A stretch of DNA of 64,000 bases, taken from assembly GCF_001292625.1 (NCBI RefSeq), contig NZ_LAJH01000006.1, forward strand, positions 1 to 64,000, given 5' to 3'. The notes under the pieces were generated by a model. It was not told the origin of the DNA, ran no database searches, and saw only the letters and a list, made by a program, of their open reading frames with translations. Below, piece by piece: positions 1-64,000 of this stretch. Position 1 is the first letter of the stretch. Each line of letters opens with the position of its first letter. Source of the stretch: Shimia sp. SK013. Its GTDB lineage: Bacteria > Pseudomonadota > Alphaproteobacteria > Rhodobacterales > Rhodobacteraceae. A program made the translations under genes and the position numbers.

Positions 1-1
1 A

Positions 2-130
2 GGCGGGCATTCGTCTGGCAAGGATCACCCGTCATGGCGGCATGGAATGCGGTCGCGGGAATGGATCGAGACAAGAGCGGAGATCAACGATCTGGCGCGA
101 GAGATAAGAGAGATCGAGCGCTTGATTTAG
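2..130 (+). CDS. C-terminal end of an HG-motif small protein (partial)
   Basis: The frame is open from the left edge to a TAG at 128-130. The visible 42 residues have a Gly/Ser/Lys/His-rich start, then WRHGMRSREWIE and a charged helix ending REIREIERLI. This resembles the short phage- and island-borne proteins with a conserved KHG-x-Y-(S/T)-x-E-x-I segment followed by a helix, found in alphaproteobacteria. Its function is not established. The start lies outside the window, and the match is by pattern only, so the call is tentative. It fits the accessory character of the left strip. Confidence 0.4.
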   Translation, partial: GGHSSGKDHPSWRHGMRSREWIETRAEINDLAREIREIERLI

Positions 131-158
131 GTAATCGCACGAGCCACTTTAGTTCTTT

Positions 159-209
159 TTTGGTGCCAAACGACATATTAAGCTTGCGCAAACACCTTTT
201 AGTGCTAAA
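159..209. promoter_or_regulatory. Two 12-bp palindromes, possible operator pair
   Basis: TTTGGTGCCAAA at 159-170 and TTTAGTGCTAAA at 198-209 are each perfect 5+2+5 palindromes. They fit one consensus, TTTRGTGCYAAA, with centres 39 bp apart. They lie in the leader of the NYN gene that starts at 295. Paired short palindromes of this kind are typical operators for small helix-turn-helix repressors of phages and islands. No such repressor is visible in the window, so the role is inferred. Confidence 0.4.
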
Positions 210-247
210 TAGGAATCATCTAACCGGTGGGGTTCGCGCCATCGGAT

Positions 248-274
248 AAGCCGCTCGCAAGGGCGGCTTTTTCA
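248..274 (+). terminator. Intrinsic terminator
   Basis: Stem AAGCCGC (248-254) and GCGGCTT (263-269) with an 8-nt loop, followed by a T-rich run. It lies 20 bp upstream of the NYN gene, so it either ends the transcript of the upstream HG-motif gene or acts in the NYN leader. Confidence 0.6.
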
Positions 275-294
275 TTTATAGAATTGGTGAACAC

Positions 295-906
295 ATGACT
301 GCACATCGTGTTTCGGTCTACATCGATGGCTTCAATCTCTATCACGCTCTCGATGATCTTGGCGAAAGTCATCTAAAATGGCTCGACCTTTGGGCGTTGT
401 CCGAAACACTGATCCGACAGAACGAGGCAGTCACTACTGTAAAATACTTCTCAGCGTATGCGACGTGGATGCCGGCTAGCTATCGCCGCCATCAGAGATA
501 CGTGGCTGCATTGCAAGCCCGAGGCGTCCAGTTCATTGAAGGCCGCTTCAAAGAAAAGCCGATGCAGTGCAAGAGTTGCAATGTACGCTATAAAGCTCAC
601 GAAGAGAAAGAAACCGATGTGAATATCGGCGTTCAGCTTATGGCTGATGGCTTAAAGGATAGGTTCGACCGTGCCCTGGTCATTTCCGCTGACACTGATT
701 TGAATGAGGCTGTGACGCTTACTAAGGCAGAAACAGCAGGCAAACAGATCGACCTGGTAGCCCCTCCAAAGCGCAAGGGGCGAAACTCAGTAGCTTTGTT
801 CGAGGTAACAGTAGGCCGCGTACGGCGCTCTCTACTGCCCCCTCAGATCGTTCTGGAGGACAAAACCATCATCCGACCAATTGAATACGACCCTCCGATA
901 ACCTAA
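295..906 (+). CDS. NYN-domain (PIN-like) nuclease, LabA/DUF88 type
   Basis: 203 aa. The N-terminal strand carries YIDGFNLYHAL (residues 9-19) with acidic D11 and N14. An EKETDVNIG segment follows (D108), and then SADTDL (131-136). These are the acidic residues expected to bind the metal in NYN/PIN-like RNases. A CKSC pair at 92-95 may form a small zinc loop between the strands. The family probably cuts RNA; the substrate here is unknown. Standalone NYN genes are often carried on islands, which fits the position between an HG-motif gene and the tRNA-Leu. The start at 295 has only a weak GGTG ribosome site. Domain call is firm, role is inferred. Confidence 0.8.
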   Translation: MTAHRVSVYIDGFNLYHALDDLGESHLKWLDLWALSETLIRQNEAVTTVKYFSAYATWMPASYRRHQRYVAALQARGVQFIEGRFKEKPMQCKSCNVRYKAHEEKETDVNIGVQLMADGLKDRFDRALVISADTDLNEAVTLTKAETAGKQIDLVAPPKRKGRNSVALFEVTVGRVRRSLLPPQIVLEDKTIIRPIEYDPPIT

Positions 907-1131
907 TCAAACAGCGCACTACCGCACTACCGCGCAATCCTGCCACCTCCGCCATCAGGCCCCTACCTCTGCCGGAACTACCTGCGTGATGCTGGCTTTG
1001 CTGGTCTTTGATCCTCAACAAGCCGCTCGGCTCGGTCAAAGTGCTTTCTAAGGTCTTCAAATTGGCTTGCGACAGCGGTCGCGTAATGCGTTACAACTCA
1101 ATAATGGAATTTGTTAGGGTAGCTAATAGAC

Positions 1132-1155
1132 AACGGCCCGCAAGAGCGGGCCGTT
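1132..1155. terminator. Palindromic terminator between NYN gene and exported peptide
   Basis: AACGGCCCGC (1132-1141) pairs perfectly with GCGGGCCGTT (1146-1155) around the loop AAGA. It lies just beyond the stop of the minus-strand peptide gene (1174) and is probably its terminator. T-richness is modest on both sides, so it could serve either strand. Confidence 0.6.
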
Positions 1156-1173
1156 TGGTATAGTTTCACCTGA

Positions 1174-1326
1174 TTAACAGCCACAGGTTGGGCAAGTATA
1201 TTCGTTGAGCTCTTTGATGAATTCACAGCCAGGGTCGAGAGCGGGTTTGCGGTCTGCAATAGCTATTGTAGCAGTCGCACCAAGCAGCGTCATCGCAACT
1301 GCGGCGGTTTGAATAAGATGTTTCAT
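1174..1326 (-). CDS. Small exported peptide with C-terminal Cys motif
   Basis: 50 aa from ATG at 1326, preceded by an AAAGGAA ribosome site at good spacing. A longer in-frame start at 1389 lacks one. The first ~24 residues form a signal peptide (MKH, then a hydrophobic Ala/Thr/Leu core ending IAIA). The mature part is about 26 residues and ends with a CPTCGC cluster plus one earlier Cys. I do not recognise the family. The Cys spacing could allow disulphide or metal binding. It stands alone on the minus strand in the AT-rich strip. Confidence 0.5.
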   Translation of the reverse strand: MKHLIQTAAVAMTLLGATATIAIADRKPALDPGCEFIKELNEYTCPTCGC

Positions 1327-1891
1327 GGCAAAGGTTCCTTTCGGTTTGTTGCCGTGATCCAAACATACGGTCAGAGTGTTGTTGACCAAAGAAGCTAAAG
1401 GAAAAGTGTGTTTGTTGAGTCGCCGTTAATATGGCCTTTTGGTCACAGGTCATAGAGATTGACTTGTATATGTAGGGCCATAAAAGTCAGCGACTTAAAC
1501 TCCAATATCGTAGTATTCCTTCAGTATGCTACGAAAATGTGATCACAAAAAATAGGCGCTGGCAACGGAGCTTGAACCTCCGTCCACCCAGCTCGATCAC
1601 CGATTTTCGAAAGTTGGGAGTGAGTTTTTCTCGGTCCAACACAAACCGCCGCAAGTTTGGCCATCTGGAACACCTAATTTCCCCAACTCAAGGATGTGCC
1701 GTAGTTCGTCCTTCTTGAAAGTCTCAGATGTTTTCGCCGGCCAGCTGGCGGTGAAAGCAGTAGATACAGGCGCAGCGAATAGATGCCTTCGAATGAGAGA
1801 ACTGCAAGGCGTGACGATGGAACTGAAAAACACTTCTTGTCCCGAACCCGCACTTCGATAGTCTGTCCAAACAAGCGCGTGGAGTTTGGAC
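1327..1891. other. Gene-poor AT-rich stretch
   Basis: No convincing gene in about 565 bp. It includes an imperfect inverted repeat (arms about 1510-1518 and 1524-1532, 7 of 9 matched) and a 6-bp-stem hairpin, ACGGAG/CTCCGT, near 1565-1583. Minus-strand open frames across 1597-1950 have no ribosome site and overlap the start of the next gene. The base composition is clearly more AT-rich than the chromosome to the right, as expected for acquired DNA. Confidence 0.5.
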
Positions 1892-2923
1892 ATGTTTCGA
1901 AAGTTATTCGGGTTTAAAAAAGACAATAGCCCGGACGAACCAACAACCAAACCACGGTCTGTTCAACTGGACTCAAACCAACAGGTTCAATTTCTCTCCC
2001 TCTTTACTTCACCCGCTGATGTAGCGAAGCGCCTGAACGCCAATCATACGGCCCTTTGGGAAGATAAGTTGGGTGCGCCAGTCTTTGACGTAATTGCCGC
2101 TCTGACAGACGCAGAACTACTGCGAGAGGCAACCCTTTCCGAAAAGCTTGAAGCCTCTTTCAAGTTGAGCGAGCTGAAGGAAATGGCTTCTTCTCAAGGT
2201 GTGAAAGCGAGCGGTAAAAAAGCAGATATCGCAGAACGGATCGCAAGTAGTTCACGCACTGGCTTTTGCGATGAACTTGGAGGTCGGAACATTTTGATCT
2301 GCACCGACAGAGCCCAAGATGCGGTTTCGGAACACAAGGCCGCAAAAAAACTGGACTTAGAGCGAGCTCAATTGCGCACTTTAGAATTATTGCGGGCCCG
2401 TAATTTTTCCGAAGCTTGTAATATCGTTTGTCGGTATGAGGAGGCTCAGTTTTATCAACGCGGTATAGGTGTGAATTGGAAATCTGCCGACCAGAGGCTT
2501 TTCAAAGAAATTACCATAATTTTCAAAGCGAACCCTGGATTTCACAAGTCCCGTTATGGCGGCGTATCCCAAGCCAGCAGAGAGCTTGCGGCAATGTTTT
2601 CCTTGTGGGGAACTGAACGTTTCGGGCGGGTAATATCAGATGAGTTGTTAGACAATAACGACAAAAACAGAGTACTCGCCGCGCGTATGCTTTTGTTCTT
2701 TGCCCGCAACAAACTGCAAGTCGATCAGGCCAAGAGATTGTCACAAGGTTATCGGTTTGAAGTTTTGAAGGTCAAGGATCGAAACTCGACCTGTCTCGCC
2801 TGTCGAAGCGATGACGGGCACCTTTATGATTTGGATAATGTTCCCGAGTTGCCGCACCCTGACTGCAATTGCGAAGTAGGTTGCAGGTGCAATGCGGTGC
2901 TGGTGCCGCCCAGCAACCGCTAG
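1892..2923 (+). CDS. SAP-domain protein with C-terminal Cys cluster
   Basis: 343 aa. The ATG at 1892 is chosen over the upstream TTG because GGAG at 1881-1884 is 7 bases away. Residues ~89-118 (FKLSELKEMASSQGVKASGK and onward) match a SAP helix-extension-helix nucleic-acid-binding motif. The C-terminus has Cys at 301, 304, 325, 327, 331 and 333 around a DDGHLYDLDNVPELPHPDC segment. This resembles the C-x-x-C...DG-x-x-Y...P-x-x-P-H-P-x-C tail of MuF-like head morphogenesis proteins and of other phage-linked proteins. The middle is helical with no recognisable fold. Codon and base use are AT-rich compared with the genes after 3.2 kb. Function unknown; a nucleic-acid-binding or phage-derived role is inferred. 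Confidence 0.65.
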   Translation: MFRKLFGFKKDNSPDEPTTKPRSVQLDSNQQVQFLSLFTSPADVAKRLNANHTALWEDKLGAPVFDVIAALTDAELLREATLSEKLEASFKLSELKEMASSQGVKASGKKADIAERIASSSRTGFCDELGGRNILICTDRAQDAVSEHKAAKKLDLERAQLRTLELLRARNFSEACNIVCRYEEAQFYQRGIGVNWKSADQRLFKEITIIFKANPGFHKSRYGGVSQASRELAAMFSLWGTERFGRVISDELLDNNDKNRVLAARMLLFFARNKLQVDQAKRLSQGYRFEVLKVKDRNSTCLACRSDDGHLYDLDNVPELPHPDCNCEVGCRCNAVLVPPSNR

Positions 2924-3020
2924 AGCTTGGCCTAGATCGAAAATGAACCGAAAGGGCAGAACTGCGAGGGCACTGAAACTTTCTTAACAATTCAGAAGGT
3001 CGCTTTCACCAACAGCGATA

Positions 3021-3044
3021 AGGGGGATATTTAGGGGGATACAA
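3021..3044 (+). repeat. Tandem GGGGGATA repeat beside tRNA-Leu
   Basis: AGGGGGATATTT (3021-3032) is followed at once by AGGGGGATACAA (3033-3044). Tandem GGGGGTA-like blocks at the 3' side of a tRNA are commonly seen next to tyrosine integrase genes and their arm sites. No integrase follows here, so this may be the scar of a decayed or rearranged integration module. Confidence 0.45.
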
Positions 3045-3096
3045 AAACTCGAAAATCCACCAACGCATTGATAAGAAATGGGATTTATGGATAATA

Positions 3097-3183
3097 TGGT
3101 GCCCAGAAGAGGACTCGAACCTCCACGTCCATACGGACACTAGCACCTGAAGCTAGCGCGTCTACCAATTCCGCCATCTGGGC
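3097..3183 (-). tRNA. tRNA-Leu (anticodon CAG)
   Basis: 87 nt including an encoded CCA (3097-3099). The acceptor stem GCCCAGA/TCTGGGC is perfect. The D-arm region reads GGCGGAATTGGTAGACGC. The anticodon stem CTAGC/GCTAG holds the loop TTCAGGT, giving CAG for CUG codons. A long variable arm (TGTCC..GGACG) and the T-arm GGAGG-TTCGAGT-CCTCT complete a class II leucine tRNA. Its 3' end faces the accessory strip on the left, the usual geometry for integration into a tRNA 3' end with the tRNA restored. Confidence 0.97.
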
Positions 3184-3402
3184 ACGGGTTGGTGAAGCAG
3201 GCATTTAGTCCTGTGGGCGGGGGGTGTCAACGCGATTCGATGGAAATTCCCAAATTTGTTCAACCTCTCTGTGCCGGCCCAACGTAAAGGTACAAAGTCG
3301 TGATGAAAAACCTGGGGTTTCATGTCGCGGTCTGGCCTTGCGACTTGTTCCGGAGCGCGCGGGGGGCTATTGCATCAGACACGACACCAGCGGAGGCGAG
3401 CC

Positions 3403-4380
3403 ATGTCGAAACTTGTCACTATTTACGGCGGGTCCGGATTTGTCGGACGCCACATAGCACAGCGTATGGCCAAAGAAGGCTGGCGTGTGCGTGTCGCAGT
3501 GCGCCGTCCGAATGAGGCGATGTTCGTAAAACCTTATGGGTCGGTCGGACAAGTGGAGCCGGTATTCTGCAATGTGCGGGATGATGCGTCTGTGGCCGGT
3601 GTTATGGCCGGGGCTGATGCGGTAGTGAACTGTGTTGGCATTCTGTCGGATCGGGGCAAGAATACTTTTGATGCGGTGCAGCATGAGGGTGCCGAGCGCA
3701 TCGCGCGCATCGCGTCCGAGCAAGGTGTGGCGACGATGGTGCATCTGTCGGCAATTGCCGACACCGAGACGGAAAGTGATTACGCAACCTCAAAGGCGCT
3801 GGGCGAAGAGGGTGTGATTCAACACATGCCGAACGCAATGATTTTGCGGCCTTCTGTGATCTTTGGGCAGGACGACGGCTTCTTTAACCGTTTTGCGTCG
3901 ATGTCGCGCATGGGTCCGATGTTGCCGATCATTGGGGGCGAAACCAAGTTCCAGCCGGTGTTCGTCGATGATGTGGCGCAGGCTGCTGTCATGGGCATTT
4001 TGGGTCAGGCCGAGGGTGTTTATGAGCTTGGTGGTCCTGAGGTGAAGACGCTGCGAGGCTGGATTGGTGAGATGCTTGAGGTCGTACAGCGCAAGCGCAT
4101 TGTAATGAACTTGCCGTTCTGGCTGGGCCGGGTGATGGCCTTTGGTTTTGGCTTGATGCAGACCGTAACCTTTGGCTTGGTGCACAACTCGGTGCTGACT
4201 AAGGATCAGGTGAGGCTGTTGAAGATAGACAATGTTGTGTCCGAGGGTGCGAAAGGGTTTGACGATCTGGGTATTCGCCCGCTGGCACCCGAGACTATTT
4301 TGCCGGACTATTTGTGGCGCTACCGCCCGTCCGGTCAGTATGACGCAATCAAGGATTCAGCGCGAAATATGAAGATCTGA
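3403..4380 (+). CDS. NAD(P)-binding SDR protein, NDUFA9-like
   Basis: 325 aa. ATG at 3403 has GGAGG about 7 bases upstream. The N-terminal Rossmann motif GGSGFVGRHIA starts near residue 8. Later segments LRPSVIFGQDDGFFNRFA and FQPVFVDDVAQA are typical of the atypical short-chain dehydrogenase branch that includes mitochondrial complex I subunit NDUFA9. The C-terminal part has a hydrophobic stretch (about residues 235-265). The catalytic YxxxK motif is replaced by YATSK. It may act with complex I or on quinone/sugar-nucleotide chemistry; substrate unknown. A strong terminator follows at 4403-4430. Confidence 0.85.
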   Translation: MSKLVTIYGGSGFVGRHIAQRMAKEGWRVRVAVRRPNEAMFVKPYGSVGQVEPVFCNVRDDASVAGVMAGADAVVNCVGILSDRGKNTFDAVQHEGAERIARIASEQGVATMVHLSAIADTETESDYATSKALGEEGVIQHMPNAMILRPSVIFGQDDGFFNRFASMSRMGPMLPIIGGETKFQPVFVDDVAQAAVMGILGQAEGVYELGGPEVKTLRGWIGEMLEVVQRKRIVMNLPFWLGRVMAFGFGLMQTVTFGLVHNSVLTKDQVRLLKIDNVVSEGAKGFDDLGIRPLAPETILPDYLWRYRPSGQYDAIKDSARNMKI

Positions 4381-4402
4381 TTGCGCGACATTAGAGATAT
4401 AG

Positions 4403-4430
4403 AGGCGGGTCCAGGTGGCCCGCCTTTTTT
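4403..4430. terminator. Intrinsic terminator between NDUFA9-like gene and uppP
   Basis: AGGCGGG (4403-4409) pairs with CCCGCCT (4419-4425), followed by six T. It sits between two convergent genes, and with its tail on the plus strand it ends the NDUFA9-like transcript. Confidence 0.85.
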
Positions 4431-4431
4431 G

Positions 4432-5241
4432 TTAGCTGTACGCGATAACTAGCAGTGTTGCGCCAAGGATCACGCGGTAGATGACGTAGGGTGTGAAACT
4501 GACGGATTTCAACAGGCGCATCATCAGGGTCAGTGCAAGTAGGGCTGCAAAGAAAGAAAAGACCGCAGCCAGAGCCATATCGCGCAACATTGCGACATCG
4601 GCTTGGGTTGCGACGTCCAAACCGAGCAAGGTGCCGCTGGCAAAGATGGTCGGGATCGACATCAGCATGGCAATCTTAGCGGCGTCAGAGCGTTCATATC
4701 CAAGAAAGCGCGCGCCGGTGATCGTTATACCCGACCGTGAGGTTCCGGGGATCAGAGCAACGGCCTGCCAAACACCGAGCAGCCAGGCGTCTTTGGTGGA
4801 CCAGTCCGCTTCGGTTTTTGTGCTGGCGCCTTTTTGGTCTGCCCACCAGAGCACGAGTCCGAAACCCAGCATGGTCCAGCCAATCAGTGCAACAGACCGC
4901 ATTGCGTCGTTGAGGCCTGTGACCTTTAGGAAAAGCCCTGCGATTATCACCGGGATTGTCGCGACGATCAGCAGATAGGCGAGTTTACTACCGGGCGTGT
5001 CGCGCTTTCCGGTCAGGGCGCGTGGCAGGCCAAGGATGGCAAGGCGGACGTCGGACCAGAAATAGAGGATCACTGCGCCCAGTGTGCCTACGTGGGCAGC
5101 GACGTCGATGGCCAGTCCCTGATCGTCAAGCCCAACCAGATTCGGCAGCAAAATCAGATGGCCCGAGGAGCTTATCGGAAGAAATTCTGTGATGCCCTGG
5201 ATGACGGCGACCAAAAGAATGTGAAAGATTGGCATGGCCAT
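4432..5241 (-). CDS. uppP: Undecaprenyl-diphosphatase UppP (BacA)
   Basis: 269 aa. It removes a phosphate from undecaprenyl diphosphate at the inner membrane, recycling the lipid carrier of peptidoglycan and polysaccharide synthesis. The first helix is followed by the signature QGITEFLPISSSGHL, and the second motif PGTSRSG lies in the later half. Seven or eight hydrophobic segments are visible and the length is normal. The start at 5241 (MAMPIF) has AAGGA 5-6 bases upstream; ATG at 5235 is the alternative. An in-frame extension to 5301 lacks a ribosome site. Confidence 0.95.
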   Translation of the reverse strand: MAMPIFHILLVAVIQGITEFLPISSSGHLILLPNLVGLDDQGLAIDVAAHVGTLGAVILYFWSDVRLAILGLPRALTGKRDTPGSKLAYLLIVATIPVIIAGLFLKVTGLNDAMRSVALIGWTMLGFGLVLWWADQKGASTKTEADWSTKDAWLLGVWQAVALIPGTSRSGITITGARFLGYERSDAAKIAMLMSIPTIFASGTLLGLDVATQADVAMLRDMALAAVFSFFAALLALTLMMRLLKSVSFTPYVIYRVILGATLLVIAYS

Positions 5242-5345
5242 CAGGTTCCTTGCATTGATACACAACGTATAAGTGCCCAATTTTTCAAAGGAAATATGCA
5301 TTTTAGATCCGACTCGGACCTAAAAAACCGGATTGATCACCAAAA

Positions 5346-5394
5346 TTGACCCCATGCCACATAAAAAACTGATATATACGTCAGTATGACTGAC
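5346..5394 (+). promoter_or_regulatory. Possible gltD promoter and operator
   Basis: TTGACC at 5346-5351 is followed 19-20 bases later by GATATAT, an acceptable but over-spaced sigma-70 pair. Directly after it GTCAG-TATGA-CTGAC (5380-5394) is a perfect 5-bp inverted repeat that could be an operator. It lies about 60-110 bp before gltD. Tentative. Confidence 0.25.
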
Positions 5395-5455
5395 TTTTAT
5401 ATCCTTTCCGAACTCTTTACAGACACATTCTGACGGAAAAGCAGGAGGCAGCGAC

Positions 5456-6892
5456 GTGGCTAAGCAACCGATGTTGAAATTTGTATCTGTGGAACGTGAC
5501 ATGCCGGTGAAGCGGGATGCCAGCGTGCGCAAAGAAGATTTCAATGAAATCTATGCGGAGTTCGCCAAGGCCAAGGCCGAGGAGCAGTCAAGCCGGTGCA
5601 GCCAATGTGGTGTGCCGTATTGCCAAAGCCATTGCCCGTTGCACAACAATATCCCTGATTGGCTGCGCCTGACGGCGACGGGTCGGTTGGAAGAAGCCTA
5701 TGCTGTCAGCCAAGCCACCAACACCTTTCCGGAAATCTGTGGCCGTATCTGCCCGCAGGACCGTCTGTGTGAAGGCAACTGCGTGATTGAACAGTCCGGC
5801 CACGGCACTGTGACCATCGGCTCGGTTGAGAAATACATCACCGATACCGCGTGGGAAAAGGGGTGGGTCAAACCCGCGTCTCCGAGCCAAGAGCGCGCTG
5901 AAAGCGTTGGCATCATCGGGGCGGGTCCTGGTGGTCTGGCCGCCGCAGATCGCCTGCGTCGCGCGGGCATTCAGGTGACGATATATGACCGTTATGACCG
6001 CGCTGGCGGCTTGCTGACCTATGGCATTCCCGGCTTCAAGTTGGAGAAAGACGTGGTCATGCGTCGCAACCAGCTGCTGGCTGACGGTGGTGTGACCTTC
6101 AAGATGAACTGTGAAATTGGCACAGACATCTCTTTTGCTGAAATCCGCGCTGCGCATAACGCGGTGATTATCGCGACTGGTGTCTATAAAAGCCGTGATT
6201 TGCAAGGGCCGGGCGCCGGTGCCAAGGGCATCGTAAAGGCGATTGATTATCTGACGGCGTCCAACCGTCAGGACTTTGGCGACAGCGTGCCGGAGATCGA
6301 AAGCGGTGAGCTGAATGCCGAGGGCAAGAAGGTTGTTGTGATCGGTGGCGGCGACACCGCGATGGATTGTGTGCGCACAGCGATCCGCCAAGGCGCTGAC
6401 AGCGTGAAATGTCTGTATCGCCGCGACAAGGCCAACATGCCCGGCTCGCAGCGTGAAACGCAGAACGCCGAAGAAGAAGGTGTGGAATTTGTCTGGCTGA
6501 GCGCGCCCAAAGGGTTCACCGGCGGCGACGCCGTAGAAGGTGTGATGGTGCAGAAGATGCGTTTGGGTCAGCCCGATGCGTCGGGCCGTCAAAGCCCCGA
6601 AGTGATCGAAGGCGCGGATTATGTCGAAGAAGCCGATCTGGTGATCAAGGCGCTGGGCTTCTCTCCTGAAGATCTGCCGACCCTTTGGGACGAACCTGAG
6701 CTGGGAGTGACCCGTTGGGGCACTGTAAAGGCGCAGTTCACCACGGGTGCGACGGACCTAGAGGGCGTTTATGCGGTGGGTGACATCGTGCGCGGCGCAT
6801 CGCTTGTGGTTTGGGCCATCAAAGACGGCCGCGATTGCGCCGATGCGATTGTTGAAAAGCTGGGCGTTCCGACGGCTGTGGCCGCCGAATAA
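5456..6892 (+). CDS. gltD: Glutamate synthase (NADPH) small subunit
   Basis: 478 aa. It feeds NADPH electrons through FAD and iron-sulphur clusters to GltB, which turns glutamine plus 2-oxoglutarate into two glutamates. N-terminal Cys groups (CSQCGVPYCQSHC and CPQDRLCEGNC) bind the [4Fe-4S] clusters. FAD motif GAGPGGLAAADRL lies near residue 160 and NADPH motif GGGDTAMDC near 300. The GTG start at 5456 has a perfect AGGAGG 7 bases upstream. In this window gltD lies ahead of gltB, with two small genes between. Confidence 0.96.
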   Translation: MAKQPMLKFVSVERDMPVKRDASVRKEDFNEIYAEFAKAKAEEQSSRCSQCGVPYCQSHCPLHNNIPDWLRLTATGRLEEAYAVSQATNTFPEICGRICPQDRLCEGNCVIEQSGHGTVTIGSVEKYITDTAWEKGWVKPASPSQERAESVGIIGAGPGGLAAADRLRRAGIQVTIYDRYDRAGGLLTYGIPGFKLEKDVVMRRNQLLADGGVTFKMNCEIGTDISFAEIRAAHNAVIIATGVYKSRDLQGPGAGAKGIVKAIDYLTASNRQDFGDSVPEIESGELNAEGKKVVVIGGGDTAMDCVRTAIRQGADSVKCLYRRDKANMPGSQRETQNAEEEGVEFVWLSAPKGFTGGDAVEGVMVQKMRLGQPDASGRQSPEVIEGADYVEEADLVIKALGFSPEDLPTLWDEPELGVTRWGTVKAQFTTGATDLEGVYAVGDIVRGASLVVWAIKDGRDCADAIVEKLGVPTAVAAE

Positions 6893-6905
6893 GGCACTCG
6901 GCATC

Positions 6906-6941
6906 GCGTCGGTATTGCGTCTGTATCGCGACAGTGCCGAT
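6906..6941 (+). repeat. 36-bp intergenic repeat, copy A
   Basis: A 36-bp element 13 bp after the gltD stop. It matches 55069-55104 at 33 of 36 positions, differing only at element positions 11, 12 and 17. It opens with GCGTCGGTAT, repeats CGTC-GTAT, and ends with TATCGCGACAGTGCCGAT. In this copy GCATCG (6901-6906) and CGATGC (6938-6943) form a perfect inverted repeat around it. The next gene starts 61 bp downstream on the same strand. Role unknown. Confidence 0.75.
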
Positions 6942-7002
6942 GCACGCCCCCAAAACACGAAACGTCAGAACAGCTGACCAAGATGATGAAAAGGTAAATG
7001 GC

Positions 7003-7440
7003 ATGGTAACCCGAAGCGGACATTGCATGTGTGGCGCGGTGACTTTCACCGCGACCGACGTGTCGTCCGAATTCGGGGCCTGTTATTGCGAGATGTGCCG
7101 CCGTTGGAATGGCGACCGTTTTGTCGGGGTGCATGTGCCGATTGCCGCGATGCAGATAAACGGCGCGAACCAGATATCTACTCACAAAAGTTCGGATTGG
7201 GCCGCGCGGTCGTTCTGCAAAGCCTGCGGATCGAACCTTTGGTATCGTCTGACCGATGGGCCTGATGCTGGGAACTACTCTGTGGCGCTGGGCCTGTTTG
7301 ACGATGTGAGTGGCATGAAGCTGGCGCGGGAGTTTTTCGTGGACCGCAAGGATTGTCTGTTCGACCTGCCGGAAGGGCGGATCCAGATGACCACGGCAGA
7401 GATTAACGCGAAATATGGTTTGTCTGAGGAGGCACCATGA
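7003..7440 (+). CDS. GFA/CENP-V domain zinc protein
   Basis: 145 aa. The ATG at 7003 has AAAGG upstream; an in-frame extension to 6934 would run into the 36-bp repeat. The family (glutathione-dependent formaldehyde-activating-like, Mss4 fold) binds zinc through Cys pairs. Visible are GHCMCGAV (C8, C10), CYCEMCRRW (C29, C32) and FCKACGSNLWYR (C72, C75). Many members are mis-annotated as formaldehyde-activating enzymes; the substrate here is not evident. It sits between gltD and gltB and its stop overlaps the next start (ATGA). Confidence 0.85.
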   Translation: MVTRSGHCMCGAVTFTATDVSSEFGACYCEMCRRWNGDRFVGVHVPIAAMQINGANQISTHKSSDWAARSFCKACGSNLWYRLTDGPDAGNYSVALGLFDDVSGMKLAREFFVDRKDCLFDLPEGRIQMTTAEINAKYGLSEEAP

Positions 7441-7889
7441 AAAAATCACTTTCTGCCATAATCGGGCTAATCACCGCAACTTCTGCGATGAGCGCTGATG
7501 TGTCCGTTGGGGATGTTTTTCTTTGCACCTCTGAACATGACCTTCCACCCGTGGCTGCCTTGGTGGGCAAATTGGAGACTTGGGGCGATCTAGAGATCGG
7601 CGGCGAGGTTGAGAATAAGATCATCGCGCATCTTCAACTGACCGGCATTTCCGAAACTCAGGAATTGCCAACAGTGTTTCATAGTCCGTTCGCTTTGGAG
7701 GCGATTGCGCCTTGCTTGGCCGAGCGGATTGATCAAGGAAAGCAACCGCAAGATCCATTTCTTGGCGGTCGTGACGAGTGGCTTACGGCCGTTCGAAAAT
7801 CAGAAGCTGGGGTCTTCTCGATCAGTCCCGCGCAAGCGTATTGGATGATCTTGGGGGTCGTGGACCAGAATGGAGGGTTCAACCAATGA
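7437..7889 (+). CDS. Hypothetical exported protein inside the glt locus
   Basis: 150 aa. The start overlaps the stop of the GFA gene, and its own stop overlaps the gltB start (ATGA at both junctions), so it is translationally coupled on both sides. A signal peptide covers about residues 1-19 (MKKSLSAIIGL...SAMSA). The mature part has one Cys pair (C30, C93) and no recognised domain. I cannot assign a function; position between the glutamate synthase subunits is the only clue. Confidence 0.7.
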   Translation: MKKSLSAIIGLITATSAMSADVSVGDVFLCTSEHDLPPVAALVGKLETWGDLEIGGEVENKIIAHLQLTGISETQELPTVFHSPFALEAIAPCLAERIDQGKQPQDPFLGGRDEWLTAVRKSEAGVFSISPAQAYWMILGVVDQNGGFNQ

Positions 7890-10800
7890 CCAAGTATGAC
7901 GACAACTGGGTGCGCGAAGAAGAAGCCAAGCGCAAGTTCATGGCCGAGAACGGTCTGTATGAAGAGAGCGAGGAGCACTCGTCTTGTGGCGTGGGCCTTG
8001 TGGTCAGCATTGATGGCAAACCCAGCCGCAAAGTGGTTGAGGCGGGCATTACTGCGCTGAAGGCGATCTGGCACCGTGGTGCTGTGGATGCGGACGGCAT
8101 GACCGGCGATGGTGCGGGTATTCATGTGCAAATTCCGGTCAACTTTTTCTATGATCAGATCAAGCGCACGGGCCATGAGCCGATCAAAGACGAGCTGATG
8201 GCTGTGGGTCAGGTGTTCCTGCCGCGCACCGATCATGGTGCGCAGGAAAGCTGTCGCACGATTGTGGAAACCGAAGTTCTGAAGATGGGCTATCGCATCT
8301 ATGGCTGGCGCCACGTGCCGGTGGATGTGACCTGTCTGGGCGAAAAGGCCAACGCGACGCGGCCCGAGATCGAGCAGATCCTGATCACCAATTCCAAAGG
8401 TGTCGATGAGGAGACGTTTGAGCGCGAACTGTATGTGATCCGTCGCCGTATCGAGAAAGCCGCGTTGGCGGCAAACATCAACGGGCTTTATATCGCGTCG
8501 TTGTCGTGCCGCTCGATCATTTACAAAGGCATGATGTTGGCCGAGCAGGTGGCGGTGTTCTATCCCGACCTGCTGGACGAACGTTTTGAAAGTGCGTTTG
8601 CGCTGTATCACCAGCGGTATTCGACCAACACTTTCCCGCAGTGGTGGCTGGCACAGCCGTTCCGCATGTTGGCCCACAACGGTGAGATCAACACGCTCAG
8701 GGGCAACCTGAACTGGATGAAAAGCCACGAGATCCGCATGGCGTCGGCCTCGTTTGGCGATCACGCCGAAGACATCAAGCCGATCGTGCCAGGTGGCGCG
8801 TCGGATTCCGCGGCTTTGGACGGTGTGTTTGAGGTTCTGGTGCGCGCTGGGCGCTCTGCTCCGATGGCAAAAACCATGCTGGTGCCCGAGAGCTGGTCCA
8901 AGCAGGCAGTTGAGCTGCCGCAGTCGTGGCGCGACATGTATTCCTATTGCAACTCGGTGATGGAGCCATGGGACGGTCCGGCCGCCTTGGCGATGACCGA
9001 TGGTCGTTGGGTGTGTGCGGGTCTGGACCGCAACGGCCTGCGCCCGATGCGCTATGTTGTGACGGGCGACGGGTTGCTGATTTCCGGTTCGGAGGCCGGA
9101 ATGGTGCCGATTGACGAGGCAACGGTTGTTGAAAAGGGTGCGCTTGGTCCCGGTCAGTTGCTGGCTGTGGATATGAAAGAGGGCAAGCTCTATCACGACA
9201 CAGAGATCAAGGATAAACTGGCGGGCGCACGTCCGTTTGGCGAGTGGGTTGGCAAGATCCGCGATTTGGCCGGCGAGCTGCAAAGCGTGACCGAGACCGC
9301 AACGTTTGCCGGCGAAGATTTGCGGCAGCGACAAATCGCGGCCGGGTATTCGATGGAAGAGGTCGAGCAGATCCTTGCGCCGATGGCTGAGGATGGCAAA
9401 GAGGCGCTGGCGTCGATGGGGGATGACACCCCGAGCGCGGTTCTGTCCAAGCTTTACCGCCCGCTGAGCCACTTCTTCCGCCAGAACTTTTCTCAGGTGA
9501 CAAACCCGCCAATCGACAGTTTGCGTGAATACCGCGTGATGAGCCTGAAGACGCGGTTCGGCAATTTGAAGAACGTGCTGGGCGAAGACGGCAGCCAGAC
9601 CGAGATTGTCATGCTGGAAAGCCCGTTTGTGGCCAACAAGCAGTTCGACATGCTGCTGGAAGCGTTTGACGACACGGTTGTGCGGATTGAATGTACTTTT
9701 GATGCGGGTGAAGGCGCGTTGCAGGCGGGTCTGGAGCGTATTCGCGCGGAAGCCGAAGACGCTGTGCGGTCCGGTGCCGGGCATATCGTGCTGAGCGACG
9801 AAGCGCAGGGGGCCGACAAAGTTGCCATGCCGATGATCCTCGCGACCAGCGCAGTGCACAGCCACCTGACACGCAAAGGTCTGCGGACTTTCTGTTCGCT
9901 GAACGTGCGCTCCGCAGAATGTATCGACCCGCATTACTTTGCTGTGCTGATCGGCGCAGGCGCCACGGTGGTGAACGCCTATCTGGCGGAAGACACGCTG
10001 GCAGATCGCATTGCGCGCAATCTGGCGGATGGCACTTTGACCGAGAACATGGCGCGCTATCGCGAAGCCATCGACCAAGGTCTTCTCAAGATCATGGCGA
10101 AGATGGGCATCTCGGTGATCTCGTCTTATCGCGGTGGTCTGAACTTTGAAGCTGTGGGTTTGAGCCGCGCGATGTGTGCGGAATATTTCCCCGGCATGAC
10201 CAGCCGGATTTCCGGCATTGGCGTCAGCGGCATCCAACGCAAGGCCGAGCAGATCCACGCCAAAGGCTTCCTGAGTGGCACAGACGTGTTGCCCGTTGGT
10301 GGGTTCTACAAAGCGCGTAAGTCGGGTGAGACCCACGCGTGGGGCGCACAGTCGATGCACATGCTGCAAGCGGCCTGTAACCGCGCGAGCTATGAGCTGT
10401 GGAAACAGTATAGCGCCAAGATGCGGGCCAACCCGCCCATCCATTTGCGCGACCTGCTGGACATCAAGGCGATTGGCAAACCGATCCCGATTGAAGAAGT
10501 TGAAAGCATCACCGCGATCCGCAAGCGGTTCGTAACGCCGGGCATGTCGTTGGGGGCGTTGTCGCCTGAGGCGCACAAGACACTCAACGTGGCGATGAAC
10601 CGGATCGGTGCCAAGTCGGATTCCGGTGAGGGCGGCGAAGATCCGGCGCACTTTGTGCCGGAGCCAAATGGCGACAACCCGTCAGCAAAAATCAAGCAGG
10701 TGGCGTCGGGTCGTTTTGGCGTGACAGCCGAATATCTGAACCAGTGTGAAGAGCTGGAAATCAAAGTTGCACAGGGCGCCAAGCCCGGTGAGGGCGGCCA

Positions 10801-12418
10801 GTTGCCGGGTATGAAGGTCACCGACCTGATTGCGCGTCTGCGCCACTCGACCAAAGGTGTGACGCTGATTTCGCCTCCGCCGCACCACGACATTTACTCG
10901 ATCGAGGATTTGGCGCAGCTGATCTATGATCTCAAGCAGATCAACCCGCGCTGTAAGGTGACGGTGAAGCTGGTGGCGTCTAGCGGCGTCGGCACAATTG
11001 CTGCCGGTGTGGCGAAAGCCAAAGCCGACATCATCCTGATCTCGGGCCACAATGGCGGCACCGGTGCATCGCCTGCGACGTCGATCAAATACTGTGGTCT
11101 GCCGTGGGAAATGGGTCTGACCGAAGCGCATCAGGTTCTGGCGATGAACAAGCTGCGCGAGCGGGTGACTTTGCGGACCGACGGTGGTTTGCGTACAGGT
11201 CGTGACATTGTCATGGCGGCGATGATGGGTGCCGAGGAATACGGCATCGGCACCGCGGCGTTGATCGCGATGGGCTGTATCATGGTGCGTCAGTGCCAGT
11301 CCAACACTTGCCCGGTTGGTGTGTGTACACAGGACGAAGACCTGCGTGCGAAATACACCGGATCTGCGGACAAAGTGGTCAACCTGATCACCTTCTATGC
11401 GCAGGAAGTGCGTGAGATTCTGGCCAGCATCGGGGCGCGTAGCCTTGGGGACGTCATTGGTCGCGCGGACCTGTTGGCGCAGGTTAGCCGTGGGTCGGCG
11501 CATCTGGATGATCTGGATCTCAACCCGCTGTTGATCACCGTCGATGGCGCGCATGACATCGTTTATAATCGCGACAAAGACCGCAACTATGTGCCTGATA
11601 CGCTGGATGCGGAAATCGTGCGGGACGCGGCGCGGTTCCTTGAGGACGGCGAGAAGATGCAATTGTCGTATGCGGTGCAGAACACGCACCGGACCGTGGG
11701 CACACGCACCTCGAGCCATATCGTGCGCAACTTTGGTATGCGCAATGCGCTGCAGGATGATCACCTGACGGTCAAGCTGACCGGGTCTGCGGGTCAGTCG
11801 TTGGGTGCGTTTGCGGCGCCTGGTCTGAAGATTGAAGTGTCGGGTGATGCCAACGATTACGTCGGCAAAGGCTTGTCGGGCGGCACCGTGGTGGTGCGTC
11901 CGCCAATGGCAAGTCCGCTTACGGCGGCTGATAACACGATCATCGGCAACACCGTGCTTTATGGTGCAACCGATGGCCATCTGTTTGCGGCCGGTCGCGC
12001 AGGGGAACGGTTCGCTGTTCGAAACTCTGGTGCGAAGGTTGTGATTGAGGGCTGTGGCGCCTGTGGGTGTGAATACATGACTGGCGGTATTGCCGTGATC
12101 CTTGGTGAGGTCGGCGCGAACTTTGGCGCGGGTATGACCGGCGGCATGGCTTATCTGTATGATCCCGATGGCAAAGCCGAAAACGTCATGAACATGGAAA
12201 CCTTGGTGACCTGTCCAGTGACGGTTAAGCACTGGGAAGATCAGCTGAAAGGTTTGGTGGAGCGCCATGTGGCAGAGACCGGCAGTCGCAAGGCTGCGGA
12301 TATCCTGCAGCACTGGGACATGGAGAAGGGCAACTTCCTTCAGGTTTGCCCCAAAGAGATGCTGGTGCATATTCCTCATCCGCTGACCAACGAAAGCGCG
12401 GCGGTTCCGGCGGAATGA
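7886..12418 (+). CDS. gltB: Glutamate synthase (NADPH) large subunit
   Basis: 1510 aa. ATG at 7886 has GGAGG 9 bases upstream. A ~33-residue propeptide precedes Cys34 (EEHSSCGVGLV), the nucleophile of the class II glutamine amidotransferase domain after cleavage. The central and FMN domains follow, with the [3Fe-4S] Cys group CQSNTCPVGVC at about 1137-1147. The C-terminal GXGXG beta-helix includes EGCGACGCEYMTGG, where the usual Gly-x-Gly-x-x-Gly stretch carries extra Cys residues. Normal length. A terminator at 12441-12471 ends the transcript. Confidence 0.97.
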   Translation: MTKYDDNWVREEEAKRKFMAENGLYEESEEHSSCGVGLVVSIDGKPSRKVVEAGITALKAIWHRGAVDADGMTGDGAGIHVQIPVNFFYDQIKRTGHEPIKDELMAVGQVFLPRTDHGAQESCRTIVETEVLKMGYRIYGWRHVPVDVTCLGEKANATRPEIEQILITNSKGVDEETFERELYVIRRRIEKAALAANINGLYIASLSCRSIIYKGMMLAEQVAVFYPDLLDERFESAFALYHQRYSTNTFPQWWLAQPFRMLAHNGEINTLRGNLNWMKSHEIRMASASFGDHAEDIKPIVPGGASDSAALDGVFEVLVRAGRSAPMAKTMLVPESWSKQAVELPQSWRDMYSYCNSVMEPWDGPAALAMTDGRWVCAGLDRNGLRPMRYVVTGDGLLISGSEAGMVPIDEATVVEKGALGPGQLLAVDMKEGKLYHDTEIKDKLAGARPFGEWVGKIRDLAGELQSVTETATFAGEDLRQRQIAAGYSMEEVEQILAPMAEDGKEALASMGDDTPSAVLSKLYRPLSHFFRQNFSQVTNPPIDSLREYRVMSLKTRFGNLKNVLGEDGSQTEIVMLESPFVANKQFDMLLEAFDDTVVRIECTFDAGEGALQAGLERIRAEAEDAVRSGAGHIVLSDEAQGADKVAMPMILATSAVHSHLTRKGLRTFCSLNVRSAECIDPHYFAVLIGAGATVVNAYLAEDTLADRIARNLADGTLTENMARYREAIDQGLLKIMAKMGISVISSYRGGLNFEAVGLSRAMCAEYFPGMTSRISGIGVSGIQRKAEQIHAKGFLSGTDVLPVGGFYKARKSGETHAWGAQSMHMLQAACNRASYELWKQYSAKMRANPPIHLRDLLDIKAIGKPIPIEEVESITAIRKRFVTPGMSLGALSPEAHKTLNVAMNRIGAKSDSGEGGEDPAHFVPEPNGDNPSAKIKQVASGRFGVTAEYLNQCEELEIKVAQGAKPGEGGQLPGMKVTDLIARLRHSTKGVTLISPPPHHDIYSIEDLAQLIYDLKQINPRCKVTVKLVASSGVGTIAAGVAKAKADIILISGHNGGTGASPATSIKYCGLPWEMGLTEAHQVLAMNKLRERVTLRTDGGLRTGRDIVMAAMMGAEEYGIGTAALIAMGCIMVRQCQSNTCPVGVCTQDEDLRAKYTGSADKVVNLITFYAQEVREILASIGARSLGDVIGRADLLAQVSRGSAHLDDLDLNPLLITVDGAHDIVYNRDKDRNYVPDTLDAEIVRDAARFLEDGEKMQLSYAVQNTHRTVGTRTSSHIVRNFGMRNALQDDHLTVKLTGSAGQSLGAFAAPGLKIEVSGDANDYVGKGLSGGTVVVRPPMASPLTAADNTIIGNTVLYGATDGHLFAAGRAGERFAVRNSGAKVVIEGCGACGCEYMTGGIAVILGEVGANFGAGMTGGMAYLYDPDGKAENVMNMETLVTCPVTVKHWEDQLKGLVERHVAETGSRKAADILQHWDMEKGNFLQVCPKEMLVHIPHPLTNESAAVPAE

Positions 12419-12438
12419 GGCTGCAATAGAGACTTAAA

Positions 12439-12471
12439 ATCCCCCGTTGGTGACAACCGGCGGGGGTTTTT
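12439..12471 (+). terminator. Intrinsic terminator after gltB
   Basis: CCCCCGTTG (12441-12449) pairs with CAAC (12454-12457) and GGGGG (12462-12466) with a small bulge, followed by TTTTT. A second hairpin, GGGCGG-TACA-CCGCCC at 12490-12505, follows closely. Confidence 0.8.
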
Positions 12472-12584
12472 GTTTGCGTTTTCAGCTTTGGGCGGTACAC
12501 CGCCCGCTGTTATCTGAAGTCTCGCCGTGACGCGGGAATTGATTTAGAACCATCAATATCAACTTGGCTGCGGAGTGGAGTTTC

Positions 12585-12950
12585 ATGCGATTTATTAAAC
12601 CGATGTTGGGTTTGATACTGTTGGTGCAGGCAAGCGCCTCGCGTGCGGGGGATTGCGGATATGAGGCATGCTGGGGCGCAGTGGCGATTGGGCCAAACGG
12701 TGCTTGGGGCTATTCTCACAGCCAACAGAGCGAAAGCGAAGCGCGGCTTTCGGTGCGCAGTGCCTGTGAGGACGATTGCAACGTGATCGAGACGTTTTAC
12801 AACGCCTGTGGCGTCCTGGCAGAAGCCAGCAATGGCGGCTGGGGTTTTGGAACGGCTGACACAACTGCGCGGGCAGCGGAAACCGCACTAGAATACTGCG
12901 ATGGCTATGGGTCGAACTGTGAGGTTCGGGTTTGGGTGTGCTCGAAGTGA
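12585..12950 (+). CDS. DUF4189-type small exported protein
   Basis: 121 aa. ATG at 12585 has GGAG 5-8 bases upstream. A signal peptide of about 21 residues (LGLILLVQASASRAG) precedes a Cys-rich domain with repeated small motifs: WGAVAIGPNGAWGYS, ARLSVRSACEDDCNVIETFYNACGV and AETALEYCDGYGSNCEVRVWVC. This C...C-x-V...C pattern with W-G-x-x and A-x-x-A-L-x-x-C belongs to the DUF4189 family, whose function is unknown. The even number of Cys suggests periplasmic disulphides. It stands alone between gltB and mtgA. Confidence 0.75.
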   Translation: MRFIKPMLGLILLVQASASRAGDCGYEACWGAVAIGPNGAWGYSHSQQSESEARLSVRSACEDDCNVIETFYNACGVLAEASNGGWGFGTADTTARAAETALEYCDGYGSNCEVRVWVCSK

Positions 12951-13017
12951 GCGAGGAGGCTTGCGAGCGCGGGTAGGACGCTTTACTTCCTTTCCTTGAG
13001 AGCGGCAGCGGGCGTCC

Positions 13018-13743
13018 ATGGCAAAGAAGTCAAAGAAAAAGCAGAAGAAACCCGAGCCACGTTGGTTGCGACGGCGGTGGTTGAAGGCGCGGTATTGGCT
13101 GCGCCGTGCGGCGGTTTGGGGTGTCTCTTTGACGTTTTTGGCCGTGGTGTTCTTTGCGATTGTGAACCCGCCAATCACCTGGACGATGCTTAGCGAAAAG
13201 CGCCGCGTGGGGCATCTGGATCATCAATGGACCCCGATGGAGCAGATCGCACCGGTGATGGCGCGGTCTGTCGTGGCGGCAGAAGATGCCAATTTCTGTC
13301 TACACTGGGGGTTTGACGTGGCCGCGATCCGGGACGCAATCGAGGATGGCGGCGGGCGCGGGGCATCGACCCTGACACAGCAAACGGTCAAGAACGTCTA
13401 TCTGTGGCAAGGGCGCAGTTATGTCCGCAAGGCGCTGGAGGCGGTGTTGACGCCTTTGGTGGAAATCGGCTGGTCCAAGCGGCGAATTCTTGAGGTCTAT
13501 CTTAACATTGCCGAATTTGACGAAGGTGTTTTTGGTGTCGAGGCGGCGGCGCGGCATTACTTTGGCGTGGGGCCTGAGAGTTTGAGCGCCACACAGGCGG
13601 CGCGGTTGGCGGCGGTGTTGCCCAATCCGAAAGCCAGATCCGCGAGCCAGCCAACGGCGCGGTTGCGTCGACGGGCGGCAGCGATCATGGATGGAGCCGA
13701 AACCATACGCGGGGAGTCGCGCGACGCTTGTTTTGCGGATTGA
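13018..13743 (+). CDS. mtgA: Monofunctional peptidoglycan glycosyltransferase
   Basis: 241 aa. It polymerises lipid II glycan strands at the periplasmic face of the inner membrane. A basic cytoplasmic N-terminus (Lys/Arg-rich, 1-30) precedes one membrane helix (about 32-50). The GT51 motifs are all present: EDANFCLHWGFD with catalytic E89, GASTLTQQTVKN (115-126), RKALEA and KRRILEVYLNIAEF. No transpeptidase domain follows, which separates it from bifunctional PBPs. The ribosome site is weak. Confidence 0.93.
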   Translation: MAKKSKKKQKKPEPRWLRRRWLKARYWLRRAAVWGVSLTFLAVVFFAIVNPPITWTMLSEKRRVGHLDHQWTPMEQIAPVMARSVVAAEDANFCLHWGFDVAAIRDAIEDGGGRGASTLTQQTVKNVYLWQGRSYVRKALEAVLTPLVEIGWSKRRILEVYLNIAEFDEGVFGVEAAARHYFGVGPESLSATQAARLAAVLPNPKARSASQPTARLRRRAAAIMDGAETIRGESRDACFAD

Positions 13744-13775
13744 ATTACCCGTAAGGTCGGGGCATTGAAGGCGAA

Positions 13776-14465
13776 ATGCTCAAACCAAGTGATGTTGTGA
13801 TGAATCGACTGTTCCATGTGCCTATGTCTCCGTTTTGCCGCAAGGTGCGCCTGTGCATGGGCGAGAAGCGGCTGGAGGTGGAGCTGGTGGAGGAGCGGTA
13901 TTGGGAGCAAGATCCCGATTTTCTGCGCCGCAACCCCGCCGCGAAGGTGCCGATCCTGAAGATGGACGGCAAAATGATGGCCGACAGCAATGCCATTTGT
14001 GAGTATCTGGAAGAGAAATATCCGGAGCCTGCGCTGATGCCGCGCGATGCGGATGGCCGGTATGAAGTGCGGCGGCTGGTGGCGTGGTTTGATGACAAAT
14101 TCCACCACGAGGTGACGTCCAAGCTTTTGTATGAGCGGGTCAACAAGAAGCTGATGGGGGCCGGATATCCGGACAGCGGCAACGTGAAGGCAGGCGCCAA
14201 GGCGATCAAGTATCATCTGGATTACATGACCTGGCTGCTGGATCACCGGCGTTGGCTGGCTGGCGATGTGATGACGATGGCGGATTTTGCTGCTGCCGCG
14301 CACTTGTCGGCGTTGGACTATATTTCGGATGTGGACTGGAACCGGTCTCAGGTGGTCAAGGATTGGTACGCGACAATCAAATCGCGGCCCGCGTTCCGTG
14401 CCATTCTGGCGGATCAGGTGCCGGGATTTCCGCCGCCTGCACATTATGCCGATCTGGATTTTTGA
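13776..14465 (+). CDS. Glutathione S-transferase family protein
   Basis: 229 aa from ATG at 13776 (GAAGG 4 bases upstream); ATG at 13800 (MNRLFHVP) would fit the family N-terminus better. The thioredoxin-fold N-terminal domain contains MSPFCRKVRLCMGEK, a Ser/Cys active-site region, followed by KVPIL and the glutathione-binding MADSNAICEYLEE. The C-terminal helical domain contains WLAGDVMTMADFAAAAHLSALDY, the typical GST helix-6 motif. Detoxification or thiol-exchange role; substrate unknown. Confidence 0.87.
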   Translation: MLKPSDVVMNRLFHVPMSPFCRKVRLCMGEKRLEVELVEERYWEQDPDFLRRNPAAKVPILKMDGKMMADSNAICEYLEEKYPEPALMPRDADGRYEVRRLVAWFDDKFHHEVTSKLLYERVNKKLMGAGYPDSGNVKAGAKAIKYHLDYMTWLLDHRRWLAGDVMTMADFAAAAHLSALDYISDVDWNRSQVVKDWYATIKSRPAFRAILADQVPGFPPPAHYADLDF

Positions 14466-14481
14466 TCCTGTGACAGCGCAA

Positions 14482-14550
14482 GGGGGCTGTCTGCCCCCTC
14501 GGCCTGCGGCCGTACCCCCGAAGGTTTTTTGGGAACAAAAAAGCCGGGGT
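14482..14550. repeat. Compound palindrome upstream of queG
   Basis: Three palindromes in 69 bp: GGGGGC/GCCCCC (14482-14487, 14493-14498), CGGCC-TGC-GGCCG (14500-14512), and a long one joining ACCCC (14514-14518) with GGGGT (14546-14550) around TTTTTT/AAAAAA arms. This resembles the GC-rich intergenic palindromes that recur in Rhodobacteraceae genomes. It may act as a terminator for the GST gene or as a REP-like element. Confidence 0.6.
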
Positions 14551-14555
14551 GCGCA

Positions 14556-15599
14556 ATGAGTGACGACCTGAAAGCGCGATTGGTGGCGGAGGCGCAAGCC
14601 ATCGGGTTTGATATGGCACAGGTGTGTCGGCCGGATGCGGTGCCGCAGGTTGCGGCGGGTTTGGCGGGGTTTCTGGCCAAGGACTATCACGGAACAATGG
14701 GATGGCTGGCGGATCGCACACATTGGCGGTCCGATCCGGCGGCGCTGTGGCCGGAGGCGCGGTCGGTGATCGTTCTGGGTGAGAGTTATACGCCCCAGCA
14801 TGATCCGCTGGCTGTGCACCAGATGCCGGATCGTGGCGCGATTTCGGTTTATGCGCAAAACCGCGATTATCACGACACGGTCAAGAAGCGGCTCAAGCGG
14901 TTGGCGCGGTGGTTGATTGCCGAAACTGGGGACGCGACGCAGGTGAAGGTGTTTGTCGACACGGCGCCTGTGCCGGAGAAACCGCTGGGGCAGGCCTCGG
15001 GGCTGGGATGGCAGGGCAAACACACCAATCTTGTGAGTCGTGATCTGGGGTCCTGGTTCTTTATCGGGTCGGTGTTCACGACCGTGGAAATAGAGACTGA
15101 TCCAGCGGAAATTGATCATTGTGGATCTTGCCGAGCTTGTCTGGATGCCTGTCCGACGGGGGCGTTTCCCTCGCCGCATCAGATTGATGCGCGGCGCTGT
15201 ATCTCTTATCTGACAATCGAGCATCACGGGCCCGTCGCGGAAGAGCTGCGCGCCCTGATGGGCAACCGGATTTATGGCTGTGACGACTGTCTTGGGGTGT
15301 GTCCGTGGAACAAATTCGCCCAAGAAGCGCGGGAGGTGAAATATCACGCCCGCACAGAGTTGGTGGCACCCAAACTGGCAGACCTTGCGGCGTTCGATGA
15401 TGCCGGGTTTCGAGCCCATTTTTCTGGGTCACCAATCAAACGGATCGGGCGCGACAGATTTGTCCGCAATGTGCTTTACGCCATCGGAAATTCGGGAGAT
15501 TTTGCCTTGTTAGAGACTGCGTTAGGGCTGTGTGAAGACACCGATCCGGTTGTGGCAGATGCCGCCCGCTGGGCCGTGGCGAGGCTGCGGGATGAGTGA
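14556..15599 (+). CDS. queG: Epoxyqueuosine reductase
   Basis: 347 aa from ATG at 14556 (MSDDLKARL); the in-frame extension to 14529 overlaps the palindromic element. It performs the last step of queuosine synthesis in tRNA, using cobalamin and two [4Fe-4S] clusters. The Cys groups [16 protein letters not shown] and [13 protein letters not shown] are complete, as is [19 protein letters not shown]. The C-terminal HEAT-like tail is short but normal. Its stop overlaps the start of the next GST-type gene by 8 bp. Confidence 0.95.
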
Positions 15600-16245
15600 G
15601 CGGCCTGACCTGATTGGCTATCGCTATAGCGTTTACACGTGGATTGCGCGGCTTGCGTTGCGGGTGATCGAACAGCCATACAATTACCACGAGATCAATC
15701 CGTTTGAACCCATGACGGTTGCGGAAGCGGAGCTGCTGCCGTTTGGCCGCGTGCCGGTTTTACGCCATCAGGGTCAGACGGTATACGAGACAGGCGCGAT
15801 CACTCGCTATCTGGCGCGTTGTTTTGATCGTGACGATCTGCTGGGGATAACGCCACAGGTCATGGCGCAGGTGGACCAGGTTATCGGGATCATCGACGCA
15901 TATGGCTATTGGCCGATGGTGCGGCAGGTGTTTTCGCATGGGATGTTCCGGCCGCATCTTGGTCTGGAAGCAGACGCGGATGTAATCAGAGAGGGTCTTA
16001 TGAACGCGCGACCGGTTTTGCAAAAATTAGAGTCTATTGCTGCGGAAAAGAGGGTTCTGAGCGGTATTGATTGGTCCCTTGCGGACGTGCATTTGGCGCC
16101 GGTTATGGACTATTTTCTGCGTGTGCCTGAGGCCCGGGATCTGCTGAAAACCTATCCGGCGCTTTGGGCGTGGTGGGAGGACATTTGGACAGCTGACGCC
16201 CTGCGGGAGACGGTGCCGGAATTTGGCGCAGGATCAGCCGGATAA
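15592..16245 (+). CDS. Glutathione S-transferase family protein
   Basis: 217 aa; ATG at 15592 lies inside the last codons of queG, suggesting coupled translation. The N-terminal half has the thioredoxin-like pattern ([22 protein letters not shown], then [12 protein letters not shown]). The C-terminal half has [20 protein letters not shown], matching the GST helix 6 N-capping box. The usual Ser/Cys active-site residue is not obvious (YSVYTW), so catalysis is uncertain. The gene ends before a palindrome at 16302-16319. Confidence 0.82.
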
Positions 16246-16296
16246 GGATGTAAGAAGGGCTTTTCTCAAGCCCAGACGTATCAGAGACATGGACAA

Positions 16297-16322
16297 GAAA
16301 ACCCGCCAGATCTGGCGGGCTA
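16297..16322 (-). terminator. Palindromic terminator for the minus-strand mscS group
   Basis: CCCGCCAGATCTGGCGGG (16302-16319) is a perfect palindrome. On the minus strand it is followed by TTTTCTT, so it should end the mscS / efflux-remnant transcript. It may also slow readthrough from the GST gene. Confidence 0.65.
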
Positions 16323-16345
16323 TCTCGCTGTGATTTGATGTGGGC

Positions 16346-16528
16346 TTAGCGCCCTCTGTGACGACCACGCATGGCAATCAGGCGCAGACGCCAAACGTCC
16401 ACACCCGCATAGCTGGCTTCGGTCGGGCAATCGCGGTCTCGCATTCTCTTTGCAACCTTCCAGACAGGGCCAATTTCCACGTGGAGTCCGGGCGCGCGAA
16501 ACTCGTCGTTGTGGTCACTTCGCCGCCA
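16346..16528 (-). pseudogene. Out-of-frame coding remnant with ArgG-like end
   Basis: A minus-strand frame is open for 60 codons from 16528 to TAA at 16346-16348, overlapping the end of the truncated efflux gene in another frame. Its predicted text looks protein-like (VEIGPVWKVAKRM, then CPTEASYAGVDVWRLRLIA and MRGRHRGR). An internal ATG with GGAAGG upstream would give a 32-aa peptide. The last 14 residues parallel the ArgG terminus ([13 protein letters not shown]). It may be the tail of a deleted gene joined to the efflux remnant, or a real small ORF. I cannot decide. Confidence 0.35.
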
Positions 16529-16869
16529 TCAGTTGTAAGCTTTGCCTCACCTACTTTGAGGGCGCCTGATAGCGGGAATCCCGATGATTCCAGGATCCCC
16601 TGAGATTGCAAGATACGCGCAGCGAGGCGTTGAACGTCTTTGTTATTCTTCAGCCCATACTCAACAATCTGATTGAGAATACTGTCGTTGTAAGCGGTCC
16701 ACCATGTTGCGTCATTCTTGCGTGCCGGTGTCGCGGATTCCTTCAGGAATTTGTCCGGCAGACCTATCTCGGGTTTTTCAAATTCAGGCCCGATCGGCGC
16801 GCAACCAGAAAGCAATCCAAGCACAACCGCCCGCCGCGAAAGAAAGAGGGCGGAAGAATTTGACCTCAT
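16378..16869 (-). pseudogene. Truncated outer-membrane efflux lipoprotein (TolC/NodT type)
   Basis: The frame gives 163 aa, against about 450-500 for the family. The start is convincing: an N-terminal signal with lipobox LLSGC, then the NodT opening PIGPEFEKP and WWTAYNDSILNQIVEYGLKN with ARILQSQG. After about residue 130 the match ends and the frame finishes in unrelated sequence. ATG at 16869 overlaps the mscS stop (ATGA), so the gene was once coupled to mscS. The beta-barrel and most of the helical tunnel are missing, so it cannot form an efflux channel. Confidence 0.7.
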
Positions 16870-18521
16870 GCGTCTTTGGTCTCCGGTTCTGCTGCGGCTT
16901 TGGCTTCATGCGCCAGAGGTTCGTCCCAATCAACGTCTGAAACCTTCAATTCAACAGTGTCTGCCTCATAGTTCGGCGTCATGATTTGCACGTTGTTTTC
17001 ATTGAACACGTCGGTGATGTTCTTGTGCAACTCGCTGAGCAGCAAAGGCAGGTAAGAGCCTCGGGTTGTAAAGGCATTGATCTGATAGTTCGCGGCGAAA
17101 TCCAGCAGACCGGTGATTAAAACGAACGGGGCAGGTGATTTCTTGAGGCCGCTCGTACGTCGTGCTGCTTCGACCAGCATGGCCTCGATCTTTTTGCGTG
17201 GTTCCTCATAGCCGATGCCAACGGTTGTGTGTAAAACCAGCCCCTTGCCGTCGATCTTGCTGGAATAGTTGATCACTTCGGTTGAGAGCAGGGTTGCGTT
17301 CGGGATCGAGATCAGCTCGTTTTTGACGGACTTCAGATAGGTTTCCATCAGCCGGATCTGCATCACGTCGCCATAGTGGTCGCCCACGCGAATGCGGTCG
17401 CCCACGTTCATGGAGCGTTTGTAGAGCACAAACAGACCGGCCAATACGTTGGAAATCACCGAGTTTGAACCCAGCGACACCATGACCCCGACGAGAATTG
17501 TCAGGCCTTGAAAAGCCGCCGAATCCGAGCCCGGAATATAGGGGAAACAAATTACAGCGGCGGTCAGGATCAGACCGCCACGGATCAAGTTGTAGGTTGG
17601 CCAGATCCAGTGATCCTCAAAGGATTTGAGTTCCACCACCCCCTGATCAACGCTTTCGAAGAACAGATAGACGCCGCGGATCAGCCAGCGGGTGATTGCG
17701 ATGATGATGGCGATTGTGATCAGGTTAGGCAGATACGCGACAAAGCCATTAAGCAGGCCGAGGATCGGATCCGTCACGTAGCGGATCAGCAGTTCGGCGA
17801 CCGGACGCGTGTTGGGGAAAGATCGCAACACAAAGGATAGATAGTAGTAGAAGCCGGTGAACAGGGTGATGTCGACCAAGAGCCGGATCACAAATTTGGC
17901 AATGTCTGACACAGCCTGACTTTGGACGATGTCGCGTGTGGCTTCCTGAATGGCGAGGGTGCGTCGCTTGACGATCTGCGCCACAAGGCGGGGCGCCCGT
18001 TTGCGCAGCCACAGCAAAAGGACGCAATAAAAGGCAAAGGCAACCGACCAACCGAGTGCTGTGTAGGTGCTGTGAGAAAAGGCTTCGTCCGTGCGATTGG
18101 CGCGGTAGCGCAGGATGGCCTCCTTGATGGCGTCAGATTGCAATGAGGACAGAACCGGCAATTCCGTCTGTTCGAAGTCGGAGTCGGCCTGTGTTGTGAC
18201 GCTAACCAAAACGCCATCGGCGAATATAGATCGGCCCAATTCATTGCGCTCAATGGTCATCACAACGGATGTGGTTTCGTTGGATCCTGCCACCTGAATG
18301 ATACGCGCGACCACCAATGCAGCCCGCTCTTCGGCCGGTAGTGCTGTGGAACCACGCACGGCAAAGAGCACTTCGCCGTCCACTTCGACCGCCTGCACAA
18401 AGGTTTCGTCGTCAAGCGCGGGTTGGCCGGAGTCTTCAAGCGCTTCTTCCTGCGCCCAGACAGGGGCTGCGCAAAGAAGCAGAACCATCAGGAGTCGCAA
18501 CATGTGTGAGACAATTGCCAT
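16866..18521 (-). CDS. MscS-family mechanosensitive ion channel
   Basis: 551 aa from ATG at 18521, with GGGAGGG upstream; the longer frame to 18821 runs back through the argG terminator. Residues ~1-26 are a signal peptide ending WAQ. A periplasmic domain of about 150 residues follows, then four to five membrane helices. The MscS core contains LGSNSVISNVLAGLFVLYK, then MNVGDRIRVGDHYGDVMQI and IPNATLLSTEVINYS. It should open under membrane tension to release solutes on osmotic downshock. A truncated efflux gene is coupled downstream. Confidence 0.92.
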   Translation of the reverse strand: MAIVSHMLRLLMVLLLCAAPVWAQEEALEDSGQPALDDETFVQAVEVDGEVLFAVRGSTALPAEERAALVVARIIQVAGSNETTSVVMTIERNELGRSIFADGVLVSVTTQADSDFEQTELPVLSSLQSDAIKEAILRYRANRTDEAFSHSTYTALGWSVAFAFYCVLLLWLRKRAPRLVAQIVKRRTLAIQEATRDIVQSQAVSDIAKFVIRLLVDITLFTGFYYYLSFVLRSFPNTRPVAELLIRYVTDPILGLLNGFVAYLPNLITIAIIIAITRWLIRGVYLFFESVDQGVVELKSFEDHWIWPTYNLIRGGLILTAAVICFPYIPGSDSAAFQGLTILVGVMVSLGSNSVISNVLAGLFVLYKRSMNVGDRIRVGDHYGDVMQIRLMETYLKSVKNELISIPNATLLSTEVINYSSKIDGKGLVLHTTVGIGYEEPRKKIEAMLVEAARRTSGLKKSPAPFVLITGLLDFAANYQINAFTTRGSYLPLLLSELHKNITDVFNENNVQIMTPNYEADTVELKVSDVDWDEPLAHEAKAAAEPETKDA

Positions 18522-18568
18522 TCCGGCGGCCCTCCCCGGTTCAAAAAAGGTTGTTGAAAATGCTTTTA

Positions 18569-18600
18569 TGAGAACGCTAGACGCCACGTGGCGGTTCTCA
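18569..18600. repeat. Nested inverted repeat between argG and mscS
   Basis: TGAGAAC (18569-18575) pairs with GTTCTCA (18594-18600). Inside lies the perfect palindrome GCCACGTGGC (18583-18592). It lies 48 bp or more upstream of the mscS start and before the argG terminator region. It could be an operator for mscS or a second terminator. Confidence 0.4.
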
Positions 18601-18633
18601 AAGGGGTTTTTTGAAAAGGAAAAGCCGGGCACA

Positions 18634-18665
18634 AAAAAGCCCGCCGAAATTGGCGGGCTTTTTCG
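18634..18665 (-). terminator. Intrinsic terminator of argG
   Basis: GCCCGCC (18639-18645) and GGCGGGC (18652-18658) flanked by A-run and T-run, so it can work on both strands. On the minus strand it lies 14 bp after the argG stop and has a six-T tail. Confidence 0.85.
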
Positions 18666-18678
18666 GGATAAATTGGGC

Positions 18679-19905
18679 TTATCTGTTGTGATGCCGGTTG
18701 CGCATCGCAATGAGGCGTAGGCGCAGGGCGTTGAGCTTGATAAAGCCCGCCGCGTCGCTTTGATCGTAGGCGCCTTCGTCATCTTCAAAGGTGACGTGCT
18801 CTTCGGAATAGAGCGATTCATCAGACCAGCGGCCGACGGTGCTCACCGAGCCTTTGTAGAGTTTCAGGCGCACGGTGCCGGAGACATGTTCCTGGCTGAT
18901 GTCGATGGCCGCTTGCAGCATTTCGCGTTCCGGCGAGTACCAAAAGCCGTTGTAGATCAGCTCGGCATAGCGCGGCATGAGTTCATCTTTCAGGTGCATC
19001 GCGCCGCGGTCCATGGTGATGGATTCGATGCCGCGGTGGGCTTCTAGAAGAACGGTGCCGCCGGGGGTTTCGTAAACCCCGCGCGATTTCATGCCAACAA
19101 AGCGCCCCTCAACCAGGTCGAGACGGCCAACGCCGTGCGCGCCGCCAACTTCGTTGAGCTTGGTCAGGATCGTTGCAGGGCTCATGGCCTCGCCGTTGAT
19201 GCTAACGGGGTCGCCTTTTTCAAAGCCGACCTCGATGAACTCGGGGGTGTCGGGCGCGTCTTCGGGGTGCACCGTGCGCTGATAGACGTAATCCGGTGCC
19301 TCGACAGCGGGATCTTCCAGCACTTTGCCCTCGGATGAGGTGTGCAGCAGGTTTGCGTCGACCGAAAACGGCGCTTCGCCACGCTTGTCTGTGGCGATCG
19401 GGATTTGGTTCTTCTCAGCGAAATCCAAGAGCTTGGTGCGCGAGGACAGATCCCATTCACGCCAAGGTGCGATCACCTTGATGTCGGGGTCCAGCGCGTA
19501 GGCCGCCAGTTCAAAGCGCACCTGATCGTTGCCCTTGCCGGTGGCGCCGTGCGACACGGCATCGGCGCCGGTTTCCTTGGCGATTTCAATCAGACGTTTG
19601 GAGATCAGCGGGCGCGCAATCGAGGTGCCCAGAAGATACAGACCTTCGTAGACCGCGTTGGCGCGGAACATCGGGAACACAAAGTCTCGGACGAACTCTT
19701 CTCGGACATCTTCGATGTAGATGTTCTCTGGCTTGATACCCAGCAGTTCAGCCTTTTGACGGGCTGGTTCAAGTTCTTCGCCTTGACCCAGGTCCGCGGT
19801 AAAGGTCACCACTTCACAGCCATATTCAGTTTGCAGCCACTTCAGGATGATCGAGGTATCCAGACCACCGGAATAGGCCAGCACAACTTTCTTCGGAGCC
19901 GACAT
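18679..19905 (-). CDS. argG: Argininosuccinate synthase
   Basis: 408 aa. It joins citrulline and aspartate with ATP in arginine synthesis. The N-terminal P-loop-like [15 protein letters not shown] and the later [15 protein letters not shown] and [19 protein letters not shown] are diagnostic. ATG at 19905 has GAGGGAA upstream. Length is normal; it ends in [16 protein letters not shown] strong inverted repeat lies 50-95 bp before the start (19955-20000) and may regulate it. Confidence 0.97.
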
Positions 19906-19954
19906 GTTTATTTCCCTCTTCGTGTAACGCCAGCGCGATAACGGGTTTTGGCAG

Positions 19955-20000
19955 GCAGGGCAAGGTGACGGGTTAACCGGACTTGCTTTTGTTGCCCTGC
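19955..20000. promoter_or_regulatory. Long inverted repeat in the argG / membrane protein divergent region
   Basis: GCAGGGCAA (19955-19963) and TTGCCCTGC (19992-20000) are perfect 9-bp arms. Between them lie GGTTAACC (19971-19978), itself a palindrome, and CAAG/CTTG. It is 50-95 bp upstream of argG on one side and 46 bp upstream of the membrane-protein gene on the other. It could fold in the argG leader RNA or serve as an operator; neither is shown. Confidence 0.4.
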
Positions 20001-20045
20001 ATGGTGTTTTCTGCCGGAAAGAAAACGAGATTTGAGGGTGATATT

Positions 20046-20813
20046 ATGCAAGGTTGGACTATTTTCGCGCATTCGGTGCGCTTGGTGGCGCGAAATTGGC
20101 GGGAGGCGCTGAAGATCTTCTTGGTGCCAAGCTTGATTGCTGCGGTCATCGTCGGGATCGCTCTGACGTCTAGCGGGTTCTCTTATTCGATGGTGACGAG
20201 CGAAAGCACGTCATCGGCTGAGTTCGCTTCCGGGACGACGATTGCTGCGATTTTACTCGGCTATCTTGCAGTCTTGATCATCGCCTTTTGGTGCGTTGTG
20301 ACTTGGCATCGGTTTGTTCTTCTTGAGGAATACCCCCAAAGCTGGATTCCTCCCTTTCGGTTTGATCGTATCCTGTCCTACTTCGGGCATGGTTTGCTGC
20401 TGGGTTTGGTTGCAATTGCATTGATGATCCCGATTGCAGCGATCATCGCGTTGATGGCGAGCATGGGTCTTGAAGGATTGGCCGTAGTCATCGCCATTCC
20501 GGTGTATATTTTCGTTATCGTCGTTATGTATCGCCTTGTCCCCATTTTGCCAGCTGCCGCGATTGGCAAACCGCTGAAACTTAGAGAAAGCTTTGACGCA
20601 ACAAAGGGTGCGGCGGGCGCGATCCTGTTGCTTCTGGTCATCAGCTTTATTGTTAATTTTCTGGCACAGTTCGTTGCTGGCCTGATTGGCAGTTTGGTGC
20701 CAGCAATCGGAGTGGTGGCGCTGTTCCTTGCGAGCCTATTCTTGTCGATGGTCAATATCTCCGTCCTGACCACCTTTTATGGCCTGTACATCGAAGGTCG
20801 TCCCATCGACTGA
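20046..20813 (+). CDS. Hypothetical multi-pass membrane protein
   Basis: 255 aa from ATG at 20046 with GAGGGTG upstream. About six hydrophobic segments: near residues 25-45, 65-90, 110-140, 140-165, 190-220 and 220-245. The start MQGWTIFAHSVRLVARNWREAL, then KPLKLRESFDATKGAAG near the middle, resembles glycerophosphoryl-diester-esterase-type membrane domain proteins found widely in bacteria. No catalytic motif is visible. Divergent from argG and 38 bp before ilvA, so it may be cotranscribed with ilvA. Confidence 0.7.
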   Translation: MQGWTIFAHSVRLVARNWREALKIFLVPSLIAAVIVGIALTSSGFSYSMVTSESTSSAEFASGTTIAAILLGYLAVLIIAFWCVVTWHRFVLLEEYPQSWIPPFRFDRILSYFGHGLLLGLVAIALMIPIAAIIALMASMGLEGLAVVIAIPVYIFVIVVMYRLVPILPAAAIGKPLKLRESFDATKGAAGAILLLLVISFIVNFLAQFVAGLIGSLVPAIGVVALFLASLFLSMVNISVLTTFYGLYIEGRPID

Positions 20814-20851
20814 CCCTTGCCACCGACACGCACTTCGGTATGTGATCGGGC

Positions 20852-22090
20852 ATGTCTGATTTTAAATCCAGTGCCCGGTCCGCCGTTGCCGCCATGCGCG
20901 AGGTGTTTCCCGCGACGCCGCTGCAACTGAATGCCCATCTGTCGCAGCGCTTTGGGGCGGATGTCTGGCTTAAACGCGAGGATTTGACGCCGGTGCGGTC
21001 CTACAAATTGCGCGGCGCGTTTAACGCGATGCGCAAGAAGCGGGCCGAAGCGCCGGATCAGCGTATTTTTGTTTGCGCAAGTGCGGGCAATCACGCGCAG
21101 GGCGTGGCATTTATGTGCCAGCATTTTGATGTGCAGGGTGTGATCTTTATGCCGGTGACAACGCCGCAGCAAAAGATTTTCAAGACGCAGGTTTTTGGCG
21201 GTGACAACGTCGAAATCCGCCTTGTTGGGGACTATTTCGACGACACGCTGGCCGCCGCCAAAGTTTATTGCACAGAAGCCGGTGCGGTTTTTTTGTCACC
21301 GTTTGACGACGAGGAGGTGATCGAAGGGCAGGCGGCTGTGGCTGTCGAAGTCGAGGATCAATTGGGCCGTGTGCCGGATCACATCATTCTGCCAGTGGGT
21401 GGCGGCGGGCTGAGTTCCGGTGTGCGTAGTTATTTTGGTGAGGCCACGCGATACACGTTTGTGGAACCGTCCGGTGCCGCCAGCCTTGCCGCCGCCGTTG
21501 AGGCGGGACATCCGGTCACGCTCAATCAGATTGACGGGTTTGTGGATGGCGCCGCTGTGGCGCGCATTGGCGATCTGACCTTTGCGCGGTTGGCGGACGT
21601 TTCAGGCGACGATGTGATTGCCGCCTCGGAAGACCGCATTTGCGCCACGATGATGGAGATGCTGAACGTCGAAGGCATCGTGTTGGAACCAGCCGGCGCC
21701 TTGGCCGTTGACGCGCTTGGCGATGTGGCTGATCAGATCCGTGGCAAGACCGTGGTCTGCGTTGTTTCGGGCGGGAATTTTGATTTTGAGCGGCTGCCCG
21801 AGGTGAAAGAGCGGGCGCAACGGTTTTCCGGCGTGAAGAAGTATTTCATACTGCGTATGCCGCAGAGACCGGGCGCGTTGCGGGATTTTCTTGAAACTTT
21901 GGGGCCTGAAGACGATATCGCGCGCTTTGAGTACCTTAAGAAATCTGCGCGCAATTTCGGGTCGGTGCTGATCGGAATTGAAACGGCGCACGCCGAAAAT
22001 TTCGAAGCGCTGTTTGAGCGCATCGAACAGGCCGGAATGACGTTTACCGACATCACCAACGATGAAACGCTGGGTGAGTTTGTGCTTTAG
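20852..22090 (+). CDS. ilvA: Threonine ammonia-lyase (threonine dehydratase)
   Basis: 412 aa. It deaminates threonine to 2-oxobutyrate, the first step to isoleucine. The PLP lysine is K52 in RSYKLRGAFNAM, and the glycine-rich phosphate loop is PVGGGGLSSG. The C-terminal 80 residues (KKYFILRMPQRPGALRDFLE and onward) form a single ACT-like regulatory domain, giving the short form of the enzyme instead of the ~510-aa two-ACT form. Its stop overlaps the stop of the convergent Hpt gene by 4 bp. Confidence 0.94.
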   Translation: MSDFKSSARSAVAAMREVFPATPLQLNAHLSQRFGADVWLKREDLTPVRSYKLRGAFNAMRKKRAEAPDQRIFVCASAGNHAQGVAFMCQHFDVQGVIFMPVTTPQQKIFKTQVFGGDNVEIRLVGDYFDDTLAAAKVYCTEAGAVFLSPFDDEEVIEGQAAVAVEVEDQLGRVPDHIILPVGGGGLSSGVRSYFGEATRYTFVEPSGAASLAAAVEAGHPVTLNQIDGFVDGAAVARIGDLTFARLADVSGDDVIAASEDRICATMMEMLNVEGIVLEPAGALAVDALGDVADQIRGKTVVCVVSGGNFDFERLPEVKERAQRFSGVKKYFILRMPQRPGALRDFLETLGPEDDIARFEYLKKSARNFGSVLIGIETAHAENFEALFERIEQAGMTFTDITNDETLGEFVL

Positions 22091-22410
22091 GCTGCGGCCA
22101 GCTTTTGCTCAAACGCCACTTTGCTGTCGGCAAAGGCATTGAGGATCGCTGAAAGATCGACCGTTGCTGCCTTGCCGGCGGCAGAGGCAGCTTCGCCCGC
22201 TTGGCACAGTTGAGAAAATGTCTCAAACCCGAGATTAAGTGCACTGCCTTTCAGGAAGTGCAAATCCGCCTCAAGTGTTGACAGCTCGGGCGCTGCGCGC
22301 AGGCGCGCGATGGCTTCTTCCACCTCATCGAGGAAAAGCTCGACAACTTCGTCAAAATCTTCAACTCCGATTTCGTCTCGCAGCTCTTGCACCCGGTCCC
22401 AATCGATCAT
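22087..22410 (-). CDS. Hpt-domain phosphotransfer protein
   Basis: 107 aa, a single four-helix Hpt domain. The phospho-accepting His is H51 in HFLKGSALNLG. The protein should pass phosphoryl groups between a histidine kinase and a receiver. It is divergent from a REC-SpoIIE gene (22572) across 161 bp, and the two are likely partners. No kinase is encoded nearby. It ends tail-to-tail with ilvA. Confidence 0.88.
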   Translation of the reverse strand: MIDWDRVQELRDEIGVEDFDEVVELFLDEVEEAIARLRAAPELSTLEADLHFLKGSALNLGFETFSQLCQAGEAASAAGKAATVDLSAILNAFADSKVAFEQKLAAA

Positions 22411-22571
22411 GGGTCACTCCTTTTGTCTTTGGTTTGGAGTATCTCAGAAAAGTGTTAACAAAAGCTGGTCGATAAAATTTTTACTAAACATTGCTTTTTG
22501 TTGACGCTCCATTAAGTGAATGGACCCTAGAGTTTGTTAAGATTCCCAAGAATCTGAAGGATTAGCCGAAC

Positions 22572-23837
22572 GTGTTGAACACCAAAATGCAAACTGCAGA
22601 ATTTGCGCCTAATACCGGTGTGATTCGTCGCGTTCTTGTCGTGGACGATAGCCGGGTCCAGCGTCGCATTCTGAGTGTTTCGCTTAAACGCGAAGGATAT
22701 GAGGTGATCGAGGCCGCTTCAGGCCAGGATGCGCTTGAGATTTGTCGCGAAGATTTGCCTGACCTAATCTTGTCGGATTGGATGATGCCGGGGATGTCCG
22801 GTCTGGAATTTTGTCGTGAGCTGCGTGCCCTGCCGCAGGACGCTTATTGCTATTTCATCCTTCTGACCTCCAAAAGTGAAAAAGGTGAGGTTGCGCAGGG
22901 GTTTGATGCAGGTGCGGACGATTTTCTGACCAAGCCGGTCAATGGCTATGAGTTGCGCGCGCGGATCAGTGCGGGTGAGCGAATTTTGCGGATGCAACAC
23001 GAACTGACCAACAAGAACCGCGTGATCGGCGACACATTGGATGAGCTGCAGCGCCTGTATGATTCGTTGGATGCAGACCTTTTGGCCGCAAAGAAACTGC
23101 AGCAATCGTTGGTGCCGGATCGGTTTCGTGATTTTGGTCCGGCTGCCGTGTCGCTGCTTTTGCAATCTTCGGGTCATGTCGGTGGCGATCTTGTGGGGTA
23201 CTATCGCATTTCCGATACGCGCGTCGGGTTGTATTCCATCGACGTCTCCGGCCACGGTATCAGCTCTGCGTTGATCACTGCGCGGTTGGCGGGGTATTTG
23301 TCATCCTCGTCTCCTGAGCAGAACGTCGCGATGCAGGTTTATCCGGATGGGTCACATGAACATCTGGAACCAAAAGAAGTTGTGGCGCGCCTGAACGAGA
23401 TCATTCTCGACGAGATGGAGACCGAGCATTATTTCACCATGCTGCTGGCGGACGTCGACCTTGAGACTGGCAAAATTGTTATGGCGCAAGCCGGACACCC
23501 GCATCCGCTTATTCAGCGCGCCGATGGCACCATTGAGCAGGACGGGCCCGGTGGTTTGCCGGTTGGCCTGATCCCGGGCGCGGAGTTTTCGCAGTTTGAA
23601 TTGGCACTGCACCCAGGTGATCGACTGTTTATGATGTCGGATGGCGTGACCGAATGCCCCGACACTGCAAACGGCATGCTGGGCGAAGACGGTTTTGAAA
23701 AGATGGTGCAGGGCCTCAAAGGTCACGCGCTTGACGAAACCCTGCAGGCGATCGTCTGGCAGTTGGATTCGTTTAAGGGCGGTCAGGGATTTCCGGATGA
23801 CATCTCTGGCATCCTATTTGAATATCGCGGCGCCTAA
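22572..23837 (+). CDS. Response regulator with SpoIIE-type PP2C phosphatase output
   Basis: 421 aa from GTG at 22572; ATG at 22587 is possible, with AAGGA at 22556-22560 serving the GTG. Receiver domain ~19-135 has VVDDSRVQ, phospho-acceptor D69 (DLILSDWMMPG) and K near 116. A coiled linker (~140-180) leads to a PP2C-like domain with GGDLVGYY, DVSGHGISSAL and MMSDGVTECPD metal-site motifs. Such proteins dephosphorylate anti-sigma-factor antagonists in partner-switching systems. The Hpt gene beside it is the probable phosphodonor. Confidence 0.9.
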   Translation: MLNTKMQTAEFAPNTGVIRRVLVVDDSRVQRRILSVSLKREGYEVIEAASGQDALEICREDLPDLILSDWMMPGMSGLEFCRELRALPQDAYCYFILLTSKSEKGEVAQGFDAGADDFLTKPVNGYELRARISAGERILRMQHELTNKNRVIGDTLDELQRLYDSLDADLLAAKKLQQSLVPDRFRDFGPAAVSLLLQSSGHVGGDLVGYYRISDTRVGLYSIDVSGHGISSALITARLAGYLSSSSPEQNVAMQVYPDGSHEHLEPKEVVARLNEIILDEMETEHYFTMLLADVDLETGKIVMAQAGHPHPLIQRADGTIEQDGPGGLPVGLIPGAEFSQFELALHPGDRLFMMSDGVTECPDTANGMLGEDGFEKMVQGLKGHALDETLQAIVWQLDSFKGGQGFPDDISGILFEYRGA

Positions 23838-24271
23838 GTCAGAAATGTTCTGACAAAATGCCGGTCACCGGAATTGGCCAGTGCTTTTGTGGCGACCTCA
23901 ATCGGCATCCAGACCGCCGTGTGATCTGCTTCGGGTGGTGGTCCCAAACGTCGCGCTGGGCGAGCGGCGTAGATGGTGCAAAGCTTCTCGGCCCATTTGT
24001 CGTACTCCGGCATATATGTGAACCGGCGAAACGCCCCTAAACGACGCGGCGCACCCATGGAATATCCAGTTTCCTCATAGACTTCGCGATGAAGCGCCGA
24101 CACCGGCGATTCGCCTGCATCGATTCCGCCGCCGGGCAGTTGAAACTCGTCATGCGGCGCGCCTTGGTAGGTCACCAGCATGTCCGACCCACGCAACAAG
24201 ATTGCATAGGCGCCGGGTCGCAGCACATACCGTCGACCGACCTCTGGCGGTTTGCCAAAACGTGGTATCAT
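23834..24271 (-). CDS. Nudix hydrolase
   Basis: 145 aa. The Nudix box is intact: GGGIDAGESPVSALHREVYE then ETGY, with the catalytic EExxxE-type glutamates. The family hydrolyses X-linked nucleoside diphosphates. Substrate unknown; the short N-terminus and PGGG opening are like small house-cleaning enzymes. It converges on the REC-SpoIIE gene with a 4-bp stop overlap and is divergent from hslO (78 bp apart). Confidence 0.88.
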   Translation of the reverse strand: MIPRFGKPPEVGRRYVLRPGAYAILLRGSDMLVTYQGAPHDEFQLPGGGIDAGESPVSALHREVYEETGYSMGAPRRLGAFRRFTYMPEYDKWAEKLCTIYAARPARRLGPPPEADHTAVWMPIEVATKALANSGDRHFVRTFLT

Positions 24272-24349
24272 TGGTGAAACCCCTTTTTGTGGCCCTTGCT
24301 GGCCCTATATAGTCGCGGTATGGCAAGCGAAGGCCGATAAGGAAACCCC

Positions 24350-25354
24350 ATGAAACCCGCAAACACTATCGCCTGGGACGACACAGTTCTGCCGTTCCAA
24401 TTGGACAAATCTGACATTCGCGGCCGCGTGGCGCGTCTTGACGGCGTGCTGTCGGGCGTTCTGAAGCAGCATGCGTATCCGGAAACGGTTGAGGCGTTGG
24501 TGGCCGAAATGGCCCTGCTGACCGCGTTGATCGGGCAGACCATCAGCTTGCGTTGGAAGCTGTCGCTTCAGGTGCAGACCAATGGTCCTGTGCGCATGAT
24601 TGCCACGGATTATTTTGCTCCCACCGCTGAAGGTGAGCCAGCGCGCATCCGCGCTTATGCCAGCTTTGATGAGGAGCGTCTGACCGATGGCGCGCCGTTT
24701 GATCAGCTTGGCAAAGGCTATTTTGCGGTGCTGATCGACCAAGGCGAAGGCACCAAACCCTACCAGGGCATCTCTGCTCTGACGGGTGGTTCGCTGCAGG
24801 CCTCGGCGGAGGCGTATTTCGCGCAGTCCGAACAGCTGGCGACGCGGTTCTCTCTCAAGTTCGGCAAGTCGATTGAACCCGGTGTGGGTGAACATTGGCG
24901 CGCCGGCGGCGTCATGCTGCAACACATGCCTAAAGCCAGCCCGCATGTTTCGGGCGAAGGCGGCAGCGGCGAAGAAGGTCTGTTGTTGGCTGAAGATGTG
25001 TTGAACGAAGATGAGGCCGAGAACTGGAACCGTGCCAACATTTTGTTGGATACGGTTGAAGAGCTGGAAATGATCGGCCCCTCGGTGCCGCCGACCGACC
25101 TGTTGGTGCGTCTGTTCCACGAAGAGCAGCCGCGTGTTTACGATGCACAGGCTGTGAAGTTTGGCTGTACCTGTTCCGAGGAGCGTGTACGTCAATCGCT
25201 GTCGATCTATTCGGCGAAGGACATCAAAACGATGACCACAGACGATGGCCGCGTGACCGCCGACTGCCAGTTCTGCGGCACACATTATGTCCTTGATCCG
25301 ACCACGGTCGGGTTTGAGGCCAAGACATCTGATGGAGACGCCGCGGGTGTCTGA
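24350..25354 (+). CDS. hslO: Hsp33 redox-regulated chaperone
   Basis: 334 aa. A holdase that becomes active when oxidation releases its zinc. The C-terminal switch holds CTC (in KFGCTCSEERVRQSL) and CQFC (in DCQFCGTHY), the C-x-C...C-x-x-C zinc site. N-terminal chaperone domain has the expected pattern (VLKQHAYPE..V..LVAEMALLTALIG). First gene of a tight operon: the next start at 25332 lies inside its last codons. Confidence 0.95.
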   Translation: MKPANTIAWDDTVLPFQLDKSDIRGRVARLDGVLSGVLKQHAYPETVEALVAEMALLTALIGQTISLRWKLSLQVQTNGPVRMIATDYFAPTAEGEPARIRAYASFDEERLTDGAPFDQLGKGYFAVLIDQGEGTKPYQGISALTGGSLQASAEAYFAQSEQLATRFSLKFGKSIEPGVGEHWRAGGVMLQHMPKASPHVSGEGGSGEEGLLLAEDVLNEDEAENWNRANILLDTVEELEMIGPSVPPTDLLVRLFHEEQPRVYDAQAVKFGCTCSEERVRQSLSIYSAKDIKTMTTDDGRVTADCQFCGTHYVLDPTTVGFEAKTSDGDAAGV

Positions 25355-25946
25355 CCCCACAGTCTCCCTGAGGGCTGCGCTGTCCCTAGATAGCGCAGCC
25401 TCTTCCGATTTTGATCTTAATCCGGACGTTGTTTTGCCCAAGGGTCGCAAGCTGCGCCCCGCAGGCGTGCTGGTGCCGATTGAGATGCGCGGCGACGTTC
25501 CGCATGTGATCCTGACCAAGCGCGCCAGCCACCTAAAGCATCACCCCGGCCAGATCGCTTTTCCCGGCGGTAAGCAGGATGAAAGTGATGCGGATGTGAT
25601 TGCCGCGGCCCTGCGTGAAGCACACGAAGAGATCGGCCTGCCGACCGGCCATGTGGATGTGATTGGCACTTTGCCCACACATGAAACCGTGACCAGTTTT
25701 ACCATCACACCTGTTTTGGGCCTCGTTAGAGACGCATTTGACGTGAAACCCGAACCTGGCGAGGTCGAAGAAGTGTTCCGTGTGCCACTTGCACACGTGA
25801 CGGACCCGCAGCGCTTTTCAGTGCAATCGCGCCGCTGGCAGGGACATCGCCGTCACTACTTTACCGTTCCCTTCGGCCCCTATTACATATGGGGGGCAAC
25901 AGCGCGCATCCTGCGGGGGCTGGCGGAACGAATGGACAGGATATGA
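25332..25946 (+). CDS. Nudix hydrolase, CoA-pyrophosphatase (NudL) type
   Basis: 204 aa; ATG at 25332 overlaps the hslO end. The region LTKRASHLKHHPGQIAFPGG, followed by KQDESDADVIAAALREAHEE, combines the family-specific L-x-x-H-x-G-Q-(I/V)-x-F-P-G-G segment with the Nudix box. It probably splits CoA or acyl-CoA into phosphopantetheine and 3',5'-ADP. The stop overlaps the next start (ATGA). Confidence 0.9.
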   Translation: METPRVSDPTVSLRAALSLDSAASSDFDLNPDVVLPKGRKLRPAGVLVPIEMRGDVPHVILTKRASHLKHHPGQIAFPGGKQDESDADVIAAALREAHEEIGLPTGHVDVIGTLPTHETVTSFTITPVLGLVRDAFDVKPEPGEVEEVFRVPLAHVTDPQRFSVQSRRWQGHRRHYFTVPFGPYYIWGATARILRGLAERMDRI

Positions 25947-27103
25947 AAGTCACCGGCGACTGGTTGACCGATCCAGCCACGCAAAAAGTCTGTGCGGCCT
26001 TGACCGATGCGGGGTTTGACGCGCTGTTTGTCGGTGGTTGTGTGCGCAATGCGCTGCTGGATGCGCCGGTGAATGACATCGACATATCCACCAACGCGTT
26101 GCCGGAACAAGTTATGGACCTGGCCAAGGCGGCCGGTCTGAACGCGGTTCCGACAGGCATCGAGCACGGCACAATCACAGTTGTGTCGCACCATATTCCA
26201 CATGAAATCACCACCTTTCGCCGGGACGTGGAAACCGATGGTCGCCGCGCGGTGGTGGCGTTTTCCGACAGCGCCGAAGATGATGCCCGTCGTCGGGATT
26301 TCACAATGAACGCGCTTTATGCGGCGCCTGATGGCACGGTTGTTGATCCGCTGGGCGGGATGGTGGACCTGAAGGCGCGTCGGTTGCGGTTTATTGATGA
26401 TGCTCAAGACCGCATTCGCGAAGATTACCTCCGCATCCTGCGGTATTTCCGGTTTCACGCAATCTATGGCGACCCCAATGCAGGTATGGATTCGGATGCG
26501 TTGGCGGCGATTGCCGCAAACATTGATGGGCTTGCAGCCTTGTCGCGCGAACGGGTTGGGACCGAGATCAAGAAACTGCTTGCCGCGCCCGATCCGGCGC
26601 CGGCGGTGGCCGCGATGCGGTCTACCGGCGTGCTGACAGCGACCTTGCACGGCACCGATGACAAAGCGCTCGCGCCGCTTGTGCATCTTGAAGGGGTTTT
26701 TGGCATCGCGCCTGAACCAATCCGTCGTCTCACCAGTCTGGGTGGCGTTGGACTTACCGAAGCCCTGCGGCTGTCCAAACGCGATTCGCGCATGTTGGCG
26801 GATCTGCGGGACGGGGTGGAGAACACGATGGGCCCTGCCGAATTGGGATATCGGTTGGGCATGGACGCCGGCCTGTCGGTGATGCTCTTGCGGTCCGCGA
26901 TGATGGAGCTGCCGATGGATCCGACCGCGCCAGTCGAGGTCAAACGCGGTGCTGTGGCGGAGTTTCCGATCCGGCCCGCCGATCTGATGCCCGATCATTC
27001 CGGCCCCGCGCTGGGCGCGGCACTCAAGGCGTTGGAGCAGCGTTGGGTCGACAGCGGTCTGACGATGGGGAAAGCGGATTTGTTGGCCACTTTGGACGGC
27101 TGA
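25943..27103 (+). CDS. CCA-adding enzyme / poly(A) polymerase family nucleotidyltransferase
   Basis: 386 aa from ATG at 25943. Class II nucleotidyltransferase head: LFVGGCVRNALL with the metal-binding DIDIS (NDIDISTNALPE) and ARRRDFTMNALY, followed by RIREDYLRILRYFRFHA. The RNA-binding helical domain fills the rest. In alphaproteobacteria this form repairs or adds the tRNA CCA end; the tRNA-Leu here already encodes CCA, so repair is the likelier job. Third gene of the hslO operon. Confidence 0.92.
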   Translation: MKVTGDWLTDPATQKVCAALTDAGFDALFVGGCVRNALLDAPVNDIDISTNALPEQVMDLAKAAGLNAVPTGIEHGTITVVSHHIPHEITTFRRDVETDGRRAVVAFSDSAEDDARRRDFTMNALYAAPDGTVVDPLGGMVDLKARRLRFIDDAQDRIREDYLRILRYFRFHAIYGDPNAGMDSDALAAIAANIDGLAALSRERVGTEIKKLLAAPDPAPAVAAMRSTGVLTATLHGTDDKALAPLVHLEGVFGIAPEPIRRLTSLGGVGLTEALRLSKRDSRMLADLRDGVENTMGPAELGYRLGMDAGLSVMLLRSAMMELPMDPTAPVEVKRGAVAEFPIRPADLMPDHSGPALGAALKALEQRWVDSGLTMGKADLLATLDG

Positions 27104-27356
27104 GGCAGACCTATGTCGACACGTGCCTTATCAGGCGGCGTTTCTTGCGGTTTCAAAGGTATGGGAACTGTCACCGCGCATTCACGGCCGCACCGATTGA
27201 CAGCGTGCGGACCATGCGGCAATCTGGCCGAACCTGAAATGAAGGAGGGTGCAAGATGTATCGCGGAATCTGGTTGTCATAAGCACAAGCTGACCGCATT
27301 CGCGTGGCCGGCGGCTGCGCTTTCACATTTTGTCCTGTCTTTCTTTGGGTTTCCCC
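27104..27356. other. Intergenic region with no clear gene
   Basis: 253 bp between the nucleotidyltransferase and the ABC exporter. A GGAGG is followed by a very short ORF of 8 codons (ATG at 27256) that stops after LS. A longer in-frame reading through 27240-27363 lacks a ribosome site. I see no terminator or tRNA. The ABC promoter should lie here. Confidence 0.4.
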
Positions 27357-29198
27357 ATGTTTAAATTTTTCGAAAACCTCGTCGACCCGTATTGCGACTA
27401 CGTCGAATCCGACCAGCCGCCCACTGATCTATGGCCCTTCATGAAGGGCTATTCCGAGCCTTTCAAACGGGTGTTTTTGCTGGCTGCGATCATGTCTGTG
27501 GTGGTTGCCGCCGTCGAAATCGGTCTTATCGGCTATATGGGCCGCATCGTTGATCTGTTGGTTGGCGATCCGGCGCAGGTCTGGTCCAACAACAAGGTCG
27601 AATTCAGTCTGGTCATCGCGTTTGTGCTGTTGATTCGGCCGCTTCTGCAGGGGCTGGACGTGCTTTTGTTGAACAACGCCATGTTGCCGAACTTTGGCAC
27701 GTTGATCCGCTGGCGGGCGCATAAACATGTTTTGCGTCAATCGGTTGGCTGGTTCGAAAACGACTTTGCCGGTCGCATTGCCAACCGCATAATGCAGACG
27801 CCGCCCGCGGCCGGCGAGGCGATGTTTCAGGTTTTTGACGCGATCACGTTTTCCATCGCTTACGTGGTTGGCGCGACGATTTTGCTGATGGATGCCGATC
27901 CACGTTTGGTTCTTCCGATGCTGATTTGGTTGGTGCTTTATGGTGTGCTGGTGCGGTGGACGGTTGTGCGCGTTGGCCCGGCCTCGCAAAAAGCATCGGA
28001 TGCCCGCTCACAAGTGACGGGCCGCGTGGTGGATGCCTATACCAACATCCATTCGGTGAAGCTTTTTGCGCACAATCAGCGGGAGCTCGAATACGCCAAA
28101 GATGCCATCGAATATTCGCGCGAAACCTTTCAGGCAGAGATGCGGATTTTCACCATCATGGATGTGGTTTTGGTGTTCCTGAACGGCCTGTTGATTGTGA
28201 GCGTCGTTGGCTGGGCAATCTGGCTTTGGATGCAGGGGCAGGCCAGCGTGGGTGTTGTTGCTGCGGCGACGGCATTGACTTTGCGGCTCAACGCGATGAC
28301 CGGGTGGATCATGTGGGCGCTGACCTCGTTCTTTCGGCAACTTGGTGTGGTGGCCGAAGGTATGGAAACCATCGCGCAGCCGATTGATCTGGTGGATGAC
28401 GCGTCAGCAAAACCTTTGCAACTGTCTGATGGTAAAGTGGAAATCGACGCGCTGTCGCACCATTATGGGCGCGGGTCCGGTGGGTTGGATGCGATTTCAT
28501 TGACCATTAACCCGGGTGAAAAGATCGGCCTGATCGGGCGCAGCGGCGCGGGAAAATCGACCCTCGTGAAGCTGTTGCTTCGGTTTTACGATGTCGAATC
28601 CGGTCGGATTTTGATCGACGATCAGGACATCGCCAAAGTCACGCAAAACAGTTTGCGCGACGAGATCGGCATGGTGCAACAGGACAGTTCGTTGCTGCAC
28701 CGGTCCGTGCGGGATAATCTGTTGTATGGCCGCCCAGATGCCTCTGAGGACATGATGATTGCCGCGGCGAAGAAGGCCGAAGCGCATGAGTTTATTCTTG
28801 ATCTTGTCGATCCACAGGGGCGGGCGGGGTATGACGCACACGTGGGCGAGCGCGGGGTGAAACTGTCCGGTGGTCAGCGTCAACGGATCACGCTGGCACG
28901 GGTGATTTTGAAGGATGCGCCGATACTGCTGCTGGATGAGGCAACCAGTGCGCTCGACAGCGAGGTTGAGGCCGCGATTCAACGCACGCTTTACGGCATG
29001 ATGGCGGGCAAAACCGTGATCGCGATTGCGCACCGACTTTCGACAATCGCGGAAATGGACCGGATTCTGGTTCTGGACGCTGGCAAGATTGTTGAACAGG
29101 GCAGTCACGCGGATCTGTTGGCCAAGGGCGGGCTGTATGCCGGATTCTGGGCGCGGCAGTCTGGCGGGTTCCTCAACGCGGATGAAACCCCCGAGTAA
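27357..29198 (+). CDS. ABC exporter, fused membrane and ATPase domains
   Basis: 613 aa from ATG at 27357. Residues ~45-330 hold six membrane helices of an MsbA-like exporter half. The ATPase has Walker A GRSGAGKST, Q-loop MVQQDSSLLHRS, signature KLSGGQRQR, Walker B ILLLDEATSAL and switch AHRLST. It should work as a homodimer exporting a lipid, peptide or drug; the substrate is not evident from the neighbours. A long N-terminal cytoplasmic segment (about 40 residues with aromatic residues) precedes the first helix. Confidence 0.92.
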   Translation: MFKFFENLVDPYCDYVESDQPPTDLWPFMKGYSEPFKRVFLLAAIMSVVVAAVEIGLIGYMGRIVDLLVGDPAQVWSNNKVEFSLVIAFVLLIRPLLQGLDVLLLNNAMLPNFGTLIRWRAHKHVLRQSVGWFENDFAGRIANRIMQTPPAAGEAMFQVFDAITFSIAYVVGATILLMDADPRLVLPMLIWLVLYGVLVRWTVVRVGPASQKASDARSQVTGRVVDAYTNIHSVKLFAHNQRELEYAKDAIEYSRETFQAEMRIFTIMDVVLVFLNGLLIVSVVGWAIWLWMQGQASVGVVAAATALTLRLNAMTGWIMWALTSFFRQLGVVAEGMETIAQPIDLVDDASAKPLQLSDGKVEIDALSHHYGRGSGGLDAISLTINPGEKIGLIGRSGAGKSTLVKLLLRFYDVESGRILIDDQDIAKVTQNSLRDEIGMVQQDSSLLHRSVRDNLLYGRPDASEDMMIAAAKKAEAHEFILDLVDPQGRAGYDAHVGERGVKLSGGQRQRITLARVILKDAPILLLDEATSALDSEVEAAIQRTLYGMMAGKTVIAIAHRLSTIAEMDRILVLDAGKIVEQGSHADLLAKGGLYAGFWARQSGGFLNADETPE

Positions 29199-29234
29199 AT
29201 TGACCCATGCGCGTCCGCCCTGTAGGGGACGCGC

Positions 29235-30449
29235 ATGAGCCAGATTACCATTCAGCGACTGGGCTTGCACGGCGACGGGATCGCCGACGGGCCGATTTAT
29301 GCACCTTTGACCCTACCGGGTGAGGAGGTCAGCGGCACCATCGATGGCGACCACCTGCACGATGTGCGGATTGTGACGCCCTCGGGGGATCGGGTGAAGG
29401 CGCCGTGTCGGCACTTCAAGGCGTGTGGCGGATGCCTGTTGCAGCACGCGTCCGACAGTTTCCTGCAGAGCTGGAAGGTGGACGTTGTGCGAACCGCGCT
29501 GGCGGCGCAGGGGCTTGAGGCCGAGATGCGGCCTATCATCACGACACCTGCCGCCACGCGCCGACGCGCGGTGTTTTCGGCGCGGCGCACCAAGAAGGGC
29601 GCAACAGTTGGCTTTCATGCGCGCGCGTCGGGCGTGATCACGGAAATACCGGATTGTCAGTTGCTGGACCCCGCTTTGTTGCCTGCAATGAAGATCGTCG
29701 GGGAGTTCGCCCGAATCGGTGGGTCTCGCAAAGGTGAAATCAGCGCTACGGTGACGGTGTCTGCTGGCGGATTAGACGTGTCGATCAAAGGGGGAAAACC
29801 TTTGGACGGTCCGTTTTTGTCGCAACTTGCACAGGAAACCGAGCGGCATAAATTGGCGCGCCTGACGTGGGACGGCGAGGTCGTTGCCACGCGCGTGACG
29901 CCATATCAAACGTTTGGTGCTGCGAAGGTTGTGCCACCTCCCGGCGCCTTTTTGCAGGCCACCCCGCAGGGCGAATCGGCGCTTTTGGCGGCGGTTCAAG
30001 ACGCGATTACCCAAGGCAACAAGGGGATCGACCTGTTTGCCGGATGCGGCACGTTCACCTTGCCGATGGCGCAGCGCGCGCAGATGCATGGCGTTGAGGG
30101 ACAGCGCGACATGTTGGATGCGTTGGACGCAGGCTGGCGCATGGCAGACGGGCTAAAGCACGTCACCACTGAGGCGCGCGATCTGTTCCGCAATCCGATT
30201 ATCGCCGAGGATTTGCAGTTTGATTTTGCGGTTATCGATCCACCGCGCGCCGGCGCAGACGCGCAAGTTGCGGAACTGGCGGCGTCTGATGTGTCCGAAA
30301 TCGCGTTTGTCAGCTGTAACCCCGTGACGTTTGCGCGTGATGCAGCGCAGCTTGTACAGGCGGGATATAGATTGGATTGGGTGCAGGTTGTGGATCAGTT
30401 CCGTTGGTCCAGCCACATCGAAGTGGCCGCACGGTTTAGTCGCAATTGA
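29235..30449 (+). CDS. SAM-dependent RNA methyltransferase, RlmD/TrmA family
   Basis: 404 aa. N-terminal TRAM-like region, then CRHFKACGGCLLQHA with the Cys group that binds [4Fe-4S] in RlmD (RumA) proteins. The methyltransferase domain has DLFAGCGTFTLPMA, DPPRAGAD and VSCNPVTFARD, which includes the catalytic Cys and the SCNP motif of uracil-5 methyltransferases. It probably makes m5U in 23S rRNA or tRNA. ATG at 29235 is preceded by GGGGA. Confidence 0.9.
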   Translation: MSQITIQRLGLHGDGIADGPIYAPLTLPGEEVSGTIDGDHLHDVRIVTPSGDRVKAPCRHFKACGGCLLQHASDSFLQSWKVDVVRTALAAQGLEAEMRPIITTPAATRRRAVFSARRTKKGATVGFHARASGVITEIPDCQLLDPALLPAMKIVGEFARIGGSRKGEISATVTVSAGGLDVSIKGGKPLDGPFLSQLAQETERHKLARLTWDGEVVATRVTPYQTFGAAKVVPPPGAFLQATPQGESALLAAVQDAITQGNKGIDLFAGCGTFTLPMAQRAQMHGVEGQRDMLDALDAGWRMADGLKHVTTEARDLFRNPIIAEDLQFDFAVIDPPRAGADAQVAELAASDVSEIAFVSCNPVTFARDAAQLVQAGYRLDWVQVVDQFRWSSHIEVAARFSRN

Positions 30450-30544
30450 AGATAGTAACGGCGACGTGACGGGTTTTTGCTACTTTCTTCTGGTATGAAA
30501 TCGAGGCAAACAGGCAAAAACAATAATCCACTGAGGCCACGTCG

Positions 30545-31039
30545 ATGCGTTATATTTTTATGAGTCTACTTCTTGTCGTGTCCTTTGGCATGGCGGGATG
30601 TGCGTCCAAGTTCAAAACCTACAATGGTCCGGAAGTGACGCGAATCGTGGTCTTTAAGGAAGACCGGCGCATGCATTTGATGCACCACGATAAGGTGCTG
30701 AAGTCTTATGATGTCGACCTTGGCTTTGCTCCGGACGGTCACAAGCAATTCGAAGGCGACGGGCGTACGCCGGAAGGGCAATACTGGATCGACCGACGCA
30801 ATCCAAACAGCCAGTTCTACCTGTCGGTTGGTATCAACTATCCAAACAACGCCGATCGTGCCTATGCCCGGGCACAAGGAAAATCACCGGGCGGGGATAT
30901 CTTTATTCACGGCCAGCCGGAGGTGTTTCGCAACAAGCGAGCGGATTGGACGGCGGGCTGTATTTCGGTAACCAACAAAGAGATGCGCGACATTTATGCG
31001 ATGGTTCAGAAAAACACGCAGGTGTCGATCTACCCCTGA
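30545..31039 (+). CDS. L,D-transpeptidase-fold (YkuD) lipoprotein
   Basis: 164 aa. Lipobox MAGC with C19 predicts a lipid-anchored periplasmic protein. The YkuD catalytic signature is present: H122 in IHGQPEVFRN and C139 in WTAGCISV. Proteins of this length (ErfK/YafK-like) either cross-link peptidoglycan or cleave lipoprotein links. It faces a CAP-domain lipoprotein, stop codons adjoining, with another YkuD gene just beyond. Confidence 0.88.
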   Translation: MRYIFMSLLLVVSFGMAGCASKFKTYNGPEVTRIVVFKEDRRMHLMHHDKVLKSYDVDLGFAPDGHKQFEGDGRTPEGQYWIDRRNPNSQFYLSVGINYPNNADRAYARAQGKSPGGDIFIHGQPEVFRNKRADWTAGCISVTNKEMRDIYAMVQKNTQVSIYP

Positions 31040-31567
31040 TCAGCCATCAAAATTGGCGATATCTGTGGTGGCGAAAGTGGGTTGGCCCATGACGAGAGTC
31101 CACCAGATCTTGCCGTTTTGCTCTTGAAACCAAGCAAATCCCATGTCGCGTGCGTTTGGATCAAGCAGGACAGACTTTGTGTCGCTTTGTTCCATCCACG
31201 CTGCGAGAGTTTCCATTTCGGTCTCATAGGTTTCGGAGATGGTTTCACCGGTCAGTTCGCCTGCGTATCCCACGCGAGCAACCCGGTCGAGCGGCGAGGA
31301 GCCGTCGGAGCCAAAGTGCCAAGGGCGATTTTGCAATGCCATGTCGCGGGCGTGTGTGGCGGCAGCTGCGTTTAGCTGCGCGTTGTATTCTACCGGGACC
31401 GCGCCAGAGGCCTGGCGCAGCGCATTGATGCTGTCGAGAACGCGGAATTGGATCTTGTTGGTTGCTCCGGACGAAATTTTATATTGTTTCGCACCGGAGT
31501 ATCCGCCTGTGGTGCCACAAGCGGCCAGACCCAGAGTCAGGACGAGAAGAAGTGAGATTAACCGCAT
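31040..31567 (-). CDS. CAP-domain (SCP/PR-1-like) lipoprotein
   Basis: 175 aa. Lipobox LAAC with C17. Mature part has the CAP pattern: LDSINALRQASGAVPVEYN, then ATHARDMALQNRPWHFGSDG and GETISETYE, with AWMEQSDTKSVLLDPNARDM near the end. Bacterial CAP proteins are extracytoplasmic; some bind or cut cell-wall or lipid substrates. The position between two YkuD genes suggests an envelope role. Confidence 0.85.
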   Translation of the reverse strand: MRLISLLLVLTLGLAACGTTGGYSGAKQYKISSGATNKIQFRVLDSINALRQASGAVPVEYNAQLNAAAATHARDMALQNRPWHFGSDGSSPLDRVARVGYAGELTGETISETYETEMETLAAWMEQSDTKSVLLDPNARDMGFAWFQEQNGKIWWTLVMGQPTFATTDIANFDG

Positions 31568-31737
31568 GTGGACCCCGTTTGTGGTGGTTTTGCATTTTGC
31601 AATGATCTACCTGCAAGGAGTTGACATGAAAACCCACATCGGCGTGACTCGGCCCGTCTGACGATTGATTGATTTGCGACTGAGGCTTTCGGGCAATAAT
31701 GTAACGCAGAATATTTAGGAATGTCTGGGAGAGCACC

Positions 31738-32337
31738 ATGACACGAAGAAACAGGACTGAGTTGGGGCGGCGCGCCTTTTTGGCAGCGGGTACCGCGTTT
31801 GCAGCTGGCGCCCCGGCGATCGCGCAAACTGAAGACAGCACAACCGAAGTTGAACGTGATATCAACGAGGCAGTGGTGCGTAATATCTCCAGCTTCCGCT
31901 CTCTGGACTGGCGACCTTATTTTGACTCGCTGAGAAATGGCGCGGTGCTGGTCGATATCACCAGCCGGGCGTTGCACTACTGGTCCGAAGATGAGGCCGT
32001 TTATAAGCTTTATCCGACATCGGTACCGTTGACCGAGGATCTGACGCGCAAAGGCCGCACCAAAGTGGTGCGTAAGGTGGAGGGCCCGAGCTGGCGCCCG
32101 ACCCCGTCGATGCTTAAACGCAACCCCGAGTGGCCGCCTTTTGTGGGCCCGGGTCCGGATAACCCTTTGGGAACGCACGCTCTTTATCTTAGCTGGACCT
32201 ATTACCGTATCCACGGCACGCACGACACGCGCAAGATTGGTCGTCGGTCGTCAAACGGCTGCATTGGGTTGTACAACGAACACATTTCCGAGCTGTTTGC
32301 GTTGACCAATGTGGGCACGCAAGTGTTGCTAATTTGA
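31738..32337 (+). CDS. L,D-transpeptidase (YkuD) with Tat-like signal
   Basis: 199 aa. The N-terminus has a twin-arginine-like GRRAFLAAG followed by a hydrophobic Ala-rich stretch ending AIAQ. Catalytic YkuD residues H159 (RIHGTHDTRKIG) and C175 (SSNGCIGL) are in place, with the S-x-G-C-I-G-(L/M) signature typical of true 3-3 cross-linking enzymes. It should make meso-DAP cross-links in peptidoglycan. Confidence 0.92.
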   Translation: MTRRNRTELGRRAFLAAGTAFAAGAPAIAQTEDSTTEVERDINEAVVRNISSFRSLDWRPYFDSLRNGAVLVDITSRALHYWSEDEAVYKLYPTSVPLTEDLTRKGRTKVVRKVEGPSWRPTPSMLKRNPEWPPFVGPGPDNPLGTHALYLSWTYYRIHGTHDTRKIGRRSSNGCIGLYNEHISELFALTNVGTQVLLI

Positions 32338-32486
32338 CGACATTTTGCAGATAGGCAGTCAGTATGGCTAAACTAATGTTTGCAAAGACTAGTTTTTGCT
32401 GTTTAGACAATGACACGAAATTTAGTCTTGGGTGCTTGTCATCGCCCTCAAATCATTTTGATGGCAAGCGAATTCTGGAGGATACT

Positions 32487-32666
32487 ATGAAGAAACTCGT
32501 TCTCGCTGCCGCACTGACAGCCGCTGCTTCGACTGCATTTGCAGGTTCCATGGCCGATCCGGTTGTAGAAGCTCCAATCATTGAAGAAGCCGCTTCCAGC
32601 TCTAATGCTGCAATCTGGGTTCCGCTGATTCTGTTGGCCGTTATCGTGGCCGCAGCAGCAAACTAA
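32487..32666 (+). CDS. Small exported/membrane peptide next to hemH
   Basis: 59 aa from ATG at 32487 with GGAGG 6 bases upstream. A cleavable signal (MKKLVLAAALTAAASTAFAG) is followed by a Pro/Glu-rich stretch (DPVVEAPIIEEAASSS) and a C-terminal membrane helix (IWVPLILLAVIVAAAAN). The strong ribosome site and terminator suggest high expression. I know similar small ORFs near ferrochelatase in Roseobacter-group genomes but no function. Confidence 0.75.
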   Translation: MKKLVLAAALTAAASTAFAGSMADPVVEAPIIEEAASSSNAAIWVPLILLAVIVAAAAN

Positions 32667-32690
32667 TTCACGTTTCAAAACGTGTTCGGA

Positions 32691-32718
32691 AAAGGCGAAG
32701 CTTTGGCTTCGCCTTTTT
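32691..32718. terminator. Bidirectional terminator between small peptide and hemH
   Basis: AGGCGAAGC (32693-32701) and GCTTCGCCT (32706-32714) form a perfect 9-bp stem with loop TTTG, followed by TTTTTCTTTT. It separates the convergent small-peptide gene and hemH. Confidence 0.9.
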
Positions 32719-32733
32719 CTTTTGGGTGCGGGT

Positions 32734-33789
32734 TTAGTCCGCGACCCAGCCGCCCAAATTCTGGTCGATGATGTCGCACAGGGCATCAACGTGCGGCGCG
32801 TCTGAGTTCAGGCAGGGGATGTACAAAAACTCCTCACCACCAGCTTCTTCAAAGCTCTCTTTGATCTCCTCGTTGATTTCTTCCAGCGTTTCGATGCAAT
32901 CCGCCGAAAACGCGGGCGCCACAACAGCGATGCTTTTCTTGCCTTCTTCCTTGGCCAGTCGCGCGACTTCTTCCACCGTATAGGGCTGCAGCCAGTCCTC
33001 TGGGCCGAATTGCGACTGGAAAGTCGTGCGCAGCTCGGTTTTCTCCCAGCCCAGACGTTCCTGCAGCAGGCGCGTGGTTTTCTGACATTGGCAGTGATAC
33101 GGGTCGCCCTCCATCAGATACCGCTTGGGCATGCCGTGATAAGACACAACAAGCAGCTCCGGGCGCGTCTCTTGTGAGGCGTAGGCGTTTTCGATCGAGG
33201 TCGCGAGCGCGTCGATATAGGATGGGTGGTCAAAATAAGCTGACACGGTGCGGGCGGCAGGTTGCCACTTTTCCTGCATCAGGGCGCGGAAAAACTGGTC
33301 GTTTGCGGTGGCGGTCGTGGCGCCGGCGTATTGCGGATAGAGCGGGAAAAACAGAATGCGTTCACAGCCAGCGGCCACCATTGCCCGTACTTTGGACATC
33401 GTGGACGGGTTGCCGTAGCGCATGCAGAATTCCACCATGACCTGATCACCGTGGCGGTTTTGCAATTGGGCAGCAATGGCTGCGGTTTGGTCTTTGGTAA
33501 TCACCATCAGGGGGCTTTCGCCCTTTTGCTTGTCCCAAATCGATTCGTAGGCTGCACCGCTGGAAAACGGGCGTTTGGTCAGAATGATCAGCTGCAGGAT
33601 CGGCTGCCATTTCCACCACGGGTAATCGATGACGCGTTTGTCCGAGAGAAACTCGTTCAAATAGCGCCGCATGGGCCAGTAGGTGTAATCATCCGGCGTG
33701 CCGAGGTTGGCCAGAAGGATACCGGTTTTGCCTTGCGGAATGGCCGGGTGGTCGGCTGGGGCGTGGGCTGGGCTGGCGATGTCTTTCAT
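32734..33789 (-). CDS. hemH: Ferrochelatase
   Basis: 351 aa. It inserts ferrous iron into protoporphyrin IX to make haem. Recognisable segments are ILLANLGTPDDY, RVIDYPWWKWQPILQ, VVSYHGMPKRY with the catalytic His, and FSADCIETLEEI with the catalytic Glu. Start set to ATG at 33789; a GTG one codon earlier is possible. Normal length. Confidence 0.96.
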   Translation of the reverse strand: MKDIASPAHAPADHPAIPQGKTGILLANLGTPDDYTYWPMRRYLNEFLSDKRVIDYPWWKWQPILQLIILTKRPFSSGAAYESIWDKQKGESPLMVITKDQTAAIAAQLQNRHGDQVMVEFCMRYGNPSTMSKVRAMVAAGCERILFFPLYPQYAGATTATANDQFFRALMQEKWQPAARTVSAYFDHPSYIDALATSIENAYASQETRPELLVVSYHGMPKRYLMEGDPYHCQCQKTTRLLQERLGWEKTELRTTFQSQFGPEDWLQPYTVEEVARLAKEEGKKSIAVVAPAFSADCIETLEEINEEIKESFEEAGGEEFLYIPCLNSDAPHVDALCDIIDQNLGGWVAD

Positions 33790-33816
33790 CACAATTGGTC
33801 CAATGTCGTTGCGCCG

Positions 33817-34635
33817 TTATTTCGGCAATTTGATTTCGGATGCGCCAAGCGCATCTGCAAGGCGGGTCGACGCGGACCCGGGGCGGAGCGGTTGCGGCTG
33901 GCTGTCGTCGGGGGACCAACCGGTCATGAAGATCATGTCAAACGTGGCCGGGATTCGACCGTTGTCCATGAAGGTCTCTACGTAGAGGTTTGCGGCGCGG
34001 ATCAACACATCCCGGCGCGTTGGTCGGCGCAACCGCTGTTCGAGCGCATTGGTTTCACCCATCGCGCGCAAATCTTTCATCAAGGCCCACGGGCTTTCAT
34101 AAGTCACCTTGAGGGGCACCGAGTCAGCCACCGGCAGGGCAAGCCCCGCGCGCTGCAGCAAAGCGCCCATATCGCGGATTTCACCCATCGGAACCACGCG
34201 AGGTGACAAGCCACCGGTTATTTCACTTTCCGCCTGCGCCAAGGTGGCGCGCAATTCATGCAGGGTTTGTCCGCCAAAGGTCACTGCCAGAAACAATCCG
34301 TCCGCACAGAGCGCGCGGCGGCATTGGATAATTTGGCCGACAGGGTCATCGGCCCAATGCAGGCCAAGGGCGTGGATCACTAGATCATGGGCGCCTTCTT
34401 GCAAGTCGAGCAGGTCTGCGTCGGGAACAATAACGGCGTTGGGCACAACTTTGCGCCAGACATCCGGGTAGCCGGTCACAATGGCGGGTCGCGTAAACCC
34501 CCTGTTAACCAAGGTTAGGCGATCCTGAACTTCCTCAATCGCGGCATCGTGCAGAAACATGCCTTTGGCATGGTCCGCTCGGGCACGGTTGCGCATCAGG
34601 GCCTTGCGATCGGTGAGTTTCGGTTGGGTCTGCAT
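33817..34635 (-). CDS. SAM-dependent methyltransferase, NDUFAF5/BioC-like
   Basis: 272 aa from ATG at 34635. The start QPKLTDRKALMRNRARA, then GLHWADDPVGQI and GGQTLHELRATL.AE.E..GGLSPRV, closely follow the pattern of mitochondrial complex I assembly factor NDUFAF5 and its alphaproteobacterial homologues. The SAM-binding glycine loop is weak (AIVTGYPDVWR), as in that family, where the protein may act as an arginine hydroxylase. The start codon is 12 bp from that of divergent comF. Confidence 0.85.
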   Translation of the reverse strand: MQTQPKLTDRKALMRNRARADHAKGMFLHDAAIEEVQDRLTLVNRGFTRPAIVTGYPDVWRKVVPNAVIVPDADLLDLQEGAHDLVIHALGLHWADDPVGQIIQCRRALCADGLFLAVTFGGQTLHELRATLAQAESEITGGLSPRVVPMGEIRDMGALLQRAGLALPVADSVPLKVTYESPWALMKDLRAMGETNALEQRLRRPTRRDVLIRAANLYVETFMDNGRIPATFDMIFMTGWSPDDSQPQPLRPGSASTRLADALGASEIKLPK

Positions 34636-34647
34636 GAGGCGGACAAT

Positions 34648-35382
34648 ATGACGAAGATTGGCAAGTTTCAAACAGCGTTACAGTGGGTTTTCCCGCCGCG
34701 TTGCGTAGCCTGTGGCGGGTTGGTGGAAAGCGACTTTGGTCTGTGCGGGTTCTGCTGGGCGCAGACGCCATTTTTGGGAGGCCCGCAGTGTGATTTTTGC
34801 GGTGTTCCGGTGCTGGCGGAAAACTATGATGACACTCTGATCTGTGATGACTGCCAATTGTATGAGCGACCGTGGCACGCCGGCAGCGCGGCGTTGGTCT
34901 ATGAGGGTGTGGCGCGCAAACTGGTCTTGGCGTTGAAACATGGAGACCGTCAGGACATCGCGCGGCCGGCGGCGCGGTGGATGGCTGCGGCGGCCAAGCC
35001 GTTATTGGGAGGAGATGCGCTTGTGGTGCCTGTGCCGCTGCATTGGAGTCGCCTTCTGAAGCGGCGTTACAATCAGGCCGCGTTGTTGGGGCAGCATATG
35101 GCGCGGTATCTGGATATTCCGTTTTGTCCTGACGCGCTGGTGCGCCCTAAAGGTGGCGGCAGCACCGAAGGATTGAGCACACAAGAGCGGTTCGAAAAAC
35201 TCGATGGCGCGTTTGAGCCACACCGAAAACGGGGCGCGCGGATGGCGGGGCGACACGTGATCTTGGTGGATGACGTGATGACCAGCGGCGCCACATTGAC
35301 CAGCGCGGCACAAGCCTGTTTGCGGGCCGATGCCAAAGAAGTGTGTGTCGTAACACTGGCGCGCGTTGCAAAGGACGCCTAA
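34648..35382 (+). CDS. ComF-family phosphoribosyltransferase-like protein
   Basis: 244 aa from ATG at 34648. Six or more Cys in four C-x-x-C-type groups at the N-terminus (CVACGG, CGFCW, CDFCG, CDDC) probably bind zinc. The PRTase domain carries the PRPP loop VILVDDVMTSGAT. Homologues include ComF, needed for DNA uptake in naturally competent bacteria, although many members have unknown roles. First gene of a plus-strand run comF-grxC-nitrilase-marR. Confidence 0.9.
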   Translation: MTKIGKFQTALQWVFPPRCVACGGLVESDFGLCGFCWAQTPFLGGPQCDFCGVPVLAENYDDTLICDDCQLYERPWHAGSAALVYEGVARKLVLALKHGDRQDIARPAARWMAAAAKPLLGGDALVVPVPLHWSRLLKRRYNQAALLGQHMARYLDIPFCPDALVRPKGGGSTEGLSTQERFEKLDGAFEPHRKRGARMAGRHVILVDDVMTSGATLTSAAQACLRADAKEVCVVTLARVAKDA

Positions 35383-35418
35383 ATGCCTGACAAATGTTGA
35401 AACACCAAGGATCGCGCC

Positions 35419-35676
35419 ATGTCTGCCGTTGAAATCTACACCAGCCCGCTTTGCGGGTTTTGCCACGCCGCCAAACGCCTGTTGAACCAGAAAGGTGTGG
35501 AGTATTCCGAGGTGGACGTGCTTGCCAATCCGGATCGCAAACCGGAGATGATCCAGCGCGCCAACGGCGGTCGCACTGTGCCGCAGATTTTTGTTGGCGA
35601 AACCCATGTCGGTGGTTGTGACGACCTTTATGCGTTGGAGCGCGCGGGCAAACTCGACGCACTTTTGAGCGCCTGA
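35419..35676 (+). CDS. grxC: Glutaredoxin 3
   Basis: 85 aa. Active site C12-x-x-C15 in TSPLCGFCHAAK (a CGFC instead of the common CPYC), with GGRTVPQIFVGETHVGGCDD as the glutathione-binding TVP and GG parts. It reduces protein disulphides and glutathionylated thiols. 36 bp after comF and 5 bp before the nitrilase gene. Confidence 0.95.
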   Translation: MSAVEIYTSPLCGFCHAAKRLLNQKGVEYSEVDVLANPDRKPEMIQRANGGRTVPQIFVGETHVGGCDDLYALERAGKLDALLSA

Positions 35677-35681
35677 TCCTG

Positions 35682-36512
35682 ATGCGGGTCGCGCTTCTTC
35701 AGATCACATCGTCAGATCAGCCATCAGACAATCTGGCAATGGTCGAGGACATGATCCGCAGCGCGGCCGCCAACGGGGCGGGCTGTGTGTTCACGCCCGA
35801 AGTGACGAACTGCGTCTCCATGAGCCGCCGTCACCAGTTGGAGGTGCTGCGGGCTGAGGACGAAGACAGGATGCTGGCACGGGTGCGCGACATCTGTGCA
35901 GAGCTTGGTGTCTGGGTATCCCTTGGAAGTTTGGCGTTAAAAACCGATGATGCGGACGGGCGGTTTGCCAACCGGTCTTTTGTAATTGATGGCACAGGCA
36001 GAATTGTTGCGCGCTATGACAAGATCCACATGTTTGATGTGGAGGTTACACCGGAAGAAACCTATCGCGAATCCGATGGATATCGTCCGGGCACGCACGC
36101 CAGCACGGTCGAAAGCCCGTGTGGCCATTTGGGGCTGAGCATTTGCTATGACCTGAGATTTCCGCATCTCTATCGGGCGCTGGCCAAGGCGGGTGCGCAG
36201 GTTCTGACGATTCCGGCGGCGTTTTCGCCAGTCACGGGTGCGGCGCATTGGGACGTGTTGCTGCGCGCACGGGCAATCGAATCAGGGTGTTTCGCGGTTG
36301 CTGCGGCGCAAACTGGTCAGCATCCGGCTTCTTCGGGCAGGTCGCGCCGCACTTTTGGGCATTCGATGGTGGTTGCGCCCTGGGGAGAGGTTTTGGCCGA
36401 TGCCGGGACGGAACCGGGGATCACATATGTTGATCTTGACCTGTCGATGGTGGACAAAGCCCGCAGACAAGTGCCCGCGTTGGGCCATGATCGAGAATTC
36501 GACGGACCTTGA
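35682..36512 (+). CDS. Carbon-nitrogen hydrolase (nitrilase superfamily)
   Basis: 276 aa. The catalytic triad is visible: E40 (FTPEVTN), K114 (RYDKIHMFDV) and C155 (SICYDLRFPHLYR). The sequence is close to the Nit1/Nit2 branch, which removes deaminated glutathione or omega-amides. That fits the preceding glutaredoxin gene. The stop overlaps the marR start (ATGA). Confidence 0.92.
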   Translation: MRVALLQITSSDQPSDNLAMVEDMIRSAAANGAGCVFTPEVTNCVSMSRRHQLEVLRAEDEDRMLARVRDICAELGVWVSLGSLALKTDDADGRFANRSFVIDGTGRIVARYDKIHMFDVEVTPEETYRESDGYRPGTHASTVESPCGHLGLSICYDLRFPHLYRALAKAGAQVLTIPAAFSPVTGAAHWDVLLRARAIESGCFAVAAAQTGQHPASSGRSRRTFGHSMVVAPWGEVLADAGTEPGITYVDLDLSMVDKARRQVPALGHDREFDGP

Positions 36513-36952
36513 TGAACGAGAAAAGCGGCCTAGCCATCACTTTGTTTGGTGAGATCCTCATGGTGGATCAACTCGCCCGTACGCGCCTGACCAAGGCGCT
36601 GCCAAAAGGGATGGAGCTGTCGCATTTTTCGGTGCTCAACCATCTGGATCGCACCAACAGTGAACGCAGCCCGGCGCAGTTGGCCAAAACGTTTCACGTT
36701 ACACGCGGGGCAATGACCAATACGTTGCACAAGCTTGAGCTTGCGGGGCATGTGCATATCCGTCCCGATTGGGACGATGCGCGGCGCAAGATGGTGGCAA
36801 TCAGCCCCGCAGGCCGACAGGCGCGGGATGCCGCACTTGCCGGAATGGAGCCGCTGATTCGCGATATTGTCGAAGACCTTGGCGATGCGCGTGTGCGCGC
36901 TGCCCTGCCGATCCTGCGGGAGCTGCGGTTGCGTCTTGAGGACGAAACCTAA
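36509..36952 (+). CDS. MarR-family transcription regulator
   Basis: 147 aa. Winged helix with SHFSVLNHLDRTNSERSPAQLAKTFHVTRGAMTN as recognition region (positions ~40-75) and the wing HIRPDWDDARRKMVAIS. Dimer helices at both ends. Coupled to the nitrilase gene by ATGA and so possibly a regulator of that operon. Ligand unknown. It ends 2 bp before the ubiG stop (convergent). Confidence 0.9.
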   Translation: MMNEKSGLAITLFGEILMVDQLARTRLTKALPKGMELSHFSVLNHLDRTNSERSPAQLAKTFHVTRGAMTNTLHKLELAGHVHIRPDWDDARRKMVAISPAGRQARDAALAGMEPLIRDIVEDLGDARVRAALPILRELRLRLEDET

Positions 36953-36954
36953 CG

Positions 36955-37704
36955 CTATTCCACTGGTTTGGTGCTGGCGGTGACGTAGTTCACACTTAGG
37001 TCACGGGCGGAAATCGACCAGCTCCAGGCCACCGGATTGAACACGAATCCCTTGCGGTCCACCGGTGTCAGGCCGGCTTTTTCCATCAGAGCAAACAGTT
37101 CGTCCGGCGTGATGAACTTGTGCCACTCGTGCGTGCCTTTGGGCAGCCAACGCATCACAAATTCCGCGCCGACGATTGCCACCGCAAAGCTTTTGGGATT
37201 GCGGTTGATCGTTGAACACAAGTGCAAGCCACCCGGTTTGAGCAGTTGACGACACGCGGTCAGAAAGCTCAGCGGATCGGCCACATGTTCAACCACTTCC
37301 ATGTTCAGCACGATGTCGAACTGTTCGCCTGCTGCGGCCATGTCTTCGGCAGCGGTGTGGCGATAGTCGATGGTCAGACCGGATTGTTCGGCGTGCAGCT
37401 GTGCCACGGGGATGTTGCCGCCCGCCGCATCCGCGCCAACAACCTCGGCCCCTAGCCGCGCCATGGGTTCGGACAAAAGGCCGCCGCCGCAGCCGATATC
37501 GAGCAGCCGCAGACCGGCAAAGGGCTTGTTGGCTGACAAGTCACGATTGAACTCTGCCGCGATCTGGGACGTAATGTAGTCTAGGCGACAGGGATTAAGC
37601 ATGTGGAGAGGCTTGAATTTGCCTTTTGGATCCCACCATTCGGCTGCCATAGCTTCGAATTTGGCAACTTCAGCAGGGTCGACGGTGGTCTGAGAGGCTT
37701 GCAT
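36955..37704 (-). CDS. ubiG: Ubiquinone biosynthesis O-methyltransferase
   Basis: 249 aa. ATG at 37704 has GGAGAG about 10 bases upstream; an in-frame ATG at 37725 does not. Typical N-terminus ([27 protein letters not shown]), SAM loop [14 protein letters not shown] and FIT-region VEHVADP. It performs both O-methylations of the ubiquinone ring. No other ubi gene is adjacent. Confidence 0.95.
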
Positions 37705-37754
37705 TTCATTCTCTCCGTGGGTCATGTGGGCTGTCTCTAAAGTTAAGGAACGAC

Positions 37755-38729
37755 ATGGACAAAAACTCGGGCCAAAAGCGCGCAGTGCAGTACCTTTACC
37801 CTCCGGTCGAGCCCTTTGACCAGAGCATGCTGGACGTGGGCGATGGGCATCAGGTTTATGTTGAGCAATCCGGCAATCCCGACGGGTTGCCAGTGGTTGT
37901 GGTGCACGGCGGTCCGGGCGGCGGGTGCAGTCCGGCGATGCGGCGGTATTTTGATCCGAAAGTGTATCGTGTCATCCTGTTTGATCAGCGGGGCTGTGGT
38001 CGGTCGCGACCTCATGCCAGTATTGAGGCCAACACCACGTGGCATCTGGTTGCGGATATGGAACTTATTCGTACTACGTTGGGCATCAGCGATTGGATCG
38101 TCTTTGGCGGCAGCTGGGGCGCGACGCTGTCGCTGCTTTACGCGCAGACCCATCCTGAACGGGCGGTGTGTTTGGTGCTGCGGGGTGTGTTCCTGATGAT
38201 GCAGCGCGAACTGGATTGGTTTTACGGCGGCGGCGCGGGTCATTTCTGGCCGGAACCGTGGGAACGGTTCACCTCAATTGTGCCTGAGGAGGAACATGGG
38301 GATTTCATTGAGGCCTATTACCATCGATTGTTCTGTGGCGACCGCGCGACCGAGGTGAAATACGCGCGCGCCTGGGCTTCGTGGGAGAATACGCTGGCGT
38401 CAGTTTATTCCACCGGCGTGGGGGGCGAGGCGCCTGCCGAGTACGCACGGGCGTTCTCGCGATTGGAGAATCACTATTTCCGCAACAAGGGTTTCCTAGA
38501 GTTTGACGGACAAATTCTGGGGCATATGGACCGAATTCGTGACATTCCCGGATTCATCGTGCAGGGGCGGTATGACATGATTTGCCCGCCGAAATCGGCG
38601 CACGACCTAGCGAAAAGTTGGGGTGAGATGGCGGATCTGCGGATGGTACGCAATGCAGGGCATGCTTTGTCCGAGCCGGGAATCAGCGCGGAATTGGTGC
38701 GGATCATGGATCAGTTGGCCCGAGCGTGA
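37755..38729 (+). CDS. pip: Proline iminopeptidase
   Basis: 324 aa, alpha/beta-hydrolase. Oxyanion loop [10 protein letters not shown] (51-60), nucleophile S120 in [10 protein letters not shown], late Asp in GRYDMICPP and His in [11 protein letters not shown]. It removes N-terminal proline from peptides in the cytoplasm. Divergent from ubiG by 50 bp. Confidence 0.95.
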
Positions 38730-38805
38730 GGCGGCGTGGTATGATGGGTCTGGACATCTGGTCTTTCACATCGTCTGATCGCTGTCCGGAGTTGGAGAAA
38801 TAACC

Positions 38806-40293
38806 ATGTCACGGATCAGTAGGCGGAGCCTTTTGACCAGCGGTGCCGCAGCGGGTGTGCTTGCGGCCAGCGGTCTTGCCCTTGCGGCTGTTCCGAAAAC
38901 CGGTGGCACGTTGCGGGCGGTGCTGCCCGGTGCATCAATCGATGACACGTGGGACGCGCGCACCCATTCCGAGCTTTTCATGATGGCGGCCGCGCATGGC
39001 GCGGTGTTTGATTGTCTGACCGAGATCGGTCCTGACGGTGCGCTGCGTGGAGAATTGGCGCAAAGCTGGGACGCGAGCCCTGATGCGCGGGTTTGGACGT
39101 TTGATCTGCGACGCGATGTGACCTTTCACAATGGCAAAGCGTTTGGTGCAGATGATGTGCTTGAGACATTTGCTTTGCACGGGGCAACAAGCGGGTCACC
39201 GGCGGCGCCTTTGCTGGCGGGTGTCCGTGATATTCGCAAGCTCACCGACCATCAGGTGCAGTTTGAATTGACCGCCCCAAACGCAGATTTCCCTTATCTT
39301 CTATCGGACTACCATTTGGTGATCTATCCGGCGGGATATGTCGAACTGGCGATGATCGGCGGGATTGGCACGGGGTTGTATCGGGTCGCGAGCTTTGAGC
39401 CCGGTGTGGTTTTTCGCGCAACACGCGTTGACGGGCACTACAAGGATGGCAAAGCGGGCTTTTTTGACAGTTTGGAGTTTCACGCGGCTTCGTCGAGTGA
39501 AGGCCTTAGGTTGCTGCAAGACGGCACGACGGATGCTGTGGGCCAAATCAGCGCATCAGATGCGGCACAGTTGGCCGATTGGCACGGGGTTCGCCTGCAG
39601 AAAGCCACAGGCAATGCGCACGTGGCTTTGTCCGTCAATATAGGCGGCGATAATGGTTTGAACCTGCGTCGGGCGTTGCAACATGGCGTTAATCGCCGCG
39701 CGTTGCTGGATGACGTGTTGCTCGGGCACGGCGACATCGGGCGAGACACGCCGGTGGGACCGGCAAACCAGTATTTCGCAGCCAAACTGGATGCACCTGT
39801 GTTTGATCCGGATCTGGCGCGGCATTATTTGAAGGCATCCGGTGTGGATCGGCTGGATTTGGCGTTGAGCCAACACCTTCCGACGCCGGTTTCGGAGCTT
39901 GGCACGGCGATTTCCAGCCAAATTGGCGTGCTTGGCCTGCCAGTGAAGCTGGGCAAAGGGTCGGCTGGCCTGCACTCCAGCGCCGGGCGGGCCACTGAGG
40001 ATTGGGCGTTGTCGACTTATCTGACGGCTGGCGCGCCATGGAATACGTCAAACTGGACGCATCCGATGTTTGAAGATCTGTTGCTTTCGGCGCGGGCAGA
40101 GCTGGATTCGGCCAGGCGACGGGCGGTCTATGAGGACATCCAACGCCTACTGCAAACCGAAGGCGCATTGACGGTGCCAGTGTTTGTCGACCACCTTCAG
40201 GCAGTGAGTGATCGCATTGCCACACCGTCGGCAATTGGCCGCCATTGGGCGATGGACAACGCGCGATTTGCGGAGCGGTGGTGGCGCGCCTGA
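38806..40293 (+). CDS. Family 5 solute-binding protein (orphan)
   Basis: 495 aa. A Tat-type signal (ISRRSLLTSGAAAGVLAASG) is followed by the DppA/OppA fold: LAQSWDASPDARVWTFDLRR, DVTFHNGKAFGADDVLETF and later IGRDTPVGPANQYFA. Family members bind peptides, nickel or glycosides for ABC uptake. No permease or ATPase gene is near, so it must serve a transporter encoded elsewhere. Confidence 0.9.
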   Translation: MSRISRRSLLTSGAAAGVLAASGLALAAVPKTGGTLRAVLPGASIDDTWDARTHSELFMMAAAHGAVFDCLTEIGPDGALRGELAQSWDASPDARVWTFDLRRDVTFHNGKAFGADDVLETFALHGATSGSPAAPLLAGVRDIRKLTDHQVQFELTAPNADFPYLLSDYHLVIYPAGYVELAMIGGIGTGLYRVASFEPGVVFRATRVDGHYKDGKAGFFDSLEFHAASSSEGLRLLQDGTTDAVGQISASDAAQLADWHGVRLQKATGNAHVALSVNIGGDNGLNLRRALQHGVNRRALLDDVLLGHGDIGRDTPVGPANQYFAAKLDAPVFDPDLARHYLKASGVDRLDLALSQHLPTPVSELGTAISSQIGVLGLPVKLGKGSAGLHSSAGRATEDWALSTYLTAGAPWNTSNWTHPMFEDLLLSARAELDSARRRAVYEDIQRLLQTEGALTVPVFVDHLQAVSDRIATPSAIGRHWAMDNARFAERWWRA

Positions 40294-40362
40294 GCCGGCA
40301 CAACAATTGGCCCTTGCAGACTCAGGTCATCGGACGTATATCGCTCTCAACAGCGGCGCGGT

Positions 40363-40374
40363 CGGGGTAACCCG
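40363..40374 (+). promoter_or_regulatory. GUAA tetraloop hairpin in the rimP leader
   Basis: CGGG-GTAA-CCCG, extendable by one T-A pair, gives a 5-bp stem capped by a GNRA-type loop. It lies 23 bp before the terminator hairpin at 40397-40413, so the two can form as consecutive elements of a leader RNA. Confidence 0.4.
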
Positions 40375-40396
40375 AACGCTCCACCGGGAAATATCG

Positions 40397-40419
40397 ACGG
40401 GCCGCGCGCCCGTTTTTTT
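40397..40419 (+). terminator. Intrinsic terminator / possible attenuator before rimP
   Basis: ACGGGC (40397-40402) pairs with GCCCGT (40408-40413) and is followed by seven T (40413-40419). The rimP ATG is only 17 bases later, so any rimP mRNA begun upstream must read through it. GCGCGG (40356-40361) can pair with CCGCGC (40402-40407) and disturb the stem, a possible antiterminator. Confidence 0.7.
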
Positions 40420-40436
40420 GTGCTTGGAATACATCA

Positions 40437-41027
40437 ATGAGTGACCTGATTGCCAAAGCGGCAATTGACCGTAAACTTGCCGAGATCGTCGGCCCCATTG
40501 TCGAAGACATGGGGTTCGAGCTTGTGCGTTTGCGTCTGATGGGCGGCAAGACCCACACGTTGCAGATCATGGCCGAGCGCCCTGATGGCGGCATCGAAGT
40601 GGACGAATGCGCCAAGATTTCCAATGCGGTTAGCGCCGCGCTGGACGTCGAAGACCCGCTTGTCGACAGCTATACGTTGGAAGTCGGCAGCCCGGGCATC
40701 GACCGCCCGCTGACGCGACTCAAGGATTTTGACACCTATGAGGGCTATGAGGCCAAACTGGAAACCAGCGAGCTGATTGACGGTCGCAAGCGGTTCCGTG
40801 GCATTCTGGCAGGTGTCGAAGGTGACGAAGTTCTGATCAACATCGAAGATCAAGGCGAAGCAGTGACAGTTGGGCTGACGTTTGACTGGCTGGCTGAGGC
40901 CAAACTGACGCTGACGGATGAGCTGATCAAAGAAATGCTGAAGGCCCGCAAAGACGCGGGTGTTTTGAACGAAGACCAATTTGACGACATCGAGACCGAC
41001 GCGTCCAACGACACGTCCGAGGAGTAA
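40437..41027 (+). CDS. rimP: Ribosome maturation factor RimP
   Basis: 196 aa, needed for 30S subunit maturation. Two-domain pattern: [37 protein letters not shown], then [19 protein letters not shown] and the Sm-like second half. C-terminal acidic tail ([14 protein letters not shown]). First gene of rimP-nusA-ylxR-infB. The ribosome site is weak (TTGGA) and a terminator hairpin immediately precedes the start, pointing to leader control. Confidence 0.95.
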
Positions 41028-41032
41028 TACCA

Positions 41033-42655
41033 ATGGCAATCACCTCTGCAAACCAGCTTGAGCTTCTGCAAACCGCCGAAGCTGTGGCCCGTGAAAAGAT
41101 GATCGACCCCAATCTTGTGGTCGAAGCGATGGAAGAGTCGCTCGCGCGTGCCGCCAAGAGCCGCTACGGCGCTGAGATGGACATCCGCGTGGCGATTGAC
41201 CGCAAGACCGGCAAAGCAACGTTTACCCGTGTACGCACCGTGGTCGAGGACGAAGAGCTTGAGAACTATCAGGCTGAGTTCACCGTTGAGCAAGCCAAGC
41301 AATACATGGAAAATCCCGAAGTCGGCCAGCTGTACGTAGAAGAAGTACCGCCAGTTGAAATGGGGCGCATCGCCGCGCAATCCGCCAAGCAGGTGATCCT
41401 GCAAAAAGTGCGTGAAGCCGAGCGTGACCGTCAGTTTGCAGAATTTCAGGACCGCGTTGGCACCATTATCAACGGTCAGGTCAAACGCGAAGAATACGGC
41501 AACGTCATCGTCGACGTGGGTCGTGGCGAAGCCATTCTGCGCCGCAATGAGAAAATTGGCCGCGAAAGCTATCGCCCGAATGATCGCATCCGTTGCTTCA
41601 TTAAAGACGTGCGACGCGAGACCCGTGGTCCGCAGATTTTCCTGAGCCGCACCGCGCCGGAATTCATGGCCGAGTTGTTCAAGATGGAAGTGCCGGAAAT
41701 CTATGACGGCATCATCGAGATCAAGGCAGTTGCCCGTGATCCCGGATCGCGCGCCAAAATCGCCGTGATCAGCAACGATGGTTCGATCGATCCTGTGGGT
41801 GCCTGTGTTGGTATGCGCGGGTCGCGTGTTCAGGCCGTTGTGAACGAGCTTCAGGGTGAAAAAATCGACATCATCCCTTGGAACGAAGATCAGCCGACAT
41901 TCCTTGTGAACGCTCTGCAGCCTGCGGAAGTGTCCAAAGTTGTTCTGGATGAAGAAGCCGGAAAAATCGAAGTGGTTGTTCCTGATGAGCAGCTGTCGCT
42001 GGCCATCGGTCGCCGTGGCCAGAACGTGCGTCTGGCCAGCCAGCTGACCGCGCTGGACATCGACATCATGACCGAGGCCGAGGAATCGGAACGCCGTCAG
42101 AAAGAATTTGAAGAGCGCACCGCGCTGTTCATGGAAACGCTGGATCTGGATGAGTTCTTTGCCCAGCTTCTGGTGTCGGAAGGCTTCTCCAACCTCGAAG
42201 AAGTGGCCTATGTCGAAGTGGACGAATTGCTGGTGATCGACGGTGTCGACGAAGACACAGCCAACGAGCTGCAAGCGCGCGCCCGTGACTATATCGAAGC
42301 CAAAAACAAAGCCGCGCTGGATGCCGCCCGCGAATTGGGTGTCGAGGACAGCCTGATTGCATTTGAAGGCCTCACACCCCAGATGATTGAAGCGCTGGCC
42401 AAAGACAGCGTTCTGACGCTTGAAGACTTTGCGACTTGTGCCGACTGGGAACTGGCCGGTGGCTGGACCAATGTGGATGGCGAGCGTGTCAAAGACGACG
42501 GCGTTCTTGAGCCCTTTGGTATGACGCTAGAAACTGCGCAAGACATGGTGATGACCGCGCGAATCGTTTTGGGCTGGGTCGATCCAGCCGAGCTGGAAGC
42601 TGATGCCGAAGACGGCGACAGCGAAACAGCCTCTGACGAGGAAGCCGAGGCCTGA
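41033..42655 (+). CDS. nusA: Transcription elongation factor NusA
   Basis: 540 aa. N-terminal RNAP-binding domain, S1 domain (about 130-200, IINGQVKREEYGNVIVDVGRGEAIL), KH1/KH2 (GACVGMRGSRVQAV and LAIGRRGQNVRLASQLT), and two C-terminal acidic repeats. It controls pausing, termination and antitermination. Five bp after rimP, so cotranscribed. Confidence 0.97.
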   Translation: MAITSANQLELLQTAEAVAREKMIDPNLVVEAMEESLARAAKSRYGAEMDIRVAIDRKTGKATFTRVRTVVEDEELENYQAEFTVEQAKQYMENPEVGQLYVEEVPPVEMGRIAAQSAKQVILQKVREAERDRQFAEFQDRVGTIINGQVKREEYGNVIVDVGRGEAILRRNEKIGRESYRPNDRIRCFIKDVRRETRGPQIFLSRTAPEFMAELFKMEVPEIYDGIIEIKAVARDPGSRAKIAVISNDGSIDPVGACVGMRGSRVQAVVNELQGEKIDIIPWNEDQPTFLVNALQPAEVSKVVLDEEAGKIEVVVPDEQLSLAIGRRGQNVRLASQLTALDIDIMTEAEESERRQKEFEERTALFMETLDLDEFFAQLLVSEGFSNLEEVAYVEVDELLVIDGVDEDTANELQARARDYIEAKNKAALDAARELGVEDSLIAFEGLTPQMIEALAKDSVLTLEDFATCADWELAGGWTNVDGERVKDDGVLEPFGMTLETAQDMVMTARIVLGWVDPAELEADAEDGDSETASDEEAEA

Positions 42656-42677
42656 TCTCAGGCCTCGGAGTCATGAC

Positions 42678-43310
42678 ATGAGCCGCGGCGGGCGGGCCAC
42701 CGAAAGGCCATCCGAACCGGAGCGTAAGTGCATCGCCACAGGCGAGGTCCTGCCCACAGTTGGGTTGGTACGCTTTGTGGTGGGGCCGGACGATGCGGTG
42801 GTGCCCGACGTCAAAGGCAAATTGCCTGGGCGTGGAATATGGGTATTGGCCGATCGCGCGGCGATCACCAAAGCGGCGTCCAAGGGGGTTTTCTCTCGGG
42901 CCGCCAAACAGAAAGTACAGGTGCCGGAAGGCCTTGTAGACGAAGTTGAGCGCCAATTGGCCCATCGTGTGATCGAGCTCGTGAGCTTGTCGCGCCGGGC
43001 AGGTACGGCGGTGACCGGATACGAAAAGGTCAAAGACTGGCTGGTCAAGGACGTGGCAGAGATTTTGCTGCAGGCCTCTGACGGATCCGAGCGCGGAAAA
43101 ATGAAACTACGCCCTCCAGATGAGGGCCACTACTTTGACTGCCTGACGGCCAGCGAATTGGGTTTGGCATTTGGGCGACAAACTGTGATACATGGGGCGC
43201 TTGCGTCTGGCGGACTTACTCAACGTGTTGTAGAGGAAGCCCTAAGATTAAAAGGCGTACGCGAGAAATCGGTGGTAGCGGCCACCGGGAAGGACAAGAA
43301 ATCCAGATGA
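42678..43310 (+). CDS. YlxR-type RNA-binding protein with L7Ae-like domain
   Basis: 210 aa from ATG at 42678. N-terminal YlxR (DUF448) domain: [20 protein letters not shown], then [16 protein letters not shown]. The C-terminal part ([31 protein letters not shown]) resembles an L7Ae-like RNA-binding fold, a fusion usual in alphaproteobacteria. Between nusA and infB; the stop overlaps the infB start (ATGA). Confidence 0.9.
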
Positions 43311-45805
43311 GCGATAACGACGGTAAAAAAACCCTGGGCCTGCGCGGCAGTGGTCGCCCCGGCAACGTGAAGCAGAGCTTTAGCCACGGGCGTACCAAAA
43401 ACGTTGTGGTAGAGACAAAGCGCAAGCGTGTGGTTGTACCGAAGCCAGGAGCCGCCAAACCGGGTGCTGGCTCTGGCAAGGTTGCGGGTGATCCTTCGCG
43501 GCGTCCAGCGGGCATTTCCGATGCCGAAATGGAACGCCGGATGAAGGCATTGCAGGCTGCCAAGGCCCGTGAGGTCGAGGAAGCCGCAACGCGCGAGGCT
43601 GAAGAAAAGAAACGTGCCGAAGCGCGCGAGCGTCGCCGTCAGGAAGCCGAGACCAAAGAGCGCGAACAGCGCGAGGCCGAAGAGCGTGCACGCCAGAAAG
43701 CCGAGGCCGAAGAGACTGCAAAACGCGAAGCCGAGGACGCTGCAAAGCGCGCCGCGGCCGAAGCTGCGGCACCTGCGCCGGCACCGTCTTCTGCGCCTCA
43801 GGGCCGTGGTGCACCGACCAACAAACCTGCACCAGCAGCCACTCCGCGCAAATCCGACCGCGAGCGCGAACAGCGCAACACACGCGGCAAGGGTCGCGAC
43901 GATGGTCGCCGGTCCGGTAAGCTGACACTGGGTCAGGCCACAGGCGGCGAAGGCAATCGCCATCGCTCCATGGCCGCGATGAAGCGCAAGCAAGAGCGCG
44001 CGCGTCAGAAAGCCATGGGTGGCACGGTCGAGCGCGAAAAGGTTGTGCGCGACGTGCAGTTGCCTGAGGCAATTGTGGTGTCCGAGCTGGCCAACCGTAT
44101 GGCCGAGCGTGTTGGTGAAGTTGTGAAGTCGCTCATGAATATGGGTATGATGGTCACACAGAACGAGACAATCGATGCCGACACAGCTGAGCTGATCATC
44201 GAGGAATTTGGCCACAAAGTGGTGCGTGTTTCCGATTCAGACGTGGAAGATGTGATTTCCGAGGTCGAAGACGCGGAAAAAGATCTGAAGCCACGTCCGC
44301 CGGTCATCACCATCATGGGTCACGTTGACCACGGTAAAACCTCGCTGCTTGATGCGATCCGTGACGCCCGCGTTGTTGCTGGCGAAGCTGGCGGCATTAC
44401 CCAGCACATCGGTGCCTATCAGGTGACAACCGAAGGCGGCACAGTTCTGTCGTTCCTCGACACTCCGGGTCACGCGGCGTTTACGTCGATGCGCTCGCGC
44501 GGTGCTCAGGTGACGGACATTGTTGTTCTGGTTGTGGCCGCAGACGATTCGGTCATGCCGCAGACGATTGAGGCGATCAACCACGCCAAAGCGGCAGAAG
44601 TGCCAATGATCGTGGCGATCAACAAAATCGACCGCGAAGGTGCCGACCCCAACAAAGTGCGCGCAGAGTTGTTGCAGCACGAAGTGATTGTTGAGGCCAT
44701 GTCTGGTGACGTGCAGGACGTTGAAGTTTCTGCGATCACGGGTCAGGGGCTTGATGAGTTGTTGGAAGCCATCGCGCTGCAGTCCGAGATTCTTGAATTG
44801 AAAGCCAACCCTGATCGCGCAGCACAAGGTGCGGTGATCGAGGCGCAGCTGGACGTGGGTCGTGGCCCTGTCGCAACCGTTCTGATTCAAACCGGTACAT
44901 TGCGCCAAGGCGATATCTTTGTTGTGGGTGAGCAGTACGGTAAGGTTCGTGCGCTGATCAACGACAAAGGCGACCGTGTGAAAGAGGCTGGTCCGTCGGT
45001 GCCTGTCGAGGTTCTGGGTCTGAACGGCACACCTGAGGCGGGCGATGTTTTGAACGTCACCGAGACCGAAGGGCAAGCGCGCGAGATTGCGGAATACCGC
45101 GAGCAAGCCGCCAAGGACAAACGTGCAGCAGCCGGTGCAGCGACCACGCTGGAACAGCTGATGCAGAAGGCAAAAGAAGACGAAGACGTCGCCGAACTGC
45201 CGATCCTTGTGAAAACCGACGTGCAGGGCTCTGCCGAAGCCATCGTTCAGGCGATGGAAAAAATCGGCAACGGCGAAGTTCGCGTTCGGGTTCTGCACTC
45301 CGGTGTGGGCGCGATCACGGAAAGCGACGTGGGTCTGGCCGAAGCAAGCGGCGCGCCAATCATGGGCTTTAACGTGCGTGCAAACGCATCTGCCCGTAAC
45401 AGCGCCAACCAAAAAGGCGTCGAGATCCGGTACTATTCGGTGATCTATGACCTTGTGGACGATGTGAAAGCGGCGGCCTCTGGCCTGCTGAGCGCAGAAA
45501 TTCGCGAGAACTTCATCGGCTATGCCAACATCAAAGAGGTCTTCAAAGTGACCGGTGTGGGCAAGGTTGCCGGCTGTCTGGTGACTGAAGGCGTCGCCCG
45601 TCGTTCGGCTGGTGTGCGTTTGCTGCGTGACAACGTGGTGATCCACGAAGGTACGCTGAAAACGCTCAAGCGCTTCAAAGACGAAGTTGCGGAAGTTCAG
45701 TCCGGTCAAGAATGCGGTATGGCGTTTGAGAACTATGACGACGTGCGCGCTGACGATGTTATCGAGATCTTCGAACGCGAAGAAGTTACTCGGACGCTGG
45801 ACTAA
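43307..45805 (+). CDS. infB: Translation initiation factor IF-2
   Basis: 832 aa. It places initiator tRNA on the 30S subunit with GTP. A long charged Ala/Glu/Arg-rich N-terminal region (about 85-180) precedes the IF2-N domain. G domain motifs GHVDHGKT (near 338), DTPGH and NKID are intact, and the C-terminal tRNA-binding domain is complete. Last gene of the operon, followed by a terminator at 45829-45860. Confidence 0.97.
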
Positions 45806-45828
45806 GCGGTCACGTCAAAACCAAAAAG

Positions 45829-45860
45829 AAAAGGCCGCCTCAATCGGGCGGCCTTTTCTT
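45829..45860. terminator. Shared bidirectional terminator of infB and a 45-aa gene
   Basis: GGCCGCC (45833-45839) and GGCGGCC (45847-45853) with A-run before and T-run after. It follows infB by 23 bp and lies immediately past the stop of the minus-strand small gene (45861). Confidence 0.9.
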
Positions 45861-45998
45861 TTATCGGTTGAGTGTCGAAATTGGCTTTCCGGAGAAAATC
45901 TTGTCTCCGACTTGAACGGAAATTCTGCCATCTGGCAAATTCCCGACCACTGTTCCTTGAATAGACACACAGCTGCCCACAGTAATGGTGCGTAACAT
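45861..45998 (-). CDS. 45-aa basic small protein, unknown function
   Basis: ATG at 45998 with GGGGGA 6 bases upstream; TAA at 45861-45863, then a shared terminator. The predicted protein (MLRTITVGSCVSIQGTVVGN, then LPDGRISVQVGDKIFSGKPI and STLNR) reads as a small beta-strand-rich domain with alternating hydrophobic residues, like an SH3/OB-type barrel fragment. I recall comparable short ORFs in relatives but no named family. Good ribosome site, stop and terminator make it likely real. Confidence 0.65.
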   Translation of the reverse strand: MLRTITVGSCVSIQGTVVGNLPDGRISVQVGDKIFSGKPISTLNR

Positions 45999-46150
45999 GT
46001 CAATTCCCCCAGTTGATTGACAGGTTTCTATTGATCTTACTTCTCGCGAAAACGCAAAAAGTTCTCACGATGCACCATTATTAGCCACATTCAAGAAACA
46101 ATAGAACCCTATCTTTTGGTCTTGGGCCTGTTTCTACAGCCTTGGGGCGA

Positions 46151-46549
46151 TCACACCCAATCGCGGATCATCGGGATCAGCGGGATATCCGCTGGCGGCA
46201 TATCGAAGTCGCGCAGCTTTTCCGGTCGCGCCCACTTCAGAACCTGACCTTCGCGCGCGCTGGGTGTGCCTTCCCATTTTCGGCAGGCAAACAGCGGCAT
46301 TAACAGGTGGAAATCATCGTAAGTATGTGAGGCAAACGTCAGCGGCGCCAGACAGCTTTGCCACGTGTTGATGCCAAGTTCCTCGTCAAGTTCCCGGATC
46401 AAGGCCACCTCTGGGGTTTCCCCGGGTTCCACTTTGCCGCCTGGGAATTCCCACAGACCGGCCATAGATTTTCCCTCTGGTCGCTGCGCCAAAAGAATGC
46501 GGCCATCGACGTCAATCAGGCAAACAGCGGACACAAGCACGGTTTTCAC
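46151..46549 (-). CDS. mutT: MutT-type 8-oxo-dGTP diphosphatase
   Basis: 132 aa from GTG at 46549, overlapping the argJ stop (GTGA). Nudix box GGKVEPGETPEVALIRELDE followed by ELG, preceded by LLAQRPEGKSMAGLWEFPGG, the MutT signature for removing oxidised guanine nucleotides. Translationally coupled to argJ. Confidence 0.92.
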   Translation of the reverse strand: MKTVLVSAVCLIDVDGRILLAQRPEGKSMAGLWEFPGGKVEPGETPEVALIRELDEELGINTWQSCLAPLTFASHTYDDFHLLMPLFACRKWEGTPSAREGQVLKWARPEKLRDFDMPPADIPLIPMIRDWV

Positions 46550-47772
46550 GAGCGGTAATCCGCATTGATCGTTATGTAGCCATGCGTCAAATCGCAGGTC
46601 CATACGGTGGATTCAGAGGAACCCAAGCCCAGGTCCACGGTGATATTGATGGTTTGCGCCTTCATATACTCGGCTCCTGCGTCCTCGGAGTAATCCGGAG
46701 AGACCCAACCCGCCTCGGCCACGGGAATGTCGCCGAATTTAATCGTGAGAAGGTCGCGGTCTGCCGCGGCACCGGATTTGCCGATGGCCATGACAATGCG
46801 ACCCCAGTTGGGATCTTCGCCCGCGATGGCAGTTTTCACCAAGGGCGAGTTGGCGATAGCCAGTGCATGGGTGCGTGCGTCCTGCTCGGTTGCGGCGCCT
46901 TGAACAGTGATTTCAACGAATTTCGTGGCGCCCTCACCATCACGCACCACTTGATGCGCCAGATCCAGCATCACCTCATGCAGCGCTGTGCGGAACGCAG
47001 CGTCTTCGGTCACATCCACACCGCTTTGACCGGTGGCGGCCAAAAGAAGGGTGTCAGACGTCGACGTATCGCTGTCCACGGTGATGCTGTTGAATGTCTT
47101 TTCATTCAGGTCCGACAGCATCACCTGCAGAGGGGCGCGTTCGATTTTGGCGTCGGTAAAGATATAGACCAGCATTGTTGCCATGTCGGGCGCAATCATG
47201 CCGGAGCCTTTGGCGATGCCGGCAATTTTCACTTCACCACTTGCCGTTTGGATCACACGGGCCGCGCCTTTGGCAAAGGTGTCGGTGGTGCGTATGGCTT
47301 CTGCGGCATCCGGCAAAGTGTGCGGGCTGAGAGTAGCCGCCATATCGGCGAGCTTCGCGGTGATGCGGTCATGTGGCAGCGGTTCACCAATCACGCCGGT
47401 TGAGCTGGAAAACACCCGCTCTTCCGGCACGTTCAAAGCCTGCGCCACTGCATTGGTCACGGCCTTGGTCGATTCAACGCCGTTCTTGCCGGTAAAGGCG
47501 TTGGCGTTGCCTGCGTTGACCACAATGGCCGCGCCCTGATCGCCGGAACCGCCAATTTTCTCCTGACAGTCCAGCACCGCAGCCGAGCGTGTCGCGGATT
47601 TGGTGAAAACGCCGGTCACGACGGTGCCGGCGGCGAGTTCCGCGATCATAACGTCCTTGCGACCGGTGTATTTTACGCCAGCCTCAGTGGTGGCAAAACG
47701 GGCACCCGCGATCTCTGGTAGGTCCGGAAACCGTGCAGGCGCCAGCGGGGAAACGTGGTTGATCGTGGCCAT
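46546..47772 (-). CDS. argJ: Bifunctional ornithine acetyltransferase / N-acetylglutamate synthase
   Basis: 408 aa. It moves acetyl from N-acetylornithine to glutamate in the arginine cycle. The self-cleavage site is A-T199 in KGSGMIAPDMATMLVYIFTD; T199 becomes the nucleophile of the beta chain. Oxyanion residues lie in STGVIGEPLP. Two bp after the ppiC stop on the minus strand, thus one operon ppiC-argJ-mutT. Confidence 0.96.
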   Translation of the reverse strand: MATINHVSPLAPARFPDLPEIAGARFATTEAGVKYTGRKDVMIAELAAGTVVTGVFTKSATRSAAVLDCQEKIGGSGDQGAAIVVNAGNANAFTGKNGVESTKAVTNAVAQALNVPEERVFSSSTGVIGEPLPHDRITAKLADMAATLSPHTLPDAAEAIRTTDTFAKGAARVIQTASGEVKIAGIAKGSGMIAPDMATMLVYIFTDAKIERAPLQVMLSDLNEKTFNSITVDSDTSTSDTLLLAATGQSGVDVTEDAAFRTALHEVMLDLAHQVVRDGEGATKFVEITVQGAATEQDARTHALAIANSPLVKTAIAGEDPNWGRIVMAIGKSGAAADRDLLTIKFGDIPVAEAGWVSPDYSEDAGAEYMKAQTINITVDLGLGSSESTVWTCDLTHGYITINADYRS

Positions 47773-47774
47773 GG

Positions 47775-48644
47775 TCAGTCCTGCGCAATTGGGTCAGCGA
47801 TCAGATCAGAACGTTTCAGAATTTCCGGGTCGATCTCTGCTGCATCGGTTTTTTCGATGGTCGCCTCGGCAGACAGCGTCGCGATATACTCGCGAACCGC
47901 TTCCTCCTGCGCTGTGTCGATCAGTTCCTGGCGGGTCTCTTCAAACGAAGGTGCTGTGACGGCGCGTGCGTTGTTCAGCTTGATAACGTGCCACCCAAAC
48001 TGCGTTTGGACCGGCGCCGAAATGTCGCCGACAGTCATGGTGGCCACCGCGTCTTCGAACTGTTTGACCATTTGACCGTTGCCAAACCAGCCCAGTTCGC
48101 CTCCGGACGGGCCGGAGGGGCCGGTCGATTTTGCTTTTGCCAATTCAGCAAAATCGGCACCGGCTTCAAGTTCAGCGACGAGAGATTTCGCTTCATCTTC
48201 GGTGGTCACAAGAATGTGGCTGGCATTGAACTCGGTCTCTTCACTTAAGTGCGCGAAGCGACGCTCGTAGAGCTCCTGGAGGTCCGCGTCGCCGATTTCA
48301 TGCACGTCCACAAAATCCTCTAGCGCCTTCGTTGCCAGCAGCGCGCGTTTTTCGTTCTCAAGCATCAAAACAACCGAAAGAGGTACGTCCCCGCCAAATG
48401 TATGCGTCAGGGCGGTTTGCTGGATCAACTGTTCAAGAATGCTGTCAAAAAGTACATTTGAGGGAAGGTCTTTGTACTGGTCCGGCAGGGCTTCGCGCAC
48501 GGCAATCATTTGGCCGAGGGTGATGTCAATTCCGTTCACAGTGGCCATCACGGTTTTGGCAGAAAGTGCCTCTTCTGCGGCGACGGGAGATGCAAACATA
48601 AGAGCTATGGCACCGGCGCGCAGAAAATTGAGGGTTTTTGACAT
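47775..48644 (-). CDS. Periplasmic PpiC-type peptidyl-prolyl isomerase
   Basis: 289 aa from ATG at 48644 (AAGGACG upstream). Signal peptide about 1-23 (LRAGAIALMFASPVAAEE). A SurA/PrsA-like helical N-domain precedes the parvulin domain: ASHILVTTEDEAKSLVAELE, TGPSGPSGGELGWFG and QFGWHVIKL. It helps fold exported proteins. Divergent from secA across 172 bp, a fitting neighbour. Confidence 0.92.
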   Translation of the reverse strand: MSKTLNFLRAGAIALMFASPVAAEEALSAKTVMATVNGIDITLGQMIAVREALPDQYKDLPSNVLFDSILEQLIQQTALTHTFGGDVPLSVVLMLENEKRALLATKALEDFVDVHEIGDADLQELYERRFAHLSEETEFNASHILVTTEDEAKSLVAELEAGADFAELAKAKSTGPSGPSGGELGWFGNGQMVKQFEDAVATMTVGDISAPVQTQFGWHVIKLNNARAVTAPSFEETRQELIDTAQEEAVREYIATLSAEATIEKTDAAEIDPEILKRSDLIADPIAQD

Positions 48645-48816
48645 CGTTTCGTCCTTGGCTGTGGCCGCATGGGTCGGCGGCGTTGACACTGTTTGACCCG
48701 CCCCTTACATCGCTTTGAGGCTTAGGCAAACGCTTGTTTCCCCTCTTGTATGAGGGTAGCGGCGGGACAGCAAGAAATAGCCTCGTACGAATGCGTCAAC
48801 GAAGGACACGACAACC

Positions 48817-51528
48817 ATGCTCGGATTGGGAAAAATCGCCAAAAAGGTCTTCGGAACGCCGAACGACCGTAAGATCAAGGCGACAGGTCCACTCGTAGAC
48901 AAGATCACCGCGTTGGAGCCGGAGTTTGAAAAACTCTCCGACGATGAGATCATCGCCAAAACGCAAGCATTGTCGGAACGCGCCAAAGGCGGTGAGTCGC
49001 TGGATGCGCTTTTGCCAGAAGCGTTTGCCAACTGTCGCGAAGCCGCAAAGCGCGCGCTGGGACTGCGCGCCTTTGATGTGCAGCTGATGGGTGGCATTTT
49101 CCTGCACGAAGGCAACATTTCGGAGATGAAAACCGGCGAAGGCAAGACCCTTGTGGCGACCTTTCCGGCTTATCTCAACGCGCTGACTGGCAAAGGTGTG
49201 CACGTTGTGACGGTCAACGATTACCTCGCCCGTCGGGATGCCGAATGGATGGCCAACGTGTTCACTGCGCTTGGCATGACCACCGGCGTTGTTGTGCCAC
49301 AGCAGCCCGAAGACGAAAAACGTGCGGCTTATGCCTGTGACATCACCTATGCCACCAATAACGAGCTGGGTTTTGATTATCTGCGCGACAACATGAAGTC
49401 CGAACTGGCCGACATGAGTCAGCGCGAGCATAACTTTGCCATCGTGGATGAGGTCGACAGTATTCTGGTTGACGAAGCGCGCACACCGTTGATCATTTCC
49501 GGTCAGGCGCAGGATCGCACCGACCTTTATGTTGCCATCGACAAGCTGATCCCGGACGTGCTGGAAGAACATTACGAGCTCGACGAAAAATCGCGCAACG
49601 TGACCTTCACGGATGAGGGGAACGAGTTTCTCGAAGAGCACCTTCTGGCGCGCGGTTTGCTGCCCGAAGGTCAGAGCCTTTATGACCCCGAAAGCACCAC
49701 GATTGTACACCACATCAATCAGGGTCTGCGGGCGCACAAGCTGTTCACGAAGGACAAAGACTATATCGTTCGCGACCGTCAGGTCGTGCTGATCGATGAA
49801 TTTACCGGACGTATGATGACAGGCCGTCGTCTGTCGGACGGGTTGCATCAGGCAATTGAAGCCAAAGAAGGGTGCGACATTCAGCCGGAAAACGTGACCT
49901 TGGCTCAGGTGACCTTTCAGAACTACTTTCGGCTTTATAACAAACTTGGCGGGATGACCGGTACTGCGTCGACGGAAGCCGAAGAATTTGCGGAAATCTA
50001 TGGTCTTGGTGTGGTCGAAGTTCCGACCAACCGGCCGATTGCGCGATTGGATGATGACGACGCTGTGTATCGGACCGCGCGTGAAAAATTCGAAGCGATT
50101 GTTAAAACCATCAAAGAGGCCAGCGAAAAAGGCCAGCCGATTCTGGTGGGTACCACGTCGATCGAAAAATCTGAGTTCCTGTCTGGTGAACTCGATAAAG
50201 CCGGCGTCACACACAACGTATTGAACGCCCGTCAGCACGAAAAAGAAGCACAGATCGTGGCCGACGCAGGCAAGTTGGGCGCGGTGACCATCGCAACCAA
50301 CATGGCTGGCCGTGGCACGGACATCAAATTGGGCGGCAACGTCGAATTCAAAGTTCTTGAGGCGATTGCTGCCGGCCCCGAAGGCGATCACGAGGCCATT
50401 CGCGCCGAAATCGAAGAGGGTCACAAGGCAGATGAGCAGGCGGTAAAAGAGGCGGGCGGCTTGTTCGTTCTGGCCACTGAGCGTCACGAAAGCCGTCGTA
50501 TTGATAATCAGCTGCGGGGCCGCTCTGGCCGTCAAGGCGACCCGGGCCGTTCATCCTTTTTCCTGAGTCTCGAAGACGATCTGATGCGCATCTTTGGCTC
50601 TGACCGGCTGGACAAGGTTTTGTCGTCGCTGGGCATGGAAGAGGGCGAGGCGATCATTCACCCGTGGGTGAACAAGTCGCTGGAACGCGCGCAAGCCAAG
50701 GTCGAAGGCCGCAACTTTGACATTCGCAAACAGCTTTTGAAGTTTGACGATGTGATGAACGAGCAGCGTAAAGTGATCTTTGGCCAACGCCGTGAGATCA
50801 TGGAAGCCGAAGATCTGTCGGATGTGGCGCAGGACATGCGCCATGACGTGATCGGTGAGCTTGTTGATCAATATATGCCGCCGAAGACCTACGCCGATCA
50901 GTGGGACACCGAGGGGCTTTATGCCGCTGTCATCGAACGGCTTGGCCTGGATGTGCCTGTGATCGAGTGGGCAGACGAAGAAGGCGTGGATGACGAGCAA
51001 ATTCGCGAGCGCCTTGAGACCAAAGCAGACGAAATGATGGCGGCCAAGGCTGTCAACTTTGGCCCCGAAGCAATGCGCATGATTGAAAAGCAGATCCTGC
51101 TGCAGACCATCGACGCAAAGTGGCGTGAGCACCTTTTGACGCTGGAGCATTTGCGGTCAGTGGTTGGGTTCCGCGGCTATGCGCAACGTGACCCGCTGAA
51201 CGAATACAAAAACGAATCTTTCCAGTTGTTTGAAAGCATGCTCGACAGCCTGCGGGAGGATGTGACCACAACTCTGGCGCGGATTCGCCCCATTTCCGAG
51301 GATGAGCAGCGCGAATTGGCGCAGCAGATGCAGCAGCGCCAAGACGGGGCACCACAAGTGTCTGTCGCGGGTGCTCCGGAGGATGACGCACCTGTTCCGA
51401 ACCCTGAAAATGCGGCCGAAGGCTTTGATGAAGACAATGCGGAAACTTGGGGAAATCCGGGCCGCAACGACAAGTGTCCCTGTGGGTCCGGCAAGAAATT
51501 CAAGCACTGCCATGGTCGTTTGACCTGA
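48817..51528 (+). CDS. secA: Preprotein translocase ATPase SecA
   Basis: 903 aa. Motor of Sec export. Walker [12 protein letters not shown] near residue 105, [43 protein letters not shown] and [13 protein letters not shown] mark the two nucleotide domains. The C-terminal SEC-C zinc motif [14 protein letters not shown] is intact. Terminator at 51553-51580. Confidence 0.98.
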
Positions 51529-51552
51529 CCTAATTGCGACAGACTTAAATCA

Positions 51553-51580
51553 AAAGGGCGCCTTAAGGGTGCCCTTTTTG
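51553..51580 (+). terminator. Intrinsic terminator after secA
   Basis: AGGGCGCC (51555-51562) pairs with GG-GTGCCCT (51568-51575, one G-T pair), loop TTAAG, followed by TTTTT. Confidence 0.85.
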
Positions 51581-51621
51581 TTTGGGAGATTGGCCTCCGT
51601 ATTTATGTATCGGAGGCTTTC

Positions 51622-52638
51622 ATGGCCAATATGAGAAACGTGTACCGACGCTATTCTATGGCGTGTGCGACGATGACCATTGCCATCTTTATTGGCTTTA
51701 TTATGGAGCGTACCGAGGCCAGCCAGGCGCCCGTTGGAATGCAGGGCGCGGCACCTGTGTCTGCTTCGACTGCGATGAAGGTCAGTCTCGGGGGCGGTGT
51801 TTTGTCCACTCCGAAACGTCCTGTTGCCGATGGGCTTCCGATGATGCCCAGTGACCACGGCGCGCAAGCCAGCTTGCCAGTTGCTCCGGTGCTTGTCGCG
51901 GTTGCAGAAGACGTGCCTGTAGGGTTGATCCCTCAGGAAGAAGTCGTGCCAGCCATGTCGTGTGATGTGTCCCTTGCCGCCGAAGGTGCGGCCGGTGCAA
52001 TGGTGCGACTGGTCCTCAACGCTCCGTGTCACACAGGGGAGCGTGTTTCGGTCCATCACGGCGATCTAAAGTTCACCGAAATGGTCGGCAACGATGGCTT
52101 TCTGGATCTCATGGTGCCCGCGCTCTCAACCAATGCGGTGTTTGCCGTGCTGTTTGCCAACGGTGACGGTGCGACAGCGACCGCCGCTGTGGACAGCCTG
52201 ATGTTTTATGACCGCACAGTTATTCGGTGGACCGGTGAGAGCGGGGTTGAGCTGCACGCTCGTGAATTCGGCGCAGAATATGGCGAAGCTGGCCACGTCT
52301 GGCGTGGTCGCGCACGCGACATCTCAGCGATGATCGGGGGCGTTGGCGGCTTTTTGACGCCTTTGGGTAATCCCAGCATCCCAGACGCTGCACGCGCCGA
52401 GGTTTATACGTTTCCCAGCGTGACTGCGGCACAAAGTGGATCGATTGCGCTGAGCGTTGAGGCCGAAATCACGGATGGAAACTGCGGTCGGACAATCCAC
52501 GTCAAGGCGGGCAAGATCGAGGCGGGTAAATCGGTGTCGTCCCGGCAAATGCAGCTGGAAATTCCGGCCTGTGACGCTGTGGGGCAATTTCTGGTGTTGA
52601 AAAACCTCGTCGAAGACCTGACAATCGCGCAAAAATAA
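51622..52638 (+). CDS. Exported protein of unknown function beside secA
   Basis: 338 aa. A signal-anchor covers about 12-28 (YSMACATMTIAIFIGFIM). A Pro/Ala/Val-rich low-complexity region (30-105) leads to a domain with paired Cys (SCDVSLAAEGAAGAMVRLVL and NAPCHTGERVSVHHGDLKF) and a C-terminal second pair (GNCGRTIH, EIPACDAVGQ). The predicted domains are beta-rich. I recognise no named family; similar proteins beside secA in relatives are sometimes labelled translocase from position alone. Twenty-one bp before the phosphate-binding/OmpA gene, hence probably cotranscribed. Confidence 0.7.
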   Translation: MANMRNVYRRYSMACATMTIAIFIGFIMERTEASQAPVGMQGAAPVSASTAMKVSLGGGVLSTPKRPVADGLPMMPSDHGAQASLPVAPVLVAVAEDVPVGLIPQEEVVPAMSCDVSLAAEGAAGAMVRLVLNAPCHTGERVSVHHGDLKFTEMVGNDGFLDLMVPALSTNAVFAVLFANGDGATATAAVDSLMFYDRTVIRWTGESGVELHAREFGAEYGEAGHVWRGRARDISAMIGGVGGFLTPLGNPSIPDAARAEVYTFPSVTAAQSGSIALSVEAEITDGNCGRTIHVKAGKIEAGKSVSSRQMQLEIPACDAVGQFLVLKNLVEDLTIAQK

Positions 52639-52659
52639 GCTGGCGGTCAGGAATTCCAA

Positions 52660-54219
52660 ATGTTGCGATTTTGTGCGGCGGTTTGCGCCGCACTTTCATT
52701 TAGTCTGAGCGCCGGAATCGTCTCGGCGCAGGATGTGACGCTTAAGTCGCACGATGGTGCTGTGGAAATAATCGGCACCCTTCTGGGGTTTGATGGAGAA
52801 TTCTACCGCGTCGATACCATCTATGGCGAATTGACGGTCGACGGGTCCGGCGTGACCTGTGACGGCCCGGGATGTCCCAATCTTATCAACTTTGTAGCCG
52901 ATGTGGCGATCTCCGGATCTGAAAGCATGGCTGAGGTTTTGATGCCGGCGTTGCTTGAAGCGTTTGCTCTGAGAAACGGGTTCACGGTGACGCGAAAAGA
53001 CTTCGAAGAGACCCGGTTTGAGTATCATCTGAGTCAGCTCGAAACCGGTGATCTGCGTGCGCGCTTTCGCTTTCACGCTAGTAATGCCGACGAAGGGTTT
53101 GCCGATTTGCTTGCGGATGAGGCGGACATTGCAATGTCGCTGCGTGAAATCCGCCCGCAAGAGGCCGCATTTGGATATGAAGCTGGGCTTGGGGATATGA
53201 GTAACACCAACCGCAGCCGCGTTCTCGCGCTGGACGGGATGGTGCCAATTGTGGCTGCCAACAATCCAATCTCGTCTATATCATTGGTCCAGTTGGCAGA
53301 GATTTACGCGGGAAAAATCAGCAACTGGAGCGAATTGGGCGGCCCCGATGCACCGATTTCGACCCATCTGGCGGCGGCCAAATCTGGCTTCGCGCAAGCG
53401 GTCGAAGATCAACTGATGGTGCGAGCAAATTTGGCGTTTCAGCCGGAAGTTATTCGTCATAATCGAAACCCCGACCTTCTCACCGCGGTGCAACGCGATC
53501 CATTTTCCATTGGAATCACTAGTTTTTCTGACACATCAAGCACCAAAGTTCTGACACTTACAGGAAGTTGCGGCTTCTCTTTGGAAGCGTCGCGACGCAC
53601 GATCAAGACCGAGGACTACCCCCTGAATGCGCCGATGTTCTTGTATTTTCCTGCGCGGCGGTTGCCTAAGCTGGTGCGGGACTTTCTGGCGTACACACGC
53701 GGGCCGTCTGCACAGGTTGTGATCCGGCGGGCGGGGTTTGTGGATCAGACCTCTGAGGAAATCGCGATCAACAGTCAGGGTGACCGGCTGGCCAACGCAA
53801 TTTCGGTTGTCGGCGAAGACCTGACCTTTGAAGACACACAGGAAATGATGGCTACTTTGTTGGGCAAAAAACGCCTGACGACGTCGTTTCGTTTTCAGAC
53901 CGGATCGTCGCGACTGGATGCGCAGTCCAGATCCAACGTTCATCAACTGGCCCGGGCCATAGAAGGCGGCAGGTACGACACCAGAAAGTTATATTTCGTG
54001 GGGTTTTCCGACGGTGAGGGGCCGGCAAAAATCAACCGCAACATCGCCTTGAAGCGTGCCGAAACGGTGCGGGATGCGGTGCTTGCGGCGGCTGAGACGG
54101 CGAATTTGGAACGCTTGTCGTTTGACACGATTGCCTTTGGTGAGGCCATGCCTATGGCGTGTGATGATACCTCGTGGGGGCGGCAAGTGAACCGGCGGGT
54201 CGAGATCTGGGTCGACTGA
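52660..54219 (+). CDS. PstS-like binding domain fused to OmpA C-terminal domain
   Basis: 519 aa. Signal peptide ~1-23 (ends VSAQ). Residues ~25-75 form a small module (SHDGAVEIIGTLLGFDGEFY..VTCDGPGCP). Then a phosphate-binding-like periplasmic domain (ISGSESMAEVLMPALLEAF, IAMSLREIRPQEA, VAANNPISSISLVQLAEIYA, ISNWSELGG). The C-terminal ~120 residues are OmpA-like (FRFQTGSSRLDAQSRSNVHQ, FVGFSDGEG, NRNIALKRAETVRDAV), expected to bind peptidoglycan. The protein would hold a ligand sensor on the cell wall. No pst genes nearby. Confidence 0.87.
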   Translation: MLRFCAAVCAALSFSLSAGIVSAQDVTLKSHDGAVEIIGTLLGFDGEFYRVDTIYGELTVDGSGVTCDGPGCPNLINFVADVAISGSESMAEVLMPALLEAFALRNGFTVTRKDFEETRFEYHLSQLETGDLRARFRFHASNADEGFADLLADEADIAMSLREIRPQEAAFGYEAGLGDMSNTNRSRVLALDGMVPIVAANNPISSISLVQLAEIYAGKISNWSELGGPDAPISTHLAAAKSGFAQAVEDQLMVRANLAFQPEVIRHNRNPDLLTAVQRDPFSIGITSFSDTSSTKVLTLTGSCGFSLEASRRTIKTEDYPLNAPMFLYFPARRLPKLVRDFLAYTRGPSAQVVIRRAGFVDQTSEEIAINSQGDRLANAISVVGEDLTFEDTQEMMATLLGKKRLTTSFRFQTGSSRLDAQSRSNVHQLARAIEGGRYDTRKLYFVGFSDGEGPAKINRNIALKRAETVRDAVLAAAETANLERLSFDTIAFGEAMPMACDDTSWGRQVNRRVEIWVD

Positions 54220-54220
54220 G

Positions 54221-54982
54221 CTACAGATACCCCTCGGCACGAAAGCTGAGTTCGCGGGATTTACCAATGATCAGATGGTCATGCAGCGTGAGGCCAAGCG
54301 CCTGCGCGGCCGTGTCGATTTGATGGGTCATTGAGATGTCACTGTCCGAGGGTGAGGGATCGCCCGATGGGTGATTGTGCACTAAAATCAGCGCACTGGC
54401 ATTGAGTTCGAGCGCCCGTTTCGCCACCTCGCGCGGGTAGACGGGGACGTGATTTACTGTGCCCTGCGCTTGCGCCTCGTCCGCGATGAGGGTGTTTTTG
54501 GTGTCGAGATACAGCACGCGGAACTGTTCGGTATCGCGGTGTGCCATGGTGGTGTGGCAATAGGCGATCAACGCGTCCCAGCCGGACAGCACGTGCCGCT
54601 GCATAACACGGCTGCGGGCCAGTCTGTGGGCGGCGGCCTCGACGATCTTGAGCTCGGTCACAACCGCATCACCGACGCCGGAAACCTCCTGCAGACGTAA
54701 AACGGGTGCGGAGACCACGCCGTTGAAATCTCCGAATGTTTCCAGAAGTTTATGGGCCAGTGGTTTGACGTCCTGACGTGGGATGGCGCGGAACAGGACC
54801 AGTTCCAGCATCTCGTAATCTGGCAAAGCATCTGCGCCGCCAGACAGAAACCGCGCGCGCAGGCGCTTGCGGTGGTCGCCAATATAAGACGGCACTTTGC
54901 CCGTCGGCAGAGGCGCGGCGGGGGCCTCGTCGGCGTCAAAAAGCGGCAAAGGGCGATCTGAAAAACTGCGGGGGTCAGACAT
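54221..54982 (-). CDS. radC: RadC-family protein
   Basis: 253 aa from ATG at 54982. N-terminal helix-hairpin-helix (EMLELVLFRAIPRQDVKPLA, LRLQEVSGVGDAVVTELK) and a JAB/MPN metalloprotease-like domain with LVHNHPSGDPSPSDSDI (H-x-H...S...D). Despite the name, a repair role is doubtful and the biochemical job is unsettled. Confidence 0.92.
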   Translation of the reverse strand: MSDPRSFSDRPLPLFDADEAPAAPLPTGKVPSYIGDHRKRLRARFLSGGADALPDYEMLELVLFRAIPRQDVKPLAHKLLETFGDFNGVVSAPVLRLQEVSGVGDAVVTELKIVEAAAHRLARSRVMQRHVLSGWDALIAYCHTTMAHRDTEQFRVLYLDTKNTLIADEAQAQGTVNHVPVYPREVAKRALELNASALILVHNHPSGDPSPSDSDISMTHQIDTAAQALGLTLHDHLIIGKSRELSFRAEGYL

Positions 54983-55068
54983 GGTTCCAAGTTGCGCCCA
55001 CATGGTAAATCAAAGGTTAACGAAGTAACGGCAGCCCCAATCCTTGAGCGAAAACCCTTGTCTGTAAC

Positions 55069-55104
55069 GCGTCGGTATATCGTCGGTATCGCGACAGTGC
55101 CGAT
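55069..55104 (+). repeat. 36-bp intergenic repeat, copy B
   Basis: Matches 6906-6941 at 33 of 36 positions. Same parts: GCGTCGGTAT, CGTCGGTAT, then CGCGACAGTGCCGAT, with TCGGTA/TGCCGA able to pair. It lies between divergent radC and the binding-protein gene, 85 bp upstream of the latter and in the same orientation to it as copy A is to its downstream gene. Confidence 0.75.
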
Positions 55105-55189
55105 TTCGGTTGTCCGATGCTGGTTTCGGTGGGACAGTTGCCGCAGTTTGGCGCGCCGCAACGGTGATCCACAATTGGCGGAGACATCC

Positions 55190-56026
55190 ATGCGACTTTT
55201 CTTTGCGGCCCTAATCGCTGTTTTTTCGACCAGCGTTGTGCAGGCCCAAACCATCGACCGGATTCTAGAACGCAACGAGATCCGGCTTGGGTTTCGTTCG
55301 GATGCGCCGCCGGTGTCGTTCCAACTGGAAGACGGGTCGCCCACCGGCTACACCCCCGCGCTGTGTGTGCATGTGGCGCAGGGCCTTGTGAACGTGTTGC
55401 AAGCTGACAACCTTGAGGTACAGTTTGTCGAAGTTGACGCCAGCGACCGGTTCGAAAAGGTCGCGAGCGGCGAGATAGATCTGTTGTGCGGTGTGGCGAC
55501 AATTACTTTGGAGCGACGGGCGCTGGTTGACTTCTCTATCCCAGTCTACGTCGACGGTACGTCGGTTCTTTTGCCAACGACTGCGGAGGAAGATCTGCGG
55601 ACTTTGAGCGGCAAACGCATTGGTGTCAGGCGTGACACAACCACAGATCGGACGCTGTCCCAGAAATTGGCGAGTGCTGAGATTGACGTCAAAACCACCC
55701 GCTTTGTGAACCACGAAGCCGGCATCATCGCGTTGGAGAAACGCGAGATTGACGCTTATTTTGCGGATCAGTCCATCCTTGCCGGACTTTGGATGTCGAG
55801 CCCGCGGCGCAATGAGTTGAAACTGGCGCGTGAAATTTTCACGCTGGAGAAGCAAGGCCTTGCCATGGCGCGCGGTGATGCCGATTTCCGTCTTTTGGTG
55901 GATGGCATCCTGTCCGGTTTGTATGCCAACGGTACGGTGCGCGAGACGATGGAAAAAACCATTCCCGGTCTGGTGCCGGGGCCCGGGTTGACTGCATTGT
56001 TTATGCTGGCGCCTGAGGTGGACTAA
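55190..56026 (+). CDS. Family 3 (amino-acid type) solute-binding protein
   Basis: 278 aa from ATG at 55190 (GGAG 8 bases upstream); the longer frame to 54992 runs through the repeat and is rejected. Signal peptide ends VQAQ. Domain markers: RILERNEIRLGFRSDAPPVS, GYTPALCVHVAQGLV, GEIDLLCGVATITLERRALV and FADQSILAGLW. Binds an amino acid or similar small molecule. No permease is adjacent. Confidence 0.9.
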   Translation: MRLFFAALIAVFSTSVVQAQTIDRILERNEIRLGFRSDAPPVSFQLEDGSPTGYTPALCVHVAQGLVNVLQADNLEVQFVEVDASDRFEKVASGEIDLLCGVATITLERRALVDFSIPVYVDGTSVLLPTTAEEDLRTLSGKRIGVRRDTTTDRTLSQKLASAEIDVKTTRFVNHEAGIIALEKREIDAYFADQSILAGLWMSSPRRNELKLAREIFTLEKQGLAMARGDADFRLLVDGILSGLYANGTVRETMEKTIPGLVPGPGLTALFMLAPEVD

Positions 56027-56146
56027 GTCATTCAAATTGTCAGGTCAGGCGCGGTTCTTTTTAGTCCTACTGGTAGGGTTCTTTTGACTTGTGTGGAGAG
56101 TAGAGTTGGAGTCTTTTGCTCAAAACAACTTTGAGAAGACTATTCC

Positions 56147-56818
56147 ATGATCCGAATAAATATGACTGTTGCGCTCATTGCCGTGTTGGCTTTGGCCGGA
56201 TGTATGACGACGACGGCTGAGGCGCCAATTCCGAGCTATGCGGGGGTGGAGAGAGAATACGTTCAATGGAACGGGAAGACTTGGCGGGTTTATGAAAACG
56301 ATGCAGCAGGAAGAATACTCGTCACTCCGAATAAGGAAGGCATCGGTTCGTCAGGCCTTAGTGGAAACTCGGCTCCTAAAGTTATGAGGCTGGCAGCGCA
56401 GCGATACTTCTATGAGAGTGGTCGCGACTGTGAAGTCGGGAGCGACACTTTGCTGTCTGAAAGCGCATATGAATTTCCATACAGCTGTGAGGCATCCACC
56501 AAATCCAAGCGCTATTGCGTGTTGGAAAAAGAATGTCAGGACTTTGCGGCCCGCGCATACACAGTGGATCGAAGTTTCGTGGGCGGTCGCTCTGAAAACA
56601 TGCGTCTGTCATCCAACTATGCGACCATTACCCGGCATCCATCAGAGGAGCTGTTGCTTGTCGCCATGACGAAATATCCGAATTTCGGAGTGAGGGACGA
56701 TGACTTTGTCGACATCGCTAAGAGCTACTTGAGGCAGCACGCGAGGGGTTGTTCCTTGGGGCGTGAAAAACACCACGTAGACTACGCGACACGGGTGTAT
56801 TCGGTTTCGTGCTCATGA
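56147..56818 (+). CDS. Hypothetical lipoprotein, paralogue 1
   Basis: 223 aa. Signal with lipobox LAGC near residue 19 (MTVALIAVLALAGCMTTT). The segment AAQRYFYESGRDCEVGSDTL, then LSESAYEFPYSCE, recurs in the next gene. The C-terminal half repeats a similar pattern (FVDIAKSYLRQHARGCSLGR, RVYSVSC). Thus it looks like an internally duplicated domain of about 100 residues. Function unknown. No ribosome site stands out, though AAGAC lies upstream. Confidence 0.65.
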   Translation: MIRINMTVALIAVLALAGCMTTTAEAPIPSYAGVEREYVQWNGKTWRVYENDAAGRILVTPNKEGIGSSGLSGNSAPKVMRLAAQRYFYESGRDCEVGSDTLLSESAYEFPYSCEASTKSKRYCVLEKECQDFAARAYTVDRSFVGGRSENMRLSSNYATITRHPSEELLLVAMTKYPNFGVRDDDFVDIAKSYLRQHARGCSLGREKHHVDYATRVYSVSCS

Positions 56819-56972
56819 GGTGAGAGGACAAAGGCAAACAGCTATTGTGGTGACATTTCCGGTTTCGGTCAGGTGGAGGTCGAGCCGACCACGTATGCGC
56901 TGAAATCGCGGTCGCGACTGCCGGATGGTCGAGGCCATAGAAAATACCAAATCAAATCCAAAAAGGAAGACG

Positions 56973-57311
56973 ATGAAATATCAATTCACAATTGGTGCGG
57001 CGATGCTTGTGGGTGCTTGTCAGACCACCAGCTTTATGCCGGATCAAAATTACGCAAAAGTAGAGCGCCAATCTGTCACCGTGCAGGCCGCGCGAATATT
57101 TATTTACGACAAACCGGAACAGCAAAAGATGATGGTGCATCCGCTGGATCGAAACATTAACGCGCCGTTGCTTTTCATTAACTCTGATGAGGTTGTGACG
57201 CGGACAGCGGCAAAAAGATACTTCTCTGAAGCTGGGCGCGAATGTGAATTGAATGAGGTCGCGCGGCTTATTGAGCCGGCGGTCTATGAATTCACATATG
57301 ATTGCGAATAA
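56973..57311 (+). CDS. Hypothetical lipoprotein, paralogue 2
   Basis: 112 aa from ATG at 56973 with AAGGAAG upstream. Short signal with GAC lipobox (AMLVGACQTTS). Contains AAKRYFSEAGRECELNEVAR, then LIEPAVYEFTYDCE, clearly related to the preceding protein. About one repeat unit long. Tandem arrangement suggests duplication. A convergent terminator follows at 57314-57348. Confidence 0.65.
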   Translation: MKYQFTIGAAMLVGACQTTSFMPDQNYAKVERQSVTVQAARIFIYDKPEQQKMMVHPLDRNINAPLLFINSDEVVTRTAAKRYFSEAGRECELNEVARLIEPAVYEFTYDCE

Positions 57312-57313
57312 AA

Positions 57314-57348
57314 AGAAAGCCCCGCATTGAACCATGCGGGACTTTTCA
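57314..57348. terminator. Bidirectional terminator between lipoprotein 2 and dnaJ
   Basis: CCCGCAT (57321-57327) and ATGCGGG (57334-57340), loop TGAACC, with A-rich sequence before and TTTT after. It lies just past both convergent stops. Confidence 0.8.
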
Positions 57349-57367
57349 AATTCGGTGAGACAGGGCT

Positions 57368-58522
57368 TTACCCCTTCATCGAATCCCAGAAACTTTTGAC
57401 CGAGCTGAAGAAGCTCGTGCTTTCCGGGTTGTTCTCCTCGCTCAGGTTTTCAAACTCGCGCAACAGCTCTTTTTGGCGGCTGGTGAGTTTCACCGGAGTT
57501 TCCACCGCCAGTTCGATCATCATGTCGCCGGAGCCGCCGCCGCGCAGGGCGGGCATGCCTTTGCCGCGCAGGCGCATTTGACGCCCTGATTGTGAGCCTG
57601 AGGGGATTTTCACCCGCGAACGGCCGCCGTCGATCGTTGGCACCTCGATGTCGCCGCCAAGGGCTGCGCTGGTCATGCTGACCGGCACGCGACAGAAAAG
57701 GTTCACACCGTCTCGTTCGAAGATCTGATGCGGGCTGACCTCGATAAAGATATAGAGATCGCCTGCAGGACCACCGCGCATGCCGGCCTCGCCTTCACCA
57801 GCAAGGCGGATGCGGGTGCCGGTTTCCACGCCTGCGGGGATGTTGACCGATAGGGCGCGGTCTTTTTCCACGCGGCCTTGGCCACCACAGGATTTACAGG
57901 GATTCTGGATGATCTGACCCAGACCCGAACAGGTCGGACAGGTGCGTTCAACGGTGAAGAAACCCTGCTGCGCGCGCACCTTGCCCATGCCGGAGCATGT
58001 CGGGCAGGTGGTGGGTTCAGAACCGCCTTCGGCGCCAGAGCCGTCACAGCCATCACAGGCCACCGAGGTGGGCACATTGATGGTTTTCTGCATGCCGCCA
58101 AAGGCGTCTTCGAGTGAAATACGCAGGTTGTAGCGCAGGTCGGCGCCGCGCGAGGCGCGTTGGCGCCCGCCGCCGGGGCGTCCACCGCCGCCGCCACCCA
58201 TGAAATCGCCGAACAGGTCGTCAAACACGTCGGAGAAGGCCGAGGCAAAGTCGCCCTGACCGGGATGTCCGCCACGTTGTCCGCCGCCCATGCCACCTTC
58301 AAAGGCGGCGTGGCCGTAGCGGTCATAGGCCGCTTTTTTCTCGGCGTCTTTCAGAACTTCGTAGGCCTCGTTGGCCTCTTTGAACTGGTTTTCCGCTTCG
58401 GGATTGTCGGCGTTGCGGTCGGGGTGCAGTTCTTTGGCTTTGGTACGGTAGCCTTTTTTGATCTCGTCTGCCGAAGCCCCTTTGGCGACGCCAAGCACCT
58501 CATAGAAGTCACGTTTTGCCAT
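57368..58522 (-). CDS. dnaJ: Chaperone DnaJ
   Basis: 384 aa. J domain with HPD ([15 protein letters not shown]), Gly-rich linker, four C-x-x-C-x-G-x-G zinc repeats ([32 protein letters not shown]) and the C-terminal substrate domains. It stimulates DnaK ATP hydrolysis. Downstream of dnaK by 76 bp on the same strand. Confidence 0.97.
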
Positions 58523-58598
58523 GGGTTACTCCTTTGGCTGGACTGAAATGGGCCGATCCGGAGGTCGGACCGGCCCGATTTTCAGGTCCGTAAGCGAC

Positions 58599-60515
58599 TT
58601 AGCGTTTGCCGTCGTCGAGGTCTTCGAAGTCGGCGTCGACGATGTCGTCATCTGCCGCTGGTCCTGCATCCATGTCAGGGGCCTCTTCGCCGGCCTCTGT
58701 CTGAGCCGATTTGTAGATCGCCTCACCCAGACGCATCGCCACTTCCATGACGTTCTGGATGCCGGATTTCAGCTTCTCACCGGTGATGTCCTCTTTCTCG
58801 AGGTCATCTTTGAGCGAGGCAATGGCCAGTTCGATGGCTTCGACAGTGGATGGATCCACTTTGTCGCCATGCTCGGCCACCTGTTTCTCGGTGTCGTGCA
58901 CCAGGCTTTCGGCCTGGTTGCGGGCTTCGATCAACTCGCGGCGCTCTTTGTCGGCCTCGGCGTTGTCTTCCGCGTCCTGCACCATTTTCTCGATGTCGGC
59001 ATCGGACAGACCACCAGAGGCCTGGATGGTGATTTTCTGCTCTTTGCCGGTGCCTTTGTCAGCCGCGCCCACGGACACGATGCCGTTGGCGTCGATGTCG
59101 AAGGTCACTTCGATCTGTGGCATGCCGCGTGGAGCGGGCGGGATGTTTTCGAGGTTGAACTGGCCGAGGATCTTGTTGTCGGTGGCCATTTCACGCTCGC
59201 CCTGGAACACACGGATGGTCACGGCGTTCTGGTTGTCTTCGGCGGTGGAGAAGATCTGCGACTTTTTGGTCGGGATCGTTGTGTTGCGGTCGATCAGACG
59301 GGTGAACACGCCACCCAGCGTTTCGATGCCCAGCGACAGAGGCGTCACGTCCAGCAGAACCACGTCTTTGACATCGCCTTGCAGAACACCGGCCTGAATG
59401 GCGGCGCCCATGGCAACCACTTCGTCAGGGTTCACACCTTTGTGGGGCTCTTTACCGAAGAACTTGGTCACTTCCGCGATAACTTTGGGCATGCGTGTCA
59501 TACCACCCACGAGAACCACTTCGTCGATCTCGTTTGCGGACAGACCGGCGTCTTTCAACGCGGCGGCACAAGGCTTCAGCGACGCTTTGATCAGGTCGTT
59601 GACCAACGATTCAAGCTTGGCACGGGTCAGTTTGATGACCATGTGCAGCGGCGTACCGGTGGCTGGGTCCATCGAGATGAACGGCTGGTTGATCTCGGTC
59701 TGGCTGGAGGACGACAGTTCGATCTTGGCTTTCTCGGCAGCTTCTTTCAGACGCTGCAGGGCCATTTTGTCTTTGGTCAGATCGACGCTGTGCTCTTTTT
59801 TGAACTGATCCGCGAGGTAGTTCACGATGCGCATGTCAAAGTCTTCACCACCCAAGAACGTGTCGCCGTTGGTGGATTTCACTTCGAACAGGCCATCGTC
59901 GATTTCGAGGATGGTTACGTCGAATGTACCGCCGCCGAGGTCATAGACCGCGATGGTTTGGGTTTCTTCTTTGTCCAGACCATAGGCCAGCGCAGCCGCA
60001 GTGGGCTCGTTGATGATGCGCAGCACTTCGAGGCCAGCGATTTTGCCGGCATCTTTGGTCGCCTGACGCTGTGCGTCGTTGAAGTAGGCAGGAACGGTGA
60101 TCACGGCCTGTGTCACGTCTTCGCCAAGATAGGACTCGGCGGTTTCTTTCATCTTGCCAAGAATGAAGGCGGAGAGTTGCGAAGGAGAGTACTTCTCATC
60201 CTTTGCTTCGACCCATGCGTCACCGTTGCCACCGTCGATCACAGAGAACGGCATGTTCTTGAGGTCTTTGGCAAGGTTCGCATCGTCGACGCGGCGACCG
60301 ATCAGGCGCTTGACGCCGAACACGGTGTTTTCCGGGTTGGTAACGGCCTGGCGTTTTGCAGGCTGGCCTACGAGACGCTCGTCATCCGTGAACGCGACGA
60401 TGGACGGCGTGGTGCGCGCGCCTTCGGCGTTTTCAATTACTTTTGGCTGCGAACCATCCATGATGGCGACGCAGGAGTTTGTTGTACCGAGGTCGATACC
60501 GATCACTTTGCTCAT
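58599..60515 (-). CDS. dnaK: Chaperone DnaK (Hsp70)
   Basis: 638 aa. [59 protein letters not shown] and [11 protein letters not shown] mark the ATPase; the C-terminus has the substrate domain and a Asp/Gly-rich lid ending DDGKR. A candidate promoter lies at 60621-60649. A 734-codon antisense frame over dnaK is a coding shadow. Confidence 0.98.
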
Positions 60516-60620
60516 TCTGTATCCCTTCTACTTAAGGCGATGTATGGTGCCCGGACCCGATTTGGCATCCGTGCCCCGATCCAGTTGCTTTCCCGCAAGA
60601 CGGAAAAGCGCTTCGGAGCG

Positions 60621-60649
60621 TATATAGGGCCACGAAATAAGCCCTGCAA
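60621..60649 (-). promoter_or_regulatory. Candidate dnaK promoter
   Basis: On the minus strand TTGCAG (60649-60644) and TATATA (60626-60621) are separated by exactly 17 bases, about 105 bp before the dnaK ATG. CTTG...CCCTATAT in the same place has partial likeness to a heat-shock sigma site, but its spacing is wider than expected. Confidence 0.4.
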
Positions 60650-60721
60650 CCGCAAGGACGGAACGATTGGGTATGAATCACGACATTTGTTTTGGCAATT
60701 GGGCAGAGAACGCGCACGAAG

Positions 60722-61330
60722 ATGAACAAAAGGTTGAAAATTCGCGACTTCGAGGTGCTCAAGGGCTTTCTGTCATCCGACGCACAACACGGGCTGTTGG
60801 ACGATTTACGCGCCGTTGCGCGTGTGGCGCCGATGCGTTCGCCCGTGACGCGGTGGGGAAAACCGATGAGCGTGAAGATGACCAGCGCCGGGCGGCTTGG
60901 CTGGATATCGGATCGGCGCGGTTATCGGTATGAGGCGGAGCATCCGGATGGGATGGCTTGGCCGCCGATACCGGAAACGATTCTGGCGTTGTGGCGTGAG
61001 GTCACGGAGTTGGACCGTGAGCCTGATTGCTGCCTGATCAACTACTACGGCGAGGACGCGCGGATGGGGTTGCATCAGGACAAAGACGAAGGCGATTTTG
61101 ACTGGCCGGTGGTGTCAGTGAGCCTTGGGGATGAGGGGCTGTTTCGCATTGGTGGCACAGAACGGGGCGGCAGCACCGAGTCGGTGTGGCTGCAATCGGG
61201 TGACGTGGTGGTGATGGGCGGTGCTGCGCGGCTGGCCTATCACGGTGTGGACAGGATCCGGTTCGGCTCATCACGTTTGTTGCCGGATGGTGGACGGATC
61301 AACATCACATTGAGGGTGGTGGACCTTTAA
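60722..61330 (+). CDS. AlkB-like 2-oxoglutarate/Fe(II) dioxygenase
   Basis: 202 aa from ATG at 60722. Iron ligands H118 and D120 (GLHQDKDE) and H174 (AYHGVDRI), with R192 (GRINITLR) for 2-oxoglutarate; INYYGEDARMG precedes as in AlkB. It should repair methylated bases in DNA or RNA by oxidative demethylation. No ada gene nearby, so not in the classical adaptive operon. Confidence 0.93.
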   Translation: MNKRLKIRDFEVLKGFLSSDAQHGLLDDLRAVARVAPMRSPVTRWGKPMSVKMTSAGRLGWISDRRGYRYEAEHPDGMAWPPIPETILALWREVTELDREPDCCLINYYGEDARMGLHQDKDEGDFDWPVVSVSLGDEGLFRIGGTERGGSTESVWLQSGDVVVMGGAARLAYHGVDRIRFGSSRLLPDGGRINITLRVVDL

Positions 61331-61366
61331 ACGTGGCGTCGAATGAAGCGTCCTTGGGTGGCTGGA

Positions 61367-61957
61367 TCAGTATCCGGCGATCGAACAGCACCCTGAGAGC
61401 AACGACACCTCGCCACCGTGGCGTTTGAATGCGGCAACCGAAAGACCGAACAAACGATCTGACATGCCGTCTGAGCATTGTTCGCGGCGGAAGGTGGCCA
61501 CCGAGTCGCCATAGCCCAAAGCCCAGAGGCCCGGCACACCGGAGGCTGGCACCAGCAACCCGGCACCGGGGGTTTCGTAATCGCCAGCAGGTGTTGAGAA
61601 CTGCACACGTTGACCTTGCACGAACTCTGCGGACCAGAAGGGTTCGGTGCCATAACAGCTGAGCCGTTGGGCGAGCGCGTAGTCGGGGTTGGGCTCTTGT
61701 CGTGCCAGATAGCGAAGCGACACCCAGCCGGACCCTTCGCCAGTGTTGACGCGGCCCCAGTTGCCCTCTGCGGTGATAACTTCGACGTCTGTCGCATTAT
61801 AGGCAAACGAGCCGACGAGAGGCGCACCGGAGGACGCATCAGCGCGAATGTTGAGCACATCGTCGCTGGCGACGTCGGTCACATCATGCAACGCCGGAAA
61901 ATCCTGCGCCCAAAGCAAGGTCGGCAAAAGAAGGAGAGCGGCAATTAGGCGAATCAT
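61367..61957 (-). CDS. Exported SH3-domain protein
   Basis: 196 aa. Signal peptide ends LWAQ. Residues ~25-85 are a bacterial SH3 domain (VLNIRADASSGAPLVGSFAY, WGRVNTGEGSGWVSLRYLA). The rest has SCYGTEPFWSAEF and paired Cys near the end (LLSGCCS), a pattern of a COG3650-like periplasmic domain. ATG overlaps the permease stop (ATGA). Perhaps a cell-wall binding protein; function unknown. Confidence 0.8.
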   Translation of the reverse strand: MIRLIAALLLLPTLLWAQDFPALHDVTDVASDDVLNIRADASSGAPLVGSFAYNATDVEVITAEGNWGRVNTGEGSGWVSLRYLARQEPNPDYALAQRLSCYGTEPFWSAEFVQGQRVQFSTPAGDYETPGAGLLVPASGVPGLWALGYGDSVATFRREQCSDGMSDRLFGLSVAAFKRHGGEVSLLSGCCSIAGY

Positions 61958-62775
61958 CGTTTTGCATTCCAGCTAAGAGAGGCGTGGCGTCGGGTGTAAA
62001 ATTCGCCCATCAGGCCGATCATCAACAGAACGATGCCAACCATCAGAGGATACATGACCGACGAGTTGCGCGGGAAGTAGTTGATGAAGGCAAAGCCGCG
62101 CGATTGATCAATGCAGTGAAACAGCGGGTTCCAGTCAAACATCGCCAACATAAAGCTTGGCAGGGTGTTGGCGACGAACATTTTGCCCGAAGCAATCATA
62201 TTGGCACGGGCATAGATGGTGGATGCAATCGACACAAACGTCGGAAACCACGGTTTGAGCGCGAGAAACACAGTGCCAATCGCGAGACCAGTGAACCAGC
62301 CCAACAGCAACATGCCAAAGGTCGGGATCGGTTGGTCAAACGATATCGGCGTAAAGGCGACGTGATAAACAAACAGGATCGCAAAGAGCGACAAAATTTG
62401 AATGTAGAGCGTGCCAAGCGCGGCGGACGCGATCGCGATGATCGTGTTCATCGGCGCGTGTTTCATCATGGGGGAGGACGGACCTTCTGAACCGACGACT
62501 GCGCCCAGCGTTTTGGTGTGTGTCAGAAACAGAAACACACCGGACATAAGGTAAATCAGAAAGTCGCCGCGCAAGGCCGCGCTTCGCAGGCCGAGAACCG
62601 AGAACATAACGTAGAAGGCGAGCACAAAAATGATCGCCTGAAGCATGTTCATGACAATCGACAGAACCGCATTGCCGTGTGATTTTCGCACGTCCCGCAC
62701 AATCGAGTGATAAATCAGCTCGAAGATACCAAGTGCCGACGAAAGCGTCGTTTTATGTGCAGTTTGCTGAAACAT
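61954..62775 (-). CDS. ABC-2 type permease, polysaccharide export (KpsM-like)
   Basis: 273 aa with six hydrophobic segments and the cytoplasmic start LIYHSIVRDVRKSHGNAVL typical of ABC-2 exporters of capsule or O-antigen. Absence of an ATPase gene here suggests KpsT lies elsewhere. The nearby kdsB start supports a capsule or Kdo-linked locus. Divergent from cysQ. Confidence 0.8.
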   Translation of the reverse strand: MFQQTAHKTTLSSALGIFELIYHSIVRDVRKSHGNAVLSIVMNMLQAIIFVLAFYVMFSVLGLRSAALRGDFLIYLMSGVFLFLTHTKTLGAVVGSEGPSSPMMKHAPMNTIIAIASAALGTLYIQILSLFAILFVYHVAFTPISFDQPIPTFGMLLLGWFTGLAIGTVFLALKPWFPTFVSIASTIYARANMIASGKMFVANTLPSFMLAMFDWNPLFHCIDQSRGFAFINYFPRNSSVMYPLMVGIVLLMIGLMGEFYTRRHASLSWNAKR

Positions 62776-62894
62776 GACCTGTGCCGTTTTAGGGGTAGTG
62801 CTGTTATGTCAGGGAAATCTTGCCGTTCTGTTACACTGCTATCATAAGAGGCGCTGTAGTGCAGTTCAACAAATGCCCGTGTAGGAGAGTTCTT

Positions 62895-63692
62895 TTGAAT
62901 TACGATGTGTTGATTCCGATTATCCGCAAGCTTGCAATCGAAGCCGGTGAGAAGATCATGGAGATTTACAACGCCGATGATTTTGACGTGAAGGTCAAAT
63001 CCGACGACAGCCCGGTGACCGAGGCAGACGAAGCCGCAGACGCGTTGATCTCTGTCGGTTTGCGGGCCGCGTTTCCTGATGTGATGTTGGTCACCGAAGA
63101 ACAGTCGGAGAGCCACACTGCCAAGGGTGAGACGTTCCTGATTGTGGACCCGCTGGACGGCACCAAAGAATTCATCCACCGCCGCGGCGATTTCACCGTG
63201 AACATCGCCTATGTTGAAAAAGGCGTTCCACAACGCGGTGTGGTCTATGCGCCCGCCAAAAACCGCATGTTCTTTACCCAAGCAGATGGGCAAGCGGTCG
63301 AAGAAGTTGGTGCGTTTGATCCCGAGGTTGTCGGCGAAACCAGCCCAATCAACGTTGCAAAATCGGACAATGCTGCACTGTTGGTGGTGGCGTCCAAATC
63401 GCACCGCGATCAGGCGACGGACGACTACATCAACAAGTACAACGTCAAAGACAGCAAATCTGCTGGCAGTTCGCTGAAATTCTGCCTTGTGGCCACTGGC
63501 GAAGCGGACATCTATCCGCGCGTGGGCCGCACCATGGAGTGGGACACGGCCGCAGGGCATGCGGTTCTGTTGGGCGCGGGCGGTCAGGTTGTGCGGTTTG
63601 ATGACCACACGCCGCTGGTTTACGGCAAAGAAGATTTCGCCAACCCGTTCTTTATCGCCTATGCGCCTGACGTGGCGCTCAAAACCGCCTGA
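62895..63692 (+). CDS. cysQ: 3'(2'),5'-bisphosphate nucleotidase
   Basis: 265 aa, TTG start at 62895 with AGGAG 7 bases upstream (ATG at 62820 has no site). Inositol-monophosphatase fold: VTEADEAADALI, VTEEQSE, DPLDGTKEF with the metal-binding DPLDGT and later GRTMEWDTAAGHAVL. It removes the phosphate from PAP after sulphate transfer. Its TGA overlaps the kdsB start by one base. Confidence 0.93.
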   Translation: MNYDVLIPIIRKLAIEAGEKIMEIYNADDFDVKVKSDDSPVTEADEAADALISVGLRAAFPDVMLVTEEQSESHTAKGETFLIVDPLDGTKEFIHRRGDFTVNIAYVEKGVPQRGVVYAPAKNRMFFTQADGQAVEEVGAFDPEVVGETSPINVAKSDNAALLVVASKSHRDQATDDYINKYNVKDSKSAGSSLKFCLVATGEADIYPRVGRTMEWDTAAGHAVLLGAGGQVVRFDDHTPLVYGKEDFANPFFIAYAPDVALKTA

Positions 63693-64000
63693 TGTCTGTT
63701 CTGATCGTTATCCCCGCGCGTTATGCCTCGTCGCGCTATCCCGCCAAACCTTTGGCGGAATTGCGCGGGGCGACCGGTGAGGCCCGCAGCCTGATCCGTC
63801 GCAGTTGGGACGCGGCCTGTGCCGTCAAAGGCGTGGACCGCGTTGTGGTGGCAACGGATGACGATCGCATCAAGGACGCAGCCGAAGCGTTCGGCGCCGA
63901 AGTGGTGATGACCTCGGAGGCCTGCGCCAACGGCACAGAGCGTTGCGCCGAGGCGTTTGATGCGCTGGGCGGTGGTTTTGACATTGTCGTCAACTTGCAG
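63692..64000 (+). CDS. kdsB: 3-deoxy-manno-octulosonate cytidylyltransferase (partial, 5' part)
   Basis: The first 103 codons are in the window. MSVLIVIPARYASSRYPAKP is the CMP-Kdo synthetase nucleotide-binding start, followed by VVVATDDDRI and MTSEACANGTERCAEA. It activates Kdo for lipopolysaccharide or capsule. The gene continues beyond the right edge. Confidence 0.93.
   Translation, partial: MSVLIVIPARYASSRYPAKPLAELRGATGEARSLIRRSWDAACAVKGVDRVVVATDDDRIKDAAEAFGAEVVMTSEACANGTERCAEAFDALGGGFDIVVNLQ

What the first reader, a model, noticed from the sequence alone, without database searches (positions are those of the whole stretch)
6906..6941. 36-bp intergenic element repeated 48 kb away
6906-6941 and 55069-55104 agree at 33 of 36 bases in otherwise unrelated intergenic DNA. 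Both lie 60-90 bp upstream of a plus-strand gene, in the same orientation. The element has tandem CGTC-GTAT units and an imperfect TCGGTA/TGCCGA hairpin. Two copies in 64 kb predict dozens per genome. It could be a regulator site, a REP-like element or a small-RNA-like unit.
Basis: seen in the sequence. Interest (0 to 1): 0.6.

Follow-up and report, generated by a model that had tools for sequence, protein, structure and literature searches.

The report
Directionally spaced chromosome-wide DNA sites
A short DNA signal made of four 11-letter units recurs about 90 times around the chromosome of a marine bacterium, at gene ends, mostly pointing along replication and spaced by a direction-dependent rule, which suggests an unknown system that divides the chromosome into territories.

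Summary
The two copies are real and belong to a family of 88 sites in the 4.05-Mb genome (Shimia sp. SK013, matched by exact genome size). Each site has four head-to-tail 11-bp units between an A-run and a T-run. It does not behave like an operator, hairpin, terminator, REP or mobile element: 71 of 77 classified sites adjoin a gene 3' end, no fold is conserved, and 40 of 40 tested sites recur at the same place in a ~90%-identical relative, with constraint concentrated on the invariant columns. Sites follow GC skew (81 of 88) and ignore gene direction. They are over-regularly spaced, and spacing depends on orientation: diverging neighbours ~17 kb, tandem ~39 kb, converging ~70 kb, as if each site owns ~7 kb on its 5' side and ~34 kb on its 3' side. 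The asymmetry recurs in two other genera, one with mostly different positions; a fourth genus with few weak sites does not show it. Arrays are patchy in Rhodobacteraceae. Best explanation: nucleation or loading sites for an unidentified, mainly one-directional chromosome-organising or maintenance machine. The geometry is shown; the machine is inferred. Seven searches of a held open-access library showed no description.

The parts
6896..6939 (+). Site 1, four 11-bp units: 6896-6906, 6907-6917, 6918-6928, 6929-6939; begins after a three-base gap behind the stop codon 6890-6892 of the ORF 5456-6892 (gltD-like; name recalled)
   Evidence: Model R1 hit 6885-6944, E 8.9e-15; register; ORF. Orthologous site in relative G017.
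55059..55102 (+). Site 2, four 11-bp units: 55059-55069, 55070-55080, 55081-55091, 55092-55102; between divergent genes (one of 6 such sites among 77)
   Evidence: Model R1 hit 55049-55113, E 1.4e-16. Orthologous site in G017.
55051..55054 (+). 5' flanking A-run of site 2 (model columns 5-8), weakly conserved in the family
   Evidence: A 43-62% at columns 5-8 over 88 copies; sequence.
55104..55106 (+). 3' flanking T-run of site 2 (model columns 58-60), weakly conserved in the family
   Evidence: T 55-67% at columns 58-60 over 88 copies; sequence.

Best explanation
The element is a conserved double-stranded chromosomal site with a direction. A protein (unidentified) binds the four 11-bp units, one helical turn apart, and nucleates or loads a chromosome-organising or chromosome-maintaining activity that works mainly towards the 3' side of the site, over about 29-44 kb, and less (about 7-19 kb) on the 5' side. 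The sites therefore tile the chromosome into territories with the site nearer one edge, in the own genome mostly pointing along the leading strand. Shown here: family, four-unit architecture, positional and base-level conservation, gene-end location, agreement with GC skew, over-regular spacing and orientation-dependent spacing. Inferred: that a protein binds, that the activity is directional, and that it is something like an SMC-type motor or a spreading nucleoid protein.
For: 88 sites; a further unit beyond the fourth is found downstream in 0 of 88 and upstream of the first in 1 of 88. Ortholog identity per column follows information content among copies (Spearman 0.80, P 2e-10; 16 high-information columns 96%, 13 low ones 83%), the mark of selection on contact positions. 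Orientation agrees with GC skew in 81 of 88, with coding direction in 46 of 88 (P 4e-17 and 0.75). No gap below 8.5 kb and gap CV 0.62; 0 of 2000 random placements reach either. Gap means diverging/tandem/converging 16.9/39.1/70.1 kb (9, 51 and 11 gaps; permutation P 5e-5), same P with the 78 strongest sites, and with those 78 without the terminus gap. Two-parameter fit: 5' side 6.7 kb [0.8-11.4], 3' side 33.6 kb [26.2-42.0]. Same asymmetry in G298 (P 0.006; 16.8 vs 28.7 kb) and G355 (P 0.004; 19.4 vs 44.2 kb). G298 has mostly different positions: of its 30 strongest loci (of 78), 16 had any homologous gene in the own 12-kb stretches and 3 an adjacent gene in the same arrangement.
Against: No binding protein found. 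A global coverage statistic (distance to the nearest site pointing at a position) beats label shuffles in G000 (6 of 300 shuffles as good) and G017 (2 of 300) but not in G298 (150 of 300). G085, with 21 mostly weak sites, shows no asymmetry (P 0.41). Close pairs exist: 4.1 kb in G017, 2.9 kb in G298, 1.1 kb in G355. Agreement with replication looks weak in G298 and G355 (site lists; no skew computed there). G000 and G017 share their sites and are not independent; independence of G355 from G000 was not tested, and they share at least the regA site. The unit region as a whole is not more conserved than its flanks between G000 and G017 (90.3% against 82-91%). Three of 18 genus relatives have 0-2 copies, so the array is dispensable over evolution.
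Confidence: 0.45

Rival explanations
1. Polar guidance or protection sites read by a translocase, like KOPS for FtsK or Chi for RecBCD/AddAB: each orientation forms its own array, read by a motor moving in one direction.
For: Agreement with GC skew in 81 of 88; no match of the consensus in plasmid and phage collections.
Against: If + and - sites were read independently, diverging and converging gaps should be alike (reasoning); they differ in three genera. About 53 bits over 42 columns and one site per ~41 kb are far from short, dense KOPS or Chi (recalled). Mixed orientation in G298 and G355 would misguide a motor.
Confidence: 0.15
2. A dispersed mobile or selfish element (REP/MITE-like) whose insertion is coupled to replication and excluded near existing copies.
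For: Strand bias and exclusion zones are known for some transposons (recalled); patchy distribution, 40 of 394 family genomes with any match.
Against: 40 of 40 fetched G017 sites have the orthologous site in G000; the regA 3' site is shared by several genera; constraint follows invariant columns; no palindrome; Y1 transposase has no match in the own genome and matches in 7 of 22 genomes, with and without arrays.
Confidence: 0.06
3. Large-scale gene regulation: operators of a global transcription factor, possibly of the OmpR/PhoB type, which binds direct repeats one turn apart.
For: 11-bp direct repeats resemble OmpR/PhoB-type boxes (recalled); both window copies lie 61-85 bp before a start codon.
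Against: Divergent intergenic regions depleted (6 of 77 against 94 of 423), convergent enriched (29 of 77 against 48 of 423); no link to gene direction; even spacing has no regulatory reason.
Confidence: 0.08
4. Transcription terminators or 3'-end RNA elements at gene ends.
For: 3'-end location and a T-run after the fourth unit; 19 of 88 copies have plus-strand fold z below -2.
Against: No conserved structure, mean fold z only -0.92 and -0.55 on the two strands, no perfect 8-bp stem in 88; direction independent of genes and a spacing rule over tens of kb.
Confidence: 0.05
5. Packaging-type (pac-like) start sites for headful packaging of host DNA in ~40-kb runs by a phage-like particle.
For: A one-directional territory of ~29-44 kb is of the order of a phage headful (size recalled).
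Against: No match in phage records or viral contigs (that exact pattern fits only 8 of 88 own copies); terminase genes were not looked at; hard to see why such sites would be kept evenly spaced.
Confidence: 0.05

Closest known systems
KOPS and other Architecture IMparting Sequences (AIMS)
   Same: Leading-strand-biased chromosomal sequences kept by selection (AIMS definition, with KOPS as an example: abstract and passages of PMC5993296).
   Different: AIMS are degenerate octamers, abundant and rising towards the terminus; this is a four-unit ~45-bp site with 88 copies, its largest gap (155 kb, converging) at the inferred terminus, and orientation-dependent spacing.
CGTC-tagged REP elements of alphaproteobacteria (PMC3733652, abstract and passages read)
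   Same: Short chromosomal repeats common in alphaproteobacteria, many families of 20-100 copies, a CGTC tetranucleotide.
   Different: CGTC REPs have an 8-9 bp stem with a 4-5 nt loop; 0 of 88 copies have one here. The terms Rhodobacter, Roseobacter, Roseovarius and Ruegeria do not occur in that paper's main text.
parS/ParB, matS/MatP, SlmA and Noc sites (all recalled)
   Same: Dispersed chromosomal sites bound by organising proteins; parS loads SMC.
   Different: Those are palindromic and clustered near the origin or confined to or excluded from a region; these are head-to-tail units over the whole chromosome.
Condensin loading at the yeast recombination enhancer (PMC13144730, start of abstract in a search listing only)
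   Same: A defined site from which oriented, one-directional loop extrusion proceeds, the behaviour proposed here.
   Different: One eukaryotic locus; no sequence relation claimed; no motor is shown here.

Membership tests
REP elements (GTAG/CGTC) | Palindrome with 8-9 bp stem (CGTC type), 4-5 nt loop | tested here: not met
   0 of 88 copies with a perfect stem of 8 or more; mean 3.43 against 3.40 in shuffles
REP elements (GTAG/CGTC) | REP-type tyrosine transposase (Y1_Tnp) in the genome (GTAG type) | tested here: not met
   0 matches in G000; 7 of 22 genomes have one, with and without arrays
Mobile element | Position differs between close relatives | tested here: not met
   40 of 40 fetched G017 sites (of 89) orthologous in G000
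AIMS/KOPS | Leading-strand bias | tested here: met
   81 of 88 by GC skew, 82 of 88 by third-position skew in the own genome; origin and terminus inferred from skew only
AIMS/KOPS | Short (octamer) and abundant sequence | tested here: not met
   Four-unit ~45-bp site, 88 copies
AIMS/KOPS | Abundance and strand bias rise towards the terminus | not tested
   No gradient was fitted; the largest gap lies at the inferred terminus
AIMS/KOPS | Read by FtsK or another known translocase | not testable with these tools
   -
parS/matS-type sites | Palindromic site (recalled) | tested here: not met
   Head-to-tail units; no long stem
Transcription-factor operator | Location upstream of regulated genes | tested here: not met
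   6 of 77 divergent, 29 of 77 convergent; direction unrelated to genes. The two window copies are exceptions in lying before start codons
Intrinsic terminator | Stable hairpin followed by T-run | tested here: not met
   No conserved hairpin; 19 of 88 with plus-strand z below -2; T-run present
SMC or motor loading site | Binding of a loader and directional translocation | not testable with these tools
   Only the geometry is compatible

The most novel reading that the evidence does not exclude
Some Rhodobacteraceae run an undescribed chromosome-organising system: a protein binding four tandem 11-bp units loads or anchors a one-sided motor or spreading filament, so that ~90 asymmetric territories of ~40-45 kb tile the chromosome. 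It would be a bacterial counterpart of oriented loop-extrusion sites, lost in some lineages, whose sites then disappear.
Probability: 0.35. Interest if true: 0.93.

Novelty: categorically new. Interest (0 to 1): 0.78.

Why it matters
Dispersed bacterial DNA sites are usually known from the protein that binds them. Here the genome layout itself shows a rule: direction decides spacing, in three genera, in one of them with mostly different site positions. If a protein explains it, bacterial chromosomes would have oriented domain-setting sites, and chromosome organisation could be tested by moving or turning single 45-bp sites in a marine bacterium. Close relatives without the array give a natural control and a way to find the protein by gene-content comparison. 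The rating 'categorically new' is for the architecture and spacing rule, which none of the families tested has; if the binder proves to be a loader for SMC or FtsK it would become a new variant of a known kind.

Tried and rejected
RNA element: the consensus fold of 30 copies has 7 pairs and no compensatory change; mean folding z -0.92 and -0.55 on the two strands, with 19 and 6 of 88 below -2; at gathering thresholds only a tRNA and a Cis2 sRNA match Rfam in the window, neither at a site. REP/RAYT. Plasmids: a 64-base consensus finds no PLSDB record at E<=0.01; how many plasmids of array carriers are held there is unknown, and a search for repC in 11 genomes found one match (G355), so presence on plasmids of carriers is untested. 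Viral contigs: 0 exact matches, weak evidence because that pattern fits only 8 of 88 own copies, and the genome contigs pattern 0 of 88. GC-skew step at sites: +0.027 against -0.003 expected from gene context (74 sites), but contiguous C12 shows no clear sawtooth; not used as an argument. Special loci between diverging pairs: one tRNA and no rRNA at gathering thresholds in 12 loci; proteins of five intervals were listed but only read by eye. Inversions as the cause of wrong-way sites: would not give short diverging and long converging gaps (reasoning). Binding protein: not found; the searches available could not compare gene content. Literature: seven searches (the last on loading sites in general). 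Two returned nothing; of the others I saw listings only (15 of 69, 12 of 482, 12 of 40, 10 of 486, 7 of 7 papers), and read parts of three papers. The library is open-access only.

Limits of counts: the gene-context count uses 77 of 88 sites (9 called inside ORFs, 2 at contig ends), with a home-made codon-based gene finder; its 423 background gaps include those that hold sites. The skew step uses 74 of 88. The G017 comparison uses 40 of 89 sites, all on its largest contig. The family search and class search used stricter filters and capped matches at 12 and 13 per genome.

Full report
WHAT IS THERE. A sequence-only profile from 30 copies (R1) finds 88 copies at E<=1e-3 in the window's own genome. 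The genome length, 4,049,808 bases, equals that given for Shimia str. SK013, described as one chromosome with no extrachromosomal elements (abstract), so I take it to be that strain. Each copy has 11-bp units at fixed places: of 88 copies, 63 score as four good units, 24 as three and 1 as two; a further unit is found downstream in 0 and upstream in 1 of 88. An A-run precedes and a T-run follows, both weakly conserved. Information is about 53 bits over the 42 unit columns.

IT IS UNDER SELECTION AS DNA. Of 89 copies (E<=0.01) in G017, a relative about 90% identical, I fetched the flanks of 40, all on one contig; all 40 have a copy at the orthologous place in G000. Across these pairs the unit region as a whole is not more conserved than its surroundings (90.3% against 82-91%), but identity by column follows how invariant the column is among copies (Spearman 0.80; 96% for 16 high-information columns, 83% for 13 low ones). 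No RNA fold is conserved. The site after regA (ActR/RegA-type gene, name recalled) is visible by eye in 15 of 16 array-bearing genomes of the genus (own included; shortened in G014; missing in G002) and in 5 of 10 resolved genomes of other genera (partial in G371; G290 not resolved). It is absent from the three members with 0-2 copies, G005, G008 and G012, where G012 may hold a worn remnant. In 400 kb of G005, six further site places could be located by both flanks, the two window sites included; none matches the units better than background (34-base scores 16-20 against 26-30 in G000; random pieces mean 16.8, maximum 26).

WHERE IT LIES. With a simple codon-based gene finder, 79 of 88 sites are intergenic; of 77 with both neighbours called, 29 are convergent, 42 co-directional and 6 divergent, against 48, 281 and 94 of 423 gaps of 50 bp or more in 795 kb (chi-square P 7e-9). 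Orientation follows GC skew of the 12-kb surroundings in 81 of 88 but not coding direction, 46 vs 42. If the leading strand is G-rich (established rule, not checked here with dnaA), sites mostly point from origin to terminus.

SPACING. In 71 gaps within contigs the smallest is 8.5 kb and the CV 0.62; none of 2000 random placements does this. Grouped by orientation: diverging 9 gaps, mean 16.9 kb; tandem 51, 39.1 kb; converging 11, 70.1 kb; permutation P 5e-5, the same with the 78 strongest sites, and with those without the terminus gap. Tandem lies near the mean of the other two, so two numbers suffice: 6.7 kb on the 5' side and 33.6 kb on the 3' side. G017 gives 9.6 and 36.5 kb (P 5e-5) but shares its sites with G000. 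G298, another genus with a one-contig genome, gives 16.8 and 28.7 kb (P 0.006), and G355 19.4 and 44.2 kb (P 0.004). Of the 30 strongest G298 loci (of 78), 16 had any homologous gene among the own 12-kb stretches and 3 an adjacent gene in the same arrangement, so that array is largely placed anew. Against this: close pairs exist in G017 (4.1 kb), G298 (2.9 kb) and G355 (1.1 kb); the coverage statistic is not better than shuffles in G298; G085, with 21 mostly weak sites, shows no asymmetry.

DISTRIBUTION. Fifteen of 18 other genus members have 64-98 copies, the rest 0-2; 12 genomes of 12 other families have none. Of 385 class genomes 7 match: four of the family and three with one weak hit each. 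Named genomes with an exact match to one stringent pattern include Shimia, Roseovarius, Salinihabitans, Pseudooceanicola and a Boseongicola bin (26 stretches); arrays were not counted there. No plasmid or phage record matches the consensus.

HOW IT MOST LIKELY WORKS. The asymmetric territory needs interplay between sites of both orientations: whatever starts at a site mostly serves its 3' side, and the next site is placed with regard to its reach. Independent polar arrays (KOPS- or Chi-like) do not predict this. I therefore favour nucleation or loading of a mainly one-directional activity, such as an SMC-type motor or a spreading nucleoid protein, by a protein that binds the four units on one face of the helix. 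The protein, the activity and its benefit are not shown.

COMPARISON AND NOVELTY. See Membership tests. I read passages of PMC3733652 (CGTC REPs) and PMC5993296 (AIMS) and the abstract of PMC4818494 (Shimia SK013); PMC13144730 was seen only in a search listing. Seven searches of the held library showed no description of these sites, within the listings seen.

Noticed in passing
window 62065-62209 (+): Rfam Cis2_sRNA (RF02645, Ruegeria cis2 sRNA), 88 bits.
   Followed up: no
within 48-bp stretches beside sites, genome-wide: TTAAC/GTTAA words near sites: 26 of 88 upstream and 10 of 88 downstream against 20 of 443 other intergenic stretches (P 7e-11 and 0.02); a second signal may belong to the element.
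   Followed up: partly
L136-L165 (G298): Many of the 30 G298 copies read carry a 3' extension around GGACCCGA(A/G)CGGTG, often followed by GTTAA (by eye): possibly a genus-specific addition.
   Followed up: partly
L094:6001-6048: A site with about three units lies inside a called ORF; the aligned G005 DNA lacks the units.
   Followed up: no
10 sites set apart as wrong-way, e.g. L041, L050, L075, L112: Local GC skew is weak around sites that point against the regional skew, and arrow-oriented skew steps up by about 0.03 at sites; no sawtooth seen on C12.
   Followed up: partly
L238 (G012), after the regA stop: A possible worn remnant of the site in a genome with one match left (by eye).
   Followed up: no
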